Part shown: one piece after another, positions 1 to 64,000 of the stretch
How positions within the stretch are numbered: position 1 is the first letter of the stretch
How the letters are laid out: each line of letters begins with the position of its first letter
Source of the DNA: Actinoplanes sp. NBRC 103695
GTDB lineage: Bacteria > Actinomycetota > Actinomycetes > Mycobacteriales > Micromonosporaceae
Length of the DNA: 64,000 bases
Direction: 5' to 3'
NCBI RefSeq assembly: GCF_030269485.1
Contig: NZ_BSTL01000002.1
Span: 359,671-423,670, forward strand
Made by a program: the position numbers and the translations under genes
The notes under the pieces: model-generated
Database searches by the model: none
Told to the model about the DNA's origin: nothing
What the model saw: the letters and a program-made list of their open reading frames with translations, nothing else

Positions 1-1401
1 ATTGTCGAAGGCACCGTCGTCAAGGTCGATCGGGACGAGGTCCTGCTCGACATCGGCTACAAGACCGAGGGTGTCATCCCCTCGCGCGAGTTGTCGATCA
101 AGCATGACGTGGACCCCGCGGAAGTGGTGTCGGTCGGTGACCACATCGAAGCCCTCGTCCTCACCAAGGAGGACAAGGAAGGTCGCCTGATCCTCTCGAA
201 GAAGCGTGCGCAGTACGAGCGCGCGTGGGGCACCATCGAGAAGATCAAGGAGGACGACGGCGTCGTGCGCGGCTCCGTCATCGAGGTCGTCAAGGGTGGC
301 CTCATCCTCGACATCGGCCTCCGTGGCTTCCTCCCGGCCTCCCTGGTCGAGATGCGTCGTGTCCGCGACCTCCAGCCGTACGTGGGCCGCGAGCTCGAAG
401 CCAAGATCATCGAGCTGGACAAGAACCGCAACAACGTGGTCCTGTCCCGCCGTGCCTGGCTCGAGCAGACGCAGTCCGAGGTTCGCACCGAGTTCCTCAA
501 CAAGCTGCAGAAGGGCCAGGTCCGTAAGGGCGTCGTGTCCTCGATCGTCAACTTCGGCGCCTTCGTCGACCTTGGCGGCGTGGACGGCCTCGTGCACGTC
601 TCCGAGCTCTCCTGGAAGCACATCGACCACCCCTCCGAGGTGGTTGAGGTGGGCCAGGAGGTCGAGGTCGAGGTGCTCGACGTCGACCTGGACCGCGAGC
701 GCGTCTCGCTGTCGCTCAAGGCGACGCAGGAGGACCCGTGGCGCCAGTTCGCCCGGACTCACGCGATCAACCAGATCGTGCCGGGCAAGGTCACCAAGCT
801 GGTTCCGTTCGGCGCGTTCGTCCGCGTCGACGACGGCATCGAGGGCCTGGTCCACATCTCCGAGCTGGCCGAGCGGCACGTCGAGCTGCCCGAGCAGGTC
901 GTCCAGGTGGGCTCGGACGTCATGGTCAAGGTCATCGACATCGACCTCGAGCGTCGCCGGATCTCGCTCTCGCTGAAGCAGGCGAACGAGAACTTCGTGG
1001 AGGGCGAGGAGCACTTCGACCCCACCCTCTACGGCATGGCGGCCACCTACGACACCGAGGGCAACTACATCTACCCGGAGGGCTTCGACCCCGAGACGGG
1101 CGAGTGGCTCGAGGGCTTCGACAAGCAGCGCGAGACGTGGGAGAAGCAGTACGCCGACGCCCGCGAGCGCTGGGAGGCCCACACCAAGCAGGTGCAGGCG
1201 TCCCGCGAGGCCGACGCCGAGGCTGCGCTCAACCCGGTCCCGGCCGGTGTGCCCGCGTCGTCCTCCACCACCGGTGGCGGCGGCAGCTCCAGCTCGTCGA
1301 GCTCGCCCGCACCGGCGCGTTCGTCGGAGGAGCCGGCCGGCACCCTGGCTACCGACGAGGCGCTGGCCGCGCTTCGCGAGAAGCTGGCAGGCGGCAAGTA
1401 A
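1..1401 (+). CDS. rpsA: 30S ribosomal protein S1 (5' end outside window)
   Basis: The frame is open from base 1 to TAA at 1399-1401, giving 466 visible residues; the start lies before the window. S1 binds mRNA on the small ribosomal subunit. The visible part holds the end of one S1 OB-fold and three full ones, at about residues 80-155, 170-240 and 257-327. Each shows the usual 'GxVxxxxxFGAFVDLGGVDGL' type core and an ending such as 'RVSLSLK'. The C-terminal tail, about residues 328-466, is acidic and then turns Ser/Gly/Pro-rich, as in other actinobacterial S1 proteins. An intrinsic terminator follows 25 bp after the stop, so rpsA ends its own transcript. The assignment is secure; only the N-terminus is unknown. 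Confidence 0.97.
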   Translation: MVEGTVVKVDRDEVLLDIGYKTEGVIPSRELSIKHDVDPAEVVSVGDHIEALVLTKEDKEGRLILSKKRAQYERAWGTIEKIKEDDGVVRGSVIEVVKGGLILDIGLRGFLPASLVEMRRVRDLQPYVGRELEAKIIELDKNRNNVVLSRRAWLEQTQSEVRTEFLNKLQKGQVRKGVVSSIVNFGAFVDLGGVDGLVHVSELSWKHIDHPSEVVEVGQEVEVEVLDVDLDRERVSLSLKATQEDPWRQFARTHAINQIVPGKVTKLVPFGAFVRVDDGIEGLVHISELAERHVELPEQVVQVGSDVMVKVIDIDLERRRISLSLKQANENFVEGEEHFDPTLYGMAATYDTEGNYIYPEGFDPETGEWLEGFDKQRETWEKQYADARERWEAHTKQVQASREADAEAALNPVPAGVPASSSTTGGGGSSSSSSSPAPARSSEEPAGTLATDEALAALREKLAGGK

Positions 1402-1425
1402 CCAGTTCCACCCAGCAGTGAGGCA

Positions 1426-1460
1426 GGCCCGCCCGCGACCCCGGTCGCGGGCGGGCCTTC
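1426..1460 (+). terminator. Terminator after rpsA
   Basis: A perfect 15-bp GC-rich stem (1426-1440 with 1443-1457) and a tiny loop lie between rpsA and coaE. There is no clear U-tract, which is usual for actinomycete hairpin terminators. Confidence 0.85.
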
Positions 1461-1482
1461 GCCTTTCCGGAATACTCGATCC

Positions 1483-2649
1483 GTGCTGAAGGTGGGTCTG
1501 ACCGGCGGGATCGGGGCGGGTAAGAGCGCGGTGTCCACCCGCCTGGCCGCCCTGGGTGCCGTGATCATCGACTCGGACGTGCTGGCGCGCGAGGTCGTCG
1601 CCGCCGGGACCGAGGGCCTGGCCGAGGTGGTGGCCGCGTTCGGCGACGGGGTGCTGGGCCCCGACGGCTCGCTGGACCGTCCGGCGCTGGGGGCGATGGT
1701 CTTCGGCGACGACGAGGCGCGCCACCGGCTCGAGAAGATCATTCATCCACGCGTACGCGCCAGAGCGACCGAACTGGCCACCGCGGCGCCCGGCGACGCG
1801 ATCGTGGTGCACGACGTCCCGCTGCTGGTCGAGACCGGCCAGGCGTCGTCCTACCACCTGGTCCTGGTGGTGACCGCCTCCGAGGCGACCCGGGTGCGCC
1901 GCCTCGCCGAGACCCGCGGGATGACCGCCGACCAGGCCCGCTCCCGCATCGCGGCGCAGGCCACCGACGAGACCCGCGCCGCCGCGGCCGACGTGCTGAT
2001 CCCCAACGACGGCACCCTCGACGGCCTCGGCTCGCTGCTCTCCCGGCTGTGGCAGGACAGGTTGGTCCCCTTCGAGGAGAACCTCCGCCGGCACCGCGCC
2101 GCGCCCGCCCCCGAGATCCGGGTGGTGCCGCCGGACCCGACCTGGCCGGCGCAGGCCGACCGGCTCCTCGCGCGCATCCGGCGCGCCTCCTCGGCGGCGG
2201 CGCACCACATCGGTTCCACCTCCGTGCCCGGGCTGCCCGCCAAGGACGTCATCGACCTGATGCTCGCCGTGGACTCGCTGGACGAGGCGGACGCCCTGGC
2301 CGGCCGCCTCGAGGAGGCCGGCTTCCCGCGGCAGCCGGGGGAGTGGTGGGACAACGCCCGCGGCCTGCCCGGCCAGACCTGGCCGAAGCGTTTCCACAAC
2401 AGCGCCGACCCCGGCCGCCCGGTCAACCTGCACGTCCGGGTCACCGGGTCGCCGGGCTGGCGGTTCGCCCTGCTGATGCGCGACCACCTCCGGGCCGACC
2501 CCGCCGCGCGCGACGAGTACGCCGCCCTGAAGGCCGCGCTGGACCCGTCCTCCTACGCCGACGACAAGGAACCGTGGTTCGACCAGGAGGCGGTCGCTGC
2601 CGAAGCCTGGGCCGTCGACACCGGCTGGAAAATGCCTCGCCCCGCTTGA
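1483..2649 (+). CDS. coaE: Dephospho-CoA kinase fused to GrpB/UPF0157 domain
   Basis: 388 aa from a GTG start. Residues 1-200 are dephospho-CoA kinase, the last step of coenzyme A synthesis (ATP-dependent 3'-phosphorylation of dephospho-CoA). The P-loop GGIGAGKS is at residues 7-14 and the DSD motif near residue 31. Residues from about 215 to the end are a GrpB/UPF0157 nucleotidyltransferase-fold domain with the typical 'HHIGSTSVPGLPAKDVIDLM' block. This CoaE-GrpB fusion is common in actinobacteria; the GrpB part has no settled role. The gene follows the rpsA terminator directly, as in many actinomycetes, and presumably has its own promoter within the 80-bp gap or depends on readthrough. Confidence 0.95.
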   Translation: MLKVGLTGGIGAGKSAVSTRLAALGAVIIDSDVLAREVVAAGTEGLAEVVAAFGDGVLGPDGSLDRPALGAMVFGDDEARHRLEKIIHPRVRARATELATAAPGDAIVVHDVPLLVETGQASSYHLVLVVTASEATRVRRLAETRGMTADQARSRIAAQATDETRAAAADVLIPNDGTLDGLGSLLSRLWQDRLVPFEENLRRHRAAPAPEIRVVPPDPTWPAQADRLLARIRRASSAAAHHIGSTSVPGLPAKDVIDLMLAVDSLDEADALAGRLEEAGFPRQPGEWWDNARGLPGQTWPKRFHNSADPGRPVNLHVRVTGSPGWRFALLMRDHLRADPAARDEYAALKAALDPSSYADDKEPWFDQEAVAAEAWAVDTGWKMPRPA

Positions 2650-2672
2650 TTGTCGTACCCATAGTGGTGGCC

Positions 2673-3536
2673 ATGAGGGAGCTGCTGGTATCCGATCTGG
2701 ACGGAACACTGCTGCGGCCGGACGGCAAGCTCGGCACCCGGACCGTGCGGACCGTCAACCGCTTCCTGGCAGACGGCGGCCTGTTCACGTACGCGACGGC
2801 CCGCTCTTTCGCCAGCGCCGCCCGGGCGACCGCCGCCCTCGACCTGACCCTGCCGGTGATCACCTACGGCGGCGCCATGATGGTCGACCCGCGCACCGGC
2901 GACGCCCGCCCCGCCCACCTGCTCGACCAGGCCGTCGTCGACACCGTGCTCAGCCACTGCACCGCGCGCCCGAGCCTCCAGCCGATCCTGTTCGTCATGC
3001 GGGAGGACCGCGACCGGGTCTGCTGGCTCACCGACCACCACACACCGGCCGTGGACACGTTCCTCAGCTACCGCCGCGACGACCCGCGCCTGCTTCCCCT
3101 CACCGCCTGGTCCCAGATCGACCTCGCGGCCGTGATCAGCATCGCCCTGATCGGCAGCCCCGAGGCCCTCCTGCCGGTCCGGACCGACCTGGACGCCTTC
3201 GCGGCCACCTGTCACGCCGTCTACAGCGAGGACGTCTACGCCCCCGGCGAATGGTGGGTGGAACTGACCTCGAGCGCCGCCACCAAGGCCGCCGCGGTGG
3301 CCGCCCTGCGCGACGAGATCGGGGCGACGTCGCTGACCTGCTTCGGGGACGGCCCCAACGACGGGCCGATGTTCGCGATCGCCGATCGGGCGATCGCGGT
3401 GGCCAACGCGATCCCGGAGCTGCGGGCCGCCGCGCACTCGGTGATCGGGTCGAACGCTGACGAAGCCGTCGCTACCTGGATCGCCTCCCACGGTGCCCGG
3501 GCTCGGGGCGGCGCCGGGGTTCCGCCGGCTGCTTGA
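2673..3536 (+). CDS. HAD-superfamily (Cof-type) hydrolase
   Basis: 287 aa. Motif I 'DLDGTLLRPDG' starts at about residue 8 and motif IV 'GDGPNDGPMF' lies near residue 228; a large cap sits between them, which marks the Cof/IIB class of cytosolic sugar- or nucleotide-phosphate phosphatases. The substrate cannot be read from the sequence. The ATG at 2673 is chosen because the conserved N-terminus begins immediately; two in-frame GTGs (2664, 2667) are alternatives. A TAGTGG hexamer at 2662-2667 lies 5 bp ahead of the ATG, so the mRNA may be leaderless. The gene begins 23 bp after coaE and ends before a dispersed repeat. Confidence 0.9.
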   Translation: MRELLVSDLDGTLLRPDGKLGTRTVRTVNRFLADGGLFTYATARSFASAARATAALDLTLPVITYGGAMMVDPRTGDARPAHLLDQAVVDTVLSHCTARPSLQPILFVMREDRDRVCWLTDHHTPAVDTFLSYRRDDPRLLPLTAWSQIDLAAVISIALIGSPEALLPVRTDLDAFAATCHAVYSEDVYAPGEWWVELTSSAATKAAAVAALRDEIGATSLTCFGDGPNDGPMFAIADRAIAVANAIPELRAAAHSVIGSNADEAVATWIASHGARARGGAGVPPAA

Positions 3537-3606
3537 GCGGGCCGGGGTATCGCCGCGTTCTCATCGGGCAGTCAGGCGCAGGCGGTGGCGCTGGCCGGAG
3601 ACAAAG

Positions 3607-3720
3607 TTGATCTTGCGGATCGATCGCCCCCGCCGCCTCCCCCACCCCTGTTCCGGGTGGGCCTGAACGTAGGGCCGGGGTACGACGATTTTGGGCGGCC
3701 GTCCACAGGGCCGGGCCGGT
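3607..3720 (-). repeat. Dispersed intergenic repeat, copy A, with damage-type promoter
   Basis: This ~114-bp segment matches 42665-42778 almost throughout, and its distal tail recurs at 33857-33887. Read on the minus strand it has a TGTGGAC block, an A-run, then TCGTCG (3683-3688), an 11-nt spacer and TACGTT (3666-3671). That is the layout of the uvrA/B/C promoters. About 7 nt downstream comes a hairpin with arms CCCACCC and GGGGTGGG, then a G-rich tract and the end CAAGATCAA. No ORF follows; a transcript would run antisense into the 3' end of the HAD gene. The right end touches the doxX stop codon. Confidence 0.85.
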
Positions 3721-4157
3721 CAGGTGGTGGCGGGCGCGGGGGAGGGCTCGGCGGCCGGCTTGGCGGTGGCGCGGCGGCGGAGGGCGTCCAGCGACCACGG
3801 CCCGGCGCCGATCACGGCGATCGCCAGGAAGGACCAGCAGTAGAGGGCGGCCGAGGCGCCACCGTTCTGGCTGGGGAGCAGGGCCTGCGGCTGGTGCACC
3901 GTGAAGTACGCGTACGCCATGGAGCCGGACGCCACCACGGCCGCGACCGTCGTGAACAGCCCGGACAGCACGAGAAGTCCACAGACGACCTGGATGAGCC
4001 CGGCCCACCAGCCCGGCCACTGCCCGAGTGGCGCGGCGCTCTTGCCCGCCGCGCCGAGGACGCCGAAGACCGTGCCCGTGCCGTTGAGGGTGAACAGCAA
4101 GCCGACCACGATCCGGAAGAGCGACCAGATCGGCCCGGCGAACTTGTGCGTGCTCAT
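3720..4157 (-). CDS. DoxX-family integral membrane protein
   Basis: 145 aa with four predicted membrane segments. It starts with the DoxX signature 'IWSLFRIVVGLLFTLNG' and continues with the family's FGVLGAAGK region, then hydrophobic stretches around residues 48-70, 75-95 and 100-118. A short Ala/Pro tail ends the protein. DoxX proteins are small quinone-linked membrane proteins associated with redox or thiol stress; the exact reaction here is unknown. The ATG at 4157 is preceded by AAGGGAG. The gene is divergent from uvrB and shares a 434-bp spacer with it; its stop codon abuts dispersed repeat copy A. Confidence 0.9.
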   Translation of the reverse strand: MSTHKFAGPIWSLFRIVVGLLFTLNGTGTVFGVLGAAGKSAAPLGQWPGWWAGLIQVVCGLLVLSGLFTTVAAVVASGSMAYAYFTVHQPQALLPSQNGGASAALYCWSFLAIAVIGAGPWSLDALRRRATAKPAAEPSPAPATT

Positions 4158-4561
4158 GGCGTACTCCCTTGCCTCGGAACGAAGAACATTGATGCACGCT
4201 AATAAGTTGCATGCTCAATCTTCAAGAAGGCGCAGGTAGACGGCTTGTTGCCGTGATGTTTCCGCCCCTGATCACGCGAGGTATCTCAGAACTTACTCAG
4301 AGTGTGTGCGGTTGGTCACACCCAGGACGGGCAGAAATAAGGGCCGTCGCGGCGGCCGGTCCGGAGACCATCGTGACGCGCTCGCCGGCGGAACCGGGGC
4401 TGCGATCACGATGCCGGCGGGGAGGGACCGTGTGGTGATCCGGAGACCCCGCCTGGCGGCCGCCGCGAGCGGCCTACCGCACCAGAGTAGGCGCCGGAAC
4501 ACCGGTTGCATCGAGGCCGGAGCCGAATTGGCATCACCCGCAAACCACGGCCCGGCGGAAC
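4158..4561. other. Intergenic region doxX/uvrB
   Basis: About 400 bp without a convincing gene. The part next to doxX is AT-richer (GCTAATAAG around 4199-4207) and probably holds the doxX promoter. A GTGTG/CACAC inverted repeat lies at 4304-4321. The uvrB end holds the damage-type promoter listed separately. No RNA gene or SOS (LexA) box was seen. Confidence 0.5.
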
Positions 4562-4584
4562 TTGTCGTACCCCCGACGTACCGT
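4562..4584 (+). promoter_or_regulatory. PafBC/RecA-independent damage promoter of uvrB
   Basis: TTGTCG (4562-4567), an 11-nt spacer and TACCGT (4579-4584) match the mycobacterial RecA-NDp consensus TTGTCAGTG-N8-TAnnnT. The -10 ends 7 nt before the ATG at 4592, so transcription should start at or next to the start codon. Confidence 0.75.
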
Positions 4585-4591
4585 GGTCCCC

Positions 4592-6715
<2,124 letters not shown>

Positions 6716-6787
6716 TCCGCAACCATTCACCCCTCGGGCTGCGTGTGTGAGACGACACCGCGGGCAGCCGAATCGGGGGACGACGAC

Positions 6788-7300
6788 GTGACGGACGAGG
6801 AATACCGCGCCTACTACGCGGCTGCGTACAGCCGGGTGGTGGGCCAGGTGTACCTGATGACGGGTGACCTCAGTGAGGCACAGGACGTCGTCCAGGAGGC
6901 GTTCATTCGTGGCTGGGGCAGGCGCCGGTCCTTCGCCGAGGGCGATGCGCCGGACGCCTGGATCCGGACGGTGGCCCGCAGGCTGGCGGTGAGCCGCTGG
7001 CGGGCCGCCCGGTCCACGCTGGCCGCCTGGCGCAGGGCCGGCCCGGCGCCCGACCATCCCGGCCCCGGCGTGGAGACGCCGCTGGTCGTGGCGGCGCTGG
7101 CGAAACTGCCCGAGCCGCAGCGCCGAGCGATCGTCCTGCACCACCTGTGCGACCTTTCCGTCGACCAGGTGGCGGCCGAGGTGGGCGTACCCACCGGAAC
7201 GATCAAGGCGCGCCTCTCGCGGGGCCGGGTGGCCCTGCGCGAGCTGTTGTCCAGCGGTGACGAGACCTTCGAGCAGACTGTGGGGGCGCGTCATGCCTGA
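6788..7300 (+). CDS. ECF-type RNA polymerase sigma factor
   Basis: 170 aa. Sigma region 2 covers about residues 5-65 ('AYYAAAYSRVVGQVYLMTGD... AQDVVQEAFIRGW') and region 4 about residues 100-155, including the helix-turn-helix 'LSVDQVAAEVGVPTGTIKARLSRGR'. It directs RNA polymerase to a small set of promoters in response to an unknown signal. The GTG at 6788 is preferred: GGGGGA lies 8 nt upstream. An in-frame GTG at 6743 would add 15 residues. Its stop overlaps the next gene by 8 bp, so the two are translationally coupled. It resembles the SigE/SigM-like families that pair with a membrane partner; the target regulon cannot be inferred. Confidence 0.92.
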   Translation: MTDEEYRAYYAAAYSRVVGQVYLMTGDLSEAQDVVQEAFIRGWGRRRSFAEGDAPDAWIRTVARRLAVSRWRAARSTLAAWRRAGPAPDHPGPGVETPLVVAALAKLPEPQRRAIVLHHLCDLSVDQVAAEVGVPTGTIKARLSRGRVALRELLSSGDETFEQTVGARHA

Positions 7301-8111
7301 ACTGGACGAACTGTTGCGTGAGGCGGCGTACGGGGCCGCCGCGCAGACGCGGGGCGGTGATTTCGACGCGGTCGAGCGGGGCGCCCGGCGGCGGCGTGCC
7401 CGGCTGGCCGGGGCCGGCGCGGCGGGGCTGGTCGCCGCGATCGCGGTCGGGGCGGTGGTGCTGGCCGGCCTGCCCGGCGGCCCGGCGCCCGTTCCGGGGG
7501 CCGGTGTCCAAGCGGCAGCGTCGGCCTCGGCCTCGGCGGATCTGACGCCGGGCGCTTTGGAGACGGATGTCCCGGTCCTCTCCTGGAGCTTCGAGAACGG
7601 TGCATCGAGCGAAGAGATCCTGCGGGAGCTCCTGAACAAACCGCAGGCATACGTCGAGGTCATCGGTGGCGGACGGTTGAACCTTCGGAACTACTTCCCG
7701 GACACCCCGGCCGGCGACTACCTGGTGCTGGGGGGCCTCAGGCAGCCGCCGACCCGGTCGCGGGCCGAACAGTTCGTGGCCGAGATGGCCGAACGACCCG
7801 GGGTACGCCGCGCTGAGCTCATCACGGTTCGCGGCTACTGGTTCGGCGTGACCGCGACGGTGGTGCGATCCACCCCCCTGCCGCAGAAGGAGATCATGGC
7901 GCCCAGGTTCAAGCCCGGCACCGGCATGACCGGGAGCTCCTGGATGAGCACGGAACTCGGCGACGGCAAGTTCCGCTGGACCGCGAACTACACCTTCCTG
8001 AGGCCGACGATGAGCGATGCCGACCTGCAGGACATGCGCGCCGACGCGGAGCGGCACTGGGGCGCGGACACGGTAGCCACCTTCACCCCACGGGCGATGC
8101 CGCCCGGGTGA
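7293..8111 (+). CDS. Membrane protein coupled to the ECF sigma factor
   Basis: 272 aa. A cytoplasmic N-terminus of about 40 residues with an Arg-rich end (RRRRAR) is followed by one transmembrane segment (about residues 44-66) and an external domain of about 200 residues. No named domain is recognised in the external part. Position (8-bp overlap after an ECF sigma gene) and topology (N-in, one membrane pass) suggest an anti-sigma or sensor partner, but no zinc-binding HxxxCxxC motif is present, so this is inference only. The gene ends 43 bp before a palindromic element. Confidence 0.75.
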   Translation: MPELDELLREAAYGAAAQTRGGDFDAVERGARRRRARLAGAGAAGLVAAIAVGAVVLAGLPGGPAPVPGAGVQAAASASASADLTPGALETDVPVLSWSFENGASSEEILRELLNKPQAYVEVIGGGRLNLRNYFPDTPAGDYLVLGGLRQPPTRSRAEQFVAEMAERPGVRRAELITVRGYWFGVTATVVRSTPLPQKEIMAPRFKPGTGMTGSSWMSTELGDGKFRWTANYTFLRPTMSDADLQDMRADAERHWGADTVATFTPRAMPPG

Positions 8112-8154
8112 GCGCGGTCAGCGGGCCGGGCCGGGTCAACGCCGGCTCGGGCCG

Positions 8155-8300
8155 CTAGGTGACTGGTGTTAAATACGGGTTCGCGCCTCGCCGAAGGGTC
8201 GACTTGACCCTCGGGGGCCTCCGTTTGGCGCCGAGCTGCCGACACAGCCGTGTTTGTCGATCACCGACCGCGATGAACGCGTTTGACACTAGTCACCTAG
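8155..8300. mobile_element. 146-bp CTAG-bounded inverted-repeat element (MITE-like)
   Basis: Both ends read CTAGGTGACTRGTGTYAAA inwards (8155-8173 and, inverted, 8282-8300), giving an imperfect terminal inverted repeat of about 19 bp. Smaller inverted repeats lie inside (for example GGGTCGA/TTGACCC around 8197-8211). There is no coding capacity. The right end supplies the TAG stop codon of the neighbouring minus-strand gene. CTAG at both ends would fit insertion into a TA within CTAG, as IS630-type elements do; the family link is inference. Confidence 0.7.
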
Positions 8301-8593
8301 CCGGGCTGGACGTCGGTGAAGTGCTCGACCCGCGGCGGGTTCGCGAAGTGGGGGCCGATGTGGCCGCGCCACTGGGCGAAGCGGTCGGTGGCGCGGAAGT
8401 TCTGGTCGTGGGCTTCGACGCTGTCCCACTCGACGAGGAGCACGAAGCGGGACGGCGACTCGATGCCGCGGGTCATCCGCACCGAACGGCAGCCGGGGGC
8501 GCCGGCCAGGATGGGGTGGCCGAGCCGGTAGGAGGCCTCGAAGGCGTCCTCCTGGCCAGGGATCACGTCGATGAGCGCGACTTCGAGAACCAT
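8297..8593 (-). CDS. Antibiotic biosynthesis monooxygenase (ABM) domain protein
   Basis: 98 aa, a single dimeric alpha/beta-barrel ABM domain. Typical features are the N-terminal strand 'VLEVALIDVIPGQEDAFEASY', the 'GCRSVRMTRGIESPSRFVLLVEWDSVEAH' core and the C-terminal 'RFAQWRGHIGPHFA'. Such proteins act as cofactor-free monooxygenases, heme-degrading enzymes or stress proteins; the substrate is unknown here. The ATG at 8593 is the only sensible start. Its stop codon (TAG, 8297-8299) lies within the terminal repeat of the palindromic element, so the last codons or the stop may have been supplied by the insertion. No operon partner. Confidence 0.85.
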   Translation of the reverse strand: MVLEVALIDVIPGQEDAFEASYRLGHPILAGAPGCRSVRMTRGIESPSRFVLLVEWDSVEAHDQNFRATDRFAQWRGHIGPHFANPPRVEHFTDVQPG

Positions 8594-8794
8594 GATCGGC
8601 AGCCTGCCACATGCACCGCGCGACTGGGAACGTGCGCGGCCGGCAAGGAGTGAGCCATGAGTGAACTAGCCTCCTAGGATGCGACAGGACTGGTGGCGTG
8701 GGACGCTGCGAGCGGGTAACGAGGAGATGTCGCGCACTTCTTACGGAGGAGATGTGCAGAAACGCAGCCGGATGCGACACAATGGCGGGGTTGC

Positions 8795-8910
8795 AAGGGG
8801 AGTATTCCTAGCGCGCCGGTCTCGTCAACACGGATCTGTCCTCTGACCAGGGGCAGCCCGGGGCCGGCGGTCGCAGTCAGGATCGGACTGGCTGCGGCGG
8901 AAGAGACCTT
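8795..8910 (+). ncRNA. yybP-ykoY (manganese) riboswitch
   Basis: The 5' part reads AAGGGGAGTA (8795-8804), followed by CTCGTCAACA (8829-8838), and the 3' end AAGAGACCTT (8901-8910) closes stem P1 with AAGG. These are the conserved blocks of the yybP-ykoY Mn2+-sensing riboswitch. It stands in the 5' leader of a terC gene, the usual partner of this riboswitch. A possible promoter is the CACAAT box at 8778-8783. Presumed action: Mn2+ binding turns on terC. Confidence 0.85.
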
Positions 8911-8976
8911 CGACAGCCGCACGCCGCTGGATCCCCCGTCTGGCGGTGCCCCGTGTCTGCCGGAGGTTCCCCGACT

Positions 8977-9981
8977 GTGAATGTGTCCGCCTGGGTGTGG
9001 ATCGCCACCCTTGCCGCTCTTGTCGTGATGCTCGCCGTCGACCTGCTCATCGTCGGCCGTCGACCGCACGAGCCCAGCATGCGCGAGGCCGGCACGTGGG
9101 TCGGGTTCTACGTCGGCCTGGCTCTGCTCTTCGGCGTCGGCGTCTGGGTCTTCGCCGGTGGCACCGCAGCCGGTGAGTTCTACACGGGCTGGCTGACCGA
9201 GTACAGCCTGTCGGTCGACAACCTCTTCGTCTTCGTGATCATCATGGCCCGGTTCGCGGTGCCCCGGGTCTTCCAGCAGAAGGTGCTGCTCATCGGCATC
9301 GTGCTGGCCCTGGTGATGCGCGGCGCGTTCATCGCCGCCGGCGCCGCCCTGATCGCGCAGTTCTCCTGGGTGTTCTACATCTTCGGCGCCTTCCTCGTGT
9401 ACACCGCGATCACGCTGCTCAGGCAGGGTCAGAACGACGAGGACGACTTCAAGGAGAACATCCTCATCCGGTGGGCGAAGAAAGCCTTCCCGATCTCCTC
9501 GTCGTTCGGCGACGGCAAGCTGACCACGACGGTCGCGGTGACCGGCAAGAAGCTGTTCACGCCGATGCTGATCGTGATGATCGCGATCGGCACCACGGAC
9601 CTGATCTTCGCGCTCGACTCGATCCCGGCGATCTTCGGCATCACCAAGGAGCCGTACCTCGTCTTCACCGCGAACGTCTTCGCGCTGATGGGCCTGCGGC
9701 AGCTGTACTTCCTGCTCGGCGGCCTGCTGGAGCGGCTGGTCTTCCTGAACATCGGGCTGGCCTTCGTGCTCGCCTTCATCGGCGTGAAGCTCGTCCTCGA
9801 GGCGCTGCACACGAACACGATCAGCTTCGTCAACGGCGGGCACGGCTTCCACTGGGCGCCGGAGATCCCGATCTGGCTGTCCCTGCTGGTGATCATCGGA
9901 ACGCTCGGCATCGCGACCGCGGCGAGCCTGGTGAAGTCATCCCGGGACAAGAAGAAAGAGCTCGTCGGCGCCCGGGTCTGA
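8977..9981 (+). CDS. TerC-family integral membrane protein
   Basis: 334 aa with about nine membrane segments. TerC hallmarks are 'TEYSLSVDNLFVFVIIM' (about residue 70) and 'TDLIFALDSIPAIFGIT' (about residue 210), whose acidic residues are thought to bind metal. Family members export manganese or supply it to secreted enzymes; the riboswitch upstream supports a manganese role. The GTG at 8977 is preferred since GGAGG lies 10 nt before it; GTG at 8953 would add eight residues. The C-terminus is a short basic tail (DKKKE). A strong bidirectional terminator separates it from convergent typA. Confidence 0.92.
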   Translation: MNVSAWVWIATLAALVVMLAVDLLIVGRRPHEPSMREAGTWVGFYVGLALLFGVGVWVFAGGTAAGEFYTGWLTEYSLSVDNLFVFVIIMARFAVPRVFQQKVLLIGIVLALVMRGAFIAAGAALIAQFSWVFYIFGAFLVYTAITLLRQGQNDEDDFKENILIRWAKKAFPISSSFGDGKLTTTVAVTGKKLFTPMLIVMIAIGTTDLIFALDSIPAIFGITKEPYLVFTANVFALMGLRQLYFLLGGLLERLVFLNIGLAFVLAFIGVKLVLEALHTNTISFVNGGHGFHWAPEIPIWLSLLVIIGTLGIATAASLVKSSRDKKKELVGARV

Positions 9982-10001
9982 CGACACGGGCGCCAGATGA
10001 C

Positions 10002-10034
10002 GAAGGCCGGCCGGGGTTCCCCCGACCGGCCTTC
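10002..10034. terminator. Bidirectional terminator terC/typA
   Basis: A GAAGGCCGG...CCGGCCTTC hairpin with a long GC stem lies between the convergent ends of terC and typA and can end both transcripts. Confidence 0.85.
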
Positions 10035-10049
10035 AACGTAGCGGAAGCT

Positions 10050-11915
10050 TTATCCCTGGTGTTTCCTGCGGGCGGCGGCGCGGCCGCGGGTCTGCTGGTC
10101 CAGGACGACCTTGCGGATGCGTACGGCGGCCGGCGTGACCTCGACGCACTCGTCCTCGCGGCAGAACTCGAGGGCCTGCTCCAGGGACAGCTTGCGCGGC
10201 GGGATCAGCTTCTCCGTCTCGTCGGAGGTCGACTGCCGCATGTTGGTGAGCTTCTTCTCCTTGGTGATGTTGACGTCCATGTCGTCGGCGCGGGAGTTCT
10301 CGCCGACGATCATGCCCTCGTACACCTCGGTGGTCGGCTCGACGAAGAGTGAGCCGCGCTCCTGCAGGTTGGTCATCGCGAACGCGGTGACCGGCCCGGA
10401 GCGGTCGGCGACCAGGGAGCCGTTGCTGCGGGTCCGCAGCTCGCCGAACCACGGCTCGTAGTCCTCGAAGATGTGGTGCATGATGCCCGTGCCGCGGGTG
10501 TCGGTGAGGAACTCGGTGCGGAAGCCGATCAGGCCGCGCGCCGGGACCAGCCACTCCATGCGCAGCCAGCCGGTGCCGTGGTTGATCAGCTCTTCCATCC
10601 GGCCCTTGCGTTGAGACAGCAGGCCGGTGATCGCGCCCATGTATTCATCCGGGGCGTCGATCGTGAGGCGCTCGACCGGCTCGTGCACCTTGCCGTCGAC
10701 GAGCCGGGTGACGACCTGCGGCTTACCCACGGTCAGTTCGTACTGCTCGCGCCGCATCTGCTCGACCAGGATCGCCAGGGCGAGCTCGCCGCGGCCCTGC
10801 ACCTCCCACGCGTCCGGCCGCTCGGTCGGCAGCACGCGCAGCGAGACGTTACCGACCAGCTCGCGGTCGAGCCGGTCCTTCACCATGCGGGCGGTGACCT
10901 TGCTGCCCTTCACCTTGCCGACCATGGGGGAGGTGTTGGTGCCGAGCACCATCGAGATGGCCGGCTCGTCCACGGTGATCAGCGGCAGCGGCACCGGGTT
11001 CTCCGCGTCGGCCAGCGTCTCGCCGATCATGATGTCGGCGATGCCGGCGACCGCCATGATGTCGCCGGGGCCGGCGCTCTCGGCGGGCTTGCGGTCGAGG
11101 CCCTCGGTGATGAGCAGTTCGGAGATGCGTACGTTGCTGATCGTGCCGTCGGTCCTGCACCAGGCGACGGTCTGACCCTTGCGGATGGTGCCCTCGTGGA
11201 CGCGGCAGAGCGCGAGCCGGCCGAGGAAGTTCGAGGCGTCGAGGTTGACGACGTGCGCCTGTAGCGGCGCGCCCTCGGTGTAGGTCGGCGCGGGAATGGT
11301 CTCGAGGATCGTGCTGAACAGCACCTCGAGGTCGGTGCTGTCCTCGGGGATGGTGCCGTCCTTGGGCTGGGTCAGCGAGGCGATGCCGTCGCGGGCGCAG
11401 GCGTACACGATCGGGAACTCGATCTGGTGCTCGTCGGCGTCGAGGTCGAGGAACAGCTCGTACGTCTCGTCGACGACCTCTTTGATCCGGGCGTCCGGCC
11501 GGTCGACCTTGTTGATGATCAGGATGATCGGCAGCTTGGCCTGCAGGGCCTTGCGCAGCACGAAGCGGGTCTGCGGCAGCGGGCCCTCGGAGGCGTCGAC
11601 GAGGAGGGCGACGCCGTCGACCATGGTGAGGCCGCGCTCGACCTCACCGCCGAAGTCGGCGTGGCCGGGGGTGTCGATGATGTTGATGGTGACGGGCTCG
11701 CCATCGGCCGGCCGGTAGCTGATGGCCGTGTTCTTGGCGAGGATGGTGATGCCCTTTTCCCGCTCAAGATCCATCGAGTCCATCGCTCGGTCGGCCATCT
11801 CGCCGCGGGCGTGGGACTGGCTGCCCTGCCGGAGCATGGCGTCGACCAGGGTGGTCTTGCCGTGGTCGACGTGCGCGATGATGGCGACGTTACGTAGGTC
11901 CGAGCGGGTCTGCAT
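10050..11915 (-). CDS. typA: Ribosome-associated GTPase TypA/BipA
   Basis: 621 aa. TypA/BipA is a translational GTPase of the EF-G family that helps ribosome assembly and stress translation. G1 is AHVDHGKTT (about residue 15), G3 DTPGHADFG (about 80), G4 NKVDR (about 134); domains II, III and V follow, then the BipA-specific C-terminal domain with 'RSNGSLVADRSG' and 'ADDMDVNITKEKKLTNMR'. The ATG at 11915 gives the family N-terminus (MQTRSDLRNVAIIAH); upstream in-frame codons are not conserved. A divergent lipoprotein gene starts 130 bp away. Length and motifs are complete. Confidence 0.97.
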   Translation of the reverse strand: MQTRSDLRNVAIIAHVDHGKTTLVDAMLRQGSQSHARGEMADRAMDSMDLEREKGITILAKNTAISYRPADGEPVTINIIDTPGHADFGGEVERGLTMVDGVALLVDASEGPLPQTRFVLRKALQAKLPIILIINKVDRPDARIKEVVDETYELFLDLDADEHQIEFPIVYACARDGIASLTQPKDGTIPEDSTDLEVLFSTILETIPAPTYTEGAPLQAHVVNLDASNFLGRLALCRVHEGTIRKGQTVAWCRTDGTISNVRISELLITEGLDRKPAESAGPGDIMAVAGIADIMIGETLADAENPVPLPLITVDEPAISMVLGTNTSPMVGKVKGSKVTARMVKDRLDRELVGNVSLRVLPTERPDAWEVQGRGELALAILVEQMRREQYELTVGKPQVVTRLVDGKVHEPVERLTIDAPDEYMGAITGLLSQRKGRMEELINHGTGWLRMEWLVPARGLIGFRTEFLTDTRGTGIMHHIFEDYEPWFGELRTRSNGSLVADRSGPVTAFAMTNLQERGSLFVEPTTEVYEGMIVGENSRADDMDVNITKEKKLTNMRQSTSDETEKLIPPRKLSLEQALEFCREDECVEVTPAAVRIRKVVLDQQTRGRAAARRKHQG

Positions 11916-12046
11916 GGCTCCATTGTCCAAGGCGGTGGTTGCGGACGACGCCCCGGGGGTGTACTGCGTGCCCCACTTCATACCCGAGCGTTTTGTCCGT
12001 TTTCCGGGGCAGCGCGGCGACGGGGCGTATTGTTAGCGTTCTTTCT

Positions 12047-12820
12047 ATGCAGCGGGGGCACATCGCGGCGCTGGCCGCCGTACTGGTCATGGTGTCGGGG
12101 TGTGGGGTGACGGGTCGCTCGGCGGCTGAGCAGCAGCCGGTCGCCCAGGCGAGCCCCGAGCCGATCACGCCCATCGAGGTCGTGGAGACGCCCGCCGAGG
12201 AGCCGCCGCCGACCGAGGCGCCGTCCAAGAGGCCGGTGAAGAAGGCCAAGCCGACGCCGACCGAGGACCCGAACAACTTCACGCTGCCCGAGTGCGCCAC
12301 CCGCGAGGGCAAGCTGGTGTCCAAGAAGGCGGCCAAGGCGGCGCTGAGCACCGCGGCCGGCAGGGCGTACTGGAAGACGTCGGCGCCCAGGCTGAAGGTC
12401 CCCGCCGACCTGGTCAAGGCGATCGCCTGGCAGGAGAGCGGCTGGCAGTCGAACATCGTGAACTGCGACGGCGGCCGCGGCCTGATGCAGGTGATGCCCG
12501 GTACGGTCGACCAGATCAACCTCCGGTTCGGGCAGAGCTACGACGCCGCGGACTACAAACAGAACGCCCTGGCCGGCGCCAACTACCTGGCCTGGCTGAC
12601 CAAGGCGTTCGGCGACGACCACTTCAAGGGCAAGTACGACCTGAGCCCGGCGCGCTGCAAGACCCACGGCAGCATGTGCCTGCTCAACATGGTGATCTCC
12701 GGCTACAACGCCGGGCGGGACGGGGTGGACACGGCGTACGAGAGCGGCGACCTGCCCAATCCCGCGTACGTCGACTCGGTGCGTTCGCTGATGAAGTCCT
12801 GCTACTGCGACCGATACTGA
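12047..12820 (+). CDS. Lipoprotein lytic transglycosylase (SLT domain)
   Basis: 257 aa. The N-terminus is a lipoprotein signal peptide with lipobox VSGC (Cys about residue 19). A Pro/Glu/Lys-rich spacer runs from about 25 to 80. The C-terminal part is a goose-type/SLT lytic transglycosylase domain: the catalytic Glu lies in 'AIAWQESGWQSN' (about residue 130) and 'GRGLMQVMPGT' follows. It should cleave peptidoglycan between MurNAc and GlcNAc on the outer face of the membrane. The ATG at 12047 is chosen because the signal peptide starts there. The protein is close in type to actinobacterial enzymes of unknown specific role. Confidence 0.92.
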   Translation: MQRGHIAALAAVLVMVSGCGVTGRSAAEQQPVAQASPEPITPIEVVETPAEEPPPTEAPSKRPVKKAKPTPTEDPNNFTLPECATREGKLVSKKAAKAALSTAAGRAYWKTSAPRLKVPADLVKAIAWQESGWQSNIVNCDGGRGLMQVMPGTVDQINLRFGQSYDAADYKQNALAGANYLAWLTKAFGDDHFKGKYDLSPARCKTHGSMCLLNMVISGYNAGRDGVDTAYESGDLPNPAYVDSVRSLMKSCYCDRY

Positions 12821-12885
12821 CCTGGTCGCAGGCGGGGGAGAGCGGGCGGCTACACTAGTCGGTGGAACCCGAGATCCCTGCTGTT

Positions 12886-12915
12886 TTGACCCGCTTCTGG
12901 GCGCCGCTGTAAGGT
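12886..12915 (+). promoter_or_regulatory. Promoter of the L11 paralog gene
   Basis: TTGACC (12886-12891), 18 bp, TAAGGT (12910-12915) is a good housekeeping-type promoter. An inverted repeat CCCGAGA/TCTCGGG (12868-12874 and 12916-12922) flanks the -35/-10 region and could be an operator. The leader to the ATG is about 75 nt. Confidence 0.6.
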
Positions 12916-12996
12916 CTCGGGGTTGTTGTGCGTTCAGATGCTCCGCGTGGCTCCGACTTTCGGCCCGTGCAGCACACCAGAAGGAGCCTGAAAGTA

Positions 12997-13425
12997 ATGC
13001 CGCCCAAGAAGAAGACCCATGAGGTGACCCTCGCGCTTGAGGCGGGTAACGCCGCGATGGTCGACCTCGGTAAGATGCTCGGCCCGACCGGCGCCAACAT
13101 GCGGGCTGTCAAGGTGGAGTACGACGAGGCCACCTCGAAGAACCGGGGCGAGATCATCCCGGTCGTGGTGTCCGTCTTCGAGGACCGCTCTCACCAGCTG
13201 GTCTACAAGACCCCGCCGACCAGCTTCCTGATCCGCAAGGCTCTGGGCATCCAGTCGGGCGCTTCCAACCCGCTGACCCAGACCGTCGGCACGCTGAGCC
13301 AGGAGCAGGTGCGCGGCATCGCCGAGCGCAAGCTGCCCGACCTCAACGCCAACGACGTCGACGCCGCGATCAAGGTCGTCGCCGGCACCGCCCGTTCCAT
13401 GGGTGTGAAGGTCGCCGGACAGTAG
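12997..13425 (+). CDS. Ribosomal protein L11 paralog (divergent, stand-alone)
   Basis: 142 aa, full L11 length, with a strong AAGGAG ribosome binding site. The C-terminal rRNA-binding domain is well kept ('KTPPTSFLIRKALGI', 'GTARSMGVKV'). The N-terminal domain deviates: the usual PPVGPALG loop, whose prolines contact 23S rRNA and thiopeptide antibiotics, reads VDLGKMLG here. The gene stands alone with its own promoter and terminator instead of in a secE-nusG-rplK-rplA cluster, so a normal rplK very likely exists elsewhere. Possible roles: thiopeptide tolerance (like TclQ of thiocillin producers), a growth-phase-specific ribosome, or altered Rel/stringent control. The paralogy is inferred from divergence and location. 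Confidence 0.85.
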   Translation: MPPKKKTHEVTLALEAGNAAMVDLGKMLGPTGANMRAVKVEYDEATSKNRGEIIPVVVSVFEDRSHQLVYKTPPTSFLIRKALGIQSGASNPLTQTVGTLSQEQVRGIAERKLPDLNANDVDAAIKVVAGTARSMGVKVAGQ

Positions 13426-13432
13426 GTATTTC

Positions 13433-13470
13433 AAACAAGGCCCGCCTGAGTAATCAGGCGGGCCTTGTTT
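13433..13470 (+). terminator. Terminator after the L11 paralog
   Basis: A perfect stem ACAAGGCCCGCCTGA / TCAGGCGGGCCTTGT with loop GTAA, followed by TTTCG. This is one of the clearest intrinsic terminators of the window. Confidence 0.9.
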
Positions 13471-13548
13471 CGTCTCACCGACAGGGGCCGCTCAAGGCGG
13501 AGCCGCTCACAGCGGGGCCAGGGGCGCGGCGGGGCCGCGCCGCGGCGG

Positions 13549-13623
13549 CGTGGTGGCCGAGGTGGTGGCGCGGCGTGGTGGCCGGGGTGGTGGCGCGGCG
13601 TGGGGGCCGGGGTGGTGGCGCGG
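13549..13623. repeat. 3 x 25-bp tandem repeat
   Basis: Three nearly identical 25-bp units (13549-13573, 13574-13598, 13599-13623), G-rich on the plus strand, end three bases before the clpP-like stop codon. They lie in the convergent spacer between the L11 paralog and the clpP-like gene. Confidence 0.85.
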
Positions 13624-13626
13624 CGA

Positions 13627-14244
13627 TCAGGTCGTCTCGCCGACGACGGTGTCGATCAGGCCGTAGGCGCGGGCCTCGGTCGCGCTCATGATGCGGCCGG
13701 TGGTGAGGTCGTCCTCGATCCGGCTGCGGGTCTGGCCGGTCGCCTCGACCAGGCGCAGCACCATCTCCTCCAGTTCGCGCAGGTGCTGCCCGGCGGCGGA
13801 CGCGACCTCGTCGGCGGTTCCGGTGACGCCGGCGGCGCGCGGTTCGGTGAGACGGAAACGAGCGTGCCGGTACGCCGACCGCTGCTGCGCCGCGGCCAGC
13901 ACGGCGAGCACCGCACCGCCCGCCTCGCTGGTGACCACGGCGTGGACCGGCGCGGCCATCGAGTCGATGACGTCGGTGATCGCGTGCGCGGCCCCGAGCT
14001 CGCCGCCGGGGCTGGCCACGTGCAGCTGCACCGGGGCCGGCCCGGCCGCCTCCAGAGTGAGCAGCGCGGCCGCGATGCCGGTGGCGTCGGCCGAGGTGAC
14101 CATGCCGCGGATCATCACGATGCGCTGGTCGAAGAGCCGCTCCTCCAGCCAGCCGGGCACCGACGCGCCGGACGGGCCGGGTGGCGGCGGCACCGACCAG
14201 GGGTCGGTGGGCCGATCGGGTCGCGGTTGCCAGCGCACGTCCAT
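13627..14244 (-). CDS. ClpP-like protein lacking the catalytic triad
   Basis: 205 aa. Fold and order match ClpP: 'ERLFDQRIVMIRGMVTSADA', 'VQLHVASPGGELGAAHAI' and the C-terminal 'SATEARAYGLID'. The catalytic residues are gone. Where ClpP has GMAASMGA, this protein has SEAGGAV (nucleophile Ser replaced by Gly), and where ClpP has the active His in MIHQP it reads RLTEP. The third (Asp) position is also not kept. It may be a structural or regulatory subunit of mixed ClpP rings or an unrelated ClpP-fold protein. A proline-rich N-terminus of about 30 residues precedes the fold. The gene is monocistronic and framed by G-rich repeats. Confidence 0.82.
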   Translation of the reverse strand: MDVRWQPRPDRPTDPWSVPPPPGPSGASVPGWLEERLFDQRIVMIRGMVTSADATGIAAALLTLEAAGPAPVQLHVASPGGELGAAHAITDVIDSMAAPVHAVVTSEAGGAVLAVLAAAQQRSAYRHARFRLTEPRAAGVTGTADEVASAAGQHLRELEEMVLRLVEATGQTRSRIEDDLTTGRIMSATEARAYGLIDTVVGETT

Positions 14245-14359
14245 GCGCTCGAATCTAGCCAGGCCCGCCCGCGCCGCCCCAGTGCTTCCGCTGAAGGCAG
14301 AAGCAAAGGCCCGGAGCGGAACGGTGAAAGCAGGCGAGCCGAACGGAAGGGACCGCGGC

Positions 14360-14530
14360 GGCCTGGAGCGGAGGGCGAAAGGCGGCGAGGCGGGCGGCGG
14401 ACGCGGAGGCGGGTGGCCGAGGCGGCGGAGGGCGAAAGGCGGCGAGGCGGGTGGCGGAGGTGGGTGGCGGAGGGCGAAGGGCGGCGAGGCGGGTGGCGGA
14501 GGCGGAGGCGGGCGGCGGAGGCGGCGGGCT
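14360..14530. repeat. Purine-rich imperfect tandem repeats
   Basis: The plus strand is almost all G and A with C, built from at least three copies of a GGAGGGCGAARGGCGGCGAG unit (near 14369, 14426, 14467) plus GGCGGAGGC fragments. It fills most of the 312-bp spacer between the clpP-like gene and gntR. No gene is supported here. Confidence 0.75.
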
Positions 14531-14556
14531 GTAACACGGTCGGCCTATGGTGGGGC

Positions 14557-15267
14557 ATGCCTGGTCCGCGACGCCGGTCGATTCTGATCTCGCGGCTCGC
14601 GGACAAGCCCGTCGGCAGCCCGCAGAGCGTGATCCTGGACGAGCTGCGCGCCGCGATCCTCGAGGGCGAGGTGCCGCCCGGTTCGCCGATCCCGGTCGAT
14701 CAGGTCGCGACTGCGTTCGGGGTCAGCCGGATCCCCGTACGCGAAGCCTTGATGACCTTGATCGGTGAAGGTCTGGTCGATCACCGTCCGAACGGCGGGT
14801 ATCGGGTCGCGATGATGACCGCGCACGAGTTCGGCGAGTTCTACCTGGTGCGCGAGGCCCTGGAGACGGCGGCGCTGCGGTCGGCGGTGGCGCTGGCCGG
14901 CGCGGACGACGACCTGAAAGCCCAGCAGGCGCACGCCGCGCTGGACGCCGCCGTGGTGGCCGGTGACGCGCGGGCGCACCACCGGGAGAGCCGCCGCTTC
15001 CACCTGGCGCTGATCCGCCCGTGCCGGATGCGCCGGCTGCTGCACATGCTGGACACGGCGTGGAACATGACCGAGCCGCTGCAGCCGATGTCACACCTGG
15101 ACAGTGCCGAGCGGGAGTCGTTGCACGGCGACCACGCGGCGATGCTGACGGCGTTCACCGATCGGGACACCGACCGGCTGCTGACGGTCTGCGCGGACCA
15201 TCACCGGCGGCTGCAATCGTTCGTGGCCACCCTGTCGAGCCGCGAAGATATACCGTTCCAGTCATAG
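14557..15267 (+). CDS. GntR/FadR-family transcriptional regulator
   Basis: 236 aa. The N-terminal winged helix (about residues 15-80) has the GntR core 'GSPIPVDQVATAFGVSRIPVREALMTLIGEGLVDHRPNGGYRV'. The C-terminal FCD effector domain (about 90-225) shows the helices 'EFYLVREALETAALRSAV' and metal-ligand-type His residues (HHRESRRFHLALI, HGDHAAML, CADHHRR). The ATG at 14557 fits the domain start. The gene lies 31 bp before an NCS1 permease and racemase and probably controls them in response to an allantoin- or hydantoin-type ligand; the ligand is inference. Confidence 0.92.
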   Translation: MPGPRRRSILISRLADKPVGSPQSVILDELRAAILEGEVPPGSPIPVDQVATAFGVSRIPVREALMTLIGEGLVDHRPNGGYRVAMMTAHEFGEFYLVREALETAALRSAVALAGADDDLKAQQAHAALDAAVVAGDARAHHRESRRFHLALIRPCRMRRLLHMLDTAWNMTEPLQPMSHLDSAERESLHGDHAAMLTAFTDRDTDRLLTVCADHHRRLQSFVATLSSREDIPFQS

Positions 15268-15298
15268 ATCGGTAACACTGCGTTCTTAGTTTGACCGC

Positions 15299-16825
15299 AT
15301 GGCCGACACCACCATCACCCCTGCCGGGGAACACGCGGACATCATCGAGGCCGCCGGCCATCCGGTCGGTGGCGGACTCATCAAGCCGGGGTACGACCCG
15401 CGGCTCACCAACGAGGACCTCGCCCCGCTGAGGAAACAGTCGTGGGGCTCCTACAACATCTTCGCGTTCTGGATGTCCGACGTGCACAGCGTCGGCGGGT
15501 ACGTGACCGCGGGCAGCCTCTTCGCCCTGGGCCTGTCGAGCTGGCAGGTCCTCGTGGCGCTGGTCGTCGGCATCACGATCGTCTACTTCTTCTGCAACCT
15601 GGTCGCCCGGCCCAGCCAGGTCACCGGCGTGCCCTACCCGGTGATCAACCGCTCGGCGTTCGGGGTGCTCGGCGCCAACGTGCCGGCGATCATCCGCGGC
15701 CTGATCGCGGTCGCCTGGTACGGCATCCAGACCTACCTGGCGTCCGCCGCCCTGGACGTGGTGATCCTCAAGCTGTTCCCGTCCCTGATGCCCTATGCGG
15801 ACGTGAACCAGTACGGCTTCCTCGGGCTGCCGCTGCTGGGCTGGTGCACGTACGCGCTGCTGTGGGTGCTGCAGGCGGCGGTGTTCTGGACCGGCATGGA
15901 AACGATCCGCCGGTTCATCGACTTCTGCGGCCCGGCCGTCTACGTCGTGATGTTCCTGCTCTGCGGGTACCTGATCTGGAAGGCCGGCTTCGGCGGGATC
16001 GACCTGTCCCTCGGCGACGTGAAGTATCACGGCTGGGACGCGCTGCCGATCATGCTGGGGGCGATCGCGCTCGTGGTCTCGTACTTCTCGGGTCCGATGT
16101 TGAACTTCGGGGATTTCTCCCGGTACGGCAAGAGCTTCGGCGCGGTGAAACGCGGCAACCTGCTCGGCCTGCCGGTGAACTTCCTGGTCTTCAGCCTGCT
16201 CGTGGTGATCACCGCGTCGCTGACCATCCCGGTCTTCGGCGAGCTGATCACCGACCCGGTGGCGACGGTGTCCCGGATCGACTCCACGTTCGCGATCGTG
16301 CTCGGCGCGCTGACCTTCACCATCGCCACGATCGGCATCAACATCGTCGCGAACTTCATCTCGCCGGCGTTCGACTTCTCCAACGTCAGCCCGCAACGGA
16401 TCAGCTGGCGCGCCGGCGGCATGATCGCCGCGGTCGGCTCGGTGCTGATCACCCCGTGGAACCTCTACAACAACCCCGACGTCATCCACTACACGCTGGA
16501 GACGCTGGGCGCGTTCATCGGCCCGCTGTTCGGTGTGCTGATCGCCGACTTCTACCTGATCCGCAAGCAGCAGGTCGACGTCGACGACATGTTCACCATG
16601 TCGCCACAGGGCCGCTACTGGTACAAGAAGGGCTACAACCCGGCGGCCGTCCTCGCGACCGCGGTGGGTGCCGTGATCGCGATGATCCCGGTGCTGTGGA
16701 CCGGCGGGCCGGGCATGCACACGATCGCCCAGTACAGCTGGTTCATCGGCTGCGGCCTCGGCTTCGCCGTCTACCACCTGCTGGTGCCGGTCTACAAGGT
16801 GCGGGAACTGTCCCGTGTTGCTTAG
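15299..16825 (+). CDS. NCS1-family permease (hydantoin/allantoin/nucleobase type)
   Basis: 508 aa with about 12 membrane segments. NCS1 transporters take up nucleobases, allantoin or hydantoins with a cation. Family features are 'LRKQSWGSYNIFAFWMSDVHSVGGY' in the first membrane region, 'ARPSQVTGVPYPVINRSAFGV', and 'WYGIQTYLAS' in helix 3. The C-terminal part has 'DVDDMFTMSPQGRYWYKKGYNPAA', a segment typical of the allantoin/hydantoin subgroup. The overlap with the racemase gene (11 bp) indicates one transcript and coupled translation. Substrate choice between allantoin and 5-substituted hydantoins is inferred from the racemase partner. Confidence 0.92.
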   Translation: MADTTITPAGEHADIIEAAGHPVGGGLIKPGYDPRLTNEDLAPLRKQSWGSYNIFAFWMSDVHSVGGYVTAGSLFALGLSSWQVLVALVVGITIVYFFCNLVARPSQVTGVPYPVINRSAFGVLGANVPAIIRGLIAVAWYGIQTYLASAALDVVILKLFPSLMPYADVNQYGFLGLPLLGWCTYALLWVLQAAVFWTGMETIRRFIDFCGPAVYVVMFLLCGYLIWKAGFGGIDLSLGDVKYHGWDALPIMLGAIALVVSYFSGPMLNFGDFSRYGKSFGAVKRGNLLGLPVNFLVFSLLVVITASLTIPVFGELITDPVATVSRIDSTFAIVLGALTFTIATIGINIVANFISPAFDFSNVSPQRISWRAGGMIAAVGSVLITPWNLYNNPDVIHYTLETLGAFIGPLFGVLIADFYLIRKQQVDVDDMFTMSPQGRYWYKKGYNPAAVLATAVGAVIAMIPVLWTGGPGMHTIAQYSWFIGCGLGFAVYHLLVPVYKVRELSRVA

Positions 16826-17540
16826 GGTTGTCAACCCGAACACCACGGCGTCGATGACGGCGCTGATCGAGCGGAGTGCCCGGGCCGTCGCAGGCCCGGG
16901 CACCACCATCGCGGCGGTCACCTCGGCCATGGGACCGGCCTCGATCGAGAGCCACTACGACGAGGCGCTCGCGGTTCCGGGGATTCTCACGGCCCTCAGA
17001 TCAAAAGCCGATGGGTACGTGCTGGCGTGCTTCGGCGACCCCGGCCTCGACGCGGCCCGCGAGGTCGCGAGCGGTCCCGTGGTCGGCATAGCTGAGGCGG
17101 CGATGCACGCGGCGACGATGGTGGGCCGCGGCTTCAGCGTGGTCACCACGCTCGACCGGTCGAAGGGCCGCACGTGGGACCTGGCCGCCCGCTACGTGGC
17201 ACCCGGCGCCTGCAAGGGCGTCTACGCCTGCGACATTCCGGTGCTGGAGCTGGAGTCCGACCCGGCGGTGCTCAAGCGCGTGGTGGACCTGGGCCGCGTC
17301 GCGCTGGAACGCGACGGGTCCGACGTGATCGTGCTGGGCTGCGCCGGCATGGCCGACCTGTGCGCGGCCGTCTCGTCCGAGCTCGGCGTCCCGGTCATCG
17401 ACGGGGTGGCGGCGGCGGTCGCGATGACCGAGGCGTTGGTCCGGCTGGGTGCTTCCACGTCCGCCCGAGGGGAGTACGCCCCACCGCCCCCGAAGGCGTA
17501 CACCGGTCTGCTCGAGGGCTTCAGTCGCGGCGAGCCGTGA
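16815..17540 (+). CDS. Asp/Glu/hydantoin racemase
   Basis: 241 aa from a GTG inside the end of the permease gene. The Asp/Glu/hydantoin racemase fold is shown by 'LLRVVNPNTTASMT' at the N-terminus and two catalytic cysteines in 'VLACFGDPGLDAARE' (about residue 73) and 'VIVLGCAGMADL' (about residue 176). Such enzymes racemise hydantoins or allantoin so that stereospecific hydrolases can act. No hydantoinase or carbamoylase lies nearby, so the rest of the pathway must be elsewhere or the role is different. The 3' end overlaps the convergent methyltransferase gene by 20 bp. Confidence 0.9.
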   Translation: MLLRVVNPNTTASMTALIERSARAVAGPGTTIAAVTSAMGPASIESHYDEALAVPGILTALRSKADGYVLACFGDPGLDAAREVASGPVVGIAEAAMHAATMVGRGFSVVTTLDRSKGRTWDLAARYVAPGACKGVYACDIPVLELESDPAVLKRVVDLGRVALERDGSDVIVLGCAGMADLCAAVSSELGVPVIDGVAAAVAMTEALVRLGASTSARGEYAPPPPKAYTGLLEGFSRGEP

Positions 17541-18246
17541 TCACCCAGGCGCGCGAGCCGAACCAGACGCCGTCATCGCGCAGGTGCGCGGCGAGCATCT
17601 CGGTGAGCCGTTCTTCCACGATCTCGCCGACGCCCCGGAAGCGGCGGACCCAGCCGAGCGCCGCGGCCACGTCCGGGCCGTAGTAGACCGGTTCGCGCAC
17701 GTCGGTGACGTCGACGTCCGTGAACCCCGCGCCGCCCAGCATCTGTTTCACAGCGACCGGATCGGCGAGCGAGAACGCGTCCGGGCCGCCGGTCGCCGGC
17801 GCGTCGCCGAGGGCACGGCGGATGGCCACGGCCCACTCGTTGTCGTCCCGCGCCTGCCAGACCATCATCACCAGGCGCCCACCCGGCCGCAGCGCCCGCC
17901 CGACGTTGGCGAACGCGGCACCCGGGTCGTCGAAGAACATCGTGCCGAACCTGCTGATCGCCAGGTCGAAGCTGCCCGGTGCGAACGGGCGGACCTGCGC
18001 GTCGGCCTGCTCGAAGGCGACGTTGCCCAGATCCCCGGACAACTCGCGGGCGCTTTGGACGGCGGCGGCGGAGATGTCGACCCCGAGCGCGCTGCCGTCC
18101 CGGGCCGCCCGCGCGGCCTGCCGGGTCGTGTGCCCCGTCCCGCACCCGATGTCGAGAACCCGGTCACGGACGTCAACGCCGCAGGCCCGCCGCAGGACCT
18201 CGTCGTGCCGCCGCAGTTCGTCGTCGTAGCCGCATTCTCCGCCCAT
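17521..18246 (-). CDS. Class I SAM-dependent methyltransferase
   Basis: 241 aa. Motif I 'VLDIGCGTGHTTRQAA' binds S-adenosylmethionine; the acidic loop 'LGVDISAAAVQSA', 'FEQADAQVRPFAPGSFDLAISRFGTMFF' and 'LRPGGRLVMMVWQ' complete the Rossmann fold. This is a UbiE/type 11-like methyltransferase; the acceptor is unknown. The ATG at 18246 is chosen; an in-frame ATG at 18333 would add a 29-residue extension that is not conserved in type. It is transcribed toward the racemase gene and overlaps its 3' end by 20 bp. Confidence 0.88.
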   Translation of the reverse strand: MGGECGYDDELRRHDEVLRRACGVDVRDRVLDIGCGTGHTTRQAARAARDGSALGVDISAAAVQSARELSGDLGNVAFEQADAQVRPFAPGSFDLAISRFGTMFFDDPGAAFANVGRALRPGGRLVMMVWQARDDNEWAVAIRRALGDAPATGGPDAFSLADPVAVKQMLGGAGFTDVDVTDVREPVYYGPDVAAALGWVRRFRGVGEIVEERLTEMLAAHLRDDGVWFGSRAWVITARRD

Positions 18247-18526
18247 CGTATGCAGGCTAACCGCCAGCGATCGATCTGGCCGGGTCACCGTTCGGATGGT
18301 CGTGAAAGCAACGGCCGATCGACGGCTGATCATGGAAGGGCGATCGACGGTATCCAGTTCGGACTTGAGGTTCTCTGCCCGGTCAGGCCGAAGGCCGATC
18401 TGGACGCCCGGACCGGGCAGTTCGTTCTCCGCGGTTCGTGCGGCCGGGGCCGTCCTCGATCCGACACCCCGCGACGTCCGCTTTCCGCAATGCTGTTCTC
18501 AGTCACCACAACATCGGGAGGTCTCG

Positions 18527-19888
18527 ATGCCGCCGGACGGTGGATCAGAAGATCCTGACATGCCCGACTGCACGCAGCACGAGTACGACTCTGATACGGG
18601 CCCGGATGAACGGGATTGGACTCCGATCCCTGAGGAGTCCGGCCAGGAAGACGATGATTCGTCGGACGCAATGATCGTGACGGTTCTCGCGCTGCGGGAA
18701 ATGACAGCCGATGAGCCGGGTCTCCGCGACGCCCACAGCGCCGCCGTCAGGCTTGGTGAACACGTCTTTGCCCGTCGTCTCGGGACTGGACAGGAAGCGG
18801 CGGATTTTCTCCCGGTGCTCTCCGCTGCACGGAAGGTCGCCGCCGAATTGGACAAAGCGGTTCTTGCGAGCGACGACCGCGAGCGCTTCGACCTCGAAAT
18901 CACGCGGCTGGCCTGGCAGCTCGGTGAAAAGCTCGGTGATGCAATAGAGTTTGATCGGCGGACGGTCCCGATCTGGCTGGACGTGGCATCACCCGCCCAC
19001 GGTCGGATCAATGTCATGGGTGAGAGATCTCGCTTCGCCCCGAATCACGTCGTGACCGAGACCGCTACCACTGTTGTCACCGCCAACGATTGCACGCTCG
19101 AGGCGGTCGACCACTACCACCTGCGGCGAGTGTCGCTGGACTGTGAAAGCCTCTATTCGAACGGCCCCGCAGTGAAGGCATTCGTCGCGCTGCTGCTCGA
19201 TCCGTCCGCGCGGAACCGCGCCGAACTTCGCGAACGACTGTCCGAGATCGTCCATACCGCCGCCGAGGTCGGCGGCCAGACTCATCATCAGAAGCTCTCG
19301 CCGCAGGCAGACACGTTGGCCAACCAGCCTGACGTCGTTTTTCTCGGCGATCGGTCAACGATTTGCAGCACAACCCGATATCACGTGCGAGAGACGATCT
19401 TCCCTCTCGCTGATCTTCTCTATCATCAGCCCGCTCTGATCGACGACCTGGTGAACGAGTACCTCTACGGCACTCCGGCAAGGCATATCCGCTCCGCCCT
19501 AGCTGATGTGGAGGATGCGGACCTGCTGCACCACTCACACGAATTGGACGACGGTCAAGTCTCGGTGACGCGTTCCGCGTTCGGAGTCCGGGTCGGACTT
19601 GCCTCGGCTGTGATGATCGGCTACGGCAATCGGCTCGTCGCGAGAAGCGCTGTCGATGTGGGCACGACGGAGGATGGCAACCTGTCCCGGTTCGACGAAA
19701 TCATCAGGATGCAGATCGATGCGGCCCTTGTGGCGCATCGACCACGACCGCACGGCAGGTTTCCCTTGGCGCCGCCCGAGCCGCCACCTTCGCCAGTGCC
19801 ATCAGATCACCCGTATGTGCCGGAGTCGCCGTCCGTCTCGCCGCCGAACCCCGGGCATCGCCATCCCGGCATAGGAGGTTTCCACTGA
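18527..19888 (+). CDS. Unrecognised cytosolic protein, first gene of a two-gene module
   Basis: 453 aa; I do not recognise the family. An acidic, Asp/Glu-rich N-terminus (residues 1-50) precedes a helical stretch (about 55-140) and a mixed region with 'HGRINVMGERSRFAPNHVV' and 'DHYHLRRVSLDCES'; the last 45 residues are Pro-rich. No signal peptide or membrane segment is seen. A good GGGAGG site lies 6 nt before the ATG. The stop TGA overlaps the next ATG (TGATG). Base composition is visibly lower in GC than the flanks, with more A/T in third positions, which suggests acquisition. The product may act with the small membrane protein downstream; function unknown. Confidence 0.7.
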   Translation: MPPDGGSEDPDMPDCTQHEYDSDTGPDERDWTPIPEESGQEDDDSSDAMIVTVLALREMTADEPGLRDAHSAAVRLGEHVFARRLGTGQEAADFLPVLSAARKVAAELDKAVLASDDRERFDLEITRLAWQLGEKLGDAIEFDRRTVPIWLDVASPAHGRINVMGERSRFAPNHVVTETATTVVTANDCTLEAVDHYHLRRVSLDCESLYSNGPAVKAFVALLLDPSARNRAELRERLSEIVHTAAEVGGQTHHQKLSPQADTLANQPDVVFLGDRSTICSTTRYHVRETIFPLADLLYHQPALIDDLVNEYLYGTPARHIRSALADVEDADLLHHSHELDDGQVSVTRSAFGVRVGLASAVMIGYGNRLVARSAVDVGTTEDGNLSRFDEIIRMQIDAALVAHRPRPHGRFPLAPPEPPPSPVPSDHPYVPESPSVSPPNPGHRHPGIGGFH

Positions 19889-20199
19889 TGAAGCTCATCG
19901 CCCCAGCGGCCTTGATCGCCGTTCTCCTCGGCACCGGGGTGTTCTTCGCCGCCCAAGGCCTTGATCGTGCCGATCGGCTCGCCAGTGTGGCCAGCCTGTT
20001 GCTGGCGCTCGCCGTCGCTGGTGTCACCCTGATCGCCCATTTGCGGCGCCGCCAGCAGCCCGCGCGTGAGGACGCGACACCGCCGCCAGCCCCGGTGGGT
20101 TCCGGCAATACGAACATCATCAACGATGCAATCACGGTTGTCACCGCACCGTTCACGGGCACTATCAACGTGAACGCGAAGAAGAAAAAGAAGCCCTGA
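19888..20199 (+). CDS. Small two-helix membrane protein, second gene of the module
   Basis: 103 aa. Two hydrophobic helices (about residues 3-22 and 34-52) are followed by RRRQQ, so the C-terminal half should face the cytoplasm. A short Pro-rich linker and an Asn/Thr/Ile-rich, beta-prone segment (NTNIINDAITVV, GTINVN) follow, and the protein ends in KKKKKP. The family is not recognised. AGGAGG lies about 9 nt before the ATG, and the start overlaps the upstream stop. Pairing with the cytosolic partner and the membrane anchor hint at a signalling or defence module, but nothing shows this directly. Confidence 0.65.
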   Translation: MKLIAPAALIAVLLGTGVFFAAQGLDRADRLASVASLLLALAVAGVTLIAHLRRRQQPAREDATPPPAPVGSGNTNIINDAITVVTAPFTGTINVNAKKKKKP

Positions 20200-20214
20200 C
20201 TCGTCTCGCCCTGG

Positions 20215-20874
20215 CTACCAGTCGTGGACTCTTGACGCCGCAGGTCGTCGACCCGGCGGCAGTCTCCGCCCATCGGTTGCACGGCGGCGGGGACCGGTGT
20301 CGACGTGCCGAGCCAGCAGGAACACCCACAGCCAGCCGACCGAAATACACAGGCGTTGCAGCAGGCCCGGGGCCGCCGCCCACGGGGCCGAGCCGGTGAA
20401 TCCGAGGATCGCCACGACGAACAGAGCGGCGAAGACCAAACCGCTGACTGCCGAGTAGACGGCGAAGCGACCGGCGAACACCACCGCGGCCACCAGCATT
20501 GCCAAGGTCAGCGCGGCAAAGCCCGGCAGCGAGAACGCCTCGTTGTGCAGCCTGCCGTGCCAGGTGATCGGGGCGCCCACGTCGTCGCTGAGGAAGATGC
20601 CCGCACCCGCCAATCCCACGCCGCCGGCTGCCACCAGGGCGGGCAGGGCCACCGAGCCCAGGCCGCGGCGCAGGCCGGCCGCGAAGAGGACCAGCAACAG
20701 CCCGGACGTCAGGAAGCTCGCGACCTGTGCCCAGCCGTGCGGACCCAGCGCCAAGGAACTGATCGGATGGCGCACGGCCGAGTACCCGTCGCCGTGGACC
20801 ACGCCCAGCACGAGGTAGGTCGCGGTGAAGAGCGGTCCGGCGATCAGGCCGAGACCCAGCAGGCGGCCGGTCAC
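20215..20874 (-). CDS. DUF998 integral membrane protein
   Basis: 219 aa with six predicted membrane helices. The N-terminal half has the DUF998 features 'GPLFTATYLVLGVVHGDGYSAVRHPISSLALG' and 'GWAQVASFLTSGLLLVLFAAGL'. The biochemical role of the family is unknown. The start is a GTG at 20874, 4 bp after the phytase stop, so the two genes form a minus-strand operon. The C-terminus (about residues 190-219) is Arg/Pro-rich. It converges with the small membrane protein gene with 15 bp between stops and no obvious terminator hairpin. Confidence 0.88.
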   Translation of the reverse strand: MTGRLLGLGLIAGPLFTATYLVLGVVHGDGYSAVRHPISSLALGPHGWAQVASFLTSGLLLVLFAAGLRRGLGSVALPALVAAGGVGLAGAGIFLSDDVGAPITWHGRLHNEAFSLPGFAALTLAMLVAAVVFAGRFAVYSAVSGLVFAALFVVAILGFTGSAPWAAAPGLLQRLCISVGWLWVFLLARHVDTGPRRRATDGRRLPPGRRPAASRVHDW

Positions 20875-20878
20875 CTGG

Positions 20879-22123
20879 TCAACGGTAGTTGAGCCGCCGC
20901 CAGTCGACGTACTTGAAGTTGGTGCTGACCCGTCCCTCGTCCGGCGTGTTCTCGCCGTCGTGCAGGACCAGCAGGCCGCGCGGGTAACCGGGCAACGGCA
21001 CCGAGGTGGCCGCGGCGCCGTCGGAGTGCTGAACGCCGTCCGTCCGCGGCCCGTCCACCACCGCGAAACGGCTCAACGGCCGGTTGGTGCGCCGGTCGTA
21101 CACGTAGAACGTGCTGTCCCCCTGGCTGCTCACCAGCAGATAGCCTTCTCCTCGCGCGGTCGGGTAGATCGCCGCGCCCTCCACATCGGCGCGGATCCGG
21201 CCGCCCTCACCCGGGTCGTTCGCGGTGTCCGGCACGCACTCCTCGGTCTCCGGGTCGTAGGTGCCGGGCACGCCGAACTCCGCAGTCCGCTCCACGATGG
21301 ACTTCCGCCCGAACCGCCCGTCCCGGCCGAGCCCGATCCGCCACAGCCCGACATCCTCCTGGCCGGCGTAGAGCACGCCGTTCTCCGCGTCCACGATCAT
21401 GCCCTCGACCTGCGGATCCTCGCCGGGCTCGGCGCACGGCGCCCAGCTGCCGCCGTCCCGCAGCGTGAACGTCCCCGGCAGGTCCAGCGTGTCCACCTCC
21501 CGGTAGGTCACCCGGCCGTGCCTCTCCACCAGCCTCCACGTTCCGAGCCGCGTGGCGTGCCGCCGGCTGACCACGGCGAGGTCGCCGCGCATGGCCAGCC
21601 CGTAGCCGGTGGCCTGCTCGTTGACCTCGTCCTGGTCGTCGGAGAAGAGCAGCGGCGCATCCGCCACGGTGACGTCGGTCAGCAACGCCGTGGCGGGGTC
21701 GATGCGATAAACCCGGAGTTGGTCACGGCCGCGGTCGGTCACCACGGCGAGATCGGTACGCCGCCCCGCCAGCCGGAACCCGCTGACGACGTCGACGTTG
21801 TTGAACCGCCCCGCCTCATCCTCCGGTCCCGGCGCGGCGGGCGCGGCGATCGCCTGCACCTCGCGTCCCCCGAGGTCGTACACCCGAAGCCCGCCGTTCT
21901 TGGCCGTGCCGATGATCCGGGTGCGCGTCCGGTCCCACGGATGCACCCAGATGGCCGGATCGTCCGCGTCGGCGTCCCCACCGTCCGCATCGTCGAAGAG
22001 CGCCGGCGTCTCCACCCTCGCGACGGCGTCCCGCTGCCGCCCACCGGAGGCGAACGCCGAGCCGGGCACCACCCCGCCACCGACCACAGCGAGCAGAACG
22101 ACAAGACCCGATCGCCAACGCAT
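20879..22123 (-). CDS. Secreted beta-propeller phytase (3-phytase)
   Basis: 414 aa. A signal peptide covers residues 1-25 (cleavage near GSAFA). The mature part is a six-bladed propeller phytase: 'DDPAIWVHPWDRTRTRIIGTAKNGGLRVYDL' and 'RFNNVDVVSGF' at the N-terminal side, 'PQVEGMIVDAENGVLYAGQEDVGLW' in the middle, and 'DVEGAAIY' with 'YLLVSSQGDSTFYVYDR' near the end are family signatures, rich in the acidic residues that hold calcium. It should release phosphate from phytate outside the cell. The ATG at 22123 fits the signal peptide better than an upstream GTG/ATG at 22156. It forms an operon with the DUF998 gene. Confidence 0.92.
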   Translation of the reverse strand: MRWRSGLVVLLAVVGGGVVPGSAFASGGRQRDAVARVETPALFDDADGGDADADDPAIWVHPWDRTRTRIIGTAKNGGLRVYDLGGREVQAIAAPAAPGPEDEAGRFNNVDVVSGFRLAGRRTDLAVVTDRGRDQLRVYRIDPATALLTDVTVADAPLLFSDDQDEVNEQATGYGLAMRGDLAVVSRRHATRLGTWRLVERHGRVTYREVDTLDLPGTFTLRDGGSWAPCAEPGEDPQVEGMIVDAENGVLYAGQEDVGLWRIGLGRDGRFGRKSIVERTAEFGVPGTYDPETEECVPDTANDPGEGGRIRADVEGAAIYPTARGEGYLLVSSQGDSTFYVYDRRTNRPLSRFAVVDGPRTDGVQHSDGAAATSVPLPGYPRGLLVLHDGENTPDEGRVSTNFKYVDWRRLNYR

Positions 22124-22295
22124 GTCCGAACGCTCCCGCACGGATCTGACCACCACATGACCACCACCTGAACGTCGCGCTCAGAGCCGCCGGACCAGCC
22201 CTCCGGCCGGCCAAAGCCCATGATCAACGGTCATCTGGGCGCCGGTCAGTGGTCAATGGGCCGGTTTCGCGTGTCGTCCTGAGGTCCGGAGAAGC

Positions 22296-22600
22296 TCAGG
22301 GGATCGATCCAGGCTCAGCTAGCCAGACCGCGGCCTGGCCGGTCGCCTTGACCACCTCATCAAAGTCGTGGTCGTAGTGAACGAGGACGAGCCCGCTCAG
22401 TTCGGCCGTCGCGGCAACGAGCAGATCGACAACGCGGGCGGATCGATGCGTTCCCCGCATAGTCAACATGTTCTGTACCGCGGTAGCGCGTCCATAGACC
22501 CGATCAGGAATTACCACCCAGCCGAACGCCGCCGCCAACAACTCGATCTTTTGCTCACGATCTGCCTTGGAGCGAGCACTGTAGAGCAGTTCGAGCTCGG
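22296..22600 (-). pseudogene. C-terminal remnant of a VapC-type PIN toxin
   Basis: The frame reads through 'ELLYSARSKADREQKIELLAAAFGW' to 'RVVDLLVAATAELSGLVLVHYDHDFDEV' and a stop at 22296. That is the second half of a PIN-domain RNase (VapC), including the acidic D..D pair. The N-terminal third with the first catalytic Asp is missing; in its place the sequence runs directly into a response-regulator fragment. No antitoxin gene is seen. A TTG or internal start at 22541 would give 81 aa, but a functional toxin is unlikely. Confidence 0.75.
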
Positions 22601-22775
22601 TCCGGCAGCATCACGTCCAGCAGGACCAGGTCCGGCCGGTGCCGCGCGGCGAGCTCCAGCGCCTGCGCCACGGTCAGCGCGGTGTCGACGGTGAAGCCGT
22701 GGACGCCAGGGCGGTCCGCAGCATGTCGACGATGTTCGGCTAGTCGTCGACGACCAGGATGCGTGCCGTGTCCAT
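22600..22775 (-). pseudogene. Truncated response-regulator receiver pseudogene
   Basis: From an ATG at 22775 the frame reads 'MDTARILVVDD', then TAG at 22740-22742 where a Glu codon is expected, then 'PNIVDMLRTAL'. A frameshift follows near 22710, after which another frame reads 'VHGFTVDTALTVAQALELAARHRPDLVLLDVMLPD'. This is the first ~55 residues of a two-component receiver domain, including the phospho-acceptor Asp. It stops abruptly at the junction with the PIN remnant around 22600. Three independent lesions make it a clear pseudogene. Confidence 0.8.
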
Positions 22776-22823
22776 GATCCCGGCATCACATCAAAACCAC
22801 ATGTGAAGCCGAGGAGAATCGCG

Positions 22824-23483
22824 TTACCAGCCGCGTTCGCGCCACTCCGGGAGCGATGCGCGCTCGGCGCCGAGGGTCGAGTCCTTGCCGTGCCCGGGGT
22901 AGAACCAGGTGTCGTCGCCGAACCGGCCGAACAGCTTGGTCTCGACGTCGCCGATCAGGGACGCGAAGTTCTCCTTGTTGCCGCGGGTGTTGCCGACGCC
23001 GCCCGGGAAGAGGCTGTCGCCGGTCCAGAGGTGCGCGGTGCCCGACGGGTCACGGTAGGCGAGCGTGATCGAGCCCGGCGTGTGCCCGACGATGTGGATC
23101 ACCTCGAGCGCGCAGTCGCCGACCGCGATCGTCTCGCCGTCGGCCACCGTGCGGGTGACCACCGGGATCTCCTCGGCGTCGTCGGCGTGTGCCAGCGACT
23201 CGGCGCCGGTCACCCGGACCACCTCGGCCAGCGCGCCGGTGTGGTCCTTGTGCCGGTGGGTCGTGATCACCGCTTTCAGGGCGATCGGGTCGAACAGCTC
23301 GAGCAGCCGGTCCGCCTCGTTCGCGGCGTCGATCAGCACCTGGCTGCCGTCGGCGTTGCAGTGCAGCAGGTAGGCGTTGTTGTCCATCGGTCCGACCGAC
23401 AGCTTGCTGATGGTCAGGCCGGGCAGCTGGCGCACCGCGGCCGGTCCGCCGGGGGTCACGTCGCCGGTGTAATCGCTCATCAT
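22824..23483 (-). CDS. Metallo-beta-lactamase-fold hydrolase (glyoxalase II-like)
   Basis: 219 aa. The metal-binding motif THRHKDHTG fits HxHxDH (about residue 78); later ligands are His in 'IHIVGHTPGS', Asp in 'LWTGDSLFPGG' and His in 'FYPGHGKD'. This pattern matches hydroxyacylglutathione-hydrolase-type enzymes, which in actinobacteria would act on mycothiol thioesters. Start choice is uncertain: ATG 23483 or 23480 after GAGGTGG, or GTG 23489. It follows the DinB-type gene by about 10 bp on the same strand, so both are probably co-transcribed and act on related thiol adducts (inference). Confidence 0.88.
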   Translation of the reverse strand: MMSDYTGDVTPGGPAAVRQLPGLTISKLSVGPMDNNAYLLHCNADGSQVLIDAANEADRLLELFDPIALKAVITTHRHKDHTGALAEVVRVTGAESLAHADDAEEIPVVTRTVADGETIAVGDCALEVIHIVGHTPGSITLAYRDPSGTAHLWTGDSLFPGGVGNTRGNKENFASLIGDVETKLFGRFGDDTWFYPGHGKDSTLGAERASLPEWRERGW

Positions 23484-23493
23484 TTCCACCTCG

Positions 23494-24198
23494 TCATTTC
23501 CAGCGCGGGACGACAGGGAGCTCCCCGTCGGGCGAAACGGTCAGGTCGGCGCCGTCGCCGCGGCCGGAGAGCCAGGCCGCGATCGAGCGGGTGGGCCCGC
23601 CCACGACGGGCGCGTCCGGGTTGTCGCCGATGACCAGCGGATGATCTGTTCCGTACGGCCTGAGCACGAGCTCGAACTCACCGGCGCCGAACCCGCTCAC
23701 GACCTCGCGCAGCAGACGCAGCGCGAAGGCGTCGGACCAGTCCGCCGGACCGTAACCGGCCGCCAGATCGACGTGGTGCACCTCCACCTCCCGCAGCCGG
23801 GCCCACGGAATCGCGGCCGCCGACTGGCCGGTCGGCGGCACGAAGAAGGTCCAGGCCTCGGCCGTCATGGTGGCCGCGGCGTCGGAGAAGCGCTCGTGCG
23901 ACTCGCGCAGGTCGACGATCTGCTCGCGCAACGGACGCTCGGCGCCCGACTCGATGCCCTCGGCGCGGGCCGACGGCGACGCGTACGCGGGCGTCTCCAC
24001 CCCGGTCCGTGCCCAGGTCAGCAGGTTGGTGTACGCGTCGGCGTTGCGCGCCACGTGGGTGAGCACGTGCCCCACTGTCCAGCCGGGCAGGCCGGAGGGC
24101 TGGGACACGGTCAGAGGCTCGAGCCCTTCGGCGGTACGCACGAGGCGGGCCGTGGCGGCCTCGACATCGGTCATCAGGACGAGCGGATCGATGGTCAC
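23494..24198 (-). CDS. Maleylpyruvate isomerase/mycothiol-dependent DinB-fold protein
   Basis: 234 aa. The N-terminal part is the MDMPI/DinB four-helix bundle with 'SGLPGWTVGHVLTHVARNADA' (metal-ligand His) and 'REVEVHHVDLAAGYGPADW' (second and third ligand region). The C-terminal ~80 residues form the SCP2-like domain usual in actinobacterial maleylpyruvate isomerase family proteins. Such proteins use mycothiol as cofactor for isomerisation or S-transfer; the actual substrate is unknown. GTG start at 24198. It heads a two-gene operon with the metallo-hydrolase. Confidence 0.88.
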   Translation of the reverse strand: MTIDPLVLMTDVEAATARLVRTAEGLEPLTVSQPSGLPGWTVGHVLTHVARNADAYTNLLTWARTGVETPAYASPSARAEGIESGAERPLREQIVDLRESHERFSDAAATMTAEAWTFFVPPTGQSAAAIPWARLREVEVHHVDLAAGYGPADWSDAFALRLLREVVSGFGAGEFELVLRPYGTDHPLVIGDNPDAPVVGGPTRSIAAWLSGRGDGADLTVSPDGELPVVPRWK

Positions 24199-24291
24199 CA
24201 GAAGACCCTAGCGGGCCGCGCCCGCCGGAATTCGCTTTCCCCGCCGGTGACCACGAACGTACCGTCAGTCGCAGTGACCTCGAACAAGAGC

Positions 24292-24362
24292 CGCGTAAGG
24301 GGGTGGGAAGCGTGCTGCTCGTCGTTGGTGCGTCCCTACTGTTTTCTACCCCTCACGCGTAA
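24292..24362. repeat. Inverted/direct repeat in rsgA leader region
   Basis: CGCGTAAGGGG (24292-24302) and CCCCTCACGCG (24349-24359) can form an 11-bp stem with one mismatch; the motif ACGCGTAAGG also occurs as a direct repeat. It lies in the 172-bp divergent spacer just before rsgA and could be an operator or leader hairpin. Confidence 0.45.
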
Positions 24363-24370
24363 GGGCTCTG

Positions 24371-25387
24371 ATGAAACATGACCTGTCCCAGCTCGGCTGG
24401 GACCAAACCTTCGCATCCTTTTACCGTCCGGCGACCGATTCCGTACCCGCCCGGGTGCTCCGCGCCGATCGTGGCGTCTGCACCGTCCTCGCCGAGAGCG
24501 GGGTGATCCGCGCCTCGCTGGCCGGTGGGCTGCTGATGGCGGCCGCCGGCGACCCGGCCCGGCTGCCGTGCGCCGGCGACTGGGTGGTGCTGCGGCGCTG
24601 GCCGGACCGGCGTACCACTGTGGAAAGTGTGCTGCCACGGCGCACCACGCTGATCCGGCGGACCGCCGACAAGGACGCCAGTGGCCAGGTGCTGGCCGCC
24701 AACATGACCACGGTCGCCGTGGTGGAACCGATCGACCCCGCCCCGGACGCCGCCCGGATCGAACGGCTGCTGGCGCTGGCCTGGGAGTCCGGCGCCGACC
24801 CGGTGCTGGTGCTGTCGAAGGCGGACACGTCACGAGACCCCGGTGCCATCGCCCGTCAGATGGGTGAGCTCGCTCCGGGCGTACCCGTGCATGCCGTCAG
24901 CGTGACCGGAAGAAAAGGTCTGGCGGAGCTCGGAGCTCTCGCCGCGCCGGGAAAGACCCTGGCCCTGCTGGGCCGATCCGGCGCCGGCAAGTCGACGCTG
25001 GTGAACGCGCTGGCCGGTGCGGACGTGATGCCGGTGCAGGCGATCCGGCGGGCGGACGGCAAGGGCCGGCACACCACCGCCTACCGCAACCTGGTCCCGG
25101 TGCCGGGCGGCGGCGCGATCCTCGACACACCGGGCATCCGGGGCGTCGGCCTGCTGGACACCGCGTCGGGGCTGGATCAGGCGTTCGCCGACATCGCCGG
25201 GCTGGCCGTCTTCTGCCGATTCGGCGACTGCGGGCACGAGGCCGAACCGGGCTGCGCGGTCCGCGACGCGATCGCCGCCGGCACCCTCACGACGCGCCGC
25301 CTGGACAGCTGGCGCAAACTGCATCGCGAGGTCGCGGTGGAGAGCGCCCGCATGGCCGCCTCGGGCCGCCGCAAGCGAAGGCTCTGA
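24371..25387 (+). CDS. rsgA: Small-subunit-dependent GTPase RsgA
   Basis: 338 aa. RsgA is a circularly permuted GTPase that tests maturation of the 30S subunit. The permuted order is visible: G4 'VLVLSKAD' (about residue 140), G5 'HAVSVTG', then G1 'LLGRSGAGKST' (about 198-208), G3 'LDTPGIRG' (about 250). An N-terminal OB-fold covers about residues 20-100. The C-terminal zinc site is 'CRFGDCGHEAEPGCAV'. The actinobacterial type starts with the extra 'LSQLGWDQTFASFY' helix seen here. ATG at 24371 with the preceding GGGCTCTG is a weak ribosome site. It lies 12 bp before a large membrane protein gene. Confidence 0.95.
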   Translation: MKHDLSQLGWDQTFASFYRPATDSVPARVLRADRGVCTVLAESGVIRASLAGGLLMAAAGDPARLPCAGDWVVLRRWPDRRTTVESVLPRRTTLIRRTADKDASGQVLAANMTTVAVVEPIDPAPDAARIERLLALAWESGADPVLVLSKADTSRDPGAIARQMGELAPGVPVHAVSVTGRKGLAELGALAAPGKTLALLGRSGAGKSTLVNALAGADVMPVQAIRRADGKGRHTTAYRNLVPVPGGGAILDTPGIRGVGLLDTASGLDQAFADIAGLAVFCRFGDCGHEAEPGCAVRDAIAAGTLTTRRLDSWRKLHREVAVESARMAASGRRKRRL

Positions 25388-25399
25388 CACAATGCTCCG

Positions 25400-27178
25400 G
25401 TGCAGGCGGTGGACGAGGCTTCGGCTGAACTTTCTCCCGGCCCTCGTGCGAGCCGCGGTGAGCTGCTCGCCTGGCTGAGTTACCCGGTCCTGGCCGTGAT
25501 CGTGCTGATCCAGCTGTGGGCGAACCCGAGCGGCCGGGTGCTGTCGGCCAACGACGACGACCACGGCTTCTTCCTCTTCGTCGTCGCGCACGGCGAGCGG
25601 GTGCTGTTCCACGGCGACAACCCGTTCTTCACCGGCCGGCTGAACGTGCCGGACGGCGTGAACATCATGGCCAACACGACCGTCCTGGCGCTGACCCTGC
25701 CGGTCGCGCCGATCACCCACTTCCTCGGCCCGGCCGTCTCCGTGGTGCTGCTGCTCACCCTCGGCCTGGCCGGCACCGCCGCGGCCTGGTACTGGGTGTT
25801 CTCCCGGCACCTGGTGACCAGCCGCCTCGCCGCCTGGATCGGCGGCCTGTGGTGCGGGTTCTGCCCGGCGATGGTGTCGCACGCCAACGGGCACATCAAC
25901 TTCGTCAGCCAGTTCGTGGTGCCGTTCATCGTCTGGCAGGTGCTGCGGCTGCGCGAGCCGGGCCGCGCGGTGCGCGGCGGCGTCACGCTCGGTCTGCTGA
26001 TCGTGCTGCAGGTCTTCATCAACGAGGAGGTCCTGCTCTTCACGGCCCTCACGCTCGGGGTCTTCGTGATCGCGTACGCCGCGATGGCGCGGACCGAGGC
26101 CAGGGCGGTCGCCGGGCGGGTCGCCGCGGGACTCGGTGTCGCCGCCGTCACCGCCGGTGTGCTGCTGATCTACCCGCTGTGGTGGCAGTTCTCCGGTCCG
26201 AGCAGCTACAAGGGCCAGCCCTTCACCCCCGGCGAGTACGTGACCGACCTGCTCTCGCTGGGCGCGTACGCCCGGCAGTCGCTGGCCGGCAACACCCGCC
26301 TCGCCGACATCCTGACCGTCAGCGCGACCGAGGAGAACACCTTCTTCGGCCTGCCGCTGCTGGTCCTGCTGGTGATCGGGATGCGCCTGGTGTGGCGGTC
26401 GGTCGCCGCCCGGGCCGCCGGGATCGCCGCGCTCGTGCTGCTGCTCGTCTCGATGGGCCCGCACCTGCGCGCCGCCGGCACCGACACCTCCGTCCCGCTG
26501 CCGTTCGGGCTGGTCAGTCACCTGCCGATCATCGACCTGGTGAGCGTGACCCGGTTCGCGATGGTCACCGCCACGATCGTCGGCGTCCTGCTCGCCCTGA
26601 TCGTCGACCGGGGCGTACGCCTGACCGGCCGCTCCCGCCGGTGGTTCCTGATCGGGCTGGTGGTGGCCCTGGTTCCGGTGCTCCCCAAGCCGCTGCCCAC
26701 CGTCGCGGCCACGCCGCTGCCGCCGTTCATCTCCGCCGGGATGTGGCGCGACTACGTCACCGACGACCGCAGCCTGGTGCCGGTGCCGCTGCCCGAGGTC
26801 ACCACGGGACGCGAGGCGATGCGCTGGGCCGCGCTCTCGCACCTGGAGTTCCGGGTGCCGCGCGGCTACTTCATGGGACCGGCCGACCCGCCCGGCAACC
26901 TGACCGGCTCCTGGAACGCGCCGCACCGGCCCACGTCGGTGCTGCTGTGGAGGGTTCGCGAGAACGGGCAGATCCCGGCGCTGACCGACGCGGACCGGAG
27001 CGCGGCCGTGGCGGACCTCACGTACTGGCGTGCCGCGATCGTCGTCCTGGTGCCGGAGAGTCGTAACGTTGACGCGCTGGGTGTGACACTCACCCAGCTG
27101 CTGGGCAGGGAACCGCAGCGGGTCGGCGGGGTGCTGCTCTGGGACGTACGCGACATCCCGGTTCCCCCTCTTGAGTGA
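25400..27178 (+). CDS. Multi-spanning membrane protein (GT-C-like)
   Basis: 592 aa with about 11-12 membrane segments. After a hydrophobic first helix (about residues 28-45) an external acidic loop carries SANDDDHGFFLF, then membrane helices run to about residue 445. The last ~150 residues are soluble and extracytoplasmic with 'RAAIVVLVP' and repeated Pro. This topology and the acidic motif in the first loop resemble GT-C glycosyltransferases and YfhO-like proteins, which use lipid-linked sugars; no closer assignment can be made. GTG start at 25400, 12 bp after rsgA; probably same operon. No terminator seen before the uvrA promoter. Confidence 0.75.
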   Translation: MQAVDEASAELSPGPRASRGELLAWLSYPVLAVIVLIQLWANPSGRVLSANDDDHGFFLFVVAHGERVLFHGDNPFFTGRLNVPDGVNIMANTTVLALTLPVAPITHFLGPAVSVVLLLTLGLAGTAAAWYWVFSRHLVTSRLAAWIGGLWCGFCPAMVSHANGHINFVSQFVVPFIVWQVLRLREPGRAVRGGVTLGLLIVLQVFINEEVLLFTALTLGVFVIAYAAMARTEARAVAGRVAAGLGVAAVTAGVLLIYPLWWQFSGPSSYKGQPFTPGEYVTDLLSLGAYARQSLAGNTRLADILTVSATEENTFFGLPLLVLLVIGMRLVWRSVAARAAGIAALVLLLVSMGPHLRAAGTDTSVPLPFGLVSHLPIIDLVSVTRFAMVTATIVGVLLALIVDRGVRLTGRSRRWFLIGLVVALVPVLPKPLPTVAATPLPPFISAGMWRDYVTDDRSLVPVPLPEVTTGREAMRWAALSHLEFRVPRGYFMGPADPPGNLTGSWNAPHRPTSVLLWRVRENGQIPALTDADRSAAVADLTYWRAAIVVLVPESRNVDALGVTLTQLLGREPQRVGGVLLWDVRDIPVPPLE

Positions 27179-27245
27179 CGGTTGATCCGCCGGATCTGCG
27201 GGAATGTGCGTCAAGTGCACGACGCTGCCTAACAGCGGCCGGTTC

Positions 27246-27268
27246 TTGTCATACCCCGTGGCTAGAGT
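27246..27268 (+). promoter_or_regulatory. PafBC/RecA-independent damage promoter of uvrA
   Basis: TTGTCA (27246-27251), an 11-nt spacer and TAGAGT (27263-27268) match the RecA-NDp consensus closely. Predicted start about 27275, leaving a leader of ~40 nt before the uvrA ATG. Confidence 0.8.
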
Positions 27269-27316
27269 GGCCGCGATTCTGCTGACTCTCATACACATGT
27301 ACGGAGCGCCTGCCTG

Positions 27317-30439
<3,123 letters not shown>

Positions 30440-30453
30440 CCGACGTTCTGCCC

Positions 30454-30487
30454 GCGAGCCCGCGCCGATGTGCGCGGGCTCGCCTTG
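30454..30487 (+). terminator. Terminator after uvrA
   Basis: A perfect 12-bp stem (30454-30465 with 30472-30483) with a 6-nt loop, followed by CTTG. It lies 15 bp after the uvrA stop. Confidence 0.88.
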
Positions 30488-30784
30488 TTCTCCCGGTCGC
30501 CAACGGTGAGGTGTGTCACAGGATCGACTACAGAGCGTCATTTGTCGATCTCGATGCGCTGCCGCAGCTGTGGGGGTGCTGTCACGGTGGCCCCAGCGCT
30601 CGCTAACCTGGGAAATCCCTGCAAATTCATAGCCCGTACCGGATGAATGGGGCAAATCCTCGGGGTGAGAGGCTAATAATTGCAGCTTCAAGTTATGAAC
30701 CGGATGACGGCCAGAAGCGTATTCAGTGAGGACGCCGCGTGACCGTCGTGCGCGGACAGACGGGTACTGGGAGGGTTCCGACAG
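30488..30784. other. Intergenic region before the Rieske gene, with AT-rich structured patch
   Basis: About 300 bp with no gene. Bases 30600-30700 are clearly AT-richer than the surroundings. Short pairings there can build a three-way junction: TGCAA(30620)/TTGCA(30680), TTCAT(30626)/ATGAA(30643) and CCTC(30658)/GAGG(30669). The octamer CCGGATGA occurs twice (near 30639 and 30700). It probably holds the promoter and leader of the Rieske gene. Confidence 0.45.
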
Positions 30785-31300
30785 ATGACTGACGTGCAGA
30801 CGAGGCCCGAGGCCACCTGCCAGCACGGGCGTTCGGGCGCGCCACGCCGGGCGGTCTTCGCGGGCGCCGGCGCGGTCGGCGCCGCCTGCCTGCTGGCGGC
30901 CTGCGGCACCAGCAGTTCGGGCGCAGGCGACGAGCCCGGCTTCACCAACGACCCCATTCCGGCCGGCAGTGCCAGCCCGGGCGCCGGCAGCACCGGTGGT
31001 GGCGACAGCTCGGGCGGCGGCGCCGCTCTGGCCGCGGTCGCTGACGTGCCGGAGGGCGGCGGCATCATCAAGGGCGACCTGGTGATCACCCAGCCGCAGG
31101 CGGGCACCTTCAAGGCGTTCAGCAAGGTGTGCACGCACCAGGGCTGCGACGTCAGCAAGGTCGACGGCGGCGTGATCTTCTGCCCCTGCCACAAGAGCGA
31201 GTTCTCGATCACCGACGGCTCGCCGCAGGGCGGCCCGGCCAAGCAGCCGCTGCCGGAAACCAAGGTCAAGGTGGACGGCGACAACATCGTCGCCGCCTGA
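30785..31300 (+). CDS. Rieske [2Fe-2S] lipoprotein with Tat-type signal
   Basis: 171 aa. The N-terminus contains RRAVFAGAGAVGAACLLAACG: twin arginines, a hydrophobic stretch and a lipobox LAAC, so it is probably Tat-exported and lipid-anchored. A Ser/Gly-rich linker (about residues 40-80) leads to a Rieske domain with 'CTHQGCDV' (about residue 117) and 'CPCHKSEFSITDG' (about 137), giving the two Cys and two His ligands of the 2Fe-2S cluster. It is an electron carrier on the outer membrane face; its partner is not in the window. Alternatives such as QcrA are unlikely since that protein is larger with more membrane helices. ATG at 30785. Confidence 0.9.
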   Translation: MTDVQTRPEATCQHGRSGAPRRAVFAGAGAVGAACLLAACGTSSSGAGDEPGFTNDPIPAGSASPGAGSTGGGDSSGGGAALAAVADVPEGGGIIKGDLVITQPQAGTFKAFSKVCTHQGCDVSKVDGGVIFCPCHKSEFSITDGSPQGGPAKQPLPETKVKVDGDNIVAA

Positions 31301-31369
31301 CCATGTGCTCGATGTCCGGCCGGAGGCCCGACGCCGTGGCGGCGGCAACGGACCTCCGGTCGGACAATC

Positions 31370-31392
31370 ATGTCAGGGGTCCGCACTACTGT
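31370..31392 (+). promoter_or_regulatory. PafBC/RecA-independent damage promoter of uvrC
   Basis: ATGTCA (31370-31375), an 11-nt spacer and TACTGT (31387-31392). The -10 ends 7 nt before the GTG at 31400, so the uvrC mRNA should be leaderless. This also argues against the ATG at 31370 as the start, because it lies in the -35. Confidence 0.7.
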
Positions 31393-31399
31393 GGGACCT

Positions 31400-33847
31400 G
31401 TGCCTGACCCGTCCAGTTATCGACCCGCTCCAGGGACCATCCCCGACGCTCCGGGCGTCTATCGCTTCCGCGATCCCCAGGGCCGGGTCATCTACGTCGG
31501 CAAGGCGAAAAGCCTGCGCAGCCGGCTGAATTCCTACTTCGCCGACACCTGGTCCCTGCACGCGCGCACCCAGCAGATGGTGACGACCGCGGGCTCGGTC
31601 GACTGGGTCACGGTCAACAGCGAGGTCGAGGCGCTCCAGCTGGAGTACACCTGGATCAAGGAGTTCGACCCGCGGTTCAACGTCAAATACCGCGACGACA
31701 AGTCGTACCCGTTCCTCGCCGTCACGCTGAACGAGGAATACCCGCGCCTGCAGGTGATGCGCGGCGCCAAGCGCAAGGGCGTGCGCTACTTCGGCCCCTA
31801 CTCGCACGCGTGGGCCATCCGCGAGACGCTCGACCTGCTGCTCCGGGTCTTCCCCGCGCGCACCTGCTCGGCCGGCGTCTTCAAACGCTCCGGGCAGATC
31901 GGCCGGCCGTGCCTCCTCGGCTACATCGGCAAGTGTTCGGCGCCGTGTGTCGGGTCGGTCACCGTCGAGGAACACCGCGAGATCGTCGACGACTTCTGCG
32001 ACTTCATGGGCGGCAAGACCGACACGTTCGTCAAGCGGATCGAGCGCGACATGCTCGCCGCTTCCGAGGAGCTCGAGTTCGAGCGGGCGGCCCGGCTCCG
32101 CGACGACATCGCCGCCCTGCGCCGCGCGATGGAAAAGCAGACCGTCGTCTTCGGCGACGGCACCGACGCCGACGTGGTCGCCTTCGCGGAGGACCCACTG
32201 GAGGCGGCCGTCCAGGTCTTCCACGTCCGCGACGGCCGCGTGCGCGGCCAGCGCGGCTGGGTGGTGGAAAAGGTCGAGGACCTGACGACCGGCGACCTGG
32301 TCCACCACTTCTGCTCCCAGATGTACGGAGCGGAGCAAGGCGGCGACGTCCCCCGCGAGATCCTCGTCCCCGAGCTGCCGTCCGATTCCGCGGCACTCGA
32401 CGAGTGGCTCTCCGACAAGCGAGGCGGCAAGGCCCACCTGCGGGTGCCGCAGCGGGGCGACAAGCGGTCGCTGATGGAGACCGTGGCCCGCAACGCCGGC
32501 GAGTCCCTGGCCCGGCACAAGCTGCGCCGCGCCGGCGACCTGACGACCCGCAGCAAGGCCCTCGACGAGATCGCCGAGGCGCTGGGCATGGAAACGGCGC
32601 CGCTGCGCATCGAGTGCTTCGACGTGTCGCAGATCCAGGGCACCGACGTGGTCGCCAGCATGGTCGTCTTCGAGGACGGCTTGGCGCGCAAGAGCGAGTA
32701 CCGGCGCTTCGCGGTGCGCGGCAACGCGGACGGCAGCGGCACGGACGACCTCGCCGCGATGAGCGAGGTGATGCGGCGGCGGTTCGCGCGCTACAAGGCA
32801 CAGGCCGGCGCCGAGGCACCCCGCGACACCCCCGAGTCCGATGAGGACGACATCGAGGAGGTCATCGACGACGCGGCGATCGACGACGCGGCGATCGACA
32901 GCGCGGTCATCGATGACGCGGCCGCGCGTGGCGTTGGCGGGGCGGCCGGGCGTGGCGTTGGTCAGGGCGGCGTGGTCGGCGCCGGACAGGGCGGCGTTGG
33001 CGGCGCGGACGTCGGTCATGGCGGCGCGGGGGTCGGCGGCGCGGGGGTCGGCGGCGCGGGGGTCGGCGGCGAGGCTGGTGGCATCGACCTGGCGACGAGC
33101 GACCTGCCCGGCATCGACCCGCTGACCGGGCGGCCGCGACGTTTCGCGTACCCGCCCCAGCTCGTCGTGGTCGACGGTGGGCAACCACAGGTCAACGCCG
33201 TCGCCGCGGTGCTGTCCGACCTCGGCATCACCGACGTGGCGCTGTGCGGGCTGGCCAAACGCCTGGAAGAGGTGTGGCTGCCCGGCGACGACTTCCCGGT
33301 GATCCTGCCGCGCACCTCCGAAGCCCTCTACCTGCTGCAGCGCGTGCGGGACGAGGCGCACCGCTTCGCGATCACCTTCCACCGGCAGCGGCGCTCCAAG
33401 CGCATGACGGCGTCGGCGCTGGACAGCATCCCCGGGCTGGGGGAGACGCGGCGCAAGGCGCTGCTGCGGCACTTCGGCTCACTGAAGAAGGTCGGCCAGG
33501 CCACGGTGGAGGAGATCGCCGAGGTGCCCGGCATCGGCAAGCGCACCGCCGAGACCGTGCTCAACGCCCTCAACGCCGACGCCAAGCCGGCGACCGAGGC
33601 AGACGCGGAAGCGGTCCCCACGGGCGGCGCCGGCCGAACCAAGGCGGGAGCCAACCGCAACCGGGTGGCCCGCCCGGCCCGCCGCCCCGACACGGAAGAC
33701 AGCCCCGCAGAGAAGTGGGCCGACGCCGAAGACGCCGCGACCCCTGACGCCGCGGTAGGCGCTTCGGGCGGCGCGGTCGGCGCCTCTGACAACGCGGACG
33801 CCGGCGCGGACAGCGCGGGCAGCGTTGCGAGAAACCTTTTGCAGTGA
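31400..33847 (+). CDS. uvrC: UvrABC system protein C with low-complexity insertion
   Basis: 815 aa, well above the usual 600-680. UvrC makes both incisions in nucleotide excision repair. The GIY-YIG domain is at about residues 12-95 (GVYRF...IYVGKAK), the UVR domain about 205-245, the RNase H-like endonuclease about 420-680, and the helix-hairpin-helix domain about 675-725 ('[13 protein letters not shown]', '[10 protein letters not shown]'). An insertion at about 474-575 splits the endonuclease domain just before '[10 protein letters not shown]': it is first Asp/Ile/Ala-rich, then Gly-rich with GVGGA repeats. The C-terminus has a further ~85-residue Ala/Asp-rich tail. The GTG at 31400 is chosen since the promoter -10 lies 7 nt upstream. 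Confidence 0.95.
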
Positions 33848-33856
33848 GGGCCTGGT

Positions 33857-33887
33857 GCGGCGGCGGGGGCCGCGACGGCAAGATCAA
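33857..33887 (+). repeat. Fragment of the dispersed repeat (distal tail only)
   Basis: GCGGCGGGGGC...CAAGATCAA here matches the distal ends of copies at 3607-3720 and 42665-42778. The promoter and hairpin part are missing. It begins 10 bp after the uvrC stop codon. Confidence 0.6.
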
Positions 33888-34026
33888 GGGCTGGTTCGGG
33901 GACAGGAGTGCCCGGAAGGGCTGACCGATCGGGTAGTGGACAGTGCATCCGCGGGCAGCGGCCGGGGCGGTCGGCCTAGGATGCAGTGTCGCCCGACGGG
34001 GGCGGGAAGTGACGCGGGAGGCGTGC

Positions 34027-34920
34027 GTGGCGGATCTGGCGGACGAGACGCTGTCCGAGGAGGAGACCGACCTGGTGGTCGTCACCGGGCTCTCCGGTGG
34101 CGGGCGCAGCACGGTGGCCCGCGCTCTGGAGAACGTCGGCTACTACGTCGTGGACAACCTTCCTCAGGCACTGATGCTCGACATGGCTCAGCTCGCGTTG
34201 AAGGCCGGCGGTGCTGCTCGGCGGACCGCGATGGTGCTCGACGTACGCAGCCGGGCGTTCTCCACCGACCTGGCCGGGGCGATTCGTGCTCTGGGTGAAC
34301 GCGGGTTCTCGCCGCGCGTGGTGTTCGTGGACGCCGACGACGAGGTGCTGATCCGGCGCTTCGAGTCGGTGCGCCGGTCGCACCCGTTGCAGGGGGACGG
34401 GCGGCTGGCCGACGGCATCGCCGCCGAGCGGAAACTGCTCGAGGAGGCGCGCGAGCAGGCCGATGTGATCATCGACACCAGCCACCTGAACGTGAATCAG
34501 CTGCGTCGCCGGGTGGAGGAGCTGTTCGGCGGGGAGGACGCTCGGAAGCTGCGGATCACGGTGTTGTCGTTCGGCTTCAAGTACGGTCTGCCGCCGGACG
34601 CCGACTACGTGATGGACGCGCGGTTCCTGCCCAACCCGTTCTGGGTGCCAGAGTTGCGCGAGCACACGGGGCTCGAGGAGGCCGTCAGCGGGTACGTGCT
34701 GGGTCAGGAGGGCGCCGGGGACTTCGTGACCACGTACGCCTCGCTGATCGCGACCACCGCGCCGGGCTTCGAGCGTGAGGGCAAGCGGTACCTGACCGTC
34801 GCCGTGGGCTGCACCGGCGGCAAGCACCGCAGTGTGGCGATCGCCGAGGAGCTGACCAGCAAGTTGCGTGACATTCGCCTGTCCGCCCACGCCTCGCACC
34901 GCGACCTGGGCCGGGAGTGA
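34027..34920 (+). CDS. rapZ: RNase adapter/nucleotide-binding protein RapZ (YvcJ family)
   Basis: 297 aa. The N-terminal P-loop is GLSGGGRST (about residue 21; most relatives have GAGRST). 'YYVVDNLPQALM' and 'LDVRSRAF' follow. The C-terminal domain has 'FGFKYGLPPDADYVMDARFLPNPFW' and 'VAVGCTGGKHRSVAIAEEL'. In enterobacteria RapZ directs a small RNA to RNase E; in Gram-positives the family binds nucleotides and is linked to cell-envelope precursor sensing. Start: GTG 34027 after GGGAGG is preferred, GTG 34009 is possible. It is part of the conserved uvrC-rapZ-yvcK-whiA block. Confidence 0.95.
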   Translation: MADLADETLSEEETDLVVVTGLSGGGRSTVARALENVGYYVVDNLPQALMLDMAQLALKAGGAARRTAMVLDVRSRAFSTDLAGAIRALGERGFSPRVVFVDADDEVLIRRFESVRRSHPLQGDGRLADGIAAERKLLEEAREQADVIIDTSHLNVNQLRRRVEELFGGEDARKLRITVLSFGFKYGLPPDADYVMDARFLPNPFWVPELREHTGLEEAVSGYVLGQEGAGDFVTTYASLIATTAPGFEREGKRYLTVAVGCTGGKHRSVAIAEELTSKLRDIRLSAHASHRDLGRE

Positions 34921-35091
34921 GCAAGGGCCAGGAAATGAGCAAGGCCAGGAGATGAGCAAGGGCCGCGAGTGGGGAAGTGGCCGCGAGTGGTGAAGTGCCG
35001 CACGGGGTACAGGCCCCCCGGCGCTGTGACGGGCCGCTGTTGACGACGGACTGCGTGGGGCGCGGGTGACGAAGGAACGAGTGGGGCGCGA
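34921..35091. repeat. Short degenerate repeats rapZ/yvcK
   Basis: The 171-bp spacer is built from near-copies: GAGCAAGGGCCAGGA-type units (34919-34970), GGCCGCGAGTGG pairs (34971-34995), and a duplicated GTGGGGCGCGRGTGACRA block (35055 and 35080) of which the second copy supplies the yvcK start codon. No gene or terminator is seen. Confidence 0.55.
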
Positions 35092-36063
35092 GTGACAAGA
35101 GCAACGCGGGTCGTCGCGTTCGGCGGTGGGCACGGACTCAGCGCGTCCCTCCGGGCGCTGCGGCTGTCCAAGCTCGATCTGGACATCACCGCTGTCGTCA
35201 CGGTCGGGGACGACGGCGGCTCCAGCGGGCGGCTGCGAGCCGAGCGGGACGCGCAGCTGCCCCCGGGCGATCTGCGGCAGGCGCTCGCCGCGCTGGCCGA
35301 CGACGACGCCACGGCGCAGCGCACCGCCCAGTTGTTGCAGCACCGGTTCGCCGCGGTCGGCTCGGGTGACCCGGACCCGCTGAGCGGGCACGCCGTCGGC
35401 AACCTGCTGCTGCTCGGACTGATGGAGTTGCTCGGCGACCCGGTGGTCGCTCTGGAGCACGCCGGCCGGATGGTCGGCGCGCACGGGCGGGTGCTGCCGA
35501 TGGCCTGTCACGCGGTGGGCATCGAGGCCGAGGTCCGCGGCGCCGATCCGGATCGGCCTCAGGAGACGGTCACGGTCCGCGGTCAGCATCAGGTGGCGAT
35601 CACCACCGGCCATGTCGAGGCGGTACGCCTGGTGCCGTCGGCGCCGCCGGCCTGCCCGGACGCGCTGGCCGCGATCGCCGAGGCGGACTGGCTGATCTTC
35701 GGGCCGGGCAGCTGGTACACGAGCGTTCTCCCGCACCTGATGGTGCCCGAGCTGGCCGGGGCGATCGTTGCCAGCCCGGCCCGCCGGCTGGTCACTCTGA
35801 ACCTGGCGGCGGACAACGAGACGTTCGGCATGTCGGTGGCCGACCACCTGGCGGCGCTGCGCTGGTATCTGCCGGCGTTGCGCGCCGATGTGGTGCTGGC
35901 CGACGCGAAATGGGTAGGCGAACCCGAACCGGTGCATCACGCCGCCGAAGCGCTCGGCGCGCGGCTCGTTCTGGCACCACTGGCCGTTGCGGACGGCAGC
36001 GCCAGGCATGATCCTGAGTCGTTGGGTGTTGCACTGGTGCCTGTCCTGGGTGCCGATCGTTAA
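35092..36063 (+). CDS. yvcK: Gluconeogenesis/morphology factor YvcK (CofD-like)
   Basis: 323 aa. YvcK/CuvA binds UDP-sugars and is needed for normal cell-wall growth on gluconeogenic carbon. The CofD-like fold is clear from '[17 protein letters not shown]' at the N-terminus, '[14 protein letters not shown]', '[12 protein letters not shown]', '[18 protein letters not shown]' and '[26 protein letters not shown]'. It is not the F420 enzyme CofD, which has different motifs and neighbours. The GTG at 35092 lies within a duplicated GTGGGGCGCGAGTGAC sequence. A 59-bp gap leads to whiA. Confidence 0.95.
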
Positions 36064-36122
36064 GCATCAGGCGCAGCAAGGCACACACTGTTGAAGATCC
36101 GGCACACGAGGTGACGAACGCG

Positions 36123-37103
36123 ATGGCTATGACGGCGGCGGTCAAGGACGAGCTGAGCCGGGTCGACGTGCCCAAGCCGTGCTGCCGGCGGGCCGAGATG
36201 GCGGCCCTGCTGCGGTTCGCCGGCGGACTGCACATCGTCTCCGGCCGGGTGGTGGTGGAGGCCGAGCTCGACACCGGCGCGGTGGCCAGGCGGCTTCGCC
36301 GGGAGATCGCCGAGGTGTACGGCTACCAGTCCGAGGTGCATGTCCTCGCGTCCGGCGGCCTGCGCAAGGGCAGCCACTACATCGTCCGGATCGTGAAGGA
36401 CGGCGAGGCGCTGGCCCGGCAGACCGGACTGCTGGACGTCCGCGGCCGCCCGGTGCGTGGCCTGCCGCCGCACGTCGTCTCCGCGAACGTCTGCTGCGCG
36501 GTCGCCGCGTGGCGGGGCGCGTTCATGGCACACGGCTCGCTCACCGAGCCGGGCCGGTCCAGCGCTCTGGAGATCACCTGCCCGGGCCCGGAGGCGGCAC
36601 TCGCCCTTCGCGGCGCCGCGCGCCGGCTCGGCATCACCGCCAAGGAGCGGGAGGTGCGCGGCGTCGACCGGGTCGTGATCAAGGACGGGGACGCGATCGC
36701 GGCGTTGCTCACCCGGATCGGCGCGCACGGGTCCGTGCTTGCTTGGGAGGAGCGTCGTGTACGCCGTGAGGTGCGCGCCACGGCCAACCGCCTGGCGAAC
36801 TTCGACGACGCGAACCTGCGCCGCTCGGCCCGCGCGGCGGTGGCCGCCGCCGCCCGGGTCACCCGCGCCCTGGAGATCCTGGCCGACGAGGCCCCCAACC
36901 ACCTGACCAGCGCCGGCCAGCTGCGCCTGGAGCACCGCCAGGCCTCACTCGAGGAGCTCGGCGCCCTCGCCGACCCCCCACTGACCAAGGACGCCATCGC
37001 CGGCCGCATAAGGCGTCTCCTAGCCTTGGCGGACAAGCGCGCCCGCGACCTGGGCATTCCGGACACCGAGGCCGCAGTCACGCCAGAGATGATGGCTTGT
37101 TAG
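36123..37103 (+). CDS. whiA: Sporulation/division regulator WhiA
   Basis: 326 aa. WhiA combines a degenerate LAGLIDADG homing-endonuclease fold (about residues 1-220) with a C-terminal helix-turn-helix (about 240-315). It acts with WhiB as a developmental activator in Streptomyces and affects division in other Gram-positives. Signature stretches are '[14 protein letters not shown]', '[18 protein letters not shown]', '[19 protein letters not shown]', '[14 protein letters not shown]' and '[27 protein letters not shown]'. The ATG at 36123 gives the conserved start; an upstream GTG at 36111 is possible. The stop codon is followed after one base by a palindromic element. Confidence 0.97.
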
Positions 37104-37104
37104 C

Positions 37105-37230
37105 TGGTCGTCGCTCCGCTCCTCCGGGCATTTCGCCCCGAGTAGCTGACGACTTGACCGCGAAAAAGCACCACGGCTTCGCCTAGCACTTTTTCACGGT
37201 CAAGTCGTCAGCGGGCGAAATGCGGGTGGT
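37105..37230 (+). repeat. Stop-adjacent palindromic element, copy 1 (after whiA)
   Basis: This ~126-bp element starts one base after the whiA TAG with TGGTCGTCGCTCCGCTCC and ends with GGGCGAAATGCGGGTGGT. An outer inverted repeat (GCATTTCGCCC/GGGCGAAATGC) encloses a 24-bp, nearly perfect inner stem (37145-37168 with 37189-37212) and a 20-nt loop containing the conserved ACCACGGCTTCGCCT. Copy 2 is at 44096-44220 in the opposite orientation. No ORF. It may act as a 3'-end hairpin of whiA. Confidence 0.88.
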
Positions 37231-38510
<1,280 letters not shown>

Positions 38511-38512
38511 TC

Positions 38513-39709
38513 TTGAAGACTCTCGACGACCTGCTCGGCGAGGGTGTTGCGGGTCGGCGCGTGCTCGTGCGCGCCGACCTGAACGTCCCGTTCGACAAGA
38601 AACAGGCCGGTGTCATCACCGACGACGGCCGGATCCGTGCGGTGCTGCCGACCGTCGTCGCCCTGCGTGACGCGGGCGCTCGCGTGATCGTGTTCTCACA
38701 CCTCGGCCGCCCCAAGGGCGCGCCGGACCCGGCTTTCACGCTGGACCCGGTGGCGACCCGCATGGGTGAGCTGCTCGGCGCGCCGGTGATCTTCGCCTCG
38801 GACACCGTGGGCCCGGCCGCTTCGGCCGCCGTGGACGCGCTGCTGGACGGCCAGGTGCTGCTGCTGGAGAACCTGCGTTTCAACGCGGGGGAGACCTCGA
38901 AGGACGATGCGGCGCGCGGCGAGTTCGCCGCTCAGCTCGCCGCCTTCGGCGACGCCTACGTCGATGACGCTTTCGGCGCCGTTCACCGCAAGCATGCTTC
39001 CGTGTACGACGTGCCGGCCCTCCTGCCGCACTACGCCGGTGGCCTGGTCCTGCGCGAGCTCGAGGTGCTGAAGAAGGTCACCGAGAGCCCGGAACAGCCG
39101 TACGTGGTGGTGCTCGGTGGCTCGAAGGTCTCCGACAAGCTGGCCGTGATCAAGGCGCTGCTGCCCAAGGTGGACAAGCTGCTCGTGGGCGGCGGCATGT
39201 GCTTCACGTTCCTCAAGGCCCAGGGGCACGAGGTCGGGAAGTCGCTGCTCGAGGCCGAGATGATCGACACCTGTCGTTCGCTCCTCGAGTCGGCCGGTGA
39301 CCGCCTGGTGCTGCCGGTGGACGTCGTCGCCGCTTCTTCGTTTGCCGCCGACGCTTCATTCGACACCGTTGACATTTCGGACATCCCGGCCGATCGGCTG
39401 GGTCTGGACATCGGTCCCAAGTCCGTTGCGCTCTTCGCCGAGGCGATCGGCGGGGCTCGCACCGTGTTCTGGAACGGGCCGATGGGCGTGTTCGAGCTGG
39501 CGCCGTTCGCGGCCGGCACCCTGGGCGTGGCCGAGGCGATCACCAAGATCGACGGCTTCTCCGTGGTCGGCGGCGGCGACTCGGCGGCTGCCGTGCGCAC
39601 GCTCGGGCTCGACGAGTCCGCCTTCGGGCACATCTCAACCGGCGGCGGCGCGTCGCTGGAGTACCTCGAGGGCAAGACCCTCCCCGGCGTCGCCGCTCTG
39701 GAGAAGTGA
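38513..39709 (+). CDS. pgk: Phosphoglycerate kinase
   Basis: 398 aa. Substrate-binding '[13 protein letters not shown]' and '[12 protein letters not shown]' are at the N-terminus, '[12 protein letters not shown]' near residue 120, and the nucleotide-binding '[12 protein letters not shown]', 'GGGMCFTF' and 'GGGDSAAAV' in the C-terminal half. The enzyme transfers phosphate from 1,3-bisphosphoglycerate to ADP. Translation is assigned to the TTG at 38513, two bases after the gap stop, since the family N-terminus (KTLDDL) starts there and no ATG/GTG is available; this implies translational coupling. tpiA starts at the next base after its stop. Confidence 0.97.
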
Positions 39710-40501
39710 ATGGCTGACCAAGCTCGCCGGCCGATCATGGCCGGCAACTGGAAGATGAACCTCAACCACTTCGAGGCGATCTCCCTGGTGCAGAAGCTGG
39801 CCTTCAGCCTCACCGAGGAGCACCTCGCCGCCGTCGAGGTGGCCGTGATCCCGCCGTTCACCGACCTGCGCAGCGTGCAGACGTCGGTGGACGGGGACAA
39901 GGTCCAGATCGTGTACGGCGCGCAGGACCTCTCGCCGCACAAGGGCGGGGCGTACACCGGGGACATTTCCGGCGCGATGCTCGCCAAGCTCGGCTGCACG
40001 TACGTCGTGATCGGCCACAGCGAGCGCCGGCAGCACCACAACGAGGACGACGCGCTGGTCAACGCCAAGATCAAGGCCGCTTTCGCGGCGGGGCTCACCC
40101 CGATCTTCTGCGTCGGCGAGGGCTTGGACGTGCGCGAGGCGGGCGACCAGGTCGCGTACGTGCTGAGCCAGGTCGACGCCGGCCTGGACGGGCTCAAGGC
40201 CGACCAGATCAAGCAGACCGTGATCGCGTACGAGCCGGTCTGGGCGATCGGCACCGGCAAGACCGCCACGCCCGAGGACGCGCAGGAGGTCTGCGGCGCC
40301 ATCCGGGCCCGGCTCACCGAGGCGCACGGCGCTGAGGTCGGCGACGTCGTCCGCATCCAATACGGTGGATCTGTGAAGGCGGCCAACATCGCCGCGATCA
40401 TGGCAAAGCCGGACGTCGATGGTGCTCTCGTCGGCGGCGCCAGCCTGGACGCCGAGGAGTTCGCGTCCATCTGTCGCTACCAGGAGCACGTGGCTCGCTG
40501 A
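39710..40501 (+). CDS. tpiA: Triosephosphate isomerase
   Basis: 263 aa. The TIM barrel shows '[15 protein letters not shown]' (Lys of the active site), '[14 protein letters not shown]' (catalytic His about residue 103) and '[16 protein letters not shown]' (catalytic Glu about residue 174). It interconverts dihydroxyacetone phosphate and glyceraldehyde 3-phosphate. ATG follows the pgk TGA without a gap. A hairpin ACCCGGCC/GGCCGGGT at 40506-40533 just after the stop may end or attenuate the operon transcript before secG. Confidence 0.98.
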
Positions 40502-40505
40502 GAAC

Positions 40506-40533
40506 ACCCGGCCGCTCACCGCAGTGGCCGGGT
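40506..40533 (+). terminator. Hairpin between tpiA and secG
   Basis: An 8-bp perfect stem (ACCCGGCC / GGCCGGGT) with a 12-nt loop, no U-tract. A TATTGT box at 40541-40546 follows and may be the secG -10. Confidence 0.6.
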
Positions 40534-40586
40534 ACTCCGCTATTGTTGGGGCGCTGTTGTGCCCTTTGAGAGGACTGACCCCGACC

Positions 40587-40841
40587 ATGCCGACCTGGTT
40601 CGCATACACGTTGATGGCATTGCTCGTGCTGACGAGCGTCCTGCTGACGATGCTGATCCTGCTGCACCGCGGCAAGGGCGGCGGCATGTCCAGCATGTTC
40701 GGTGGCGGTGTCAGTTCCAGCCTGGCCGGCTCCTCGGTCGCGGAGAAGAACCTCGACCGCTACACCGTCCTGGTGGGCATCGTCTGGTTCGCGTGCATCG
40801 TGGGCCTCGGCCTCTGGTTGAAGGTCCACCAGGCCGCCTGA
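40587..40841 (+). CDS. secG: Protein translocase subunit SecG
   Basis: 84 aa with two membrane helices (about residues 4-24 and 58-78) joined by the Gly/Ser-rich loop 'LHRGKGGGMSSMFGGGVSSSLAGS', the SecG hallmark. It assists the SecYE channel in protein export. The ATG at 40587 gives the family N-terminus; it lies downstream of tpiA as in other actinobacteria. A hairpin with a following U-rich run terminates the transcript. Confidence 0.95.
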   Translation: MPTWFAYTLMALLVLTSVLLTMLILLHRGKGGGMSSMFGGGVSSSLAGSSVAEKNLDRYTVLVGIVWFACIVGLGLWLKVHQAA

Positions 40842-40883
40842 CGATTGCGCCTTCCTCAGGCGACATCGGAGTCGTAGACTCTG

Positions 40884-40921
40884 CCGCGCGGTCCGGTTAC
40901 ACCGGGTCGCGCGGTTCTTTT
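40884..40921 (+). terminator. Terminator after secG
   Basis: Stem CCGCGCG/CGCGCGG with an inner CCGG/CCGG pair, followed by TTCTTTT (40915-40921). One of few hairpins in the window with a real T-tract. Confidence 0.85.
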
Positions 40922-40955
40922 GGAATACTTTCCACTCCTGACAGGAGTTCATTCC

Positions 40956-41297
40956 GTGTCCAGTGGCAGCGCCATCCGTGGCAGCCGCGTCGGTTCCAGC
41001 CCGATGCGCCCCGACGAGCGCAGTGAACCCGCCCCGCGCCGTGAGGTGAACTACTTCTGCGCCGCAGGGCATGACTCGATCATCAAGTTCGCGGCCGAGG
41101 CCGTCGAGCCCGAGGTGTGGGACTGCCCGCGCTGCGGTCAGCCGGCCGGCCTCGACCGGCAGAACCCGCCCGGGCGGATGCGGACCGAGCCGTACAAGTC
41201 GCACCTGGCCTATGTGAAGGAGCGTCGCTCCGAGGCCGACGGCGAGGCAATCCTCGCCGAGGCGCTGGCCAAGGTTCGCCAGCGCCGCGGCCGCTGA
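40956..41297 (+). CDS. rbpA: RNA polymerase-binding protein RbpA
   Basis: 113 aa. RbpA is an actinobacterial transcription factor that binds RNA polymerase and group 1 sigma factors and stabilises open complexes. Motifs: 'IRGSRVGSSPMRPDERSE' near the N-terminus, 'VNYFCAAGHDSIIKFAAEA' and 'WDCPRCGQPAGLD' (zinc-binding core), 'PYKSHLAYVKERRS' (sigma-interacting helix). GTG at 40956 is chosen; AGGAG lies 8 nt upstream, and the codons before it fall in the terminator region. Confidence 0.95.
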   Translation: MSSGSAIRGSRVGSSPMRPDERSEPAPRREVNYFCAAGHDSIIKFAAEAVEPEVWDCPRCGQPAGLDRQNPPGRMRTEPYKSHLAYVKERRSEADGEAILAEALAKVRQRRGR

Positions 41298-41301
41298 CCG
41301 G

Positions 41302-41901
41302 CTAGCTGGTCTCCCGTACCAGAAAGAGTGCGCCCGCGTCCTTGACCGGCAGCTCGGTGAAGCCGAGCCGGTCGTAGAAGGCGCGGGCGCTCACATTGTC
41401 CCGCGCCATGCCCAGGTGGACGCGGTCGACGCCGGCCTTGCGCAGCCCGCCCAGGAACGCCTCCATCAGGCCGCGGCCGAAGCCCTTGCCCTGCCAGTCC
41501 GGCAACAGGTCGATGTGCAGGTGGGCCGGGTAGCCGGCGAGCTCCGGCACGAGCATGCGATCCGGGTCGAGGGCCAGGCCGAGCCAGAAGTCCGACCGGG
41601 TGACCGGCGGGTCGCTCGGGGCCGGGTAGCGCGTCTTGATGAGCGGCAGCCACTCCTCCCGGAAGCGGCGGACGAACGCTCGCGTGTCCGCGGTGCCGAG
41701 GATGTAGCCGACCGCGTTGCCGTCGCCGTCGTCCAGGACGTACGCGTGCTGCGGTTCGAACGTCACATACGGCACGGCGAAGATGTCGCCGACCAGGCGG
41801 TCGTCGATCGTCTCGCCGCGGAGGTCGCCGCCGCTGTTCGCGGTGCGGACGCAGATGTCGTAGACGGCGTCGAGGTCGGAGGGGCGGTAGGAGCGGATCA
41901 T
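41302..41901 (-). CDS. GNAT-family N-acetyltransferase
   Basis: 199 aa. The GNAT fold is shown by 'IRSYRPSDLDAVYDICVRT' at the start and the acetyl-CoA loop 'LLPDWQGKGFGRGLMEAFLGGL' (about residue 140), followed by 'VHLGMARDNVSARAFYDRLGF'. It resembles the acetyltransferase-like domain joined to O-GlcNAcase in animals; substrate unknown. The ATG at 41901 is chosen, since GAGGAG lies 8 nt upstream; a GTG at 41910 overlaps that site. The gene converges with rbpA with only 4 bp between stops. Confidence 0.9.
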   Translation of the reverse strand: MIRSYRPSDLDAVYDICVRTANSGGDLRGETIDDRLVGDIFAVPYVTFEPQHAYVLDDGDGNAVGYILGTADTRAFVRRFREEWLPLIKTRYPAPSDPPVTRSDFWLGLALDPDRMLVPELAGYPAHLHIDLLPDWQGKGFGRGLMEAFLGGLRKAGVDRVHLGMARDNVSARAFYDRLGFTELPVKDAGALFLVRETS

Positions 41902-42041
41902 CGGCTGCACTCCTCAAGTCTAGAGAGCGCTCTCAGGGTGACGTGGATCACGTACGGGGGGCCAACCTCTTTTCGGCTCAAGCGTCCCTCCATGCGTAAG
42001 GGAAACATCCTCTTCGATTTTCGCCTGGTGGGAGTTAGCTG

Positions 42042-42476
42042 ATGGCTCGGATGCGCACGATGGTGCTGGTTTCGGCGGCTGTGGTAGCCGGAGTAGGTGG
42101 CACGGCGATCGCGGCGGTGGCCAACGCGGACGATGCGCCGAAGCGACCGCCGGCCTCCACCGGCAGCGACTGGGACCGCTCGTCGTCGGACGATCCGGCG
42201 CCCGCGCCGACGGTCAGCCCGGGAGCGCCGGCGCCCGCGGAGAGCCCGGCGCCGGGTGGCGCACGGCCGGGGGTCGCCGAGAGCCCGGTGCCCTCGGACG
42301 CTCGGAAGGTGCCTGGCAAGTCCGCGCCCGGACGCCGGGGTGCGCCGGCGCCTGCGCCTTCGCCGACCAGGCTCGGTGAGAAGGCGCCTCGGCCCGTGCC
42401 GTCGCCGGGGGGTGCTTCGGCGCCGCGGCCTGCTCCGGCCGATGAGAACCGGCCGACGCCTGCGCCGGCGCGTTGA
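42042..42476 (+). CDS. Secreted Pro/Ala-rich protein, unknown
   Basis: 144 aa. A signal peptide or N-terminal anchor (about residues 1-28, ending AIAAVANA) is followed by a low-complexity chain of Pro, Ala, Ser, Gly and charged residues with no domain. GGGAG about 9 nt upstream supports the ATG. The last codons (GCGCCGGCGCGTTGA) are the first unit of a 31-bp tandem array that continues past the stop, so the C-terminus has probably been shaped by repeat slippage. Function unknown; the low-complexity part is compatible with a cell-wall-spanning linker. Confidence 0.65.
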   Translation: MARMRTMVLVSAAVVAGVGGTAIAAVANADDAPKRPPASTGSDWDRSSSDDPAPAPTVSPGAPAPAESPAPGGARPGVAESPVPSDARKVPGKSAPGRRGAPAPAPSPTRLGEKAPRPVPSPGGASAPRPAPADENRPTPAPAR

Positions 42477-42617
42477 GCGTGGGCTGACGCCTGTGCGGGC
42501 GTGTTGAGTGCGAGCCGACGCCTGTGCGGGCGTGTTGAGTGCGAGGCGACGCCTGTGCGGGCGTGTTGAGTGCCGGTGTGTTGAGTGCGGGCTGATGCCT
42601 GCGCTGGCGCGTTGAGG
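42455..42617. repeat. 31-bp tandem repeat array across a stop codon
   Basis: Units of GACGCCTGYGCSGGCGYGTTGAG plus ~8 bp start at 42455, 42486, 42517, 42548 and 42594; units 2 and 3 are nearly identical. Unit 1 contains the stop codon of the upstream gene. There are no spacers of distinct sequence, so it is not CRISPR. Confidence 0.85.
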
Positions 42618-42664
42618 TCGCTCCGGTCGGATATCGTCGCTGGTCGCCGCTTCGGCCGTCGGTT

Positions 42665-42778
42665 TTGATCTTGGTTGCGGCCCCCGCCGCCACCCCCACC
42701 CCGTGCACTGGGTGGGCTTCAACGTAGGGGAGGGGTACGACAGTTTTCGGTGGTTGTCCACAGGTCGGGCCGGCCCGG
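42665..42778 (-). repeat. Dispersed intergenic repeat, copy B, with damage-type promoter
   Basis: Second full copy of the repeat at 3607-3720. On the minus strand: CCTGTGGACAACC, AAAA, CTGTCG, an 11-nt spacer, TACGTT (42721-42726), then the CCCACCC-N7-GGGGTGGG hairpin, the GGCGGCGGGGGC tract and CAAGATCAA. A transcript would leave through the 31-bp repeats, antisense to the proline-rich gene. Together with the tandem array it fills the 332-bp spacer before the sigma gene. Confidence 0.85.
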
Positions 42779-42808
42779 CTTTCCCTCTCTTCTCGGCGTC
42801 TGGATGCG

Positions 42809-43552
42809 ATGAGTCTTCTTCTTCCTCTGCCTTCCGCCTCCTGGCGGGGTGGGACGTTGGCGCGGCTGTTCCGGTCGATGGCCGAGCGGGTCGCTCCGTC
42901 GGCCTGGCCGGGGCCGGGGCGGGGCAGCGGCGCCGGTGCCGGTGGCGGTGCCGGTGGCCTTGGCGGCGCTGGCGTCGGCAGCCGTGCCGTTGGCGGCGGC
43001 CTCGCCGGTGTCAGCGCCGGTGGTGCCGGTGGTGCCCGTGCCGGTGGTGGCGTTGGCGGCGGTGGGGCTGCGGGGATCGATGAGCTCTATCGGGCTCGGC
43101 GGCTCGCTCTGGTGCGGCTCGCGGTGCTCATGGTGGATGACCTGGGGACTGCCGAGGATGTGGTGCAGGAGGCGTTCGCCAAGTTGTGGCGGCGGCACGG
43201 GGCGGATCTGCGCGGCGTGGATGACCCCTCCGCCTATCTGACGACCGCGGTGCTCAACGTTGCCCGGTCGGCGTTGCGGCGGCGGCGGGTGGCGCGGGGA
43301 TATGTGTTGCCGCGGGTGGGTGTGGCGCCGGCCGCCGAAGATCTGGCGCTGCTGGGTGAAGGGGATCGGGAGGTGCTGGCGGCGCTCGGGCGGTTGACGG
43401 CCCGGCAGCGGCAGGTGGTGGTGTTGCGCTACTGGTCGGAGTTGTCGGAGCAGGAGATCGCGGACGCTCTGCGGGTTTCGCGGGGCACGGTGAAGTCGAC
43501 GGCCAGCCGGGCGCTGACCATTCTGCGTGGGGCGTTGGAGGGGCGGCGATGA
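42809..43552 (+). CDS. ECF sigma factor (SigE-like) with Gly-rich N-terminus
   Basis: 247 aa. Region 2 is at about residues 90-155 ('ELYRARRLALVRLAVLMVDDLGTAEDVVQEAFAKLWRR') and region 4 at about 185-243 ('LTARQRQVVVLRYWSELSEQEIADALRVSRGTVKSTASRAL'), like the SigE/ECF41-type families. Residues 35-88 are a Gly/Ala/Val repeat tract of no known role, made from GGTGCCGGTG-like DNA repeats, absent from normal ECF factors. The true start could therefore lie downstream (for example GTG/ATG codons near 42881). The ATG of the following membrane protein overlaps the stop (ATGA), so both are translated together. Confidence 0.88.
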   Translation: MSLLLPLPSASWRGGTLARLFRSMAERVAPSAWPGPGRGSGAGAGGGAGGLGGAGVGSRAVGGGLAGVSAGGAGGARAGGGVGGGGAAGIDELYRARRLALVRLAVLMVDDLGTAEDVVQEAFAKLWRRHGADLRGVDDPSAYLTTAVLNVARSALRRRRVARGYVLPRVGVAPAAEDLALLGEGDREVLAALGRLTARQRQVVVLRYWSELSEQEIADALRVSRGTVKSTASRALTILRGALEGRR

Positions 43553-44055
43553 GTGACGACCTGGACGTCCGGGTGCGGCGGGCGCTCGCTGCGCGGGCGG
43601 GGCAGATCACCGCGGAGCGGCTGCGGCCCGCGGAGTTGCCCGGCAAGGCGGAACCGGCCGGGCCGCGGAGGTTGGCGCGGTGGGATGTGGTGCGGCGGTG
43701 GCTGGCGCCTGGGCTCGTGGGGGCCGCGGCGATGGCGGTGCTTTTCGCCGTACTCGTGATCAGGCAGCCGGACCGGCCGCCCGCGCAACCCGCCGGTCCG
43801 CCGGCGAGTTCCACCCCGGCCGCGCCTTCGCCGGTCGCCCCCTCGCCGTCTGCGGTCGTGGACGGGCCGCAGCCGGCGCCGACCGACGTCAGGAAGCCCG
43901 GTCCCTTGCCCACGCCCGGCGGCGGCGCTCCCGAGTCGAGTCCCGGCGCCGACCGGGCCGAGCCGAGCCCCGGCGCCAAAGAGGCCGAGCCGGGCCGCCG
44001 CAACGACAACGTCGCGCCAAGCCCGGCCGGCACCCGTCCGCGCCCGACCAGCTGA
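43549..44055 (+). CDS. Membrane protein coupled to the second ECF sigma factor
   Basis: 168 aa. A cytoplasmic N-terminus of about 55 residues (DDLDVRVRRALAARAGQI... ) is followed by one transmembrane helix (about residues 57-75) and a Pro/Ala/Ser-rich external tail. The ATGA overlap with the sigma gene and the N-in topology suggest an anti-sigma or scaffold role. The domain itself is not recognised, and there is no zinc-binding motif. It ends 40 bp before palindromic element copy 2. Confidence 0.7.
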   Translation: MSDDLDVRVRRALAARAGQITAERLRPAELPGKAEPAGPRRLARWDVVRRWLAPGLVGAAAMAVLFAVLVIRQPDRPPAQPAGPPASSTPAAPSPVAPSPSAVVDGPQPAPTDVRKPGPLPTPGGGAPESSPGADRAEPSPGAKEAEPGRRNDNVAPSPAGTRPRPTS

Positions 44056-44095
44056 AGCGCACGCAGCCAGTCCGCAGGTCTTGATCTAGAGCTTG

Positions 44096-44220
44096 ACCAC
44101 CCGCATTTCGCCCGTCGGTGACTTGGCGCGAAAAGGTCGAGGCGAAGCCGTGGTCCTTTTCGCGCCCAAGCCACCGACCGCCCTTAGGGCGAAATGCCCG
44201 GAGGAGCGAAGCGACGACCA
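44096..44220 (-). repeat. Stop-adjacent palindromic element, copy 2 (after pgl)
   Basis: Same family as 37105-37230, inverted. On the minus strand it starts one base after the pgl TGA with TGGTCGTCGCTTCGCTCC and ends with GGGCGAAATGCGGGTGGT. The inner stem (44114-44136 with 44155-44178) differs in sequence from copy 1 but remains paired, with one bulge; the loop again contains the CCACGGCTTCGCCT block. It separates the convergent sigma-partner and pgl genes. Confidence 0.88.
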
Positions 44221-44221
44221 T

Positions 44222-44995
44222 TCAGCTCCGCAGGCTACGCAGCTTGGCCGGCACGTTCGCGGCCGCCGCGCGGTCGAGGAGCCACACCGTCTTGTTGGTG
44301 CCGCTCACCCCGGCCGCGGGAAGCTGCTTGGGGCCGGCCCCGTCGATGGCCATGCCGACCGGTGCGGCCTTGTCGGGGCCGGACGCGATCAGCCAGATCT
44401 CCTCGGCCGTGTTGATCGTGGGGAGGGTCAGGGTGATGCGGGTGGGCGGCGGCTTGGGGCTGTTGTGTACGGCCGCCGTCGTGCCCGTCTCGTGGTACAC
44501 CGGGTGCTCGGGGAAGATCGACGCCACGTGGCCGTCCTCGCCGACGCCGAGCATCAGCACGTCGAAGTGCGGCAGCTCGGAACTCCCGGGCTTGGTCGCG
44601 GCGGCCAGTTCGCGGGCGTACCGGTCGGCGGCCGCCTCCGCGTCGGTGCCGTCGGGGCCGTCCGAGGGCGGCATCGCGTGGATCCGGGCCGGGTCGAGCG
44701 GCAGCGCGTCGAGCAGCGCCTCCCGGGCCTGGGTCTCGTTGCGGTCGGGGTCGCCGGACGCCACGAACCGCTCGTCGCCCCACCACAGGTCGACGTGTGA
44801 CCACTCGATCGCGTCGGACGCCGGGAGTTCCTTGACGGACCGCAGAACCTTCTTGGCGATGCGGCCGCCGGTGAGCACCACGTTCGCCCAGCCGCGCTCC
44901 GCCTGCGCGTCGATGATCTTGACGACCAGCCGGGCCGCCACGGCCGACGCCAGGATGTCGGCGTCGGGGACTACCACCACCACGGTCTCGGTCAT
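44222..44995 (-). CDS. pgl: 6-phosphogluconolactonase
   Basis: 257 aa. Hydrolyses 6-phosphogluconolactone in the oxidative pentose phosphate pathway. Family motifs are 'VVLTGGRIAKKVL' (usual GGxTP region, here diverged), 'WSHVDLWWGDERFVASGDPDRNETQA' and 'FDVLMLGVGEDGHVASIFPEHP'. It starts with an ATG that overlaps the opcA stop (ATGA). It is the last gene of the minus-strand tkt-tal-zwf-opcA-pgl cluster. One base after its stop the palindromic element begins. Confidence 0.95.
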   Translation of the reverse strand: MTETVVVVVPDADILASAVAARLVVKIIDAQAERGWANVVLTGGRIAKKVLRSVKELPASDAIEWSHVDLWWGDERFVASGDPDRNETQAREALLDALPLDPARIHAMPPSDGPDGTDAEAAADRYARELAAATKPGSSELPHFDVLMLGVGEDGHVASIFPEHPVYHETGTTAAVHNSPKPPPTRITLTLPTINTAEEIWLIASGPDKAAPVGMAIDGAGPKQLPAAGVSGTNKTVWLLDRAAAANVPAKLRSLRS

Positions 44996-46011
44996 GCCGC
45001 GGTGCCGCCCGGTCCGGCCATCGCGCCTGAGGTGTCGCCGGCCCGTGCGGCCTGTGCCGGGTCCTTCCAGACGTGTACGCGCGCCGGCGGCTTCTGTTCC
45101 ATGCCGCTGAGCCCGGCCATCGCACCGAGCGCCTCGCCGTAGATCTGGTCGGGGTCGAGCCGCCGCAGTTCCTCGGCCAGCTCGTCGCCGACCGGCCGCT
45201 TCGGCAGGGGCATGTAGCGGTCCTCCTGGCCGGTGCGGCTGAACAGCGCCGTGTTCTCGTCCCGGGTGACCGTGACGCAGTCGCCGTTGGCGCACTCGAG
45301 CTGCACCGAGTGCATGCGCGGCGAGCGGTCGGTCGGCTCCCACACCGGCTCGATGCCCAGCCGCGACTTCAGCCAGCCCTTCATCAGCGCGGCCGTCGGG
45401 TCGCTCGGCGGCGCCACGATGGTCGCGCCGGTCACCCGCTCGTCGGTGGTGTCGAAGGCGCCCGCCACCAGGGTCCGCCACAGGGTGATGCGGGTCCAGG
45501 TCAGGTCGGTGTCGCCCGGCGCGTAGTCGTTGGCCCGCTGGCGCAGCGCGGCGACCGGGTCGGCGGCGAGCGCGGCGTCGGTGATCCGGCGGTCGGCCAC
45601 CACGCCGAGGAAGTCGTTGGCGATGACCCCTGGCGGCTCCTGGTGCCACCAGGTCACCACGGGGACGTCGGGTGCGAGCAGTGGCATGACCACGGACTCG
45701 GCGTGCAGGGCGAGGCGGCCGTACATCCGCATCACCACCGCCTCGGCCGGGCCCAGGCGTCCGCCGACCACGATCTCGGCGTCCAGCCGGCTGCGGCTGG
45801 CCTCCAGGTCGGAGCGGACCACGATGAGCAACCGGCAGGGGTGTGCGGCGGCGGCGATGGTAGCGGCGGCCTCGGCCTCGCGTACCTTCCTCTCCTCCAC
45901 CACAGCGACCAGCGTCAGAGCGAGTCCGGAGGCCACGCCGCCGGCGCTGCGGCGTTCTGCCGCGAGCGCCTTGACGACCTCGTTGCCGGTGGTGTCCCAG
46001 AGCCCGATCAC
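44992..46011 (-). CDS. opcA: Glucose-6-phosphate dehydrogenase assembly protein OpcA
   Basis: 339 aa. OpcA activates or helps assemble glucose-6-phosphate dehydrogenase in cyanobacteria and actinobacteria. Recognisable stretches are 'VASGLALTLVAVVEE', 'AAAAHPCRLLIVVRSD', 'LLAPDVPVVTWWHQEPP' and 'DLTWTRITLWRTLVAGAFD'. Actinobacterial OpcA always sits between zwf and pgl, as here. GTG start at 46011, 18 bp after the zwf stop. The C-terminal ~30 residues are Ala/Gly-rich. Confidence 0.95.
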   Translation of the reverse strand: MIGLWDTTGNEVVKALAAERRSAGGVASGLALTLVAVVEERKVREAEAAATIAAAAHPCRLLIVVRSDLEASRSRLDAEIVVGGRLGPAEAVVMRMYGRLALHAESVVMPLLAPDVPVVTWWHQEPPGVIANDFLGVVADRRITDAALAADPVAALRQRANDYAPGDTDLTWTRITLWRTLVAGAFDTTDERVTGATIVAPPSDPTAALMKGWLKSRLGIEPVWEPTDRSPRMHSVQLECANGDCVTVTRDENTALFSRTGQEDRYMPLPKRPVGDELAEELRRLDPDQIYGEALGAMAGLSGMEQKPPARVHVWKDPAQAARAGDTSGAMAGPGGTAA

Positions 46012-46028
46012 TTCGTTCCCCTTTTCAT

Positions 46029-47546
46029 TTAGGCACGCCGCCAGCTACGACCCTCGCGGGCCAGCAATTCGTCCGCCGCGCGGGGCCCCCACTCACCGGA
46101 GCGGTACGGCTCCGGCTTGGTGCCCGCCCACGCCTCCTCCAGCGGGTCGATGACTCGCCAGGACTGCTCCACCTCGGCCGCGTCCGGGAACAGTGTGCGG
46201 TCGCCGACCAGCACGTCCAGGACCAGGCGCTCGTACGCCTCCGGGCTGGACTCGGTGAACGCCTCGCCGTACTGGAAGTCCATCGCGATGTCGCGGACCT
46301 CCATCGTGGTGCCGGGCACCTTGGAGCCGAACTTCAGGACCACGCCCTCGTCCGGCTGCACGCGGATGACCAGCTGGTTGTGGCCCAGCATCTCCACGTC
46401 GGCCGGGTCGAAGGGCAGGTGCGGGGCGCGCTTGAAGAGGACCGCGATCTCGGTCACCCGGCGCGGCATGCGCTTTCCCACGCGTACGAAGAACGGGACA
46501 CCCGCCCACCGCCGGTTCTGGATGCCCAGCCGCACCGCCACGTAGGTTTCCGTGGTCGAGTCCTCCGGGATGTTCTTCTCCTCCAGGTAACCGACCGCGC
46601 GCTCACCGGCGACCCAGCCCGGCAGGTACTGCCCGCGCACCGAGCCCTCTTCGATGTCGGCGGGGATGCTGATCGCCTTGAGGACTTTGAGCTTCTCCGC
46701 GCGTACCTCATTGGGGTCGAAGCTCGTCGGCTCTTCCATCCCGACCAGCGCGAGCAGCTGCAGGAGGTGGTTCTGCAGCACGTCGCGGGCAGCGCCGGAG
46801 GCGTCGTAGAAGGCGGCCCGGGTGCCGATGCCGACGTCCTCGGCCATGGTGATCTGCACCGAGTCCACGTACTTGGAGTTCCACACCGGCTCGAACAGGC
46901 TGTTCGCGAAGCGCAGGGCCAGGATGTTCTGGACCGTCTCCTTGCCCAGGTAGTGGTCGATCCGGTAGACGTCCTCCGGCGTGAACACCTCGTCGACCAG
47001 CTGGTTCAGCGCGATCGCGGTGGGCAGGTCGTTGCCGAACGGCTTCTCCACGACCACCCGGCGCCAGCCGCCGGACTTGGCGTTGTCGGCCATCCCGGTG
47101 CGGTTCAGCTGATTGAGCACCAGCGGGAACGCGGCCGGCGGGATGGAGAAGTAGAAGGCGGCGTTACCCGGGATGCCGTTGCGCTCTCGCAGGTCGTCCA
47201 GGGTGGCCGCAAGCTGGTCGAATGCGGCGTCGTCGTCGAACGAGCCGGGCACGAACTGGAACTGGCTGGCCAGCCGCTGCCAGACGTCCTCGCGCCAGGT
47301 GGTCCGGGCGCCCTTCTTGGCGGCCTCGTAGGCGAGCGACTCGAACTCGCCCTCGCCCCAGTCGCGCCGGGCGAACCCCAGGACCACGAAGCCGGGCGGC
47401 AGGAGGCCGCGGTTGGCGAGGTCGTAGACGGCCGGGATGAGCTTCTTTCGGGACAGGTCACCCGTGACTCCGAAGATCACCAGAGCACAGGGCTCCGGGA
47501 TCCGGGGGAGGCGACGGTCCTGTGCGGTACGCAGCGGATTGCCCAC
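46029..47546 (-). CDS. zwf: Glucose-6-phosphate 1-dehydrogenase
   Basis: 505 aa. First enzyme of the oxidative pentose phosphate pathway, making NADPH. The NADP site 'CALVIFGVTGDLSRKKLIPAVYDLANRG' is at residues 20-47 and the catalytic 'YRIDHYLGKETVQN' near 195. The C-terminus 'SWRRA' is complete. GTG start at 47546. A strong hairpin lies in the 83-bp gap after tal, so zwf may be partly uncoupled from tkt-tal. Confidence 0.98.
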   Translation of the reverse strand: MGNPLRTAQDRRLPRIPEPCALVIFGVTGDLSRKKLIPAVYDLANRGLLPPGFVVLGFARRDWGEGEFESLAYEAAKKGARTTWREDVWQRLASQFQFVPGSFDDDAAFDQLAATLDDLRERNGIPGNAAFYFSIPPAAFPLVLNQLNRTGMADNAKSGGWRRVVVEKPFGNDLPTAIALNQLVDEVFTPEDVYRIDHYLGKETVQNILALRFANSLFEPVWNSKYVDSVQITMAEDVGIGTRAAFYDASGAARDVLQNHLLQLLALVGMEEPTSFDPNEVRAEKLKVLKAISIPADIEEGSVRGQYLPGWVAGERAVGYLEEKNIPEDSTTETYVAVRLGIQNRRWAGVPFFVRVGKRMPRRVTEIAVLFKRAPHLPFDPADVEMLGHNQLVIRVQPDEGVVLKFGSKVPGTTMEVRDIAMDFQYGEAFTESSPEAYERLVLDVLVGDRTLFPDAAEVEQSWRVIDPLEEAWAGTKPEPYRSGEWGPRAADELLAREGRSWRRA

Positions 47547-47582
47547 GGGTCCATCCTGCCAAATGTCGCTGGGTTACGCGGG

Positions 47583-47620
47583 GGGAAGCCGCCGCAGGTC
47601 AAGTGACCCGCGGCGGCTTC
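47583..47620 (-). terminator. Hairpin between tal and zwf
   Basis: A perfect 12-bp stem (GGAAGCCGCCGC / GCGGCGGCTTCC) with a 14-nt loop lies inside the pentose-phosphate cluster, 10 bp after the tal stop. It could end tkt-tal transcripts or attenuate zwf-opcA-pgl. Confidence 0.7.
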
Positions 47621-47629
47621 CGTGGTGGA

Positions 47630-48772
47630 TCAGCTGTCGGCGGCGTCGCTCGGGCTGTCGGAGCCCGCCTTCGCGGCGTCCAGCGACTTCTTCACGTCGT
47701 CGAGCAGCTCGCCCCAGCTGGCCTCGAACTTCTCCACGCCCTCGTCCTCGAGTGCCTTGAAGACCTCGGTGAGGTCCACGCCGACCGCGGCCACGTCGTC
47801 CATGACCTTCTGGGCCTGCGCGTACACGCCGGTGACGGTGTCGCCCCTGGTGTCGCCGTGGTCCTCATAGGCCTTGATGACCGCCTCGGGCATCGTGTTG
47901 ACCACGCCGGGGGCGATGAGCTCCTCGACGTAGATCGTGTCCTTGTAGTCCGGGTTCTTGGTGCCGGTCGAGGCCCACAGCGGGCGCTGCGGGTGGGCGC
48001 CCGCGTCGGCCAGCGCCTGCCAGCGGCCGGTGCCGAAGACCTCGGCGTACGCCTGGTAGGCGAGCTGGGCGTTGGCCACCGCGGCCTTGCCCTTGAGCGC
48101 CTTGGCCTCCTCGCTGCCGATCTTGTCGAGACGCTTGTCGATCTCGGTGTCCACCCGGGACACGAAGAAGGAGGCGACCGAGGCGATCTTGGTGAGGTCG
48201 TGGCCGTTGGCCTTGGCCTGCTCGATGCCGGCCAGGAACGCGTCCATGACGGCCCGGTAGCGCTCGAGCGAGAAGATCAGCGTCACGTTGACGCTGATGC
48301 CCGCGGCCAGCGTGGCGGTGATCGCCGGCAGGCCGGCCTCGGTGGCCGGGATCTTGATGAACAGGTTGTCCCGGTTCACCAGCCACCACAGCGTCTTGGC
48401 CTCGGCCTGGGTCTTCTCGGTCTGGAACGCCGAGCGCGGGTCGACCTCGATGGAGACCCGTCCGTCCACCCCGTTCGACGCGTCGTACGCGGGCTTCATC
48501 ACGTCGCAGGCCCAGCGCACGTCGTACGAGGTGAGCAGGCGTACCGCCTCCTCGACGGTGACGCCCTGCGCGGCCAGGTCCTTGAGTTGCTCGTCGTACG
48601 CGTCGGCGTCGGACAGCGCCTTGGCGAAGATGGTCGGGTTCGTGGTCACGCCCACCACATGCTGCTCGCGGCGCATCTTGTCCAGCGAGCCGCTCTGCAG
48701 ACGGACCCGGGAGAGGTCGTCGAGCCACACCGCGACACCCGCGGCGGAGAGTTCGGCCAGTCGGTCGGTCAT
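47630..48772 (-). CDS. tal: Transaldolase
   Basis: 380 aa, the longer actinobacterial type. '[16 protein letters not shown]' is near residue 40, the Schiff-base Lys sits in '[15 protein letters not shown]' (about residue 140), and '[27 protein letters not shown]' and '[34 protein letters not shown]' follow. It transfers dihydroxyacetone units between sugar phosphates. ATG at 48772, 11 bp after tkt; same operon. Confidence 0.97.
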
Positions 48773-48783
48773 CGTGATACTCC

Positions 48784-50913
48784 TCAGCTTCCGGTCGTGT
48801 GACCGGTGATTTCGCCGACCTTGGCGAGGGCGGCGTTGGCCTTGGCCACCACGTTGTCAGCGGTGAACCCGAACTGCTCGAACAGGATCTTGGCGGGAGC
48901 GCTGGCGCCGTAGTGCTCGATGCTGACCGCCTCGCCGGCCTCACCCAGGATGCGGTCCCAGCTCATCCGGATGCCAGCCTCAACGGTTACGCGGGCTTTA
49001 ACACCTCGCGGCAGAACCTGCTGCTGGTACGCGGTGTCCTGCTCGAAGAACCACTCCTGGCAGGGCATCGACACGACCCGGGTGGGTGTGCCGGCGGCCT
49101 CCAGGCGCTCCTGCGCGATGAGGGTGATCTCCACCTCGGAGCCGGTGGCGACCAGGATCACGCTCGGCGAGCCGTTCGACGCCTCGGACAGGATGTAGCC
49201 GCCCTTGAGGGTGCCCTCGGCGCTCGCGTACTTCGAGCGGTCGATGGTCGGCAGGTTTTGCCGGGACAGCGCCAGCGCGGTCGGCCGGTCGTTGTGCTCC
49301 AGCGCGCCCCGCCACGCCCACGCGGTCTCGTTCGCGTCGGCCGGGCGGACCACGTCGAGCCCGTGGATGGCGCGCAGCGCGGTCAGGTGCTCGATCGGCT
49401 GGTGGGTCGGGCCGTCCTCGCCGAGACCGATCGAGTCGTGCGTCCACACGTAGACGACGCCGACCTTCATCAGCGCGGAGAGCCGGACGGCGCCCCGCAT
49501 GTAGTCGCTGAAGACCAGGAAGGTGCCGCCGTACGGGCGGGTGCCGCCGTGCACCGCGATGCCGTTCAGGACCGCGCCCATGCCGTGCTCACGGATGCCG
49601 AAGTGCAGCGTGCGGCCGTACTCGTTACCGGGGAACGCCTTGGTCGCGTACTCCGCCGGGATGAACGAGGGCTCGCCCTTCATCGTGGTGTTGTTGGACT
49701 CGGCCAGGTCGGCCGAGCCGCCCCACAACTCGGGCAGGACCGGGGCCAGCGCCTCCAGCACCTTGCCGGACGCGGCCCGGGTGGCCAGGCCCTTGGCGTC
49801 GGCCGGGAACTCGGGCAGCGACTTCTCCCAGCCCTCCGGCAGCTTCCGGCCGTCGAGGCGGTGGAACAGCGCGCTGGCGTCGTCGTTGGCCGCGGCCCAC
49901 GCGTCGAACGACTTCTGCCACTCGGCGCGCAGTTCCTGGCCTCGGGCCTTGACCTGGCGGGTGTGCTCGATGACCTCGGCGGAGACGTCGAACGTCTTCT
50001 CCGGGTCGAAGCCCAGCACCCGCTTGGTGGCGGCCACCTCGTCGGCGCCCAGCGCGGAACCGTGGATCTTGCCGGTGTTCTGCTTGTTCGGCGCCGGCCA
50101 CCCGATGATCGTGCGCAGCGCGATGAACGACGGCCGGCCGGTCTCGGCCTTCGCCGCCTGGATCGCCGCCCAGAGCGCCTCGACGTCCTCGTGGTAGTCG
50201 CCCTTGTCGGCGTCGCCGGTGCGCCAGTCGACGGTCTGGACATGCCAGCCGTACGCCTCGTAGCGCGCCGCCACGTCCTCGTTCTTGGCGATCCGGGTGT
50301 CGTCCTCGATGGAGATCTCGTTGTCGTCGTAGATCAGCGTGAGGTTGCCGAGCTTCTGCACCGCGGCGATGGCGCTGGCCTCGTGGCTGACGCCCTCCTC
50401 GATGTCACCGTCCGAGCAGATCGCGAAGATGCTGTGGTCGAACGGCGACGCGCCGGGCTCGCCGGTCGGGTCGAACAGGCCCCGCTCGCGCCGGGCGGCC
50501 ATCGCCATGCCGACCGCGTTGCCGATGCCCTGGCCCAGCGGGCCGGTGGTGACCTCGACGCCGGGGGTGTGCCCGTACTCCGGATGGCCCGGGGTGAGCG
50601 AGTCCCACTGACGCAGCGAGGCCAGGTCGTCGATCTCCAGGCCGTAGCCGGAGAGGTAGAGCTGAATGTAGAGGGTGAGGCTGGAGTGGCCACAGGAGAG
50701 CACGAACCGGTCGCGGCCGGCCCAGTGCGGGTCGCTCGGGTCGTGCCGCATCACGCGGTTGAACAGCAGATAGGCGACCGGGGCAAGGCTCATCGCGGTG
50801 CCCGGGTGGCCGTTGCCGGACTTCTCGACGGCGTCCATCGCCAGGACGCGGACGGTGTCGACCGCCTGCTTGTCGAGGTCGGACCAATTCAGCTCTGGCA
50901 GCTTGGCAGCCAC
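48784..50913 (-). CDS. tkt: Transketolase
   Basis: 709 aa. Thiamine-diphosphate enzyme moving two-carbon units. '[19 protein letters not shown]' and '[23 protein letters not shown]' are at the N-terminus, the ThDP/Mg motif '[13 protein letters not shown]' near residue 165, '[19 protein letters not shown]' near 490, and '[16 protein letters not shown]' at the C-terminus. GTG start at 50913. It heads the pentose-phosphate cluster and is divergent from ctaB across 269 bp, the usual actinobacterial arrangement. Confidence 0.97.
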
Positions 50914-51182
50914 GTCGGTGTGCTCCTAGACATGGTGAGCGGACTTGTTATCAGAACTCTATGAAGTTGACCCTACTCATTCCCCGTAAACCCCCGCCCG
51001 GGTAACAGCACAGGCCCATACGCTGAGAGCGGACAGCAGGGTTCAAACATGTGACGCCCGGCATCTACGACGGGTCGTCGGAGGAGCCTCCCAGGCTGCG
51101 CGTAGTCTGTCCGAGCGTGCCGCCGGATCGACCCCGGCAACGGCCGTCAAGCACTTGTGCCGATGCCGGAAGGTGGCTGTCC

Positions 51183-52157
51183 GTGAGCATGATCACCGAG
51201 CGTCCCGCCCAGGGACGGTCGAGCGGCCCAGCGGCCCAGCCGACCGCCGAGAGGGACGGGACGACGGCCAAGCGCGACTTGCGGGCCGTCCTCGGTGCGT
51301 ACGTGGCTCTCACCAAGCCGCGCATCGTCGAGCTTCTGCTGATCACCACGATCCCGGCCATGATGCTGGCCGCGGGCGGGCTTCCCGACCTGGGCCTGAT
51401 GGCGATCGTGCTGGTCGGCGGCGCGCTGGCGGCCGGTGCGGCCAGCGCGCTCAACTGCTACATCGACCGGGACATCGACCAGCTCATGCGCCGCACCAAG
51501 CGGCGCCCGCTGCCGGCCCACAGTGTGACGCCGCGGGCGGTGCTGATCTTCGGGTTCACCCTCGCGGTGATCGCGGTGGCCCTGATGGCGGTCTTCACCA
51601 ACTGGCTGGCGACCGCGCTGACCGCGGCCGCCATCTTCTACTACGACGTTGTCTACACGCTGTGGCTGAAGCGCCGGACCTCGCAGAACACCTTCTGGGG
51701 CGGCGTCTGCGGGGCCGCGCCGGTGATCATCGGATGGGCCGCGGTGACCGGCGGAGTCGGCCCGATGGGCTGGGCCCTCTTCGCAGTTGTCTTCTTCTGG
51801 CAGATGCCGCACTTCTACGCATTGGCCATCAAGTACAAGGACGACTACGCGCGGGCCGGCATTCCGATGCTGCCCGTGGTGCGTTCGGCGGCCCGGGTCA
51901 ACCGGGAGATCCTGATCTTCACGGCGCTGACCGTGGCCGCCTCGGTGGCCGCGTGGCCGCTGGGCGAGAGCATCGGGCTGGGCCCGATCTACGGCGCCGC
52001 GGCTCTCGTCACCGGGGCGCTGTTCCTCGGCGAGGCGGTGCTCCTCGTACGCCGGTCGCGGGCCGGTCGGCCGCTGCGCCCGATGCGCCTGTTCCACTGG
52101 TCCACCACTTACCTGACGATTCTCTTCATCGCGGTGGCTGTCGACGCGTTGATCTAA
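51183..52157 (+). CDS. ctaB: Protoheme IX farnesyltransferase (heme O synthase)
   Basis: 324 aa with about nine membrane segments. The UbiA-type motif '[21 protein letters not shown]' carries the Mg-diphosphate binding Asp residues, with '[18 protein letters not shown]' as the second site. It attaches the farnesyl chain to heme B for cytochrome oxidase; heme A synthase ctaA lies 4 kb away. GTG 51183 after GGAAGGTGG is preferred over ATG 51189. The first ~35 residues are polar. Divergent from tkt. Confidence 0.96.
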
Positions 52158-52332
52158 TGTCGGATTTGCCCGACACTGGGGGTACGTCCTTCGGTGGAAC
52201 CGTGTCGGGGTGCAATTCGGACAAAATCGGTATGAACCAATGCGCGTCCAGGCTAAACCCGCAGGTAATTGGCATCACAATTCGCGGGCATGTCTGCTTG
52301 CCTTGCCTAGAAGTCTGCTTACTCTTCGGTTC

Positions 52333-52626
52333 ATGGCAGACGGTTCCGATACGAATTTGACCGCGGGCATCAAGTCGTTCGCCGGCGAGCACGGCGGGGC
52401 GAAGGCGGTCATCGAGTACGTCGGCAAGAAGGGCGCGCGCATCGTCCTGGTCGGCGACGACGGCGAATGGTCCGACCAGTTCGCCGGCAGCACCGACGTG
52501 GCACGGCAGGCATGTGACGCCGCCGGGGTCCAGGTGGAGAACGAATGGGAGCGCGAGCTGATGGAGCAGATGCGCCCGAGCAACGACCTGTGGCGCTCGA
52601 TGTCGCGCCGGAGCATGGCCCGCTGA
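52333..52626 (+). CDS. Conserved small hypothetical protein
   Basis: 97 aa; family not recognised. It is soluble, with 'LTAGIKSFAGEHGGAKAVIEYVGKKGARIVLVGDDGEWSDQFA' and a helical C-terminus ending in Arg/Met-rich sequence. The composition is ordinary for the genome and the codon use is that of a real gene (strong third-position GC). It stands alone between ctaB and the ATP-grasp gene. The 175-bp upstream spacer is AT-richer and holds GTCGG/CCGAC type short inverted repeats (52160-52175), possibly the end of the ctaB transcript. No function can be proposed. Confidence 0.75.
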   Translation: MADGSDTNLTAGIKSFAGEHGGAKAVIEYVGKKGARIVLVGDDGEWSDQFAGSTDVARQACDAAGVQVENEWERELMEQMRPSNDLWRSMSRRSMAR

Positions 52627-52675
52627 GCTGAAAATCCAGAGCTGATCTGAAACGAGAGCTGATCTGATACCACGC

Positions 52676-53575
52676 ATGACCCGAGAAGACTCAGCAGCGA
52701 CCCGGGCCGAACCCCGGGTCGCTCTCGTTACGTGCGAGATGTTCCCCGAGCTGTACCAGGAGGAGTTCCACCTGCGGGACGCGTTACGCGCCCGTGGGGT
52801 GACCGTGGAGTCCCCGCTCTGGGACGACCCGGCGGCTGACTGGGCCTCGTACGACCTGGCGGTGCTGCGCTCGACCTGGGACTACCCGGCCCGCCGGGAC
52901 GAGTTCGTGGCCTGGGCGCACACCGTGCCACGGCTGGCCAACCCGGCCGCCGTGGTCGAGTGGAACACCGACAAGCACTACCTGCGGGAACTGGCCGCGG
53001 CCGGGGTGCCCGTCACGCCCACCACGTTCGTGGAGCCGGGGGAGACCTGGCAGCCCGGGACCACCGGCGAGTGGGTGGTCAAGCCGACGATCAGCGCGGG
53101 CAGCAAGGACACCGGGCGGTACGCGTTCCCGGGCGAGGCGGACCTGGCCGTCAAGCACGTCGCCCGTCTGCATGAGGCCGGCCGCACGGCGATGGTCCAG
53201 CCGTACCTCACGGCGGTGGACGGGGTCGGCGAGACCGCCCTGCTCTACACCCCCGGACCGGACGGCACGCTCGGCTTCAGCCACTCGATCCGCAAGGGTC
53301 CGCTGCTCACCGGGCCGGACCTGGGCGACAAGGACGCCGGGTACGCCGAGGAGATCAGCCCGCGTACGGCCTCCGCCGAGGAGGTGGCGGTCGGCGACCG
53401 GGTGGTGGCGGCCCTGCCCGTGGGTCTGCTCTACGCCCGTGTGGACCTGATCCCGGGGCCGGACGGCGCGCCGCTGCTGGTCGAGGTCGAGCTGACCGAG
53501 CCGTCGCTGTTCTGGTCCTACGCCGAGGGCTCGGCCGAGCGGATGGCCGACGCCATCGTCGCCCGCCTCCGGTAG
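52676..53575 (+). CDS. ATP-grasp domain protein
   Basis: 299 aa. The ATP-grasp fold is visible as 'WNTDKHYLRELAAAGVPVTPTTFVEPG' (start of the nucleotide-binding lobe), 'GEWVVKPTISAGSKDTGRY' (Lys and glycine loop), 'MVQPYLTAVDGVGETALLY' and 'YARVDLIPGPDGAPLLVEVELTEPSLFW', the last with the Mg-binding acidic residues. Such enzymes join a carboxylate to an amine or thiol with ATP; relatives of this RimK/glutathione synthetase-like kind have unknown substrates. ATG at 52676, no clear ribosome site. An 18-bp tandem array covers its stop codon. Confidence 0.88.
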   Translation: MTREDSAATRAEPRVALVTCEMFPELYQEEFHLRDALRARGVTVESPLWDDPAADWASYDLAVLRSTWDYPARRDEFVAWAHTVPRLANPAAVVEWNTDKHYLRELAAAGVPVTPTTFVEPGETWQPGTTGEWVVKPTISAGSKDTGRYAFPGEADLAVKHVARLHEAGRTAMVQPYLTAVDGVGETALLYTPGPDGTLGFSHSIRKGPLLTGPDLGDKDAGYAEEISPRTASAEEVAVGDRVVAALPVGLLYARVDLIPGPDGAPLLVEVELTEPSLFWSYAEGSAERMADAIVARLR

Positions 53576-53631
53576 GACGCCCGCCTCCGGCAGGTCGCCC
53601 GCCTCCGGCAGGTCGCCCGCCTCCGGTAGGA
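53560..53631. repeat. 4 x 18-bp tandem repeat at a gene end
   Basis: Four units of CGCCCGCCTCCGGYAGGW (53560, 53578, 53596, 53614). The first unit contains the last codons and TAG stop of the ATP-grasp gene; the array ends five bases before the ferredoxin stop. Confidence 0.88.
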
Positions 53632-53635
53632 CGCG

Positions 53636-53830
53636 CTAGTCCTCGATGATCGAGAGCGCCTGCGACGGGCAGAGTGAGACGGCGTCCCGGGCCTGGTCCG
53701 CCGCCTCGCCTTCCGGATGGTCGACGAGCAGCGTGACGATGCCGTCATCGTCCTGGTCGAAGACGGCGGGACCGGTCAGTACGCACTGACCCGAGCCGAC
53801 GCAGACGCCGGTGTCGGCCTTGATCCGCAT
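53636..53830 (-). CDS. [3Fe-4S]-type ferredoxin
   Basis: 64 aa. The cysteines are arranged as CVGSGQC (residues 10 and 16) and CPSQA (Cys about 54), the three-Cys pattern of actinobacterial 3Fe-4S ferredoxins that feed electrons to P450 enzymes. Small and acidic, as usual. It follows the P450 gene by 10 bp on the same strand and should be its electron donor. ATG at 53830; GGAGG lies 6 nt upstream. Confidence 0.95.
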   Translation of the reverse strand: MRIKADTGVCVGSGQCVLTGPAVFDQDDDGIVTLLVDHPEGEAADQARDAVSLCPSQALSIIED

Positions 53831-53840
53831 GATGGCCTCC

Positions 53841-55082
53841 TCACCAGGTGACCGGGAGCTCGTACGCGCCGTAGATGGGTGCGTCGGACTTGAGCTTGAT
53901 CTCGTCGACCGGTACGGCCAGCCGGAGCGTCGGGACGCGCCGGAAGAGGGTGTCGAACACGATCTGGAGCTCGAGGCGGGCCAGGTTCTGGCCGAGGCAC
54001 TGGTGCGGCCCGTACCCGAAGGCGATGTGGTGCCGGGCGCCGCGTTCGATGTCCAGGTCGGCGGGGGCGGCGAAGACCGACGGGTCCCAGTTCGCGGACA
54101 GGCCGGAGACGATCACCCCGTCGTCGGCCGGGATTGTCACCCCGCCGATCTCCACGTCCTCGGTCGCCACCCGCGAGGTGGCCGTCTCGACGATGGTGAA
54201 GTAGCGCAGCAACTCCTCCACGGCCATCGGCGTCCGGCGCGGATCGGCCCTGAGCGCGGCCAGCTGTTCCGGGTGGTTGAGGAGGCCGATGACGCCGAGC
54301 GAGATCATGTTCGCCGTCGTCTCGTGGCCGGCCGCGAGCAGCAGGAAGGCCATGCTCACCAGACCCGGGTGGTCGAGGGCGCCCTGTTCGCGGCGGCGGG
54401 CGATCTGCCGGCTGAACAGGTCGTCGCCGGGCTCGGACTCCTTCCGGGTGATCAGCTCGCCGAGGTAGCCGCGCAGCTCGTCGACGGCGCGGGCGCGTTC
54501 CGGTTCGGGGGTGCGCCGGCTGATCAGCAGGGCGGTGCGGCTCTGGAAGAAGTCATGGTCGGCGTACGGCACTCCGAGTAACTCGCAGATCACCAGCGAC
54601 GGCACCGGCAGCGACAGCGTCCGCACCAGGTCGACCGGGTGCTGCCGGGTGGCCAGCAGGTCGTCGATGAAGCCGTCGACGATCTGCTGGATGCGTGGCT
54701 GGAGCGCGGCCAGCCGCTTGACGGTGAACTCGCCGATCAGGGCGCGCCGCTCTGCCGCGTGCTCGGCGCCGTCCATGCCGATCAGGCTGGGCGCCTGGCG
54801 CCGGAAACGCTCCCGGAGCTGCTTGTCGGCACCGGGGATCGGGAAGTTGTCCCGCCGCCGGTCCGAGGAGAACCGGCGGTCGGCGAGGATCGCGCGCCCC
54901 TCGGCGTACTGGGAGACCCACCAGGCCTCGGTGCCGCCCTGGAGCCGGACCTTGCTGATCGGCGTCTGCTCGCGAACCTGCGAGTACTCGGCGGGCTCGG
55001 CGAACGGGCAGCCCCGCGCGACCGGGAACGCGACATCGTCGGTCGTGGCTGGAACGGTTTCGGTCACGATGATCATCCCCAT
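53841..55082 (-). CDS. Cytochrome P450
   Basis: 413 aa. The heme-binding loop is 'FGYGPHQCLGQNLARLEL' (Cys about residue 361), the I-helix oxygen site 'LLLAAGHETTAN' (about 245), and the K-helix ExxR is 'EELLR'. Start 'VTETVPATTDDVAFPVARGCPFAEP' and overall type resemble the CYP105 group, which oxidise varied small molecules. Substrate unknown; no biosynthetic gene cluster is visible around it. ATG at 55082 or 55076, preceded by GGAGGG. A 19-bp palindrome lies in its promoter, and a TetR gene is transcribed divergently further on. Confidence 0.94.
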   Translation of the reverse strand: MGMIIVTETVPATTDDVAFPVARGCPFAEPAEYSQVREQTPISKVRLQGGTEAWWVSQYAEGRAILADRRFSSDRRRDNFPIPGADKQLRERFRRQAPSLIGMDGAEHAAERRALIGEFTVKRLAALQPRIQQIVDGFIDDLLATRQHPVDLVRTLSLPVPSLVICELLGVPYADHDFFQSRTALLISRRTPEPERARAVDELRGYLGELITRKESEPGDDLFSRQIARRREQGALDHPGLVSMAFLLLAAGHETTANMISLGVIGLLNHPEQLAALRADPRRTPMAVEELLRYFTIVETATSRVATEDVEIGGVTIPADDGVIVSGLSANWDPSVFAAPADLDIERGARHHIAFGYGPHQCLGQNLARLELQIVFDTLFRRVPTLRLAVPVDEIKLKSDAPIYGAYELPVTW

Positions 55083-55126
55083 CGATTATCCGGACGAATT
55101 CCCTCCGCTTACCGCATCGTAGCTAA

Positions 55127-55145
55127 GTGGACGGAATCCGTCCAC
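55127..55145. promoter_or_regulatory. 19-bp palindromic operator upstream of the P450 gene
   Basis: GTGGACGGAATCCGTCCAC is a perfect palindrome around a central base (9-bp arms). It lies just upstream of a TACGAT -10-like box (minus strand, about 55116-55121) of the P450-ferredoxin operon, thus near its -35. A TetR regulator gene begins 475 bp away on the other strand. Confidence 0.75.
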
Positions 55146-55619
55146 ACCCGACGGTGCGACCGGGGACGGCGGGCCGTGTCGGGTTCCGAGAGCGTGTGCA
55201 CGGATGTCCGCGCTCGGCGGTGGCCGCCGCGATCGGGGGCCAGCCTCGAAAGATGTGTCGGACAGGGTCCGCGGCACCTCGCGGATCACCGCCTCTACCG
55301 GCTCGCCAGCCGGCCGATCACCTCGGCCCGCGTACCGTCAGCTGCCACACCTCCACAGGCGCGGTCAGCACTCCGCGTTCCGCCAGCACGCTCGGGTCGT
55401 CCGTCGCCGATCCTCACCGTCGTGCACGGGAACACGAGTCAGATCGACGTTTGTGCATACGAATCCAGTCCGGCCAGAGGTCGGAACCCGACCACACCGA
55501 CCCCGCCCCACCTCGGCGGCCTGTGCGCAGGAGTTCGGCTCTGATCGGCCGGGCCGCCGGCTCGTGCGATACTCCGGCCACGATCGAGGTCAGAGGGGTA
55601 TCGAGGTCAGAGGGGTGAG
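55146..55619. other. Long spacer P450/TetR
   Basis: About 470 bp with no intact gene. Direct repeats ATCGAGGTCAGAGGGGT occur twice at 55583-55617, immediately before the tetR start, and include its ribosome site. The middle part may contain a decayed transposase fragment (listed separately). Confidence 0.5.
55230..55400 (-). pseudogene. Possible decayed transposase (Mu/IS481-type N-terminus)
   Basis: Read on the minus strand, short pieces in different frames look like the DNA-binding N-terminus of actinobacterial Mu-type transposases: 'RGVLTAPVEVWQLTVR', then 'RAEVIGRLASR', then 'VEAVIREVPRTL'. Frames change and the helix-turn-helix between the pieces is missing. The match is from memory of the family and is weak. 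Confidence 0.25.
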
Positions 55620-56309
55620 GTGCAGGTGGAGCAACAGGCCCCGCTCCGAGCCGACGCGCGCCGCAACCGGGAACAGATCATCGAGGCGGCCCGGATGATG
55701 TTCATCCGGATCGGCACGGACGTGCCGATGGATGAGATCGCCCGCGCGGCCGGGGTGGGCATCGGCACCCTGTACCGGCGCTTCCCGGACCGCAGTGAGC
55801 TGATCAAGGCGGTGAGCCTGGACAACCTGCAACGGATGGCCGAGATGGCCCGGCGGCTGGAACGGGACGAGCCGGATCCGGCGGTCGCCCTCGACGCCCT
55901 GCTGCACAGCATCCGCGACCTGTATCTGAGCTTCGTCATGACGTCGGTGTCGGCCGTCGCGGTCCGGGCCATCAAGGACGCGCCGGCGATCCAGGAGGAG
56001 CGCGACGAACTGCTCGCCGTGGTCAGCCGGCTGCTTCGCCGCTGCCAGGAGGCGGGCGCCGTCCGCCCGGACATCGCGGCCGGAGACCTGGTGCTGATGC
56101 TGGCGGCGGTGTCCCGGCTGGTGCCGGTCGCCGACGACGAACTCGGCGAGATGGCCTTCCAGCGGTTGTTCGCGCTGATGATGGACGCGTTCCGGCCCAC
56201 GGCCGCGTCGGTGCTGCCGGGCCGGCCCGTCGACTATCAGGACGTCGAGCACCTGCGTCACCACGGCGGGCTCGCCGGATTCGGACGAATCGCCCCCGCC
56301 GCGGGTTAG
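55620..56309 (+). CDS. TetR-family transcriptional regulator
   Basis: 229 aa. The N-terminal TetR domain reads 'RADARRNREQIIEAARMMFIRIGTDVPMDEIARAAGVGIGTLYRRFPDRSELIKAV' (residues 9-65). The ligand domain ends with a C-terminal stretch containing 'FRPTAASVLPGRP', common in TetR proteins of the SACE_7040 type. It probably represses the divergent P450-ferredoxin operon by binding the palindrome at 55127-55145, though the distance is long. GTG 55620 with GAGGGGTGAG upstream; GTG 55626 is an alternative. Confidence 0.9.
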   Translation: MQVEQQAPLRADARRNREQIIEAARMMFIRIGTDVPMDEIARAAGVGIGTLYRRFPDRSELIKAVSLDNLQRMAEMARRLERDEPDPAVALDALLHSIRDLYLSFVMTSVSAVAVRAIKDAPAIQEERDELLAVVSRLLRRCQEAGAVRPDIAAGDLVLMLAAVSRLVPVADDELGEMAFQRLFALMMDAFRPTAASVLPGRPVDYQDVEHLRHHGGLAGFGRIAPAAG

Positions 56310-56316
56310 GGCGCGG

Positions 56317-57237
56317 CTAGGCCGAGGTGGTGGCCGGTACCGGCCGCGCGGCCGGCGCGACCGGGGCGGCGGCGGGTGCGGCGAGCGAGCGGACCGCCGC
56401 CAGGGTGGCGATCCAGACCAGCGTGGCGCCGAGCATGTGAGCGCCGACCAGCAGCACCGGCAGGTGCGTGAAGTACTGCACGAAGCCGATCAGGCCCTGC
56501 CCGAGCTCCACCAGGACGAGCACACCGGCCGCCCGGACGGCGGCCGGTGGCGCGTTCACCGCCCGCAGCGCGAACCACAGCGCCACGGACAGGCCGATCA
56601 GCAGGAACACCAGGTCGGCGTGGGCCTGGGAGATGTTCGTCGGGTCGAAGCCGTTGCGCGGCGTGGTCTCGTCGCCGGCGTGCGGGCCGCTGCCGGTGAC
56701 CACCACGCCGACCAGGATCACCGCCGCGCTCACCACGGTCGTGATGCGGCCCAGGGTGCGCAGCGGGACCGGCACCAGAGGGACACGCGGGCCGTCCGGC
56801 TCGGCGGTGCGCTGCCAGAGCACGTACGCCCCGGCGGTCATCACCATCGAGATCACGAAGTGGGCGCCGACGATCCACGGGTTGAGGCCGGTGAGCACCG
56901 TCACACCGCCGACCGCGCCCTGGGCCACCACGCCGAGCCCGAGCACGAAACTGAGCCGGGCCTGCGACCGCCGCCGGGGGTGCTCCAGCAGGGCGGCGAT
57001 GAAGGTGGCCAGCGCGATCAGCCCCAGCAGCACGCCGAGCAGCCGGTTGCCGAATTCGATCGCGCCGTGCACGCCCATCTCGGCGGTCGTCGTGTACGAC
57101 GCGGCGGTGCACTTGGGCCAGGTGGGGCAGCCGAGGCCGGAGCCGGTCAGGCGTACCGCGCCGCCGGTCACGACCAGCAGGGCGTTGGTGATCAGCGACG
57201 CCAGTGCCAGGGGGCGCAAAGGGAGGCGAACGGTCAC
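56317..57237 (-). CDS. ctaA: Heme A synthase (COX15/CtaA)
   Basis: 306 aa with eight membrane helices. Oxidises heme O to heme A for cytochrome oxidase, the step after CtaB. 'ALLVVTGGAVRLTGSGLGCPTWPKC', 'VHGAIEFGNRLLGVLLG' (heme-ligand His) and 'ISQAHADLVFLLIGL', 'LVGAHMLGATLVW' mark the two four-helix halves. The C-terminal ~30 residues are Ala/Pro-rich. GTG start at 57237; 80 bp of shared promoter region with the divergent suf operon. Its stop is 7 bp from the convergent tetR stop. Confidence 0.95.
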   Translation of the reverse strand: MTVRLPLRPLALASLITNALLVVTGGAVRLTGSGLGCPTWPKCTAASYTTTAEMGVHGAIEFGNRLLGVLLGLIALATFIAALLEHPRRRSQARLSFVLGLGVVAQGAVGGVTVLTGLNPWIVGAHFVISMVMTAGAYVLWQRTAEPDGPRVPLVPVPLRTLGRITTVVSAAVILVGVVVTGSGPHAGDETTPRNGFDPTNISQAHADLVFLLIGLSVALWFALRAVNAPPAAVRAAGVLVLVELGQGLIGFVQYFTHLPVLLVGAHMLGATLVWIATLAAVRSLAAPAAAPVAPAARPVPATTSA

Positions 57238-57317
57238 CAGGCGGATCGTACGCGGGTGTTCCGGATCACCGGCGGGCTGGTTTGCGGCCGCCCGCCGAAA
57301 TACGTAACGTTGGCGTA

Positions 57318-58037
57318 GTGAAATACGAGGTGCTGATCCGGAGCAGCGCGGTGGCCACGGCCGCCACGCCGGACGGACGCACCCGTGACCGGGTCACCCA
57401 GCTGCTGATGGAGCGTGGCGCGGCCACCGCGGCCGAGCTCGGCGCCCAGCTCGGGTTGAGCCCGGCGGCGATCCGCAAGCACCTCGACGCGATGCTCGCC
57501 GACCAGCTCGTCGAGGTCCGCGAGACCCGCAACCTCGCCCCGCGGGGCCGGGGCCGGCCGGCCAAGACGTTCGTGCTCACCGCCGCCGCCCGCGAGAGCT
57601 TCCCGCACTTCTACGACGGCCTGGCCGCGGCCGCGCTGCGCTGGATCAACGACCAGTGCGGCCCCGAGGCGGTCAGCGCCTTCGCCGCCACCCAGGTCTC
57701 CTCGCTCGAGGAGCGCTGCCGCACCGCTCTGCTGGAGGCCGGGGACGACCCGATCGCCAGGGCGGAGGCACTCGCCGAGGCGCTCACCGCCGAGGGATAC
57801 GCTGCCAGCGCGACCACGATCGCGACCGGCGGCCAGCTCTGTCAGAACCACTGCCCGGTGGCGCACGTGGCCGCCGAGTTCCCCCAGCTGTGCGACGCCG
57901 AGACCGCGGTCATCTCGCGGCTCGTCGGCACCCACGTGCAGCGTCTCGCCACCATCGCGCACGGCGACGGGGTGTGCACCACGCACATCCCGGGTCCAGC
58001 GCGGGAAATTGCAACCACGGTTAGGACGGATACATGA
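57318..58037 (+). CDS. sufR: SufR-type iron-sulfur transcriptional regulator
   Basis: 239 aa. An N-terminal winged helix ('[39 protein letters not shown]') is followed by a domain with a Cys cluster '[25 protein letters not shown]' (about residues 170-195) and a later 'GDGVCTTH'; these Cys bind the Fe-S cluster through which SufR senses iron-sulfur status and represses the suf operon. GTG at 57318 is the start; no ribosome site is seen, so the mRNA may be leaderless, with TACGTAACGTT (57301-57311) as promoter or operator. Its stop overlaps the sufB start (ATGA). Confidence 0.93.
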
Positions 58038-59455
58038 CCGACCAGATCGTCTCTCAGGAAGAGCACCTCGCCGCCCTGGGCAAGTACGAATATGGCTGGG
58101 CCGACGCCGATACCGCCGGGGCGACCGCCCAGCGCGGCTTGTCGGAGGCCGTGGTGCGCAACATCTCCGCGCTCAAGAACGAACCGCAGTGGATGCTCGA
58201 TCTGCGGCTCAAGGGCCTGCGCCTGTTCGACCGCAAGCCCATGCCGAACTGGGGCGCCGACCTCACCGGCATCGACTTCCAGAACATCAAGTACTTCGTG
58301 CGCTCCACCGAGAAGCAGGCCGCCACCTGGGACGACCTGCCCGCCGACATCAAGAACACGTACGACAAGCTGGGCATCCCGGAGGCTGAGAAGCAGCGTC
58401 TGGTGTCCGGCGTCGCCGCGCAGTACGAGTCCGAGGTCGTCTATCACAAGATCCGTGAAGACCTCGAGGAGCAGGGCGTCCTCTTCCTCGACACCGACAC
58501 GGCCCTGCGTGAGCACGAGGACGTCTTCAAGGAGTACTTCGGCACGGTGATCCCGGTCGGCGACAACAAGTTCGCCGCGCTGAACACGTCCGTGTGGTCG
58601 GGCGGCTCGTTCATCTACGTGCCGAAGGGCGTGCACGTCGATATCCCGCTGCAGGCCTACTTCCGGATCAACACGGAGAACATGGGCCAGTTCGAGCGGA
58701 CGCTGATCATCGTCGACGAGGGCGCCTACGTGCACTACGTCGAGGGCTGCACCGCGCCGATCTACTCGTCCGACTCGCTGCACTCGGCGGTCGTCGAGAT
58801 CATCGTCAAGAAGAACGCCCGCTGCCGGTACACGACCATCCAGAACTGGTCGAACAACGTCTACAACCTGGTCACCAAGCGCGCCACCTGCGAAGAGGGC
58901 GCGACCATGGAGTGGGTCGACGGCAACATCGGCTCCAAGGTGACGATGAAGTACCCGGCCGTCTACATGACCGGCCCGCACGCCAAGGGCGAGGTGCTCT
59001 CGGTGGCGATGGCCGGCGAGGGTCAGCACCAGGACGCCGGCGCCAAGATGGTGCACGCCGCGCCGCACACCTCCTCGTCGATCATCTCCAAGTCGATCGC
59101 CCGGGGCGGTGGCCGCACGTCGTACCGCGGCCTGGTGCAGGTCCTGGACGGCTCGCACCACAGCGCCAGCACGGTCAAGTGCGACGCGCTGCTGGTCGAC
59201 ACGATCTCCCGGTCGGACACGTACCCGTACGTGGACATCCGCGAGGACGACGTGAACATGGGCCACGAGGCGACCGTGTCCAAGATCAGCGACGACCAGC
59301 TCTTCTACCTGATGAGCCGGGGCCTGACCGAGGACGAGGCGATGGCGATGATCGTGCGCGGCTTCATCGAGCCGATCGCCAAGGAACTGCCCATGGAGTA
59401 CGCGCTCGAGTTGAACCGCCTGATCGAACTCCAGATGGAAGGGGCAGTGGGCTAA
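58034..59455 (+). CDS. sufB: Fe-S cluster assembly scaffold SufB
   Basis: 473 aa. SufB forms the SufBCD scaffold on which Fe-S clusters are built. Typical stretches are 'SWKNEPxWML'-like '[21 protein letters not shown]', '[19 protein letters not shown]', '[25 protein letters not shown]', '[24 protein letters not shown]' (functional Cys) and '[16 protein letters not shown]'. The C-terminus '[20 protein letters not shown]' is complete. ATG overlaps the sufR stop (ATGA) and sufD follows after 3 bp. Confidence 0.98.
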
Positions 59456-59458
59456 TCC

Positions 59459-60589
59459 ATGTCCACCGAGACAACCGCGCCGCCGCCCAGCACCAAGTCA
59501 CAGGTGCTGCGGTCCTTTGACGTCACCGACTTCCCCAAGGTCGGCGGGCTCGAGGAGGAGTGGCGTTTCACCCCGATCAAACGGCTCGGTGAGCTGATCA
59601 CCGCGACCGCGCTGACCGGTGTCGCGCCGGAGTGGCAGCACGACCAGCTGCCGCCCGGCGTGTCGATCAAGGACGTCGAGTCGGTCGACGCGATCCTCAC
59701 GCCGTTCGACCGGATCAGCGCCCTGGCCTACGGCTCGGCCGCCGGCGTCACGCTGATCGACGTCGCCGCCGAGACCGAGGTCGACGAGCCGGTGCTCATC
59801 CGGCGGGTCGGCGCCGGTGGCGCGGCGGCGGGCGCGCGCACGTACGTCAGGCTCGGGAACTTCGCCAAGGTCACGCTGATCCTGGAGCAGACCGGCGACG
59901 CCACCCTGGCCGACAACATCGAGGTCGTGCTGGGTGACAGCGCGCAGCTGACCTTCGTGACGCTGGACGAGTGGGCCGCCACCGCGGTGCACGCCCAGCA
60001 CATCAAGTTCCAGGTCGGGCGCGACGCGCGGGTCGAGCACGTGCAGGTCACTCTCGGCGGCGATGTGGTCCGGCAGTTCACCAGCGTCGAGTACGCCGGG
60101 CGCGGCGGCGACGCCGAGCTGTGGGGCATCTACTTCGCCGACGCCGGTCAGCACATCGAGCACCGGCAACTCGTCGACCACGGTGTGCCGGACTGCCGCA
60201 GCTACGTCGGCTACCGCGGCGCCCTCCAGGGCGAGTCGGCCAAGACCGTCTGGGTCGGCGACGTGGTCATCCGGGCCACGGCCACGGGCACCGAGACGTA
60301 CGAGATCAACCGGAATTTGATCCTGACCGACGGGGCGATCGCTCACTCCGTACCCAATCTCGAGATCGAGACCGGCGAGGTCGCCGGCGCCGGACACGCG
60401 AGCGCGACCGGCCGCTTCGACGACGAGCAGCTGTTCTACCTGATGGCGCGCGGCATCCCCGAGGGTGAGGCCCGCAAGCTGGTGGTGCGCGGCTTCTTCG
60501 CCGAGCTGATCAACAAGATCCCGTCCGAGCAGCTGCGCGAGCGACTGGGAGACGCGATCGAGGCCCGGCTGACCAAGGCGGGCTCTTGA
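59459..60589 (+). CDS. sufD: Fe-S cluster assembly protein SufD
   Basis: 376 aa. Paralog and partner of SufB in the SufBCD complex. The beta-helix core is seen at 'VTLILEQTGDATLADNIEVVLGDSAQLTFVTLDEW' and the conserved His region at 'GQHIEHRQLVDHGVPDCRSYVGYRGALQGESAKTVWVG'. The C-terminal 'FYLMARGIPEGEARKLVVRGFFAELI' pairs with SufC. Three bases after sufB and one base before the Rieske gene, so part of the same message. Confidence 0.97.
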   Translation: MSTETTAPPPSTKSQVLRSFDVTDFPKVGGLEEEWRFTPIKRLGELITATALTGVAPEWQHDQLPPGVSIKDVESVDAILTPFDRISALAYGSAAGVTLIDVAAETEVDEPVLIRRVGAGGAAAGARTYVRLGNFAKVTLILEQTGDATLADNIEVVLGDSAQLTFVTLDEWAATAVHAQHIKFQVGRDARVEHVQVTLGGDVVRQFTSVEYAGRGGDAELWGIYFADAGQHIEHRQLVDHGVPDCRSYVGYRGALQGESAKTVWVGDVVIRATATGTETYEINRNLILTDGAIAHSVPNLEIETGEVAGAGHASATGRFDDEQLFYLMARGIPEGEARKLVVRGFFAELINKIPSEQLRERLGDAIEARLTKAGS

Positions 60590-60590
60590 G

Positions 60591-60923
60591 ATGAGCTTCG
60601 CGTTTGTGGGGCCGGTCGACGTGGTGGCGAAAGGCGCGGTCCACGCCACCGAGATCGACGGTGTCGAGATCGCGATCGTGCACGCCGACGACGACCAGTT
60701 CTACGCCGTCCGCGACGAGTGCTCGCACGCCTCCATCGCGCTCTCCGAGGGCGAGGTCGACGGCTGCACGCTCGAGTGCTGGCTGCACGGGTCGCGCTTC
60801 GACCTGCGTACCGGTGAGCCCTCCGGCCCACCCGCCACCGAGCCCGTGGCGACCTTCCCCGTCGAGATCCGCGACGGCGACATCTACGTATCGACGACAC
60901 CGAGCAATGGAGTTATGCCGTGA
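60591..60923 (+). CDS. Rieske-type ferredoxin (suf operon)
   Basis: 110 aa. Soluble Rieske [2Fe-2S] domain: 'CSHASIALS' gives Cys and His, 'CWLHGSRFDLRTG' gives the second Cys-x2-His pair. It resembles ferredoxin components of non-heme oxygenases and is a regular member of actinobacterial suf operons, where it may supply electrons for cluster assembly or repair. It starts 1 bp after sufD, and its stop overlaps the sufC GTG (GTGA). Confidence 0.95.
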   Translation: MSFAFVGPVDVVAKGAVHATEIDGVEIAIVHADDDQFYAVRDECSHASIALSEGEVDGCTLECWLHGSRFDLRTGEPSGPPATEPVATFPVEIRDGDIYVSTTPSNGVMP

Positions 60924-61690
60924 GCACCCTCGAGATCCGCGACCTGCAGGTGTCGGTGAAGCTGCCCGAGGGCCAGCTGAAGCCGATCCTGGCCGGCGTC
61001 GACCTGACCGTCCGGTCCGGTGAGACGCACGCCATCATGGGTCCGAACGGATCCGGCAAGTCCACGCTGGCCTACTCCATCGCGGGCCACCCGAAATACC
61101 AGATCACCGGCGGCACGGTCACCCTCGACGGCGAGGACGTGCTGGCGCAGACCGTCGACGAGCGAGCCCGGGCCGGCCTCTTCCTGGCCATGCAGTACCC
61201 GGTCGAGGTGCCCGGCGTGTCGGTGGCGAACTTCCTGCGTACCGCCAAGACCGCCATCGACGGCGAGGCGCCGAAGCTGCGTACCTGGGCCGGCGAGCTG
61301 CGTGGCGCCATGGAGAAGCTGCACATGGACCCGGCGTTCGCCCAGCGCAACGTCAACGAGGGCTTCTCCGGCGGTGAGAAGAAGCGGCACGAGATCATGC
61401 AGCTCGAGCTCCTCAAGCCGAAGATCGCGATCCTCGACGAGACCGACTCCGGGCTCGACATCGACGCGCTCAAGATCGTCTCCGAGGGTGTGAACCGGGT
61501 CCGCGCGACCGGCGAGACCGGCCTGCTGCTGATCACCCACTACACGCGCATCCTCCGTTACATCAAGCCGGACTTCGTGCACGTCTTCGTGGCCGGCAAG
61601 ATCGTCAAGGAGGGCGGCCCGGAGCTCGCCGAAGAGCTCGAGGCTTCTGGTTACGCCGAGTTCGTCGAGAAGGCGGGCGCCCCGGCATGA
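60920..61690 (+). CDS. sufC: Fe-S cluster assembly ATPase SufC
   Basis: 256 aa ABC-type ATPase of the SufBCD complex. Walker A GPNGSGKST (about residue 41), Q-loop 'MQYPVEVPGVS', signature 'FSGGEKKRHEI' (about 150), Walker B 'IAILDETDSGLDID', H-loop 'LLITHYTRIL'. It powers cluster assembly on SufB-SufD. GTG start overlaps the stop of the Rieske gene, and a short ORF overlaps its own stop. Confidence 0.98.
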   Translation: MSTLEIRDLQVSVKLPEGQLKPILAGVDLTVRSGETHAIMGPNGSGKSTLAYSIAGHPKYQITGGTVTLDGEDVLAQTVDERARAGLFLAMQYPVEVPGVSVANFLRTAKTAIDGEAPKLRTWAGELRGAMEKLHMDPAFAQRNVNEGFSGGEKKRHEIMQLELLKPKIAILDETDSGLDIDALKIVSEGVNRVRATGETGLLLITHYTRILRYIKPDFVHVFVAGKIVKEGGPELAEELEASGYAEFVEKAGAPA

Positions 61691-61779
61691 CCGCCTGCAC
61701 CGAGCGGCAGGACCCGGCGGCTGTGGACGGCACAGTGGGCGAGGGCCAGAAGGGCATGCCAAAGGAGGCGCAGCCATGA
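61687..61779 (+). CDS. 30-aa small ORF bridging sufC and sufS
   Basis: ATG at 61687 overlaps the sufC stop (ATGA) and the TGA at 61777-61779 overlaps the sufS ATG (ATGA). The 30-residue product starts MTACTERQDP and ends MPKEAQP, with one Cys, and is hydrophilic. It exactly fills the 85-bp gap between the two genes. The strong sufS ribosome site AAAGGAGG (61761-61768) lies within it. Translation is plausible because both ends are coupled, but the peptide may only serve to carry ribosomes from sufC to sufS. Confidence 0.45.
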   Translation: MTACTERQDPAAVDGTVGEGQKGMPKEAQP

Positions 61780-63002
61780 CGGCCTTCGACGTCGCGCGGG
61801 TTCGGGAGGACTTCCCGATCCTGAGCCGGGAGATCAACGGGCATCCGCTGGTCTACCTCGACAGCGCCAACACCTCGCACAAGCCGGTGCAGGTGCTCGA
61901 CGTCATGCGGACGTACTGGGAGCGGCACAACGCCAACGTGTCGCGCTCGGTGCACACGCTCGGCACCGAGTCGACCACCGCGTACGAGGACGCCCGCGCC
62001 AAGGTGGCGACGTTCATCGGCGCCCGGTCGCCCGACGAGGTCGTGTTCACCAAGAACTCGACCGAGGCGATCAACCTGGTGGCGCACTCGCTGGGCGCTT
62101 CGGTGGGCCCCGGCGATGAAGTCGTGATCTCCGAGATGGAGCACCACTCCAACATCGTGCCGTGGCAGCTCCTGTGCGAGCGGACCGGCGCGACGCTGCG
62201 GTGGTTCGGCATCACCGACGACGGTCTGCTGGACGAATCCGGCCTCGCCGAGCTGATCAACGAACGCACCAGGATCGTTTCGCTGGTGCACATGTCGAAC
62301 ATCCTCGGCACCATCAACGACGTCTCCCGGATCATCGCCCGCGCCCACGAGGTCGGCGCGCAGGTGCTGCTGGACTGCTCGCAGTCGGTGCCGCATCTGC
62401 CGCTCGACGTCGTCGAGCTGGGCGCCGACCTGATCGCGTTCACCGGCCACAAGATGCTCGGCCCGACCGGCATCGGCGTGCTCTGGGCCCGCGCGGACCT
62501 GCTCCGCGAGATGCCGCCGTTCCTCGGTGGCGGCTCGATGATCGAGACCGTCACGATGGAACGCACCACCTACGCCGCGCCGCCCGCCCGGTTCGAGGCC
62601 GGCACCCCGCCGATCGCCGAGGCGGTCGGCCTCGGCGCCGCCGTGGACTATCTCTCCGCGATCGGCATGCGGGAGATCCACGAGCACGAGATCGAGCTCA
62701 CCGGGTACGCCTTGAAGACGCTGGCCGGCATCGACGGCGTGCGGGTCTACGGCCCCGGTACGCCCGACGGCCGCGGCGGCACGGTCTCCTTCGACGTCGC
62801 CGGGGTGCACCCGCACGACGTCGGGCAGATCCTGGACGACCTGGGTGTCGAGGTCCGCGTGGGGCATCATTGCGCTCGTCCGGTGTGCGCCCGCTTCGGC
62901 GTCTCGTCGATGACTCGCGCGTCGTTCTACCTCTACAACACCACTGCGGAGATCGACGCGCTGGCCGCCGGGGTCGAGCAGGTGAAGAAGGTGTTCTCGT
63001 GA
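61776..63002 (+). CDS. sufS: Cysteine desulfurase SufS
   Basis: 408 aa, group II cysteine desulfurase. The PLP-binding Lys lies in 'FTGHKMLGPTGIGVLW' (about residue 226) and the active Cys in 'VRVGHHCARPVCARFG' (about residue 366). 'YLDSANTSHKPVQVLD' and 'DEVVISEMEHHSNIVPWQ' are family stretches. It takes sulfur from cysteine and passes it to SufU. ATG after AAAGGAGG; strong translation is expected. Its stop overlaps the ATG of a second small ORF. Confidence 0.98.
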   Translation: MTAFDVARVREDFPILSREINGHPLVYLDSANTSHKPVQVLDVMRTYWERHNANVSRSVHTLGTESTTAYEDARAKVATFIGARSPDEVVFTKNSTEAINLVAHSLGASVGPGDEVVISEMEHHSNIVPWQLLCERTGATLRWFGITDDGLLDESGLAELINERTRIVSLVHMSNILGTINDVSRIIARAHEVGAQVLLDCSQSVPHLPLDVVELGADLIAFTGHKMLGPTGIGVLWARADLLREMPPFLGGGSMIETVTMERTTYAAPPARFEAGTPPIAEAVGLGAAVDYLSAIGMREIHEHEIELTGYALKTLAGIDGVRVYGPGTPDGRGGTVSFDVAGVHPHDVGQILDDLGVEVRVGHHCARPVCARFGVSSMTRASFYLYNTTAEIDALAAGVEQVKKVFS

Positions 63003-63130
63003 TGATGGCCTCGCCCAGCTCGGCGGGCGCTGCTCCCCGAGGAGTCGTTGTCGGCGCCACCGGTCTCCGGCCGGGAAAGTGCGCCCGTCCAGAAACCGGC
63101 GTCCCCGACAACGACGGGAGCAACGCATGA
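63002..63130 (+). CDS. 42-aa small ORF bridging sufS and sufU
   Basis: ATG at 63002 shares its A with the sufS TGA (TGATG), and the TGA at 63128-63130 overlaps the sufU ATG (ATGA). The product begins MMASPSSAGAAPRG and contains GKCARPE with one Cys. The DNA inside forms a long inverted repeat: GTCGTTGTCGG (63044-63054) with CCGACAACGAC (63105-63115), extended by a further imperfect stem, plus outer arms GCTCCC/GGGAGC. It fills the whole 124-bp gap. As with the first small ORF, coding function is unproven. Confidence 0.4.
   Translation: MMASPSSAGAAPRGVVVGATGLRPGKCARPETGVPDNDGSNA
63044..63115. repeat. Imperfect palindrome inside the sufS-sufU spacer
   Basis: Arms of about 21 bp with 18 paired positions enclose a ~30-nt loop. 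At RNA level this is a stable hairpin between two suf cistrons, 40 nt after the sufS stop and 11 nt before the sufU start. Confidence 0.7.
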
Positions 63131-63561
63131 CGGACCAGCTGTACCAGGAGATCATCCTGGACCACTACAAGCACCCGCATGGGCGTGGGCTGCGCGATCC
63201 GTACTCCGGTGAGGCGCACCACGTGAACCCGACGTGCGGCGACGAGATCACGGTCCGGGTCACGGACGATCTTTCCGACATCTCGTACGACGGGATGGGG
63301 TGCTCGATCAGCCAGGCGTCCGCGTCCGTGCTGCACGAGCTGCTCAAGGGCAAGCCGATCGGTGAGGCGGCGAAGATCCATGAGGCGTTCGTCGAGCTGA
63401 TGCAGGGTCGCGGTCAGGTCGAGCCGGACGAGGAAGTACTGGGCGACGGGATCGCTTTCGCCGGGGTCGCGCGGTACCCGGCCCGGGTCAAATGTGCGCT
63501 GCTGCCGTGGATGGCGTTCAAGGACGCCGCGGCACGTGCCGGTGTGGAGGTAACGGTATGA
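63127..63561 (+). CDS. sufU: Sulfur acceptor/scaffold SufU
   Basis: 144 aa, IscU-like zinc protein. Ligand cysteines lie in 'HHVNPTCGDEITV' (about residue 38), 'GMGCSISQAS' (about 61) and 'RVKCALLPW' (about 123); the extra ~20-residue GIAF-containing stretch that distinguishes SufU from IscU is present ('DGIAFAGVARYPAR'). It receives sulfur from SufS. ATG overlaps the end of the second small ORF; its stop overlaps the sufT ATG (ATGA). GGGAG lies 9 nt upstream. Confidence 0.97.
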   Translation: MTDQLYQEIILDHYKHPHGRGLRDPYSGEAHHVNPTCGDEITVRVTDDLSDISYDGMGCSISQASASVLHELLKGKPIGEAAKIHEAFVELMQGRGQVEPDEEVLGDGIAFAGVARYPARVKCALLPWMAFKDAAARAGVEVTV

Positions 63562-64000
63562 CGGACGACACTGCTGCTTCGGCGGCTCCCGCTTCGGCCG
63601 ACGAGGCTGCTGCCTCGGTCGGCACGGCCCCCGCCTCGGTCGGCACGGCCCCCGCCTCGGTCGGCACGGCCCCCGCCTCGGTCGGCACGGCCCCCGCCTC
63701 GGTCGGCACGGCCCCGGCTTCGGTCGGCACGGTGCCTTCCGAGGTCTCGAAGGCCTCGATCGCCGACATCGAGGAGGCCATGAAGGATGTGGTCGACCCC
63801 GAGCTCGGCATCAACGTGGTCGATCTCGGCCTCGTCTACGGCGCGCACGTGGACGACGAGAACGTCGCCACGCTGGACATGACACTGACCTCGGCGGCCT
63901 GCCCGCTCACCGACGTCATCGAGGACCAGACCCGCGCGGCCCTGACCACCGGACCCGGCGGGGGACTGGTCAAGGACTTCCGGATCAACTGGGTGTGGCT
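63558..64000 (+). CDS. sufT: SufT/MIP18-family (DUF59) protein, 3' end outside window
   Basis: 147 residues are visible; the gene runs past the window end. The DUF59 domain begins near residue 68 ('IADIEEAMKDVVDPELGINVVDLGLVYG') and includes 'LTSAACPLTDVIEDQTRAAL' with the conserved Cys. SufT proteins assist Fe-S cluster maturation and delivery. The N-terminus carries about six tandem copies of VGTAPAS (about residues 21-60), coded by a perfect 21-bp DNA repeat (63612-63734), absent from usual SufT. ATG overlaps the sufU stop (ATGA). Confidence 0.93.
   Translation, partial: MTDDTAASAAPASADEAAASVGTAPASVGTAPASVGTAPASVGTAPASVGTAPASVGTVPSEVSKASIADIEEAMKDVVDPELGINVVDLGLVYGAHVDDENVATLDMTLTSAACPLTDVIEDQTRAALTTGPGGGLVKDFRINWVW
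63612..63734 (+). repeat. 21-bp in-frame tandem repeat in sufT
   Basis: Four identical GCCTCGGTCGGCACGGCCCC-type units (21 bp) followed by one with CCG and a diverged one encode VGTAPAS heptads. The near identity points to recent expansion by slippage. Confidence 0.9.

Follow-up and report, generated by a model that had tools for sequence, protein, structure and literature searches.

A dispersed intergenic repeat of Actinoplanes that carries a candidate PafBC-type damage promoter

Promoters of the RecA-NDp (P1) type follow the published consensus tTGTCRgtg-N8-TAnnnT (PMC5656591). PafBC works on such promoters together with the housekeeping polymerase after activation by single-stranded DNA, and it does not bind its own promoter when polymerase and single-stranded DNA are left out (PMC11804915). 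Among dispersed repeats, the CREEs of Neisseria are non-coding, mostly intergenic, mobile and promoter-bearing elements of ~70 to 150 bp, present in about 100 copies (PMC5039591; PMC2649163); their promoters are not reported as PafBC or damage promoters in these two papers. REP/REPIN elements, associated with RAYT, are short, palindrome-bearing sequences downstream of genes, occur in tens to hundreds of copies and are patchy among relatives. A REP is defined by a GTAG or CGTC tetranucleotide beside an imperfect palindrome of 20 to 40 nt (PMC3733652). MITEs are small, non-coding and moved in trans.

The repeat described here lies in a stretch of 64,000 nucleotides of an Actinoplanes genome (the window) and shares traits with all of these systems. 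With PafBC-dependent promoters it has in common the tTGTCR core and the 17-nt distance from TTGTC to TAnnnT, a layout that also stands at genes of the recA/uvrA/uvrB type in a host that has PafB and PafC, but here the motif belongs to a dispersed repeat that is non-coding; a DnaA-like box precedes the motif, and a palindrome and G-run lie across or beside the expected start. The repeat matches the CREEs in copy number, size, non-coding nature, mostly intergenic position, mobility and promoter motif, whereas CREEs have 26-bp inverted terminal repeats and the host is not Neisseria. It also has the palindrome, the position downstream of genes, the copy number and the patchy distribution of REPs, but is about three times longer and carries a promoter motif. 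GTAG is found on the other side of the stem and on the opposite strand, CGTC lies ~25 nt away, and the core is 82 nt long. Y1/RAYT transposase genes (PF01797) are absent from this genome and from three other carriers, and mobilization by RAYT was rejected on this evidence; the search did respond in control genomes (5), and one repeat-free relative has five Y1 transposase genes. Like a MITE, the repeat is small, non-coding and evidently moved in trans, but it has no terminal inverted repeats, its 5' end CCTGTGGACAAC and 3' end ...AAGATCAAC not being complementary, and no general target-site duplication was detected. It is CREE-like in its working and REP-like in its genomic placement, lacks the defining features of both, and falls outside the MITE definition by its termini. 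A literature search retrieved no paper describing it, which is weak evidence of novelty, as most subscription papers lie outside the coverage of the search.

The first-pass annotation of the window had pointed out two copies of a dispersed intergenic repeat, A and B, and both were confirmed at their places on the minus strand, with cores at 3628-3709 (A) and 42682-42764 (B). Each scores 93.5 bits against a covariance model built here from 31 repeat copies, and the best other match in the window scores 12.6 bits. The genome-wide count and alignment that the annotation had suggested gave at least 85 copies at E ≤ 0.001 in the 10.8-Mb, 180-contig assembly, with a conserved consensus; this count, from 150 scored out of 12,204 candidates, is a minimum, and it places the repeat far beyond chance. 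The window contains the layout GTCGTACCCC-N5-TACGTT twice, whereas none of 100 shuffles has it. The core measures ~82 nt and the whole element ~105 to 125 bp with its tail, and the mostly intergenic location is borne out by 67 intergenic copies that were classified by their neighbors. Two details had to be amended. The upstream motif, given as YSGTCG, is right in its GTCG part but reads YYGTCG, since copy B has a T before GTCG. The hairpin, given as CCCACCC-N7, is present, but in copy A six nucleotides separate CCCACCC from GGGGTGGG. The features of both copies and of two comparator promoters are as follows.

3628-3709, minus strand: conserved 82-nt core of copy A (covariance-model match of 93.5 bits, and alignment)
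3607-3709, minus strand: copy A including its AT-rich tail, which has CAAGATCAA at 3607-3615
3699-3707, minus strand: DnaA-box-like TGTGGACGG of copy A (alignment columns 3 to 11)
3677-3688, minus strand: upstream half of the PafBC-type promoter motif of copy A, TCGTCGTACCCC
3666-3671, minus strand: -10-like hexamer TACGTT of copy A
3658, minus strand: A at the putative +1 of copy A
3641-3661, minus strand: palindrome of copy A (CCCACCC at 3655-3661, GGGTGGG at 3641-3647)
3630-3640, minus strand: GG-n-GG-n-GG-n-GG of copy A, a possible two-quartet quadruplex predicted to adjoin the hairpin
42682-42764, minus strand: conserved core of copy B (covariance-model match of 93.5 bits)
42665-42764, minus strand: copy B including its tail, which has CAAGATCAA at 42665-42673
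42754-42762, minus strand: DnaA-box-like TGTGGACAA of copy B (TTGTCCACA on the plus strand)
42732-42743, minus strand: upstream half of the PafBC-type promoter motif of copy B, CTGTCGTACCCC
42721-42726, minus strand: -10-like hexamer TACGTT of copy B
42695-42716, minus strand: palindrome of copy B (CCCACCC at 42710-42716, GGGTGGG at 42695-42701)
42684-42694, minus strand: GG-n-GG-n-GG-n-GG of copy B, predicted quadruplex
4562-4584, plus strand: putative uvrB damage promoter TTGTCGTACCCCCGACGTACCGT, comparator
27246-27268, plus strand: putative uvrA damage promoter TTGTCATACCCCGTGGCTAGAGT, comparator

Read along the promoter strand, the element is composed of a DnaA-box-like TGTGGAYAA, the motif YTGTCGTACCC-N6-TACRTT, the palindrome CCCACCC-loop-GGGTGGG, the run GG-n-GG-n-GG-n-GG and an AT-rich patch. 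The aligned consensus is CCTGTGGACAAC-nnCCGAAAAn-TGTCGTACCCnnGCC-CTACRTT-CAnG-CCCACCC-AGTGCn-GGGGTGGG-GGAGGTGGCGG. Column statistics over 70 copies from this genome show near-invariant blocks alternating with drifting spacers. The palindrome and the G-runs are the most conserved parts, at 100% at most positions, including both C triplets, both G triplets and the Gs of the run, the linkers of which vary. The TA and the final T of the hexamer are present in 70/70 copies and the GTC of the upstream half is conserved at 90 to 97%, while the spacer columns reach only ~40 to 60%. TGTGGA is found in 77 of 84 copies and the full TGTGGAYAA in 43. The AT-rich patch, 10 to 20 nt past the core, has 51 to 62% AT versus 27% around it and often contains CAAGATCAA or its complement, and upstream of the CC the alignment of these copies shows no conserved signal. 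Loop length differs by 1 to 5 nt among copies and, in keeping with the annotation, no open reading frame follows at a fixed distance after the 70 copies; a coding role was rejected on both grounds. Beyond what that annotation had described, the repeat has a DnaA-like box and G-runs of the quadruplex type, is mobile and occurs in far more than two copies.

The motif NGTCR-N11-TAnnnT is present in 65 of the 84 copies and in none of 420 flank windows (shuffle mean, 0.14), and is incomplete in the other 19. The TGTCR version with the 11-nt spacer occurs in 37/84, and no other spacer length ever matched in more than 3 copies. In sequence and in spacing, with 17 nt from TTGTC to TA, the motif matches the RecA-NDp/P1 consensus. 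A genus form, TTGTCRnACCC-N6-TAnnnT, is found 20 times in this genome, where six of the exact matches are repeat copies, and 20 times in a repeat-free relative; the reversed-pattern control gave 0. In one or the other of these genomes it precedes recA, uvrA, uvrB, radA, tag-like and dinB-like genes, identified from their translated starts and, for UvrA and UvrB, also by family search, and it stands before uvrB in nearly all sampled Actinoplanes. The same layout had been claimed before uvrB and uvrA in the window, and it is found there, with the identities of both products confirmed. Genes for PafB and PafC lie a short way downstream of pafA-family genes; the two proteins match solved PafBC complexes (PDB 7p5x and 9fnd) at 9e-69 and 1e-76 and show PafC HTH and WYL/WCX domains. 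The motif evidence supports the view that the repeat carries a putative genus-specific form of the PafBC damage promoter, with positions conserved in most copies. Many of the copies may thus be activated together by DNA damage.

Empty sites show insertion at two loci, kdpA-kdpB and a BtuCD-like pair, which were chosen because, upstream of uvrB, relatives show no synteny with the neighbors of locus A. Queries for the empty sites were built from the ends of the flanking genes. In each of the two pairs the genes adjoin or overlap in eight aligned relatives, while here they are parted by inserts of ~288 nt (BtuCD-like) and ~137 nt (kdpA-kdpB), both holding the element and both with the element pointing along the operon. 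Since the two operons have no insert in the eight relatives each, it is the element that inserts. At kdp, ~20 nt of the kdpA stop/kdpB start (TCGCGGAGGGC.TGTC.TGA) stand on both sides of the insert, so that both genes retain their ends; this flank repeat may be a long target duplication or a compensating repair. Over 84 copies, target-site duplications show no excess over permuted flanks, the ~20 nt being seemingly duplicated at kdp alone. Convergent genes flank 31 of the 67 intergenic copies, compared with a share of 13% among neighboring gene pairs; in tandem arrangements, 17 copies follow the direction of the genes and 12 oppose it, which gives no clear bias in orientation. Twenty-one of 48 copies begin 0 to 11 nt past a same-strand stop codon. 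Plasmid, phage and viral collections gave no match to the repeat, and a source of these kinds was rejected.

Tandem repetition was seen around several copies. At the BtuC/BtuD-like junction, several tandem repeats of the sequence at the start of the downstream gene (GTGATCGGGGTGCGCGGCGTGA) follow the element, and in two copies the element's own G-rich part is tandemly repeated. Tandem arrays lie downstream of 40/84 copies versus upstream of 29/84, a comparison confounded by upstream coding sequence. One such array is near copy B, at 42478-42620 of the window, and from copy B to the 6-phosphogluconolactonase gene a further ~1.4 kb (42780-44220) is rich in GC-rich low-complexity sequence and has no confident gene call.

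The repeat family is present in 7 of 40 sampled Actinoplanes genomes, with at least 85 copies here and up to 15 in the others, and its pattern occurs in records of Paractinoplanes lichenicola, A. subtropicus and Actinoplanes sp. KI2; in the collections searched, it is restricted to Actinoplanes. Three sampled genomes with 96 to 98% UvrB identity have no repeat. In a uvrB tree of 29 genomes, this genome forms a long branch by itself, and ~4 state changes are required to account for the carriers. The sister-species version, represented by 47 copies from the other six carriers, keeps TGTGGA, the palindrome and most G-runs, has TGTCR in 44/47 and shows the same spacing to a T....T hexamer in 41/47. 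This hexamer is TTnACT, preceded by TGn in 36/47, and TAnnnT occurs in 1/47, whereas the uvrB promoters of these species retain TAnnnT where seen. In the sister species the copies may be weakly active or inactive as promoters, or else an extended TG supplies what the -10 requires. The TTnACT hexamer is the strongest argument against promoter function being uniform. The promoter hexamers had been expected at conserved positions; this holds in 65 of 84 copies here, but not for the TA in 46 of the 47 copies from other species. The proposal that the repeat spreads a damage-type promoter likewise gains from the genus PafBC motif in most copies and from the empty sites, and loses from the sister-species hexamer without TA, so that the first-pass reading as a whole is partly supported.

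The stem is present in all copies. Across 70 copies, six of its seven pairs show no variation, and the remaining A-T pair is only broken, in 13 of them; no pair has both sides altered, and covariation support is therefore absent. As DNA, the hairpin is no more stable than same-composition shuffles (z of -0.86 and +0.19), and it is conservation, not folding energy, that marks it as real. With quadruplex energies switched on, a quadruplex is predicted in 84/84 copies, typically with two quartets and, if the stem is part of the folded sequence, immediately adjoining it. For the sister species, the predicted fold contains a quadruplex in 37/47 copies, while four GG runs past the stem are found in only 15/47. 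Nothing in the window matched Rfam at gathering score; the single sub-threshold match, mir-3960 at 26.5 bits against its gathering score of 73, was judged compositional.

We favor, with moderate confidence, a non-autonomous mobile repeat whose intact copies would act as PafBC-dependent damage-inducible starts, with transcription or strand opening tied to copying. The repeat would be a recently proliferated non-coding element of ~105 to 125 bp that favors permissive 3' intergenic sites for insertion, and every intact copy would carry a RecA-NDp promoter of its own. In response to the single-stranded DNA that damage generates, PafBC would bring the housekeeping polymerase to many of the copies. 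Each of these would then produce a short, structured, G-rich transcript with its start within or beside the CCCACCC/GGGTGGG fold and the GG-n-GG-n-GG-n-GG run. The transcription, or the opened G-rich strand, would most likely serve the element's own copying, and its importance for copying would explain why promoter positions are conserved while the spacer drifts. From the observed family with its copy number, the identity, spacing and conservation of the motif, the insertions at two loci and the PafBC genes, we infer promoter activity, a transcript, its start site and a link between transcription and spread. At many gene promoters with the genus motif (uvrB, tag-like and others), the start codon lies 6 to 8 nt past the hexamer, which implies leaderless mRNAs. 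At this leaderless-like distance, transcription of the repeat would start at the A inside CCCACCC. Such an RNA would be three bases short in the 5' arm, so that the fold would belong to the non-template strand of the DNA, or the start would be elsewhere. This, like the missing compensatory changes in the stem, weakens the first-pass suggestion of a short structured RNA. Besides the sister-species hexamer, the 19 copies with an incomplete motif and the negative searches for a transposase, terminal inverted repeats and a general target duplication, two considerations weigh against the favored explanation: the family consensus could stem from a few source copies and not from selection on each copy, and with convergent genes so near, the promoters would produce antisense transcripts, possibly at a cost. 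A variant, which we consider highly unlikely, is a damage-triggered R-loop or replication-start module, in which the DnaA-like box, the PafBC promoter, the G-cluster at the start site (hairpin and quadruplex on the displaced strand) and the AT-rich patch would open DNA at many sites and could prime repair replication or copying of the element, or return single-stranded DNA to PafBC.

The strongest rival, possible though doubtful, is the same repeat with an unused promoter, a REP- or MITE-like element whose conserved bases would be signals for a mobilizing enzyme or for DNA structure and whose promoter likeness would be inherited. The palindrome and the G-runs being the most conserved parts agrees with this, as do the sister copies, which lost the -10 TA and retain TGTCR, palindrome and G-runs, and the 3'-intergenic placement known for REPs (PMC3733652). 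Such an element would leave the invariant TA and final T in 70 copies, at exact RecA-NDp spacing and beside a drifting spacer, to be explained. That copies put a downstream neighbor, such as kdpB or the BtuD-like gene, under damage control in place is improbable: two copies do lie inside operons in the operon's own direction, and Neisseria CREEs give promoters to their neighbors (PMC2649163; PMC5039591), but the largest class, between convergent genes, and the lack of a clear bias in the tandem class are against it.

Two further readings fare worse. The copies could be 5' leader remnants of a once-complete mobile gene under a damage promoter, and the promoter with its GGAGG-like run does look like the leader of a gene; among actinobacterial mobile genes, some respond to DNA damage. 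We regard this origin as very improbable, for no open reading frame stands at a fixed distance after any of the 70 copies or consistently in relatives, the loop varies in length by 1 to 5 nt, and the phage, plasmid and viral collections gave no match. An HNH endonuclease, to which the repeat had earlier been linked, was examined as DUF222 (13E12); PF02720 is absent from the genome, and a parent gene of this family was rejected. Least probable of all is a dispersed reservoir of binding sites titrating DnaA and/or PafBC-RNA polymerase. The copy number and the frequencies of TGTGGA, TGTGGAYAA and the PafBC-type site (77, 43 and 65 of 84 copies) would suit it, but the repeat is absent from most of the genus, including the three genomes closest in UvrB cited above, a reservoir leaves the palindrome and G-runs unexplained, and PafBC needs polymerase and single-stranded DNA to bind its promoter (PMC11804915).

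Should the copies fire, a mobile repeat would have taken over the actinobacterial damage regulon, with a single signal setting off transcription at dozens of additional sites, many of them antisense to convergent genes. The family would then provide a natural setting in which to ask if non-coding elements couple their spread to host DNA damage, and a ready set of PafBC promoters in which to measure which bases matter, with the altered -10 box of the sister species as a built-in comparison.

The tail sequence CAAGATCAA occurs four times in the window (3607-3615, 33879-33887, 40066-40074 and 42665-42673) versus 0.19 expected. Two of the four are in repeat tails, and the sequence may represent an intergenic motif in its own right in this genome.

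Follow-up and report, generated by a model that had tools for sequence, protein, structure and literature searches.

A divergent, probably thiopeptide-insensitive L11 is the only L11 of Actinoplanes

In Actinoplanes, a core ribosomal protein has been replaced throughout the genus: the only L11 belongs to a divergent subfamily, and the canonical gene, rplK, is gone from its usual operon. The part that has been rebuilt – the proline loop of L11 – is the classic contact of thiopeptides, lies in the RelA-activating domain and is nearly invariant in bacteria, and a whole genus of antibiotic producers has a different version of the protein as its only L11. The replacement is documented by the sole copy, the deletion scar, the loop change, purifying selection and an unchanged rRNA; this housekeeping L11 probably makes Actinoplanes ribosomes less able to bind thiopeptides. 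Measured against known L11s, a divergent and, from its sequence, probably thiopeptide-insensitive form that serves a whole genus would be new, and the open-access literature gave no account of an L11 that had been lost or replaced in Actinoplanes or Pseudonocardiaceae.

The gene and its rebuilt N-terminal domain

The gene occupies positions 12997-13425 of the window (the whole stretch of DNA analysed, 64,000 nucleotides from Actinoplanes sp. NBRC 103695) and encodes, on the forward strand, a full-length L11 of 142 aa. Both L11 Pfam domains pass their cut-offs (PF03946 with 48.5 bits against 32.9, PF00298 with 93.7-95 bits against 21.4), and the L11 fold and the conserved rRNA-binding residues are both present, as judged from a predicted structure and an alignment. 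The match to TIGR01632, the NCBI L11 equivalog, is also full-length, but its 132.3 bits fall narrowly below the cut-off of 141.85; the protein is a divergent L11, outside that cut-off. The features of the locus, all on the forward strand, are as follows.

12866..12924, +: inverted repeat, AACCCGAGA(T)C at 12866-12876 and G(G)TCTCGGGGTT at 12913-12924; operator-like or a leader hairpin (genus alignment)
12885-12891 and ~12907-12912, +: promoter-like TTTGACC and (CTG)TAA, flanked by the inverted repeat (genus alignment)
12981..12986, +: ribosome-binding site AAGGAG, invariant in the genus alignment
12997..13425, +: sole L11 (rplK) gene, divergent subfamily, 142 aa (profile searches of the genome)
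13048..13092, +: codons 18-32 (NAAMVDLGKMLGPTG) in place of the proline loop QATPAPPVGPALGQHG; one residue shorter, four loop prolines absent (32 canonical L11s aligned with 68 divergent ones; sequence)
13207..13413, +: C-terminal rRNA-binding domain, invariant residues kept (PF00298 match; alignment)
13435..13468, +: terminator-like perfect 15-bp hairpin ACAAGGCCCGCCTGA-GTAA-TCAGGCGGGCCTTGT, 3' of the stop codon (sequence)

An earlier note on this DNA had credited the gene with its own promoter, operator-like inverted repeat and terminator. These elements can be seen, and the upstream layout – TTTGACC...TAGTAA inside the inverted repeat ACCCGAGAC...GTCTCGGGGT – is kept in most of the aligned Actinoplanes upstream regions (14-19 sequences); an automatic promoter and terminator scan scored neither the promoter-like element, nor the inverted repeat, nor the hairpin at 13435-13468. 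A ClpP-like serine protease gene adjoins the L11 gene (13627-14244, reverse strand) and a lytic transglycosylase gene lies upstream of it (11939-12820); these two, whose names we presume from reading the sequence, mark a conserved Actinoplanes L11 locus.

In an alignment of 32 canonical L11s with 68 members of the window gene's subfamily (E. coli numbering), the canonical P20-A-P-P-V-G-P26-A-L-G becomes M-V-(gap)-D-L-G-K-M-L-G in the window protein. The proline-rich N-terminal loop (P20/P22/P23/P26) is absent: MVDLGKMLG has one residue fewer than PAPPVGPALG, and all four prolines are gone. Compared with the 32 canonical L11s, the window protein has P20→M, P22 deleted, P23→D, V24→L, P26→K and H31→T and, further along, C39→K, N43→D and F69→L, while the invariant KTPP, DLN and G(T)ARSMG of the C-terminal domain are intact. 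The earlier note's description of a replaced proline loop beside a retained C-terminal domain is borne out, the change being larger than it stated.

Across the 68 members, the deletion of P22 and Lys at position 26 are found in 100%, position 20 is mostly Met or Val, and position 23 is Asp or Glu; H31→T, C/V39→K, N43→D, F69→L and A76→T are likewise fixed or nearly so. These switches fall mainly in the N-terminal domain and are the same in two families. The subfamily has a conserved alternative N-terminal motif, A-G-[ND]-A-x-x-x-[DE]-L-G-K-x-L-G-[PQ]-T-G ... K-x-x-Y-D. Since all Actinoplanes-type members have the identical loop fixed, the change is not a matter of chance. Among 14 Actinoplanes-group genes, dN/dS is 0.20 overall, 0.14 in the N-terminal part and 0.24 in the C-terminal part; in this genus, purifying selection acts more strongly on the altered N-terminal half than on the C-terminal one, and this speaks against drift.

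AlphaFold models built from shallow alignments give the window protein the full L11 fold (TM 0.91 to ribosomal L11 by Foldseek) and a continuous helix at 21-31; in a model of canonical actinobacterial L11, likewise from a shallow alignment, an extended proline stretch precedes a helix at 26-31.

The missing rplK and the spread of the subfamily

Searches with both L11 domains found one L11 gene in the whole 10.8-Mb genome, that at 12997-13425. In the same genome, tRNA-Trp, secE, nusG and rplA follow each other in the usual order on one contig, with rplK absent and ~60 bp between nusG and rplA. The earlier note had taken the gene for a paralog standing by itself that could be exchanged into ribosomes under stress, and had named the lack of any other rplK as a refutation; we looked for such a gene and there is none, and with rplK lost from its operon as well, both the paralog reading and the swap model are refuted for this genome.

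An L11-free nusG-rplA junction of ~60-135 bp is found in this genome and in 30 relatives; in canonical genomes the gap measures ~550-685 bp and is occupied by rplK, and a canonical relative has the order nusG-rplK-rplA. What is left of the spacer (GTGGGAGGG..GCCC..CGCCA..ACCACAGGAGTAA) corresponds to the stretch between rplK and rplA in that relative, so rplK was cleanly removed and the rplA leader kept. A conserved spacer upstream of rplA, GTGGGAGGG..CCC..ACCAC, occurs in two families and persists after rplK loss (L004:8949-9008; L124-L153; L255-L280); it is possibly the L1 autoregulatory mRNA site, and Rfam gave no real match to an RNA leader in the nusG-rplA scar.

A single L11 is also the rule in the genus, taken here in the broad sense that includes Paractinoplanes, Couchioplanes and Pseudosporangium: all 68 genomes, 16 of them single-contig assemblies, have exactly one L11, 87-100% identical to the window protein. 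Spirilliplanes is in the same state, with a divergent sole L11 and rplK missing from the operon.

Beyond the genus, in a set of 261 Micromonosporaceae genomes, 17 outside Actinoplanes (including Planosporangium) carry canonical L11 together with a subfamily member of 57-73% identity, a second check confirming both copies, and most of the others have canonical L11 only. Among 150 Pseudonocardiaceae, 12 – including Allokutzneria, Actinoalloteichus, Sciscionella and Herbihabitans – have only a subfamily member (71-75% identity), and in every one of these rplK is missing between nusG and rplA (gap 59-189 bp); a further 32 hold both forms, the subfamily member at 57-64% identity. The paralog reading, which fails for the window's genome and for Actinoplanes, fits these 17 and 32 genomes. 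Eight further Pseudonocardiaceae (L215-L222) have a single in-situ rplK whose loop, ANPAS-VGQALGPHG, has P22, P23 and P26 changed or lost. No other subfamily member above 55% identity turned up in a wider sample of the phylum (n=396), and a search for plasmid-borne relatives found none, the best match (53%) lying on a chromosome-sized record.

In a 109-sequence tree, a long branch (SH-aLRT 100) parts the subfamily from canonical L11, on whose side stand the micrococcin-plasmid L11 and the in-situ variant, which groups with the canonical clade; given the loss in the subfamily and the in-situ loss in the canonical clade, the proline surface has been lost twice, independently. The sole copies of Actinoplanes form one group (SH-aLRT 96) and those of Pseudonocardiaceae another (94), and both are joined with Planosporangium (90). 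On 142 columns, AU tests do not reject a tree in which all sole copies form one clade, nor one in which Micromonosporaceae inherited the gene vertically; either direction, and transfer between families as well as vertical descent, would be compatible with these data. A core ribosomal protein has been replaced by an alternative form, and two-copy intermediates are still present in sister genera.

The thiopeptide site and competing explanations

Thiopeptides bind between A1067/A1095 of the 23S rRNA and the N-terminal domain of L11, on whose prolines their thiazole rings stack, and changes on the protein or the rRNA side lead to resistance (PMC5960728), which makes the earlier note's link between loop changes and thiopeptide resistance a reasonable one. 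The 23S region 1051-1108, including A1067 and A1095, is canonical in all matched Actinoplanes (8 of 24 other genomes of the genus gave no match, probably because their rRNA operons are missing from drafts), and an altered partner rRNA is thereby ruled out for the matched genomes.

We propose that the subfamily, whose N-terminal domain is rebuilt and which other Micromonosporaceae and Pseudonocardiaceae carry as an additional L11, took over as sole L11 in the ancestor of Actinoplanes, and that canonical rplK was deleted from nusG-rplK-rplA. As the only L11 in 68 genomes, the divergent protein is very likely incorporated into ribosomes, where its C-terminal domain should still hold it on the GTPase-associated centre of the 23S rRNA, which is unchanged. 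The cleft for thiopeptides should be without its proline stacking surface, since the extended PAPPV stretch is predicted to become a regular helix with Lys at position 26, and such a cleft would bind antibiotics of the thiostrepton/micrococcin type less well; the divergent L11 would then act as constitutive target protection by way of a replaced target protein. With the rRNA side unchanged and all four prolines gone, reduced thiopeptide binding is the most direct prediction and a likely one, and thiopeptides are plausible as the selective force.

The literature yielded no phenotype for any Actinoplanes. The vector in a study of A. teichomyceticus has, by the paper's description, thiostrepton resistance as its selection marker (PMC3897980), which suggests that this strain is thiostrepton-sensitive and counts indirectly against a thiopeptide-insensitive L11. 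The predicted intrinsic thiopeptide tolerance of Actinoplanes may be missed by current genome screens; Actinoplanes friuliensis went unflagged in a published resistance-indicator screen that includes rplK (PMC9290621).

Altered stringent control is the chief competing explanation, or may come on top of reduced thiopeptide binding. The rebuilt domain would have been selected for tuning of translation factors or the stringent response (EF-G/EF-Tu/RF/Rel, A/R-tRNA contacts), with any thiopeptide insensitivity as a by-product, which we regard as rather unlikely. RelA activation does need the L11 N-terminus, which contacts the A/R tRNA (PMC4974054), and Streptomyces relC (L11) knockouts lose ppGpp and actinorhodin production (PMC6784132). 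Nor has the domain simply decayed: K26, K39, D43 and L69 are fixed, and in Actinoplanes this half of the protein is better conserved than the other; the conservation of K26, K39 and D43 suggests that a function was gained and not just a drug site lost. The paralogs are, moreover, unlinked to thiopeptide clusters: the divergent L11 genes of two-copy genomes sit in varied neighbourhoods outside such clusters, with none within ~50 kb and the nearest TIGR03891 match ~50 kb off. Against tuning stand the loss of four separate prolines of the thiopeptide surface and a third lineage that changed P22, P23 and P26 in situ, independently and without the other switches; this points to the drug site.

The window's own contig is likewise free of any thiopeptide-type dehydratase (TIGR03891), in agreement with the earlier note, which had seen no thiopeptide genes nearby. 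Two TIGR03891 loci of thiopeptide/lantibiotic type lie on other contigs of the same genome (G000, C49:3549-6387 and C18:26322-29211), unlinked to the L11 gene.

More tentatively, it is possible that the subfamily represents a second, functionally distinct kind of bacterial L11, whose action at the GTPase-associated centre would differ in Rel activation, EF-G docking and release and which would have taken the place of the universal form for good in at least two lineages. If so, factor binding and the stringent response run without the near-universal proline loop.

Actinoplanes also offers a natural test of whether stringent control depends on the loop. The replacement predicts a changed sensitivity to antibiotics and, possibly, a changed signalling of starvation.

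It is highly improbable that the gene is an accessory paralog with its own promoter, swapped into ribosomes under stress, for neither its own genome nor the genus has a second L11 to swap with. In its favour, a relative of the gene does accompany canonical L11 in the 17 Micromonosporaceae and the 32 Pseudonocardiaceae. Directly 3' of the divergent L11 in 12 of the 44 two-copy loci examined (8 of 17 in Micromonosporaceae and 4 of 27 in Pseudonocardiaceae, small numbers; L106, L107, L109, L111, L113, L115, L116, L119, L233, L236, L244, L251) lies a gene for a small CGNR-type zinc-motif protein, one of which matches PF11706; this zf-CGNR-like protein is a possible regulator or partner of the divergent L11. 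The 12 sole-copy loci examined have no such gene downstream, which speaks against the accessory model, and the pattern fits an accessory, possibly regulated L11 form later made constitutive.

Neutral drift has an equally slim chance. L11-deficient mutants of several bacteria are viable, so a degenerate copy of a protein dispensable in some bacteria might have been kept by chance, and relC knockouts are indeed viable (PMC6784132). Against this stand the near-invariance of the N-terminal domain over the genus, the constraint on the C-terminal domain as well, the same fixed switches in two families and the absence of frameshifted or relaxed L11 copies from the 68 genomes. That canonical rplK hides in an assembly gap or was lost by misassembly has next to no probability: the window's genome is a draft of 180 contigs, but nusG and rplA are contiguous on one of them without rplK, the same junction recurs in 30 relatives, and the 16 single-contig genomes have the same single L11.

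Comparison with known systems

The window gene resembles canonical L11 (rplK/uL11) in length, fold, rRNA-binding domain and in being the sole L11 of its genome, and differs from it in its shorter, proline-free loop, its fixed N-terminal switches, its score below the TIGR01632 cut-off, its position outside the nusG-rplA operon and its separate clade, set off by a long branch.

TclQ/TclT and the micrococcin-plasmid L11 are, like the window protein, L11 homologues with an altered thiopeptide loop and a changed position 26. In the micrococcin-plasmid and TclQ type, the loop change is limited to P26 (PMC12724294): the micrococcin-plasmid loop, PAPPVGTVLG, keeps P20, P22 and P23, and among its loop prolines only P26 is changed (to Thr). 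The Pro26 substitution that marks the TclQ type is found in the window protein (P26→K), yet the latter is neither cluster-encoded nor accessory to a canonical L11, whereas TclQ-type genes lie inside thiopeptide clusters and coexist with one. Judged by their sequences, the two share the position-26 change only, and the parallel with TclQ drawn in the earlier note stands for that position but not for the remaining prolines.

Eukaryotic ribosomes are naturally insensitive to thiostrepton, which has been attributed to the sequence of uL11, and yeast ribosomes turn sensitive with bacterial L11 (PMC5960728); the eukaryotic loop differs, and in Actinoplanes both the L11 subfamily and the ribosome are bacterial. 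TsnR, the A1067 2'-O-methyltransferase of the thiostrepton producer, would protect the same site as the divergent L11, but it modifies the rRNA half, whereas Actinoplanes has kept the rRNA sequence and has an altered protein half. The exchangeable zinc/non-zinc ribosomal protein paralogs, finally, are divergent second copies, as the L11s of the two-copy relatives are (PMC3353972). The divergent L11 has no zinc motif, and two L11 forms in one genome are found in the 17 Micromonosporaceae and 32 Pseudonocardiaceae but not in Actinoplanes, where the alternative form is permanent.

Follow-up and report, generated by a model that had tools for sequence, protein, structure and literature searches.

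Why should a long palindrome lie a single base behind the stop codons of two different genes? The question is raised by two copies of an element in the 64-kb stretch of the Actinoplanes sp. NBRC 103695 genome analysed here as a whole (the window), one downstream of whiA and the other downstream of pgl. We propose that the element is probably a non-autonomous mobile palindromic repeat, comparable to REPs and MITEs and nearly confined to Actinoplanes, which inserts behind stop codons. In testable form, the question is whether gene ends are targeted by a mobile element or the element is merely tolerated there.

Copies of the element in the window

The whiA gene (36111-37103, plus strand) was called from its open reading frame (ORF) and by a codon model, with Pfam/NCBIfam matches to WhiA_N, LAGLIDADG_WhiA, and HTH_WhiA. 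Its last codons, GCT TGT, precede a TAG stop (37101..37103), which is followed by one base, C, and then by TGGTCGTCGC, starting at 37105 on the plus strand. The first copy (37105..37238, plus strand; covariance-model match of 129 bits) comprises a 5' leader, a main hairpin, and a 3' block. The leader, TGGTCGTCGCTCCGCTCCTCCGG (37105..37127, plus strand), bears a GC-GNA-GC motif (GCGGAGC) on its complementary strand; the lower stem is formed on the plus strand by the 5' arm GCATTTCGCCC (37128..37138) and the 3' arm GGGCGAAATGC (37213..37223), and the upper stem with its apical loop (37145..37212, plus strand) closes with GCTGAC/GTCAGC.

The pgl gene (44995-44222, minus strand), encoding 6-phosphogluconolactonase and called by the same ORF, codon-model, and Pfam/NCBIfam evidence, ends in CGG AGC TGA, with the stop codon at 44222..44224 (minus strand). 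Here, too, a single base, A, separates the stop from TGGTCGTCGC, which starts at 44220 on the minus strand; the second copy occupies 44088..44220 (minus strand; 119.6 bits). Identity between the two copies is 81% over their full length, and the fold of the pgl copy is 4.8 standard deviations more stable than those of its shuffles (z = -4.8). We thus confirm the positions given in the earlier note, which had placed the element one base after both stops (TAG-C for whiA, TGA-A for pgl) in the orientation of the gene.

A third, diverged copy (63007..63131, plus strand) was detected by the covariance-model search (57.7 bits, E = 2e-12, over 63005-63142) and adjoins the sufS stop codon (TGA, 63000..63002, plus strand) on its 3' side. 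The sequence GGGAG just 5' of the sufU start codon (ATG, 63127..63129, plus strand) is part of the lower 3' arm of this copy, the hairpin of which may conceal the sufU ribosome site.

The window also contains tandem repeats of other kinds: 21-nt units (CGGCCCCCGCCTCGGTCGGCA) at 63562-63771, in the ORF after sufU; 31-nt units resembling TTGAGTGCGAGCCGACGCCTGTGCGGGCGTG at 42443-42612; and 15-nt units resembling CCAAGACGGCTCCGG at 30219-30428, which if read in frame would give a Lys/Ala-rich tail.

Structure and distribution of the repeat family

The element is about 125-150 nt long and folds into one long hairpin of ~40 bp (about 41 bp in the aligned stem). Its consensus consists of a leader, CTGNGYYTNN-TGGCCTCGCTTCGCTCGGC, lower stem arms GGGCATTTCGCCC/GGGCGAAATGCG, a long upper stem with a short closing loop, and a 3' block, ACTTTGGTTGCGGT. 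An alifold analysis of 32 copies yielded 31 pairs, 19 of which have changed on both sides in a compensatory manner. Across 105 copies the stem pairs are nearly all Watson-Crick, with 6 G-U pairs and 34 A-C mismatches, 14 of the latter falling in a single column. So few G-U pairs would be atypical of an RNA helix but would fit a palindrome acting at the DNA level or a requirement that both strands fold. As to strand-specific folding, the lean toward A-C in the stem, part of which comes from that single column, would point to the complementary strand, whereas the 3' mini-hairpin of the element shows the opposite, with G-T on the top strand. On the complementary strand of the leader, a GC-GN(1-3)A-GC motif occurs in 98 of 117 copies, and it never occurs on the top strand; this arrangement recalls very stable DNA mini-hairpins, and we take it as a lead only.

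Three copies (L012, L015, and L033) have the usual leader followed by a quite different yet self-complementary upper stem, and the latter two share an apical sequence resembling GCCGCAAAGAGCGACGGC. At five own-genome copies (L002, L003, L004, L005, and L006), short tandem repeats with units of about 11-25 nt adjoin the 3' end of the element; some of these units duplicate the element's own 3' end, as if it seeds tandem duplication.

In its own genome the element gave 15 blastn matches, a few of which represent the reverse match of the palindrome or partial copies. Within the genus (GTDB Actinoplanes) it was found in 31 of 67 genomes by blastn and in 56 of 67 by the covariance model, with up to 34 covariance-model matches per genome. 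When 250 genomes were sampled across the family, the element appeared only in Actinoplanes and in one other genus of 44. This sole genome with matches outside Actinoplanes (G094, genus g29) has six copies and could either have received the element by transfer or belong to a sister lineage. Apart from Pseudosporangium ferrugineum, the named organisms closest by whiA belong to Actinoplanes, Paractinoplanes, and Amorphoplanes. No Rfam 15 family matched the element above its gathering score, we found no description of this repeat family in Actinoplanes in the literature, and scanning named genomes for an exact DNA pattern, with a tool that may omit the genome analysed here and those very near it, gave no match.

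Near-identical copies occur at unrelated loci within one genome, a further sign of mobility, and at some sites the element is retained across several species. In 21 of 34 cases the best ortholog was closer than the best paralog, a mixed signal with respect to concerted evolution versus vertical descent. Within the own genome the leader pattern turned up at just 13 places; neither this search nor the survey of Y1_Tnp pointed to a transposase that moves the element or to an autonomous parent.

Insertion and placement at gene ends

Occupied and empty orthologous sites were compared. Downstream of a hypothetical gene (P0001), a clean insertion of 150 nt lies exactly behind CACAACCACTGA in one genome (G004) and is absent from another (G036), and a native terminator-like hairpin lies downstream in both; no target-site duplication was found in this comparison. 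Across species this gene end is occupied in some genomes, lacks the element in many, and holds decayed remnants in others; in most occupied genomes the element lies behind the stop, and one genome (G012, L332) carries it inverted. A second site (L222) is occupied in G006, where a native terminator-like hairpin again lies downstream of the element, and is empty in G009, G010, G021, G051, and G050. No spacer separates sufS from sufU in the 29 relatives examined, where the two genes either abut or share the overlap TGATG; relative to G025, the window contains a clean 125-nt insertion within the TGATG overlap that parts sufS from sufU, so that the new sufU start codon lies within inserted DNA. The flanks of this copy form an imperfect 7-nt repeat, ATGATGG/ATGACGG. 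Because the element has inserted cleanly behind TGA stops, leaving a native terminator in place or splitting the sufS-sufU junction, we favor a mobile palindrome that inserts behind stop codons over a terminator as such.

In the mechanism that we propose, the element would integrate cleanly into the chromosome with its leader end against a stop codon, at a point between the stop and the native terminator, a convergent gene, or the next gene of an operon. Such a landing spot would be nearly neutral, and the leader often carries a TGA of its own, so that reading frames terminate either at the element's edge or shortly within it. A selfish repeat of purely recent origin would be expected to persist less than this element does at some sites across several species, and this counts against the proposal.

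The earlier note had considered the same offset in two copies unlikely to arise by chance, an argument that fails once more copies are considered. Elsewhere in the own genome, copies lie 10, 28, 34, 43, 89, 99, 120, 145, and 158 nt past a same-strand stop, most of them 28-158 nt away, and one sits behind an opposite-strand gene; among the own-genome copies examined, only those at whiA and pgl have a gap of exactly 1. In a wider sample of 105 strong copies fetched from other Actinoplanes genomes, the commonest gaps are 5-6 and 0, and only 4 copies lie exactly 1 nt from the stop. These two sets of gaps reject a fixed one-base spacing as a rule, and the exact one-base gap is a coincidence of two copies.

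Judging from diverged rather than close relatives, both offsets are best read as the result of small deletions that arose at the junction after insertion. In sampled Actinoplanes-type relatives whiA ends in TGC/TGT TGA. The element may have entered behind this TGA (TGTTGA|GCTGG), with subsequent loss of one G converting TGTTGAGCTGG to TGTTAGCTGG and giving TAG-C. For pgl, where the comparison used only loci with readable ...RSLR* ends, the gene ends in CTG CGC TGA in the nearest relatives and in CTG CGG AGC TGA here, and the stop sits in a leader-like sequence, GAGCTGAATGG, which recurs in another own-genome copy. A loss of two bases from CTGCGCTGA|GCTGAATGG could have produced CTGCGGAGCTGAATGG, leaving the stop inside the leader-like sequence.

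The close, oriented association of the element with stop codons is nonetheless real and genus-wide. A same-strand gene lies upstream of 90 of the 105 copies, and in 54 of these 90 the element begins within -12..+12 nt of the stop. After orthologous sites were collapsed, the 62 non-redundant sites comprised 40 in convergent spacers, 12 and 10 in the two codirectional arrangements, and none in divergent spacers; by comparison, 8 of 54 gene pairs in the window are convergent. Of the gene 3' ends that face the element's 5' end, 31 of 52 are no more than 12 nt away, whereas this holds for 10 of the 50 that face its 3' end (Fisher p = 5e-5); gene ends were taken from a purpose-written codon-usage model and individual ends may be wrong. 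At gaps of 0, 4, 5, and 6 the stop is TGA in 23 of 23 cases, versus 72% TGA in the same loci. A simple CTGA target was considered as the sole rule and is unsupported, since overall the stops near the element are used in the same proportions as in the background. Listing distances and orientations, as the earlier note had suggested, thus revealed no random scatter in the sample as a whole, although distances do vary widely among the own-genome copies that lie outside the window.

This placement could also have arisen if the element inserts at random and purifying selection leaves copies only in harmless places, stop codons themselves going unrecognised; such an account concerns the cause of the placement and not mobility. 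Random placement in the same convergent spacers would already bring 16 of 40 leaders to within 12 nt of a stop, and 22 were observed, so that the case for targeting is weak if it rests on position alone. The scatter of own-genome copies (10-158 nt from stops) and the background stop usage near the element fit the same account. Against it count the much greater proximity of the 5' end than of the 3' end to stops, the position of the G004 element exactly at the stop though a spacer existed, and the TGA within the leader at fixed offsets of 0, 5, and 6. The end asymmetry is stronger evidence than position alone and favors some directing of insertion toward stops. We regard random insertion followed by selection as a somewhat unlikely cause of the placement, and infer that insertion machinery, not only selection, may favor stop codons. 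One rather unlikely form of such machinery is a recombination system that recognises the end of an ORF, through the stop sequence or the context of translation termination, and places a single strand, folded and always in the same orientation, behind it. If so, the element could spread without damage to genes.

We consider it decidedly unlikely that the element is primarily a 3'-end device, its hairpin acting as a (bidirectional) RNA terminator, a 3'-end stabiliser, or an RNase III site and being kept at transcript ends. The concentration between convergent genes, the great stability of the hairpin on both strands, the compensatory changes in 19 of 31 pairs, and the persistence at orthologous sites are all in keeping with such a role. 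No U tract follows the hairpin, the 3' block reading CGACTTTGGTTGCGGT or GGGTGGTTGCG, but this is no bar, the feature being weak in GC-rich actinomycetes: Streptomyces terminators have merely 3-4 U past the hairpin (PMC12207403). Against the device stand the stem with almost no G-U (6 versus 34 A-C), unlike most conserved RNA helices, and the many genomes in which the same gene end lacks the element. Moreover, native terminator-like hairpins persist downstream of the element at three sites, and one copy interrupts the sufS-sufU operon, in which a terminator at that point would deprive sufU of transcription; both findings argue against a terminator role as the main reason for the element's presence. 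A side effect on terminator function, or on mRNA 3' ends or stability, is possible.

Of the two readings that the earlier note had put forward, insertion at stops gains support from the empty and occupied sites, the end asymmetry, and the convergent enrichment, and a 3'-end device kept only there is not needed. Relatives should be compared before a hairpin met once or twice at gene 3' ends is annotated as a terminator, since native terminators remain downstream of this element and one copy splits an operon for Fe-S cluster assembly.

Mobilisation by a Y1 (IS200/IS605-like) transposase that moves repeats as a folded single strand, as in REP/RAYT systems, is highly improbable: the strand-specific GC-GN(1-3)A-GC mini-hairpin, the mismatches leaning to A-C (G-T on the complementary strand), and the REP-like placement near gene 3' ends (PMC3733652) speak for it, but Y1_Tnp (PF01797) is absent from the own genome and from G042, G043, G047, G050, and G057, which have 20-31 copies each, the foot of the hairpin carries neither a GTAG nor a CGTC tag, and the element far exceeds the 20-40 bp of REPs. 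PF01797 occurs in 21 of 67 Actinoplanes genomes with no link to element copy number; this and the lack of Y1_Tnp in the own genome led us to reject the mechanism.

Comparison with known systems

The element adds to the Actinobacteria a genus-wide palindromic repeat family that is strikingly tied to stop codons in one orientation, has cleanly empty counterpart sites, and lacks an obvious transposase. Among known systems, integron attC sites are long imperfect palindromes situated right behind the stop of an ORF, in fixed orientation, with a variable stem and strand-specific features. The element shares all of these properties, being itself a long, oriented palindrome behind an ORF stop with a variable stem and strand-specific features, but it is single and scattered rather than arranged in arrays, and by eye its ends are not GTTRRRY/RYYYAAC. 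Intrinsic bidirectional terminators resemble it as hairpins between convergent genes and near stops; the element differs in being additional to native terminators, in occurring also within an operon, and in forming a conserved sequence family with a leader and loop.

Like MITEs, the element is short, non-coding, and foldback, inserts cleanly, and spreads within genomes, and its presence and absence at orthologous sites are as clean as expected of a MITE. It differs in having a near-perfect long stem with compensatory changes and an oriented placement behind stops; the leader-pattern search and the site comparisons gave no parent IS and no clear target-site duplication.

The likeness to REPs is broader. 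Both are palindromic, repeated, intergenic, and lineage-specific, and both lie at gene 3' ends, often <20 bp from the stop; consistent with REP habits, the element is found next to ORF 3' ends and in none of 62 cases in a divergent spacer. Its placement has precedent, because REPs between convergent genes also lie mostly <20 bp from gene 3' ends (PMC3733652), and the CGTC class of REPs is likewise without a dedicated transposase (PMC3733652). The palindrome does not end in a GTAG/CGTC tetranucleotide: the bases before the lower stem are CGGC/CTCC-like, the leader consensus is TGGCCTCGC, and the CGTC of own-genome copies lies in the leader and is not conserved in the genus. REPs measure 20-40 bp as opposed to 125-150 nt, and the element has no link to RAYTs and resides in Actinobacteria, which PMC3733652 does not mention. 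In our judgement the element works like a REP or MITE, yet by its defining features it is not a REP.
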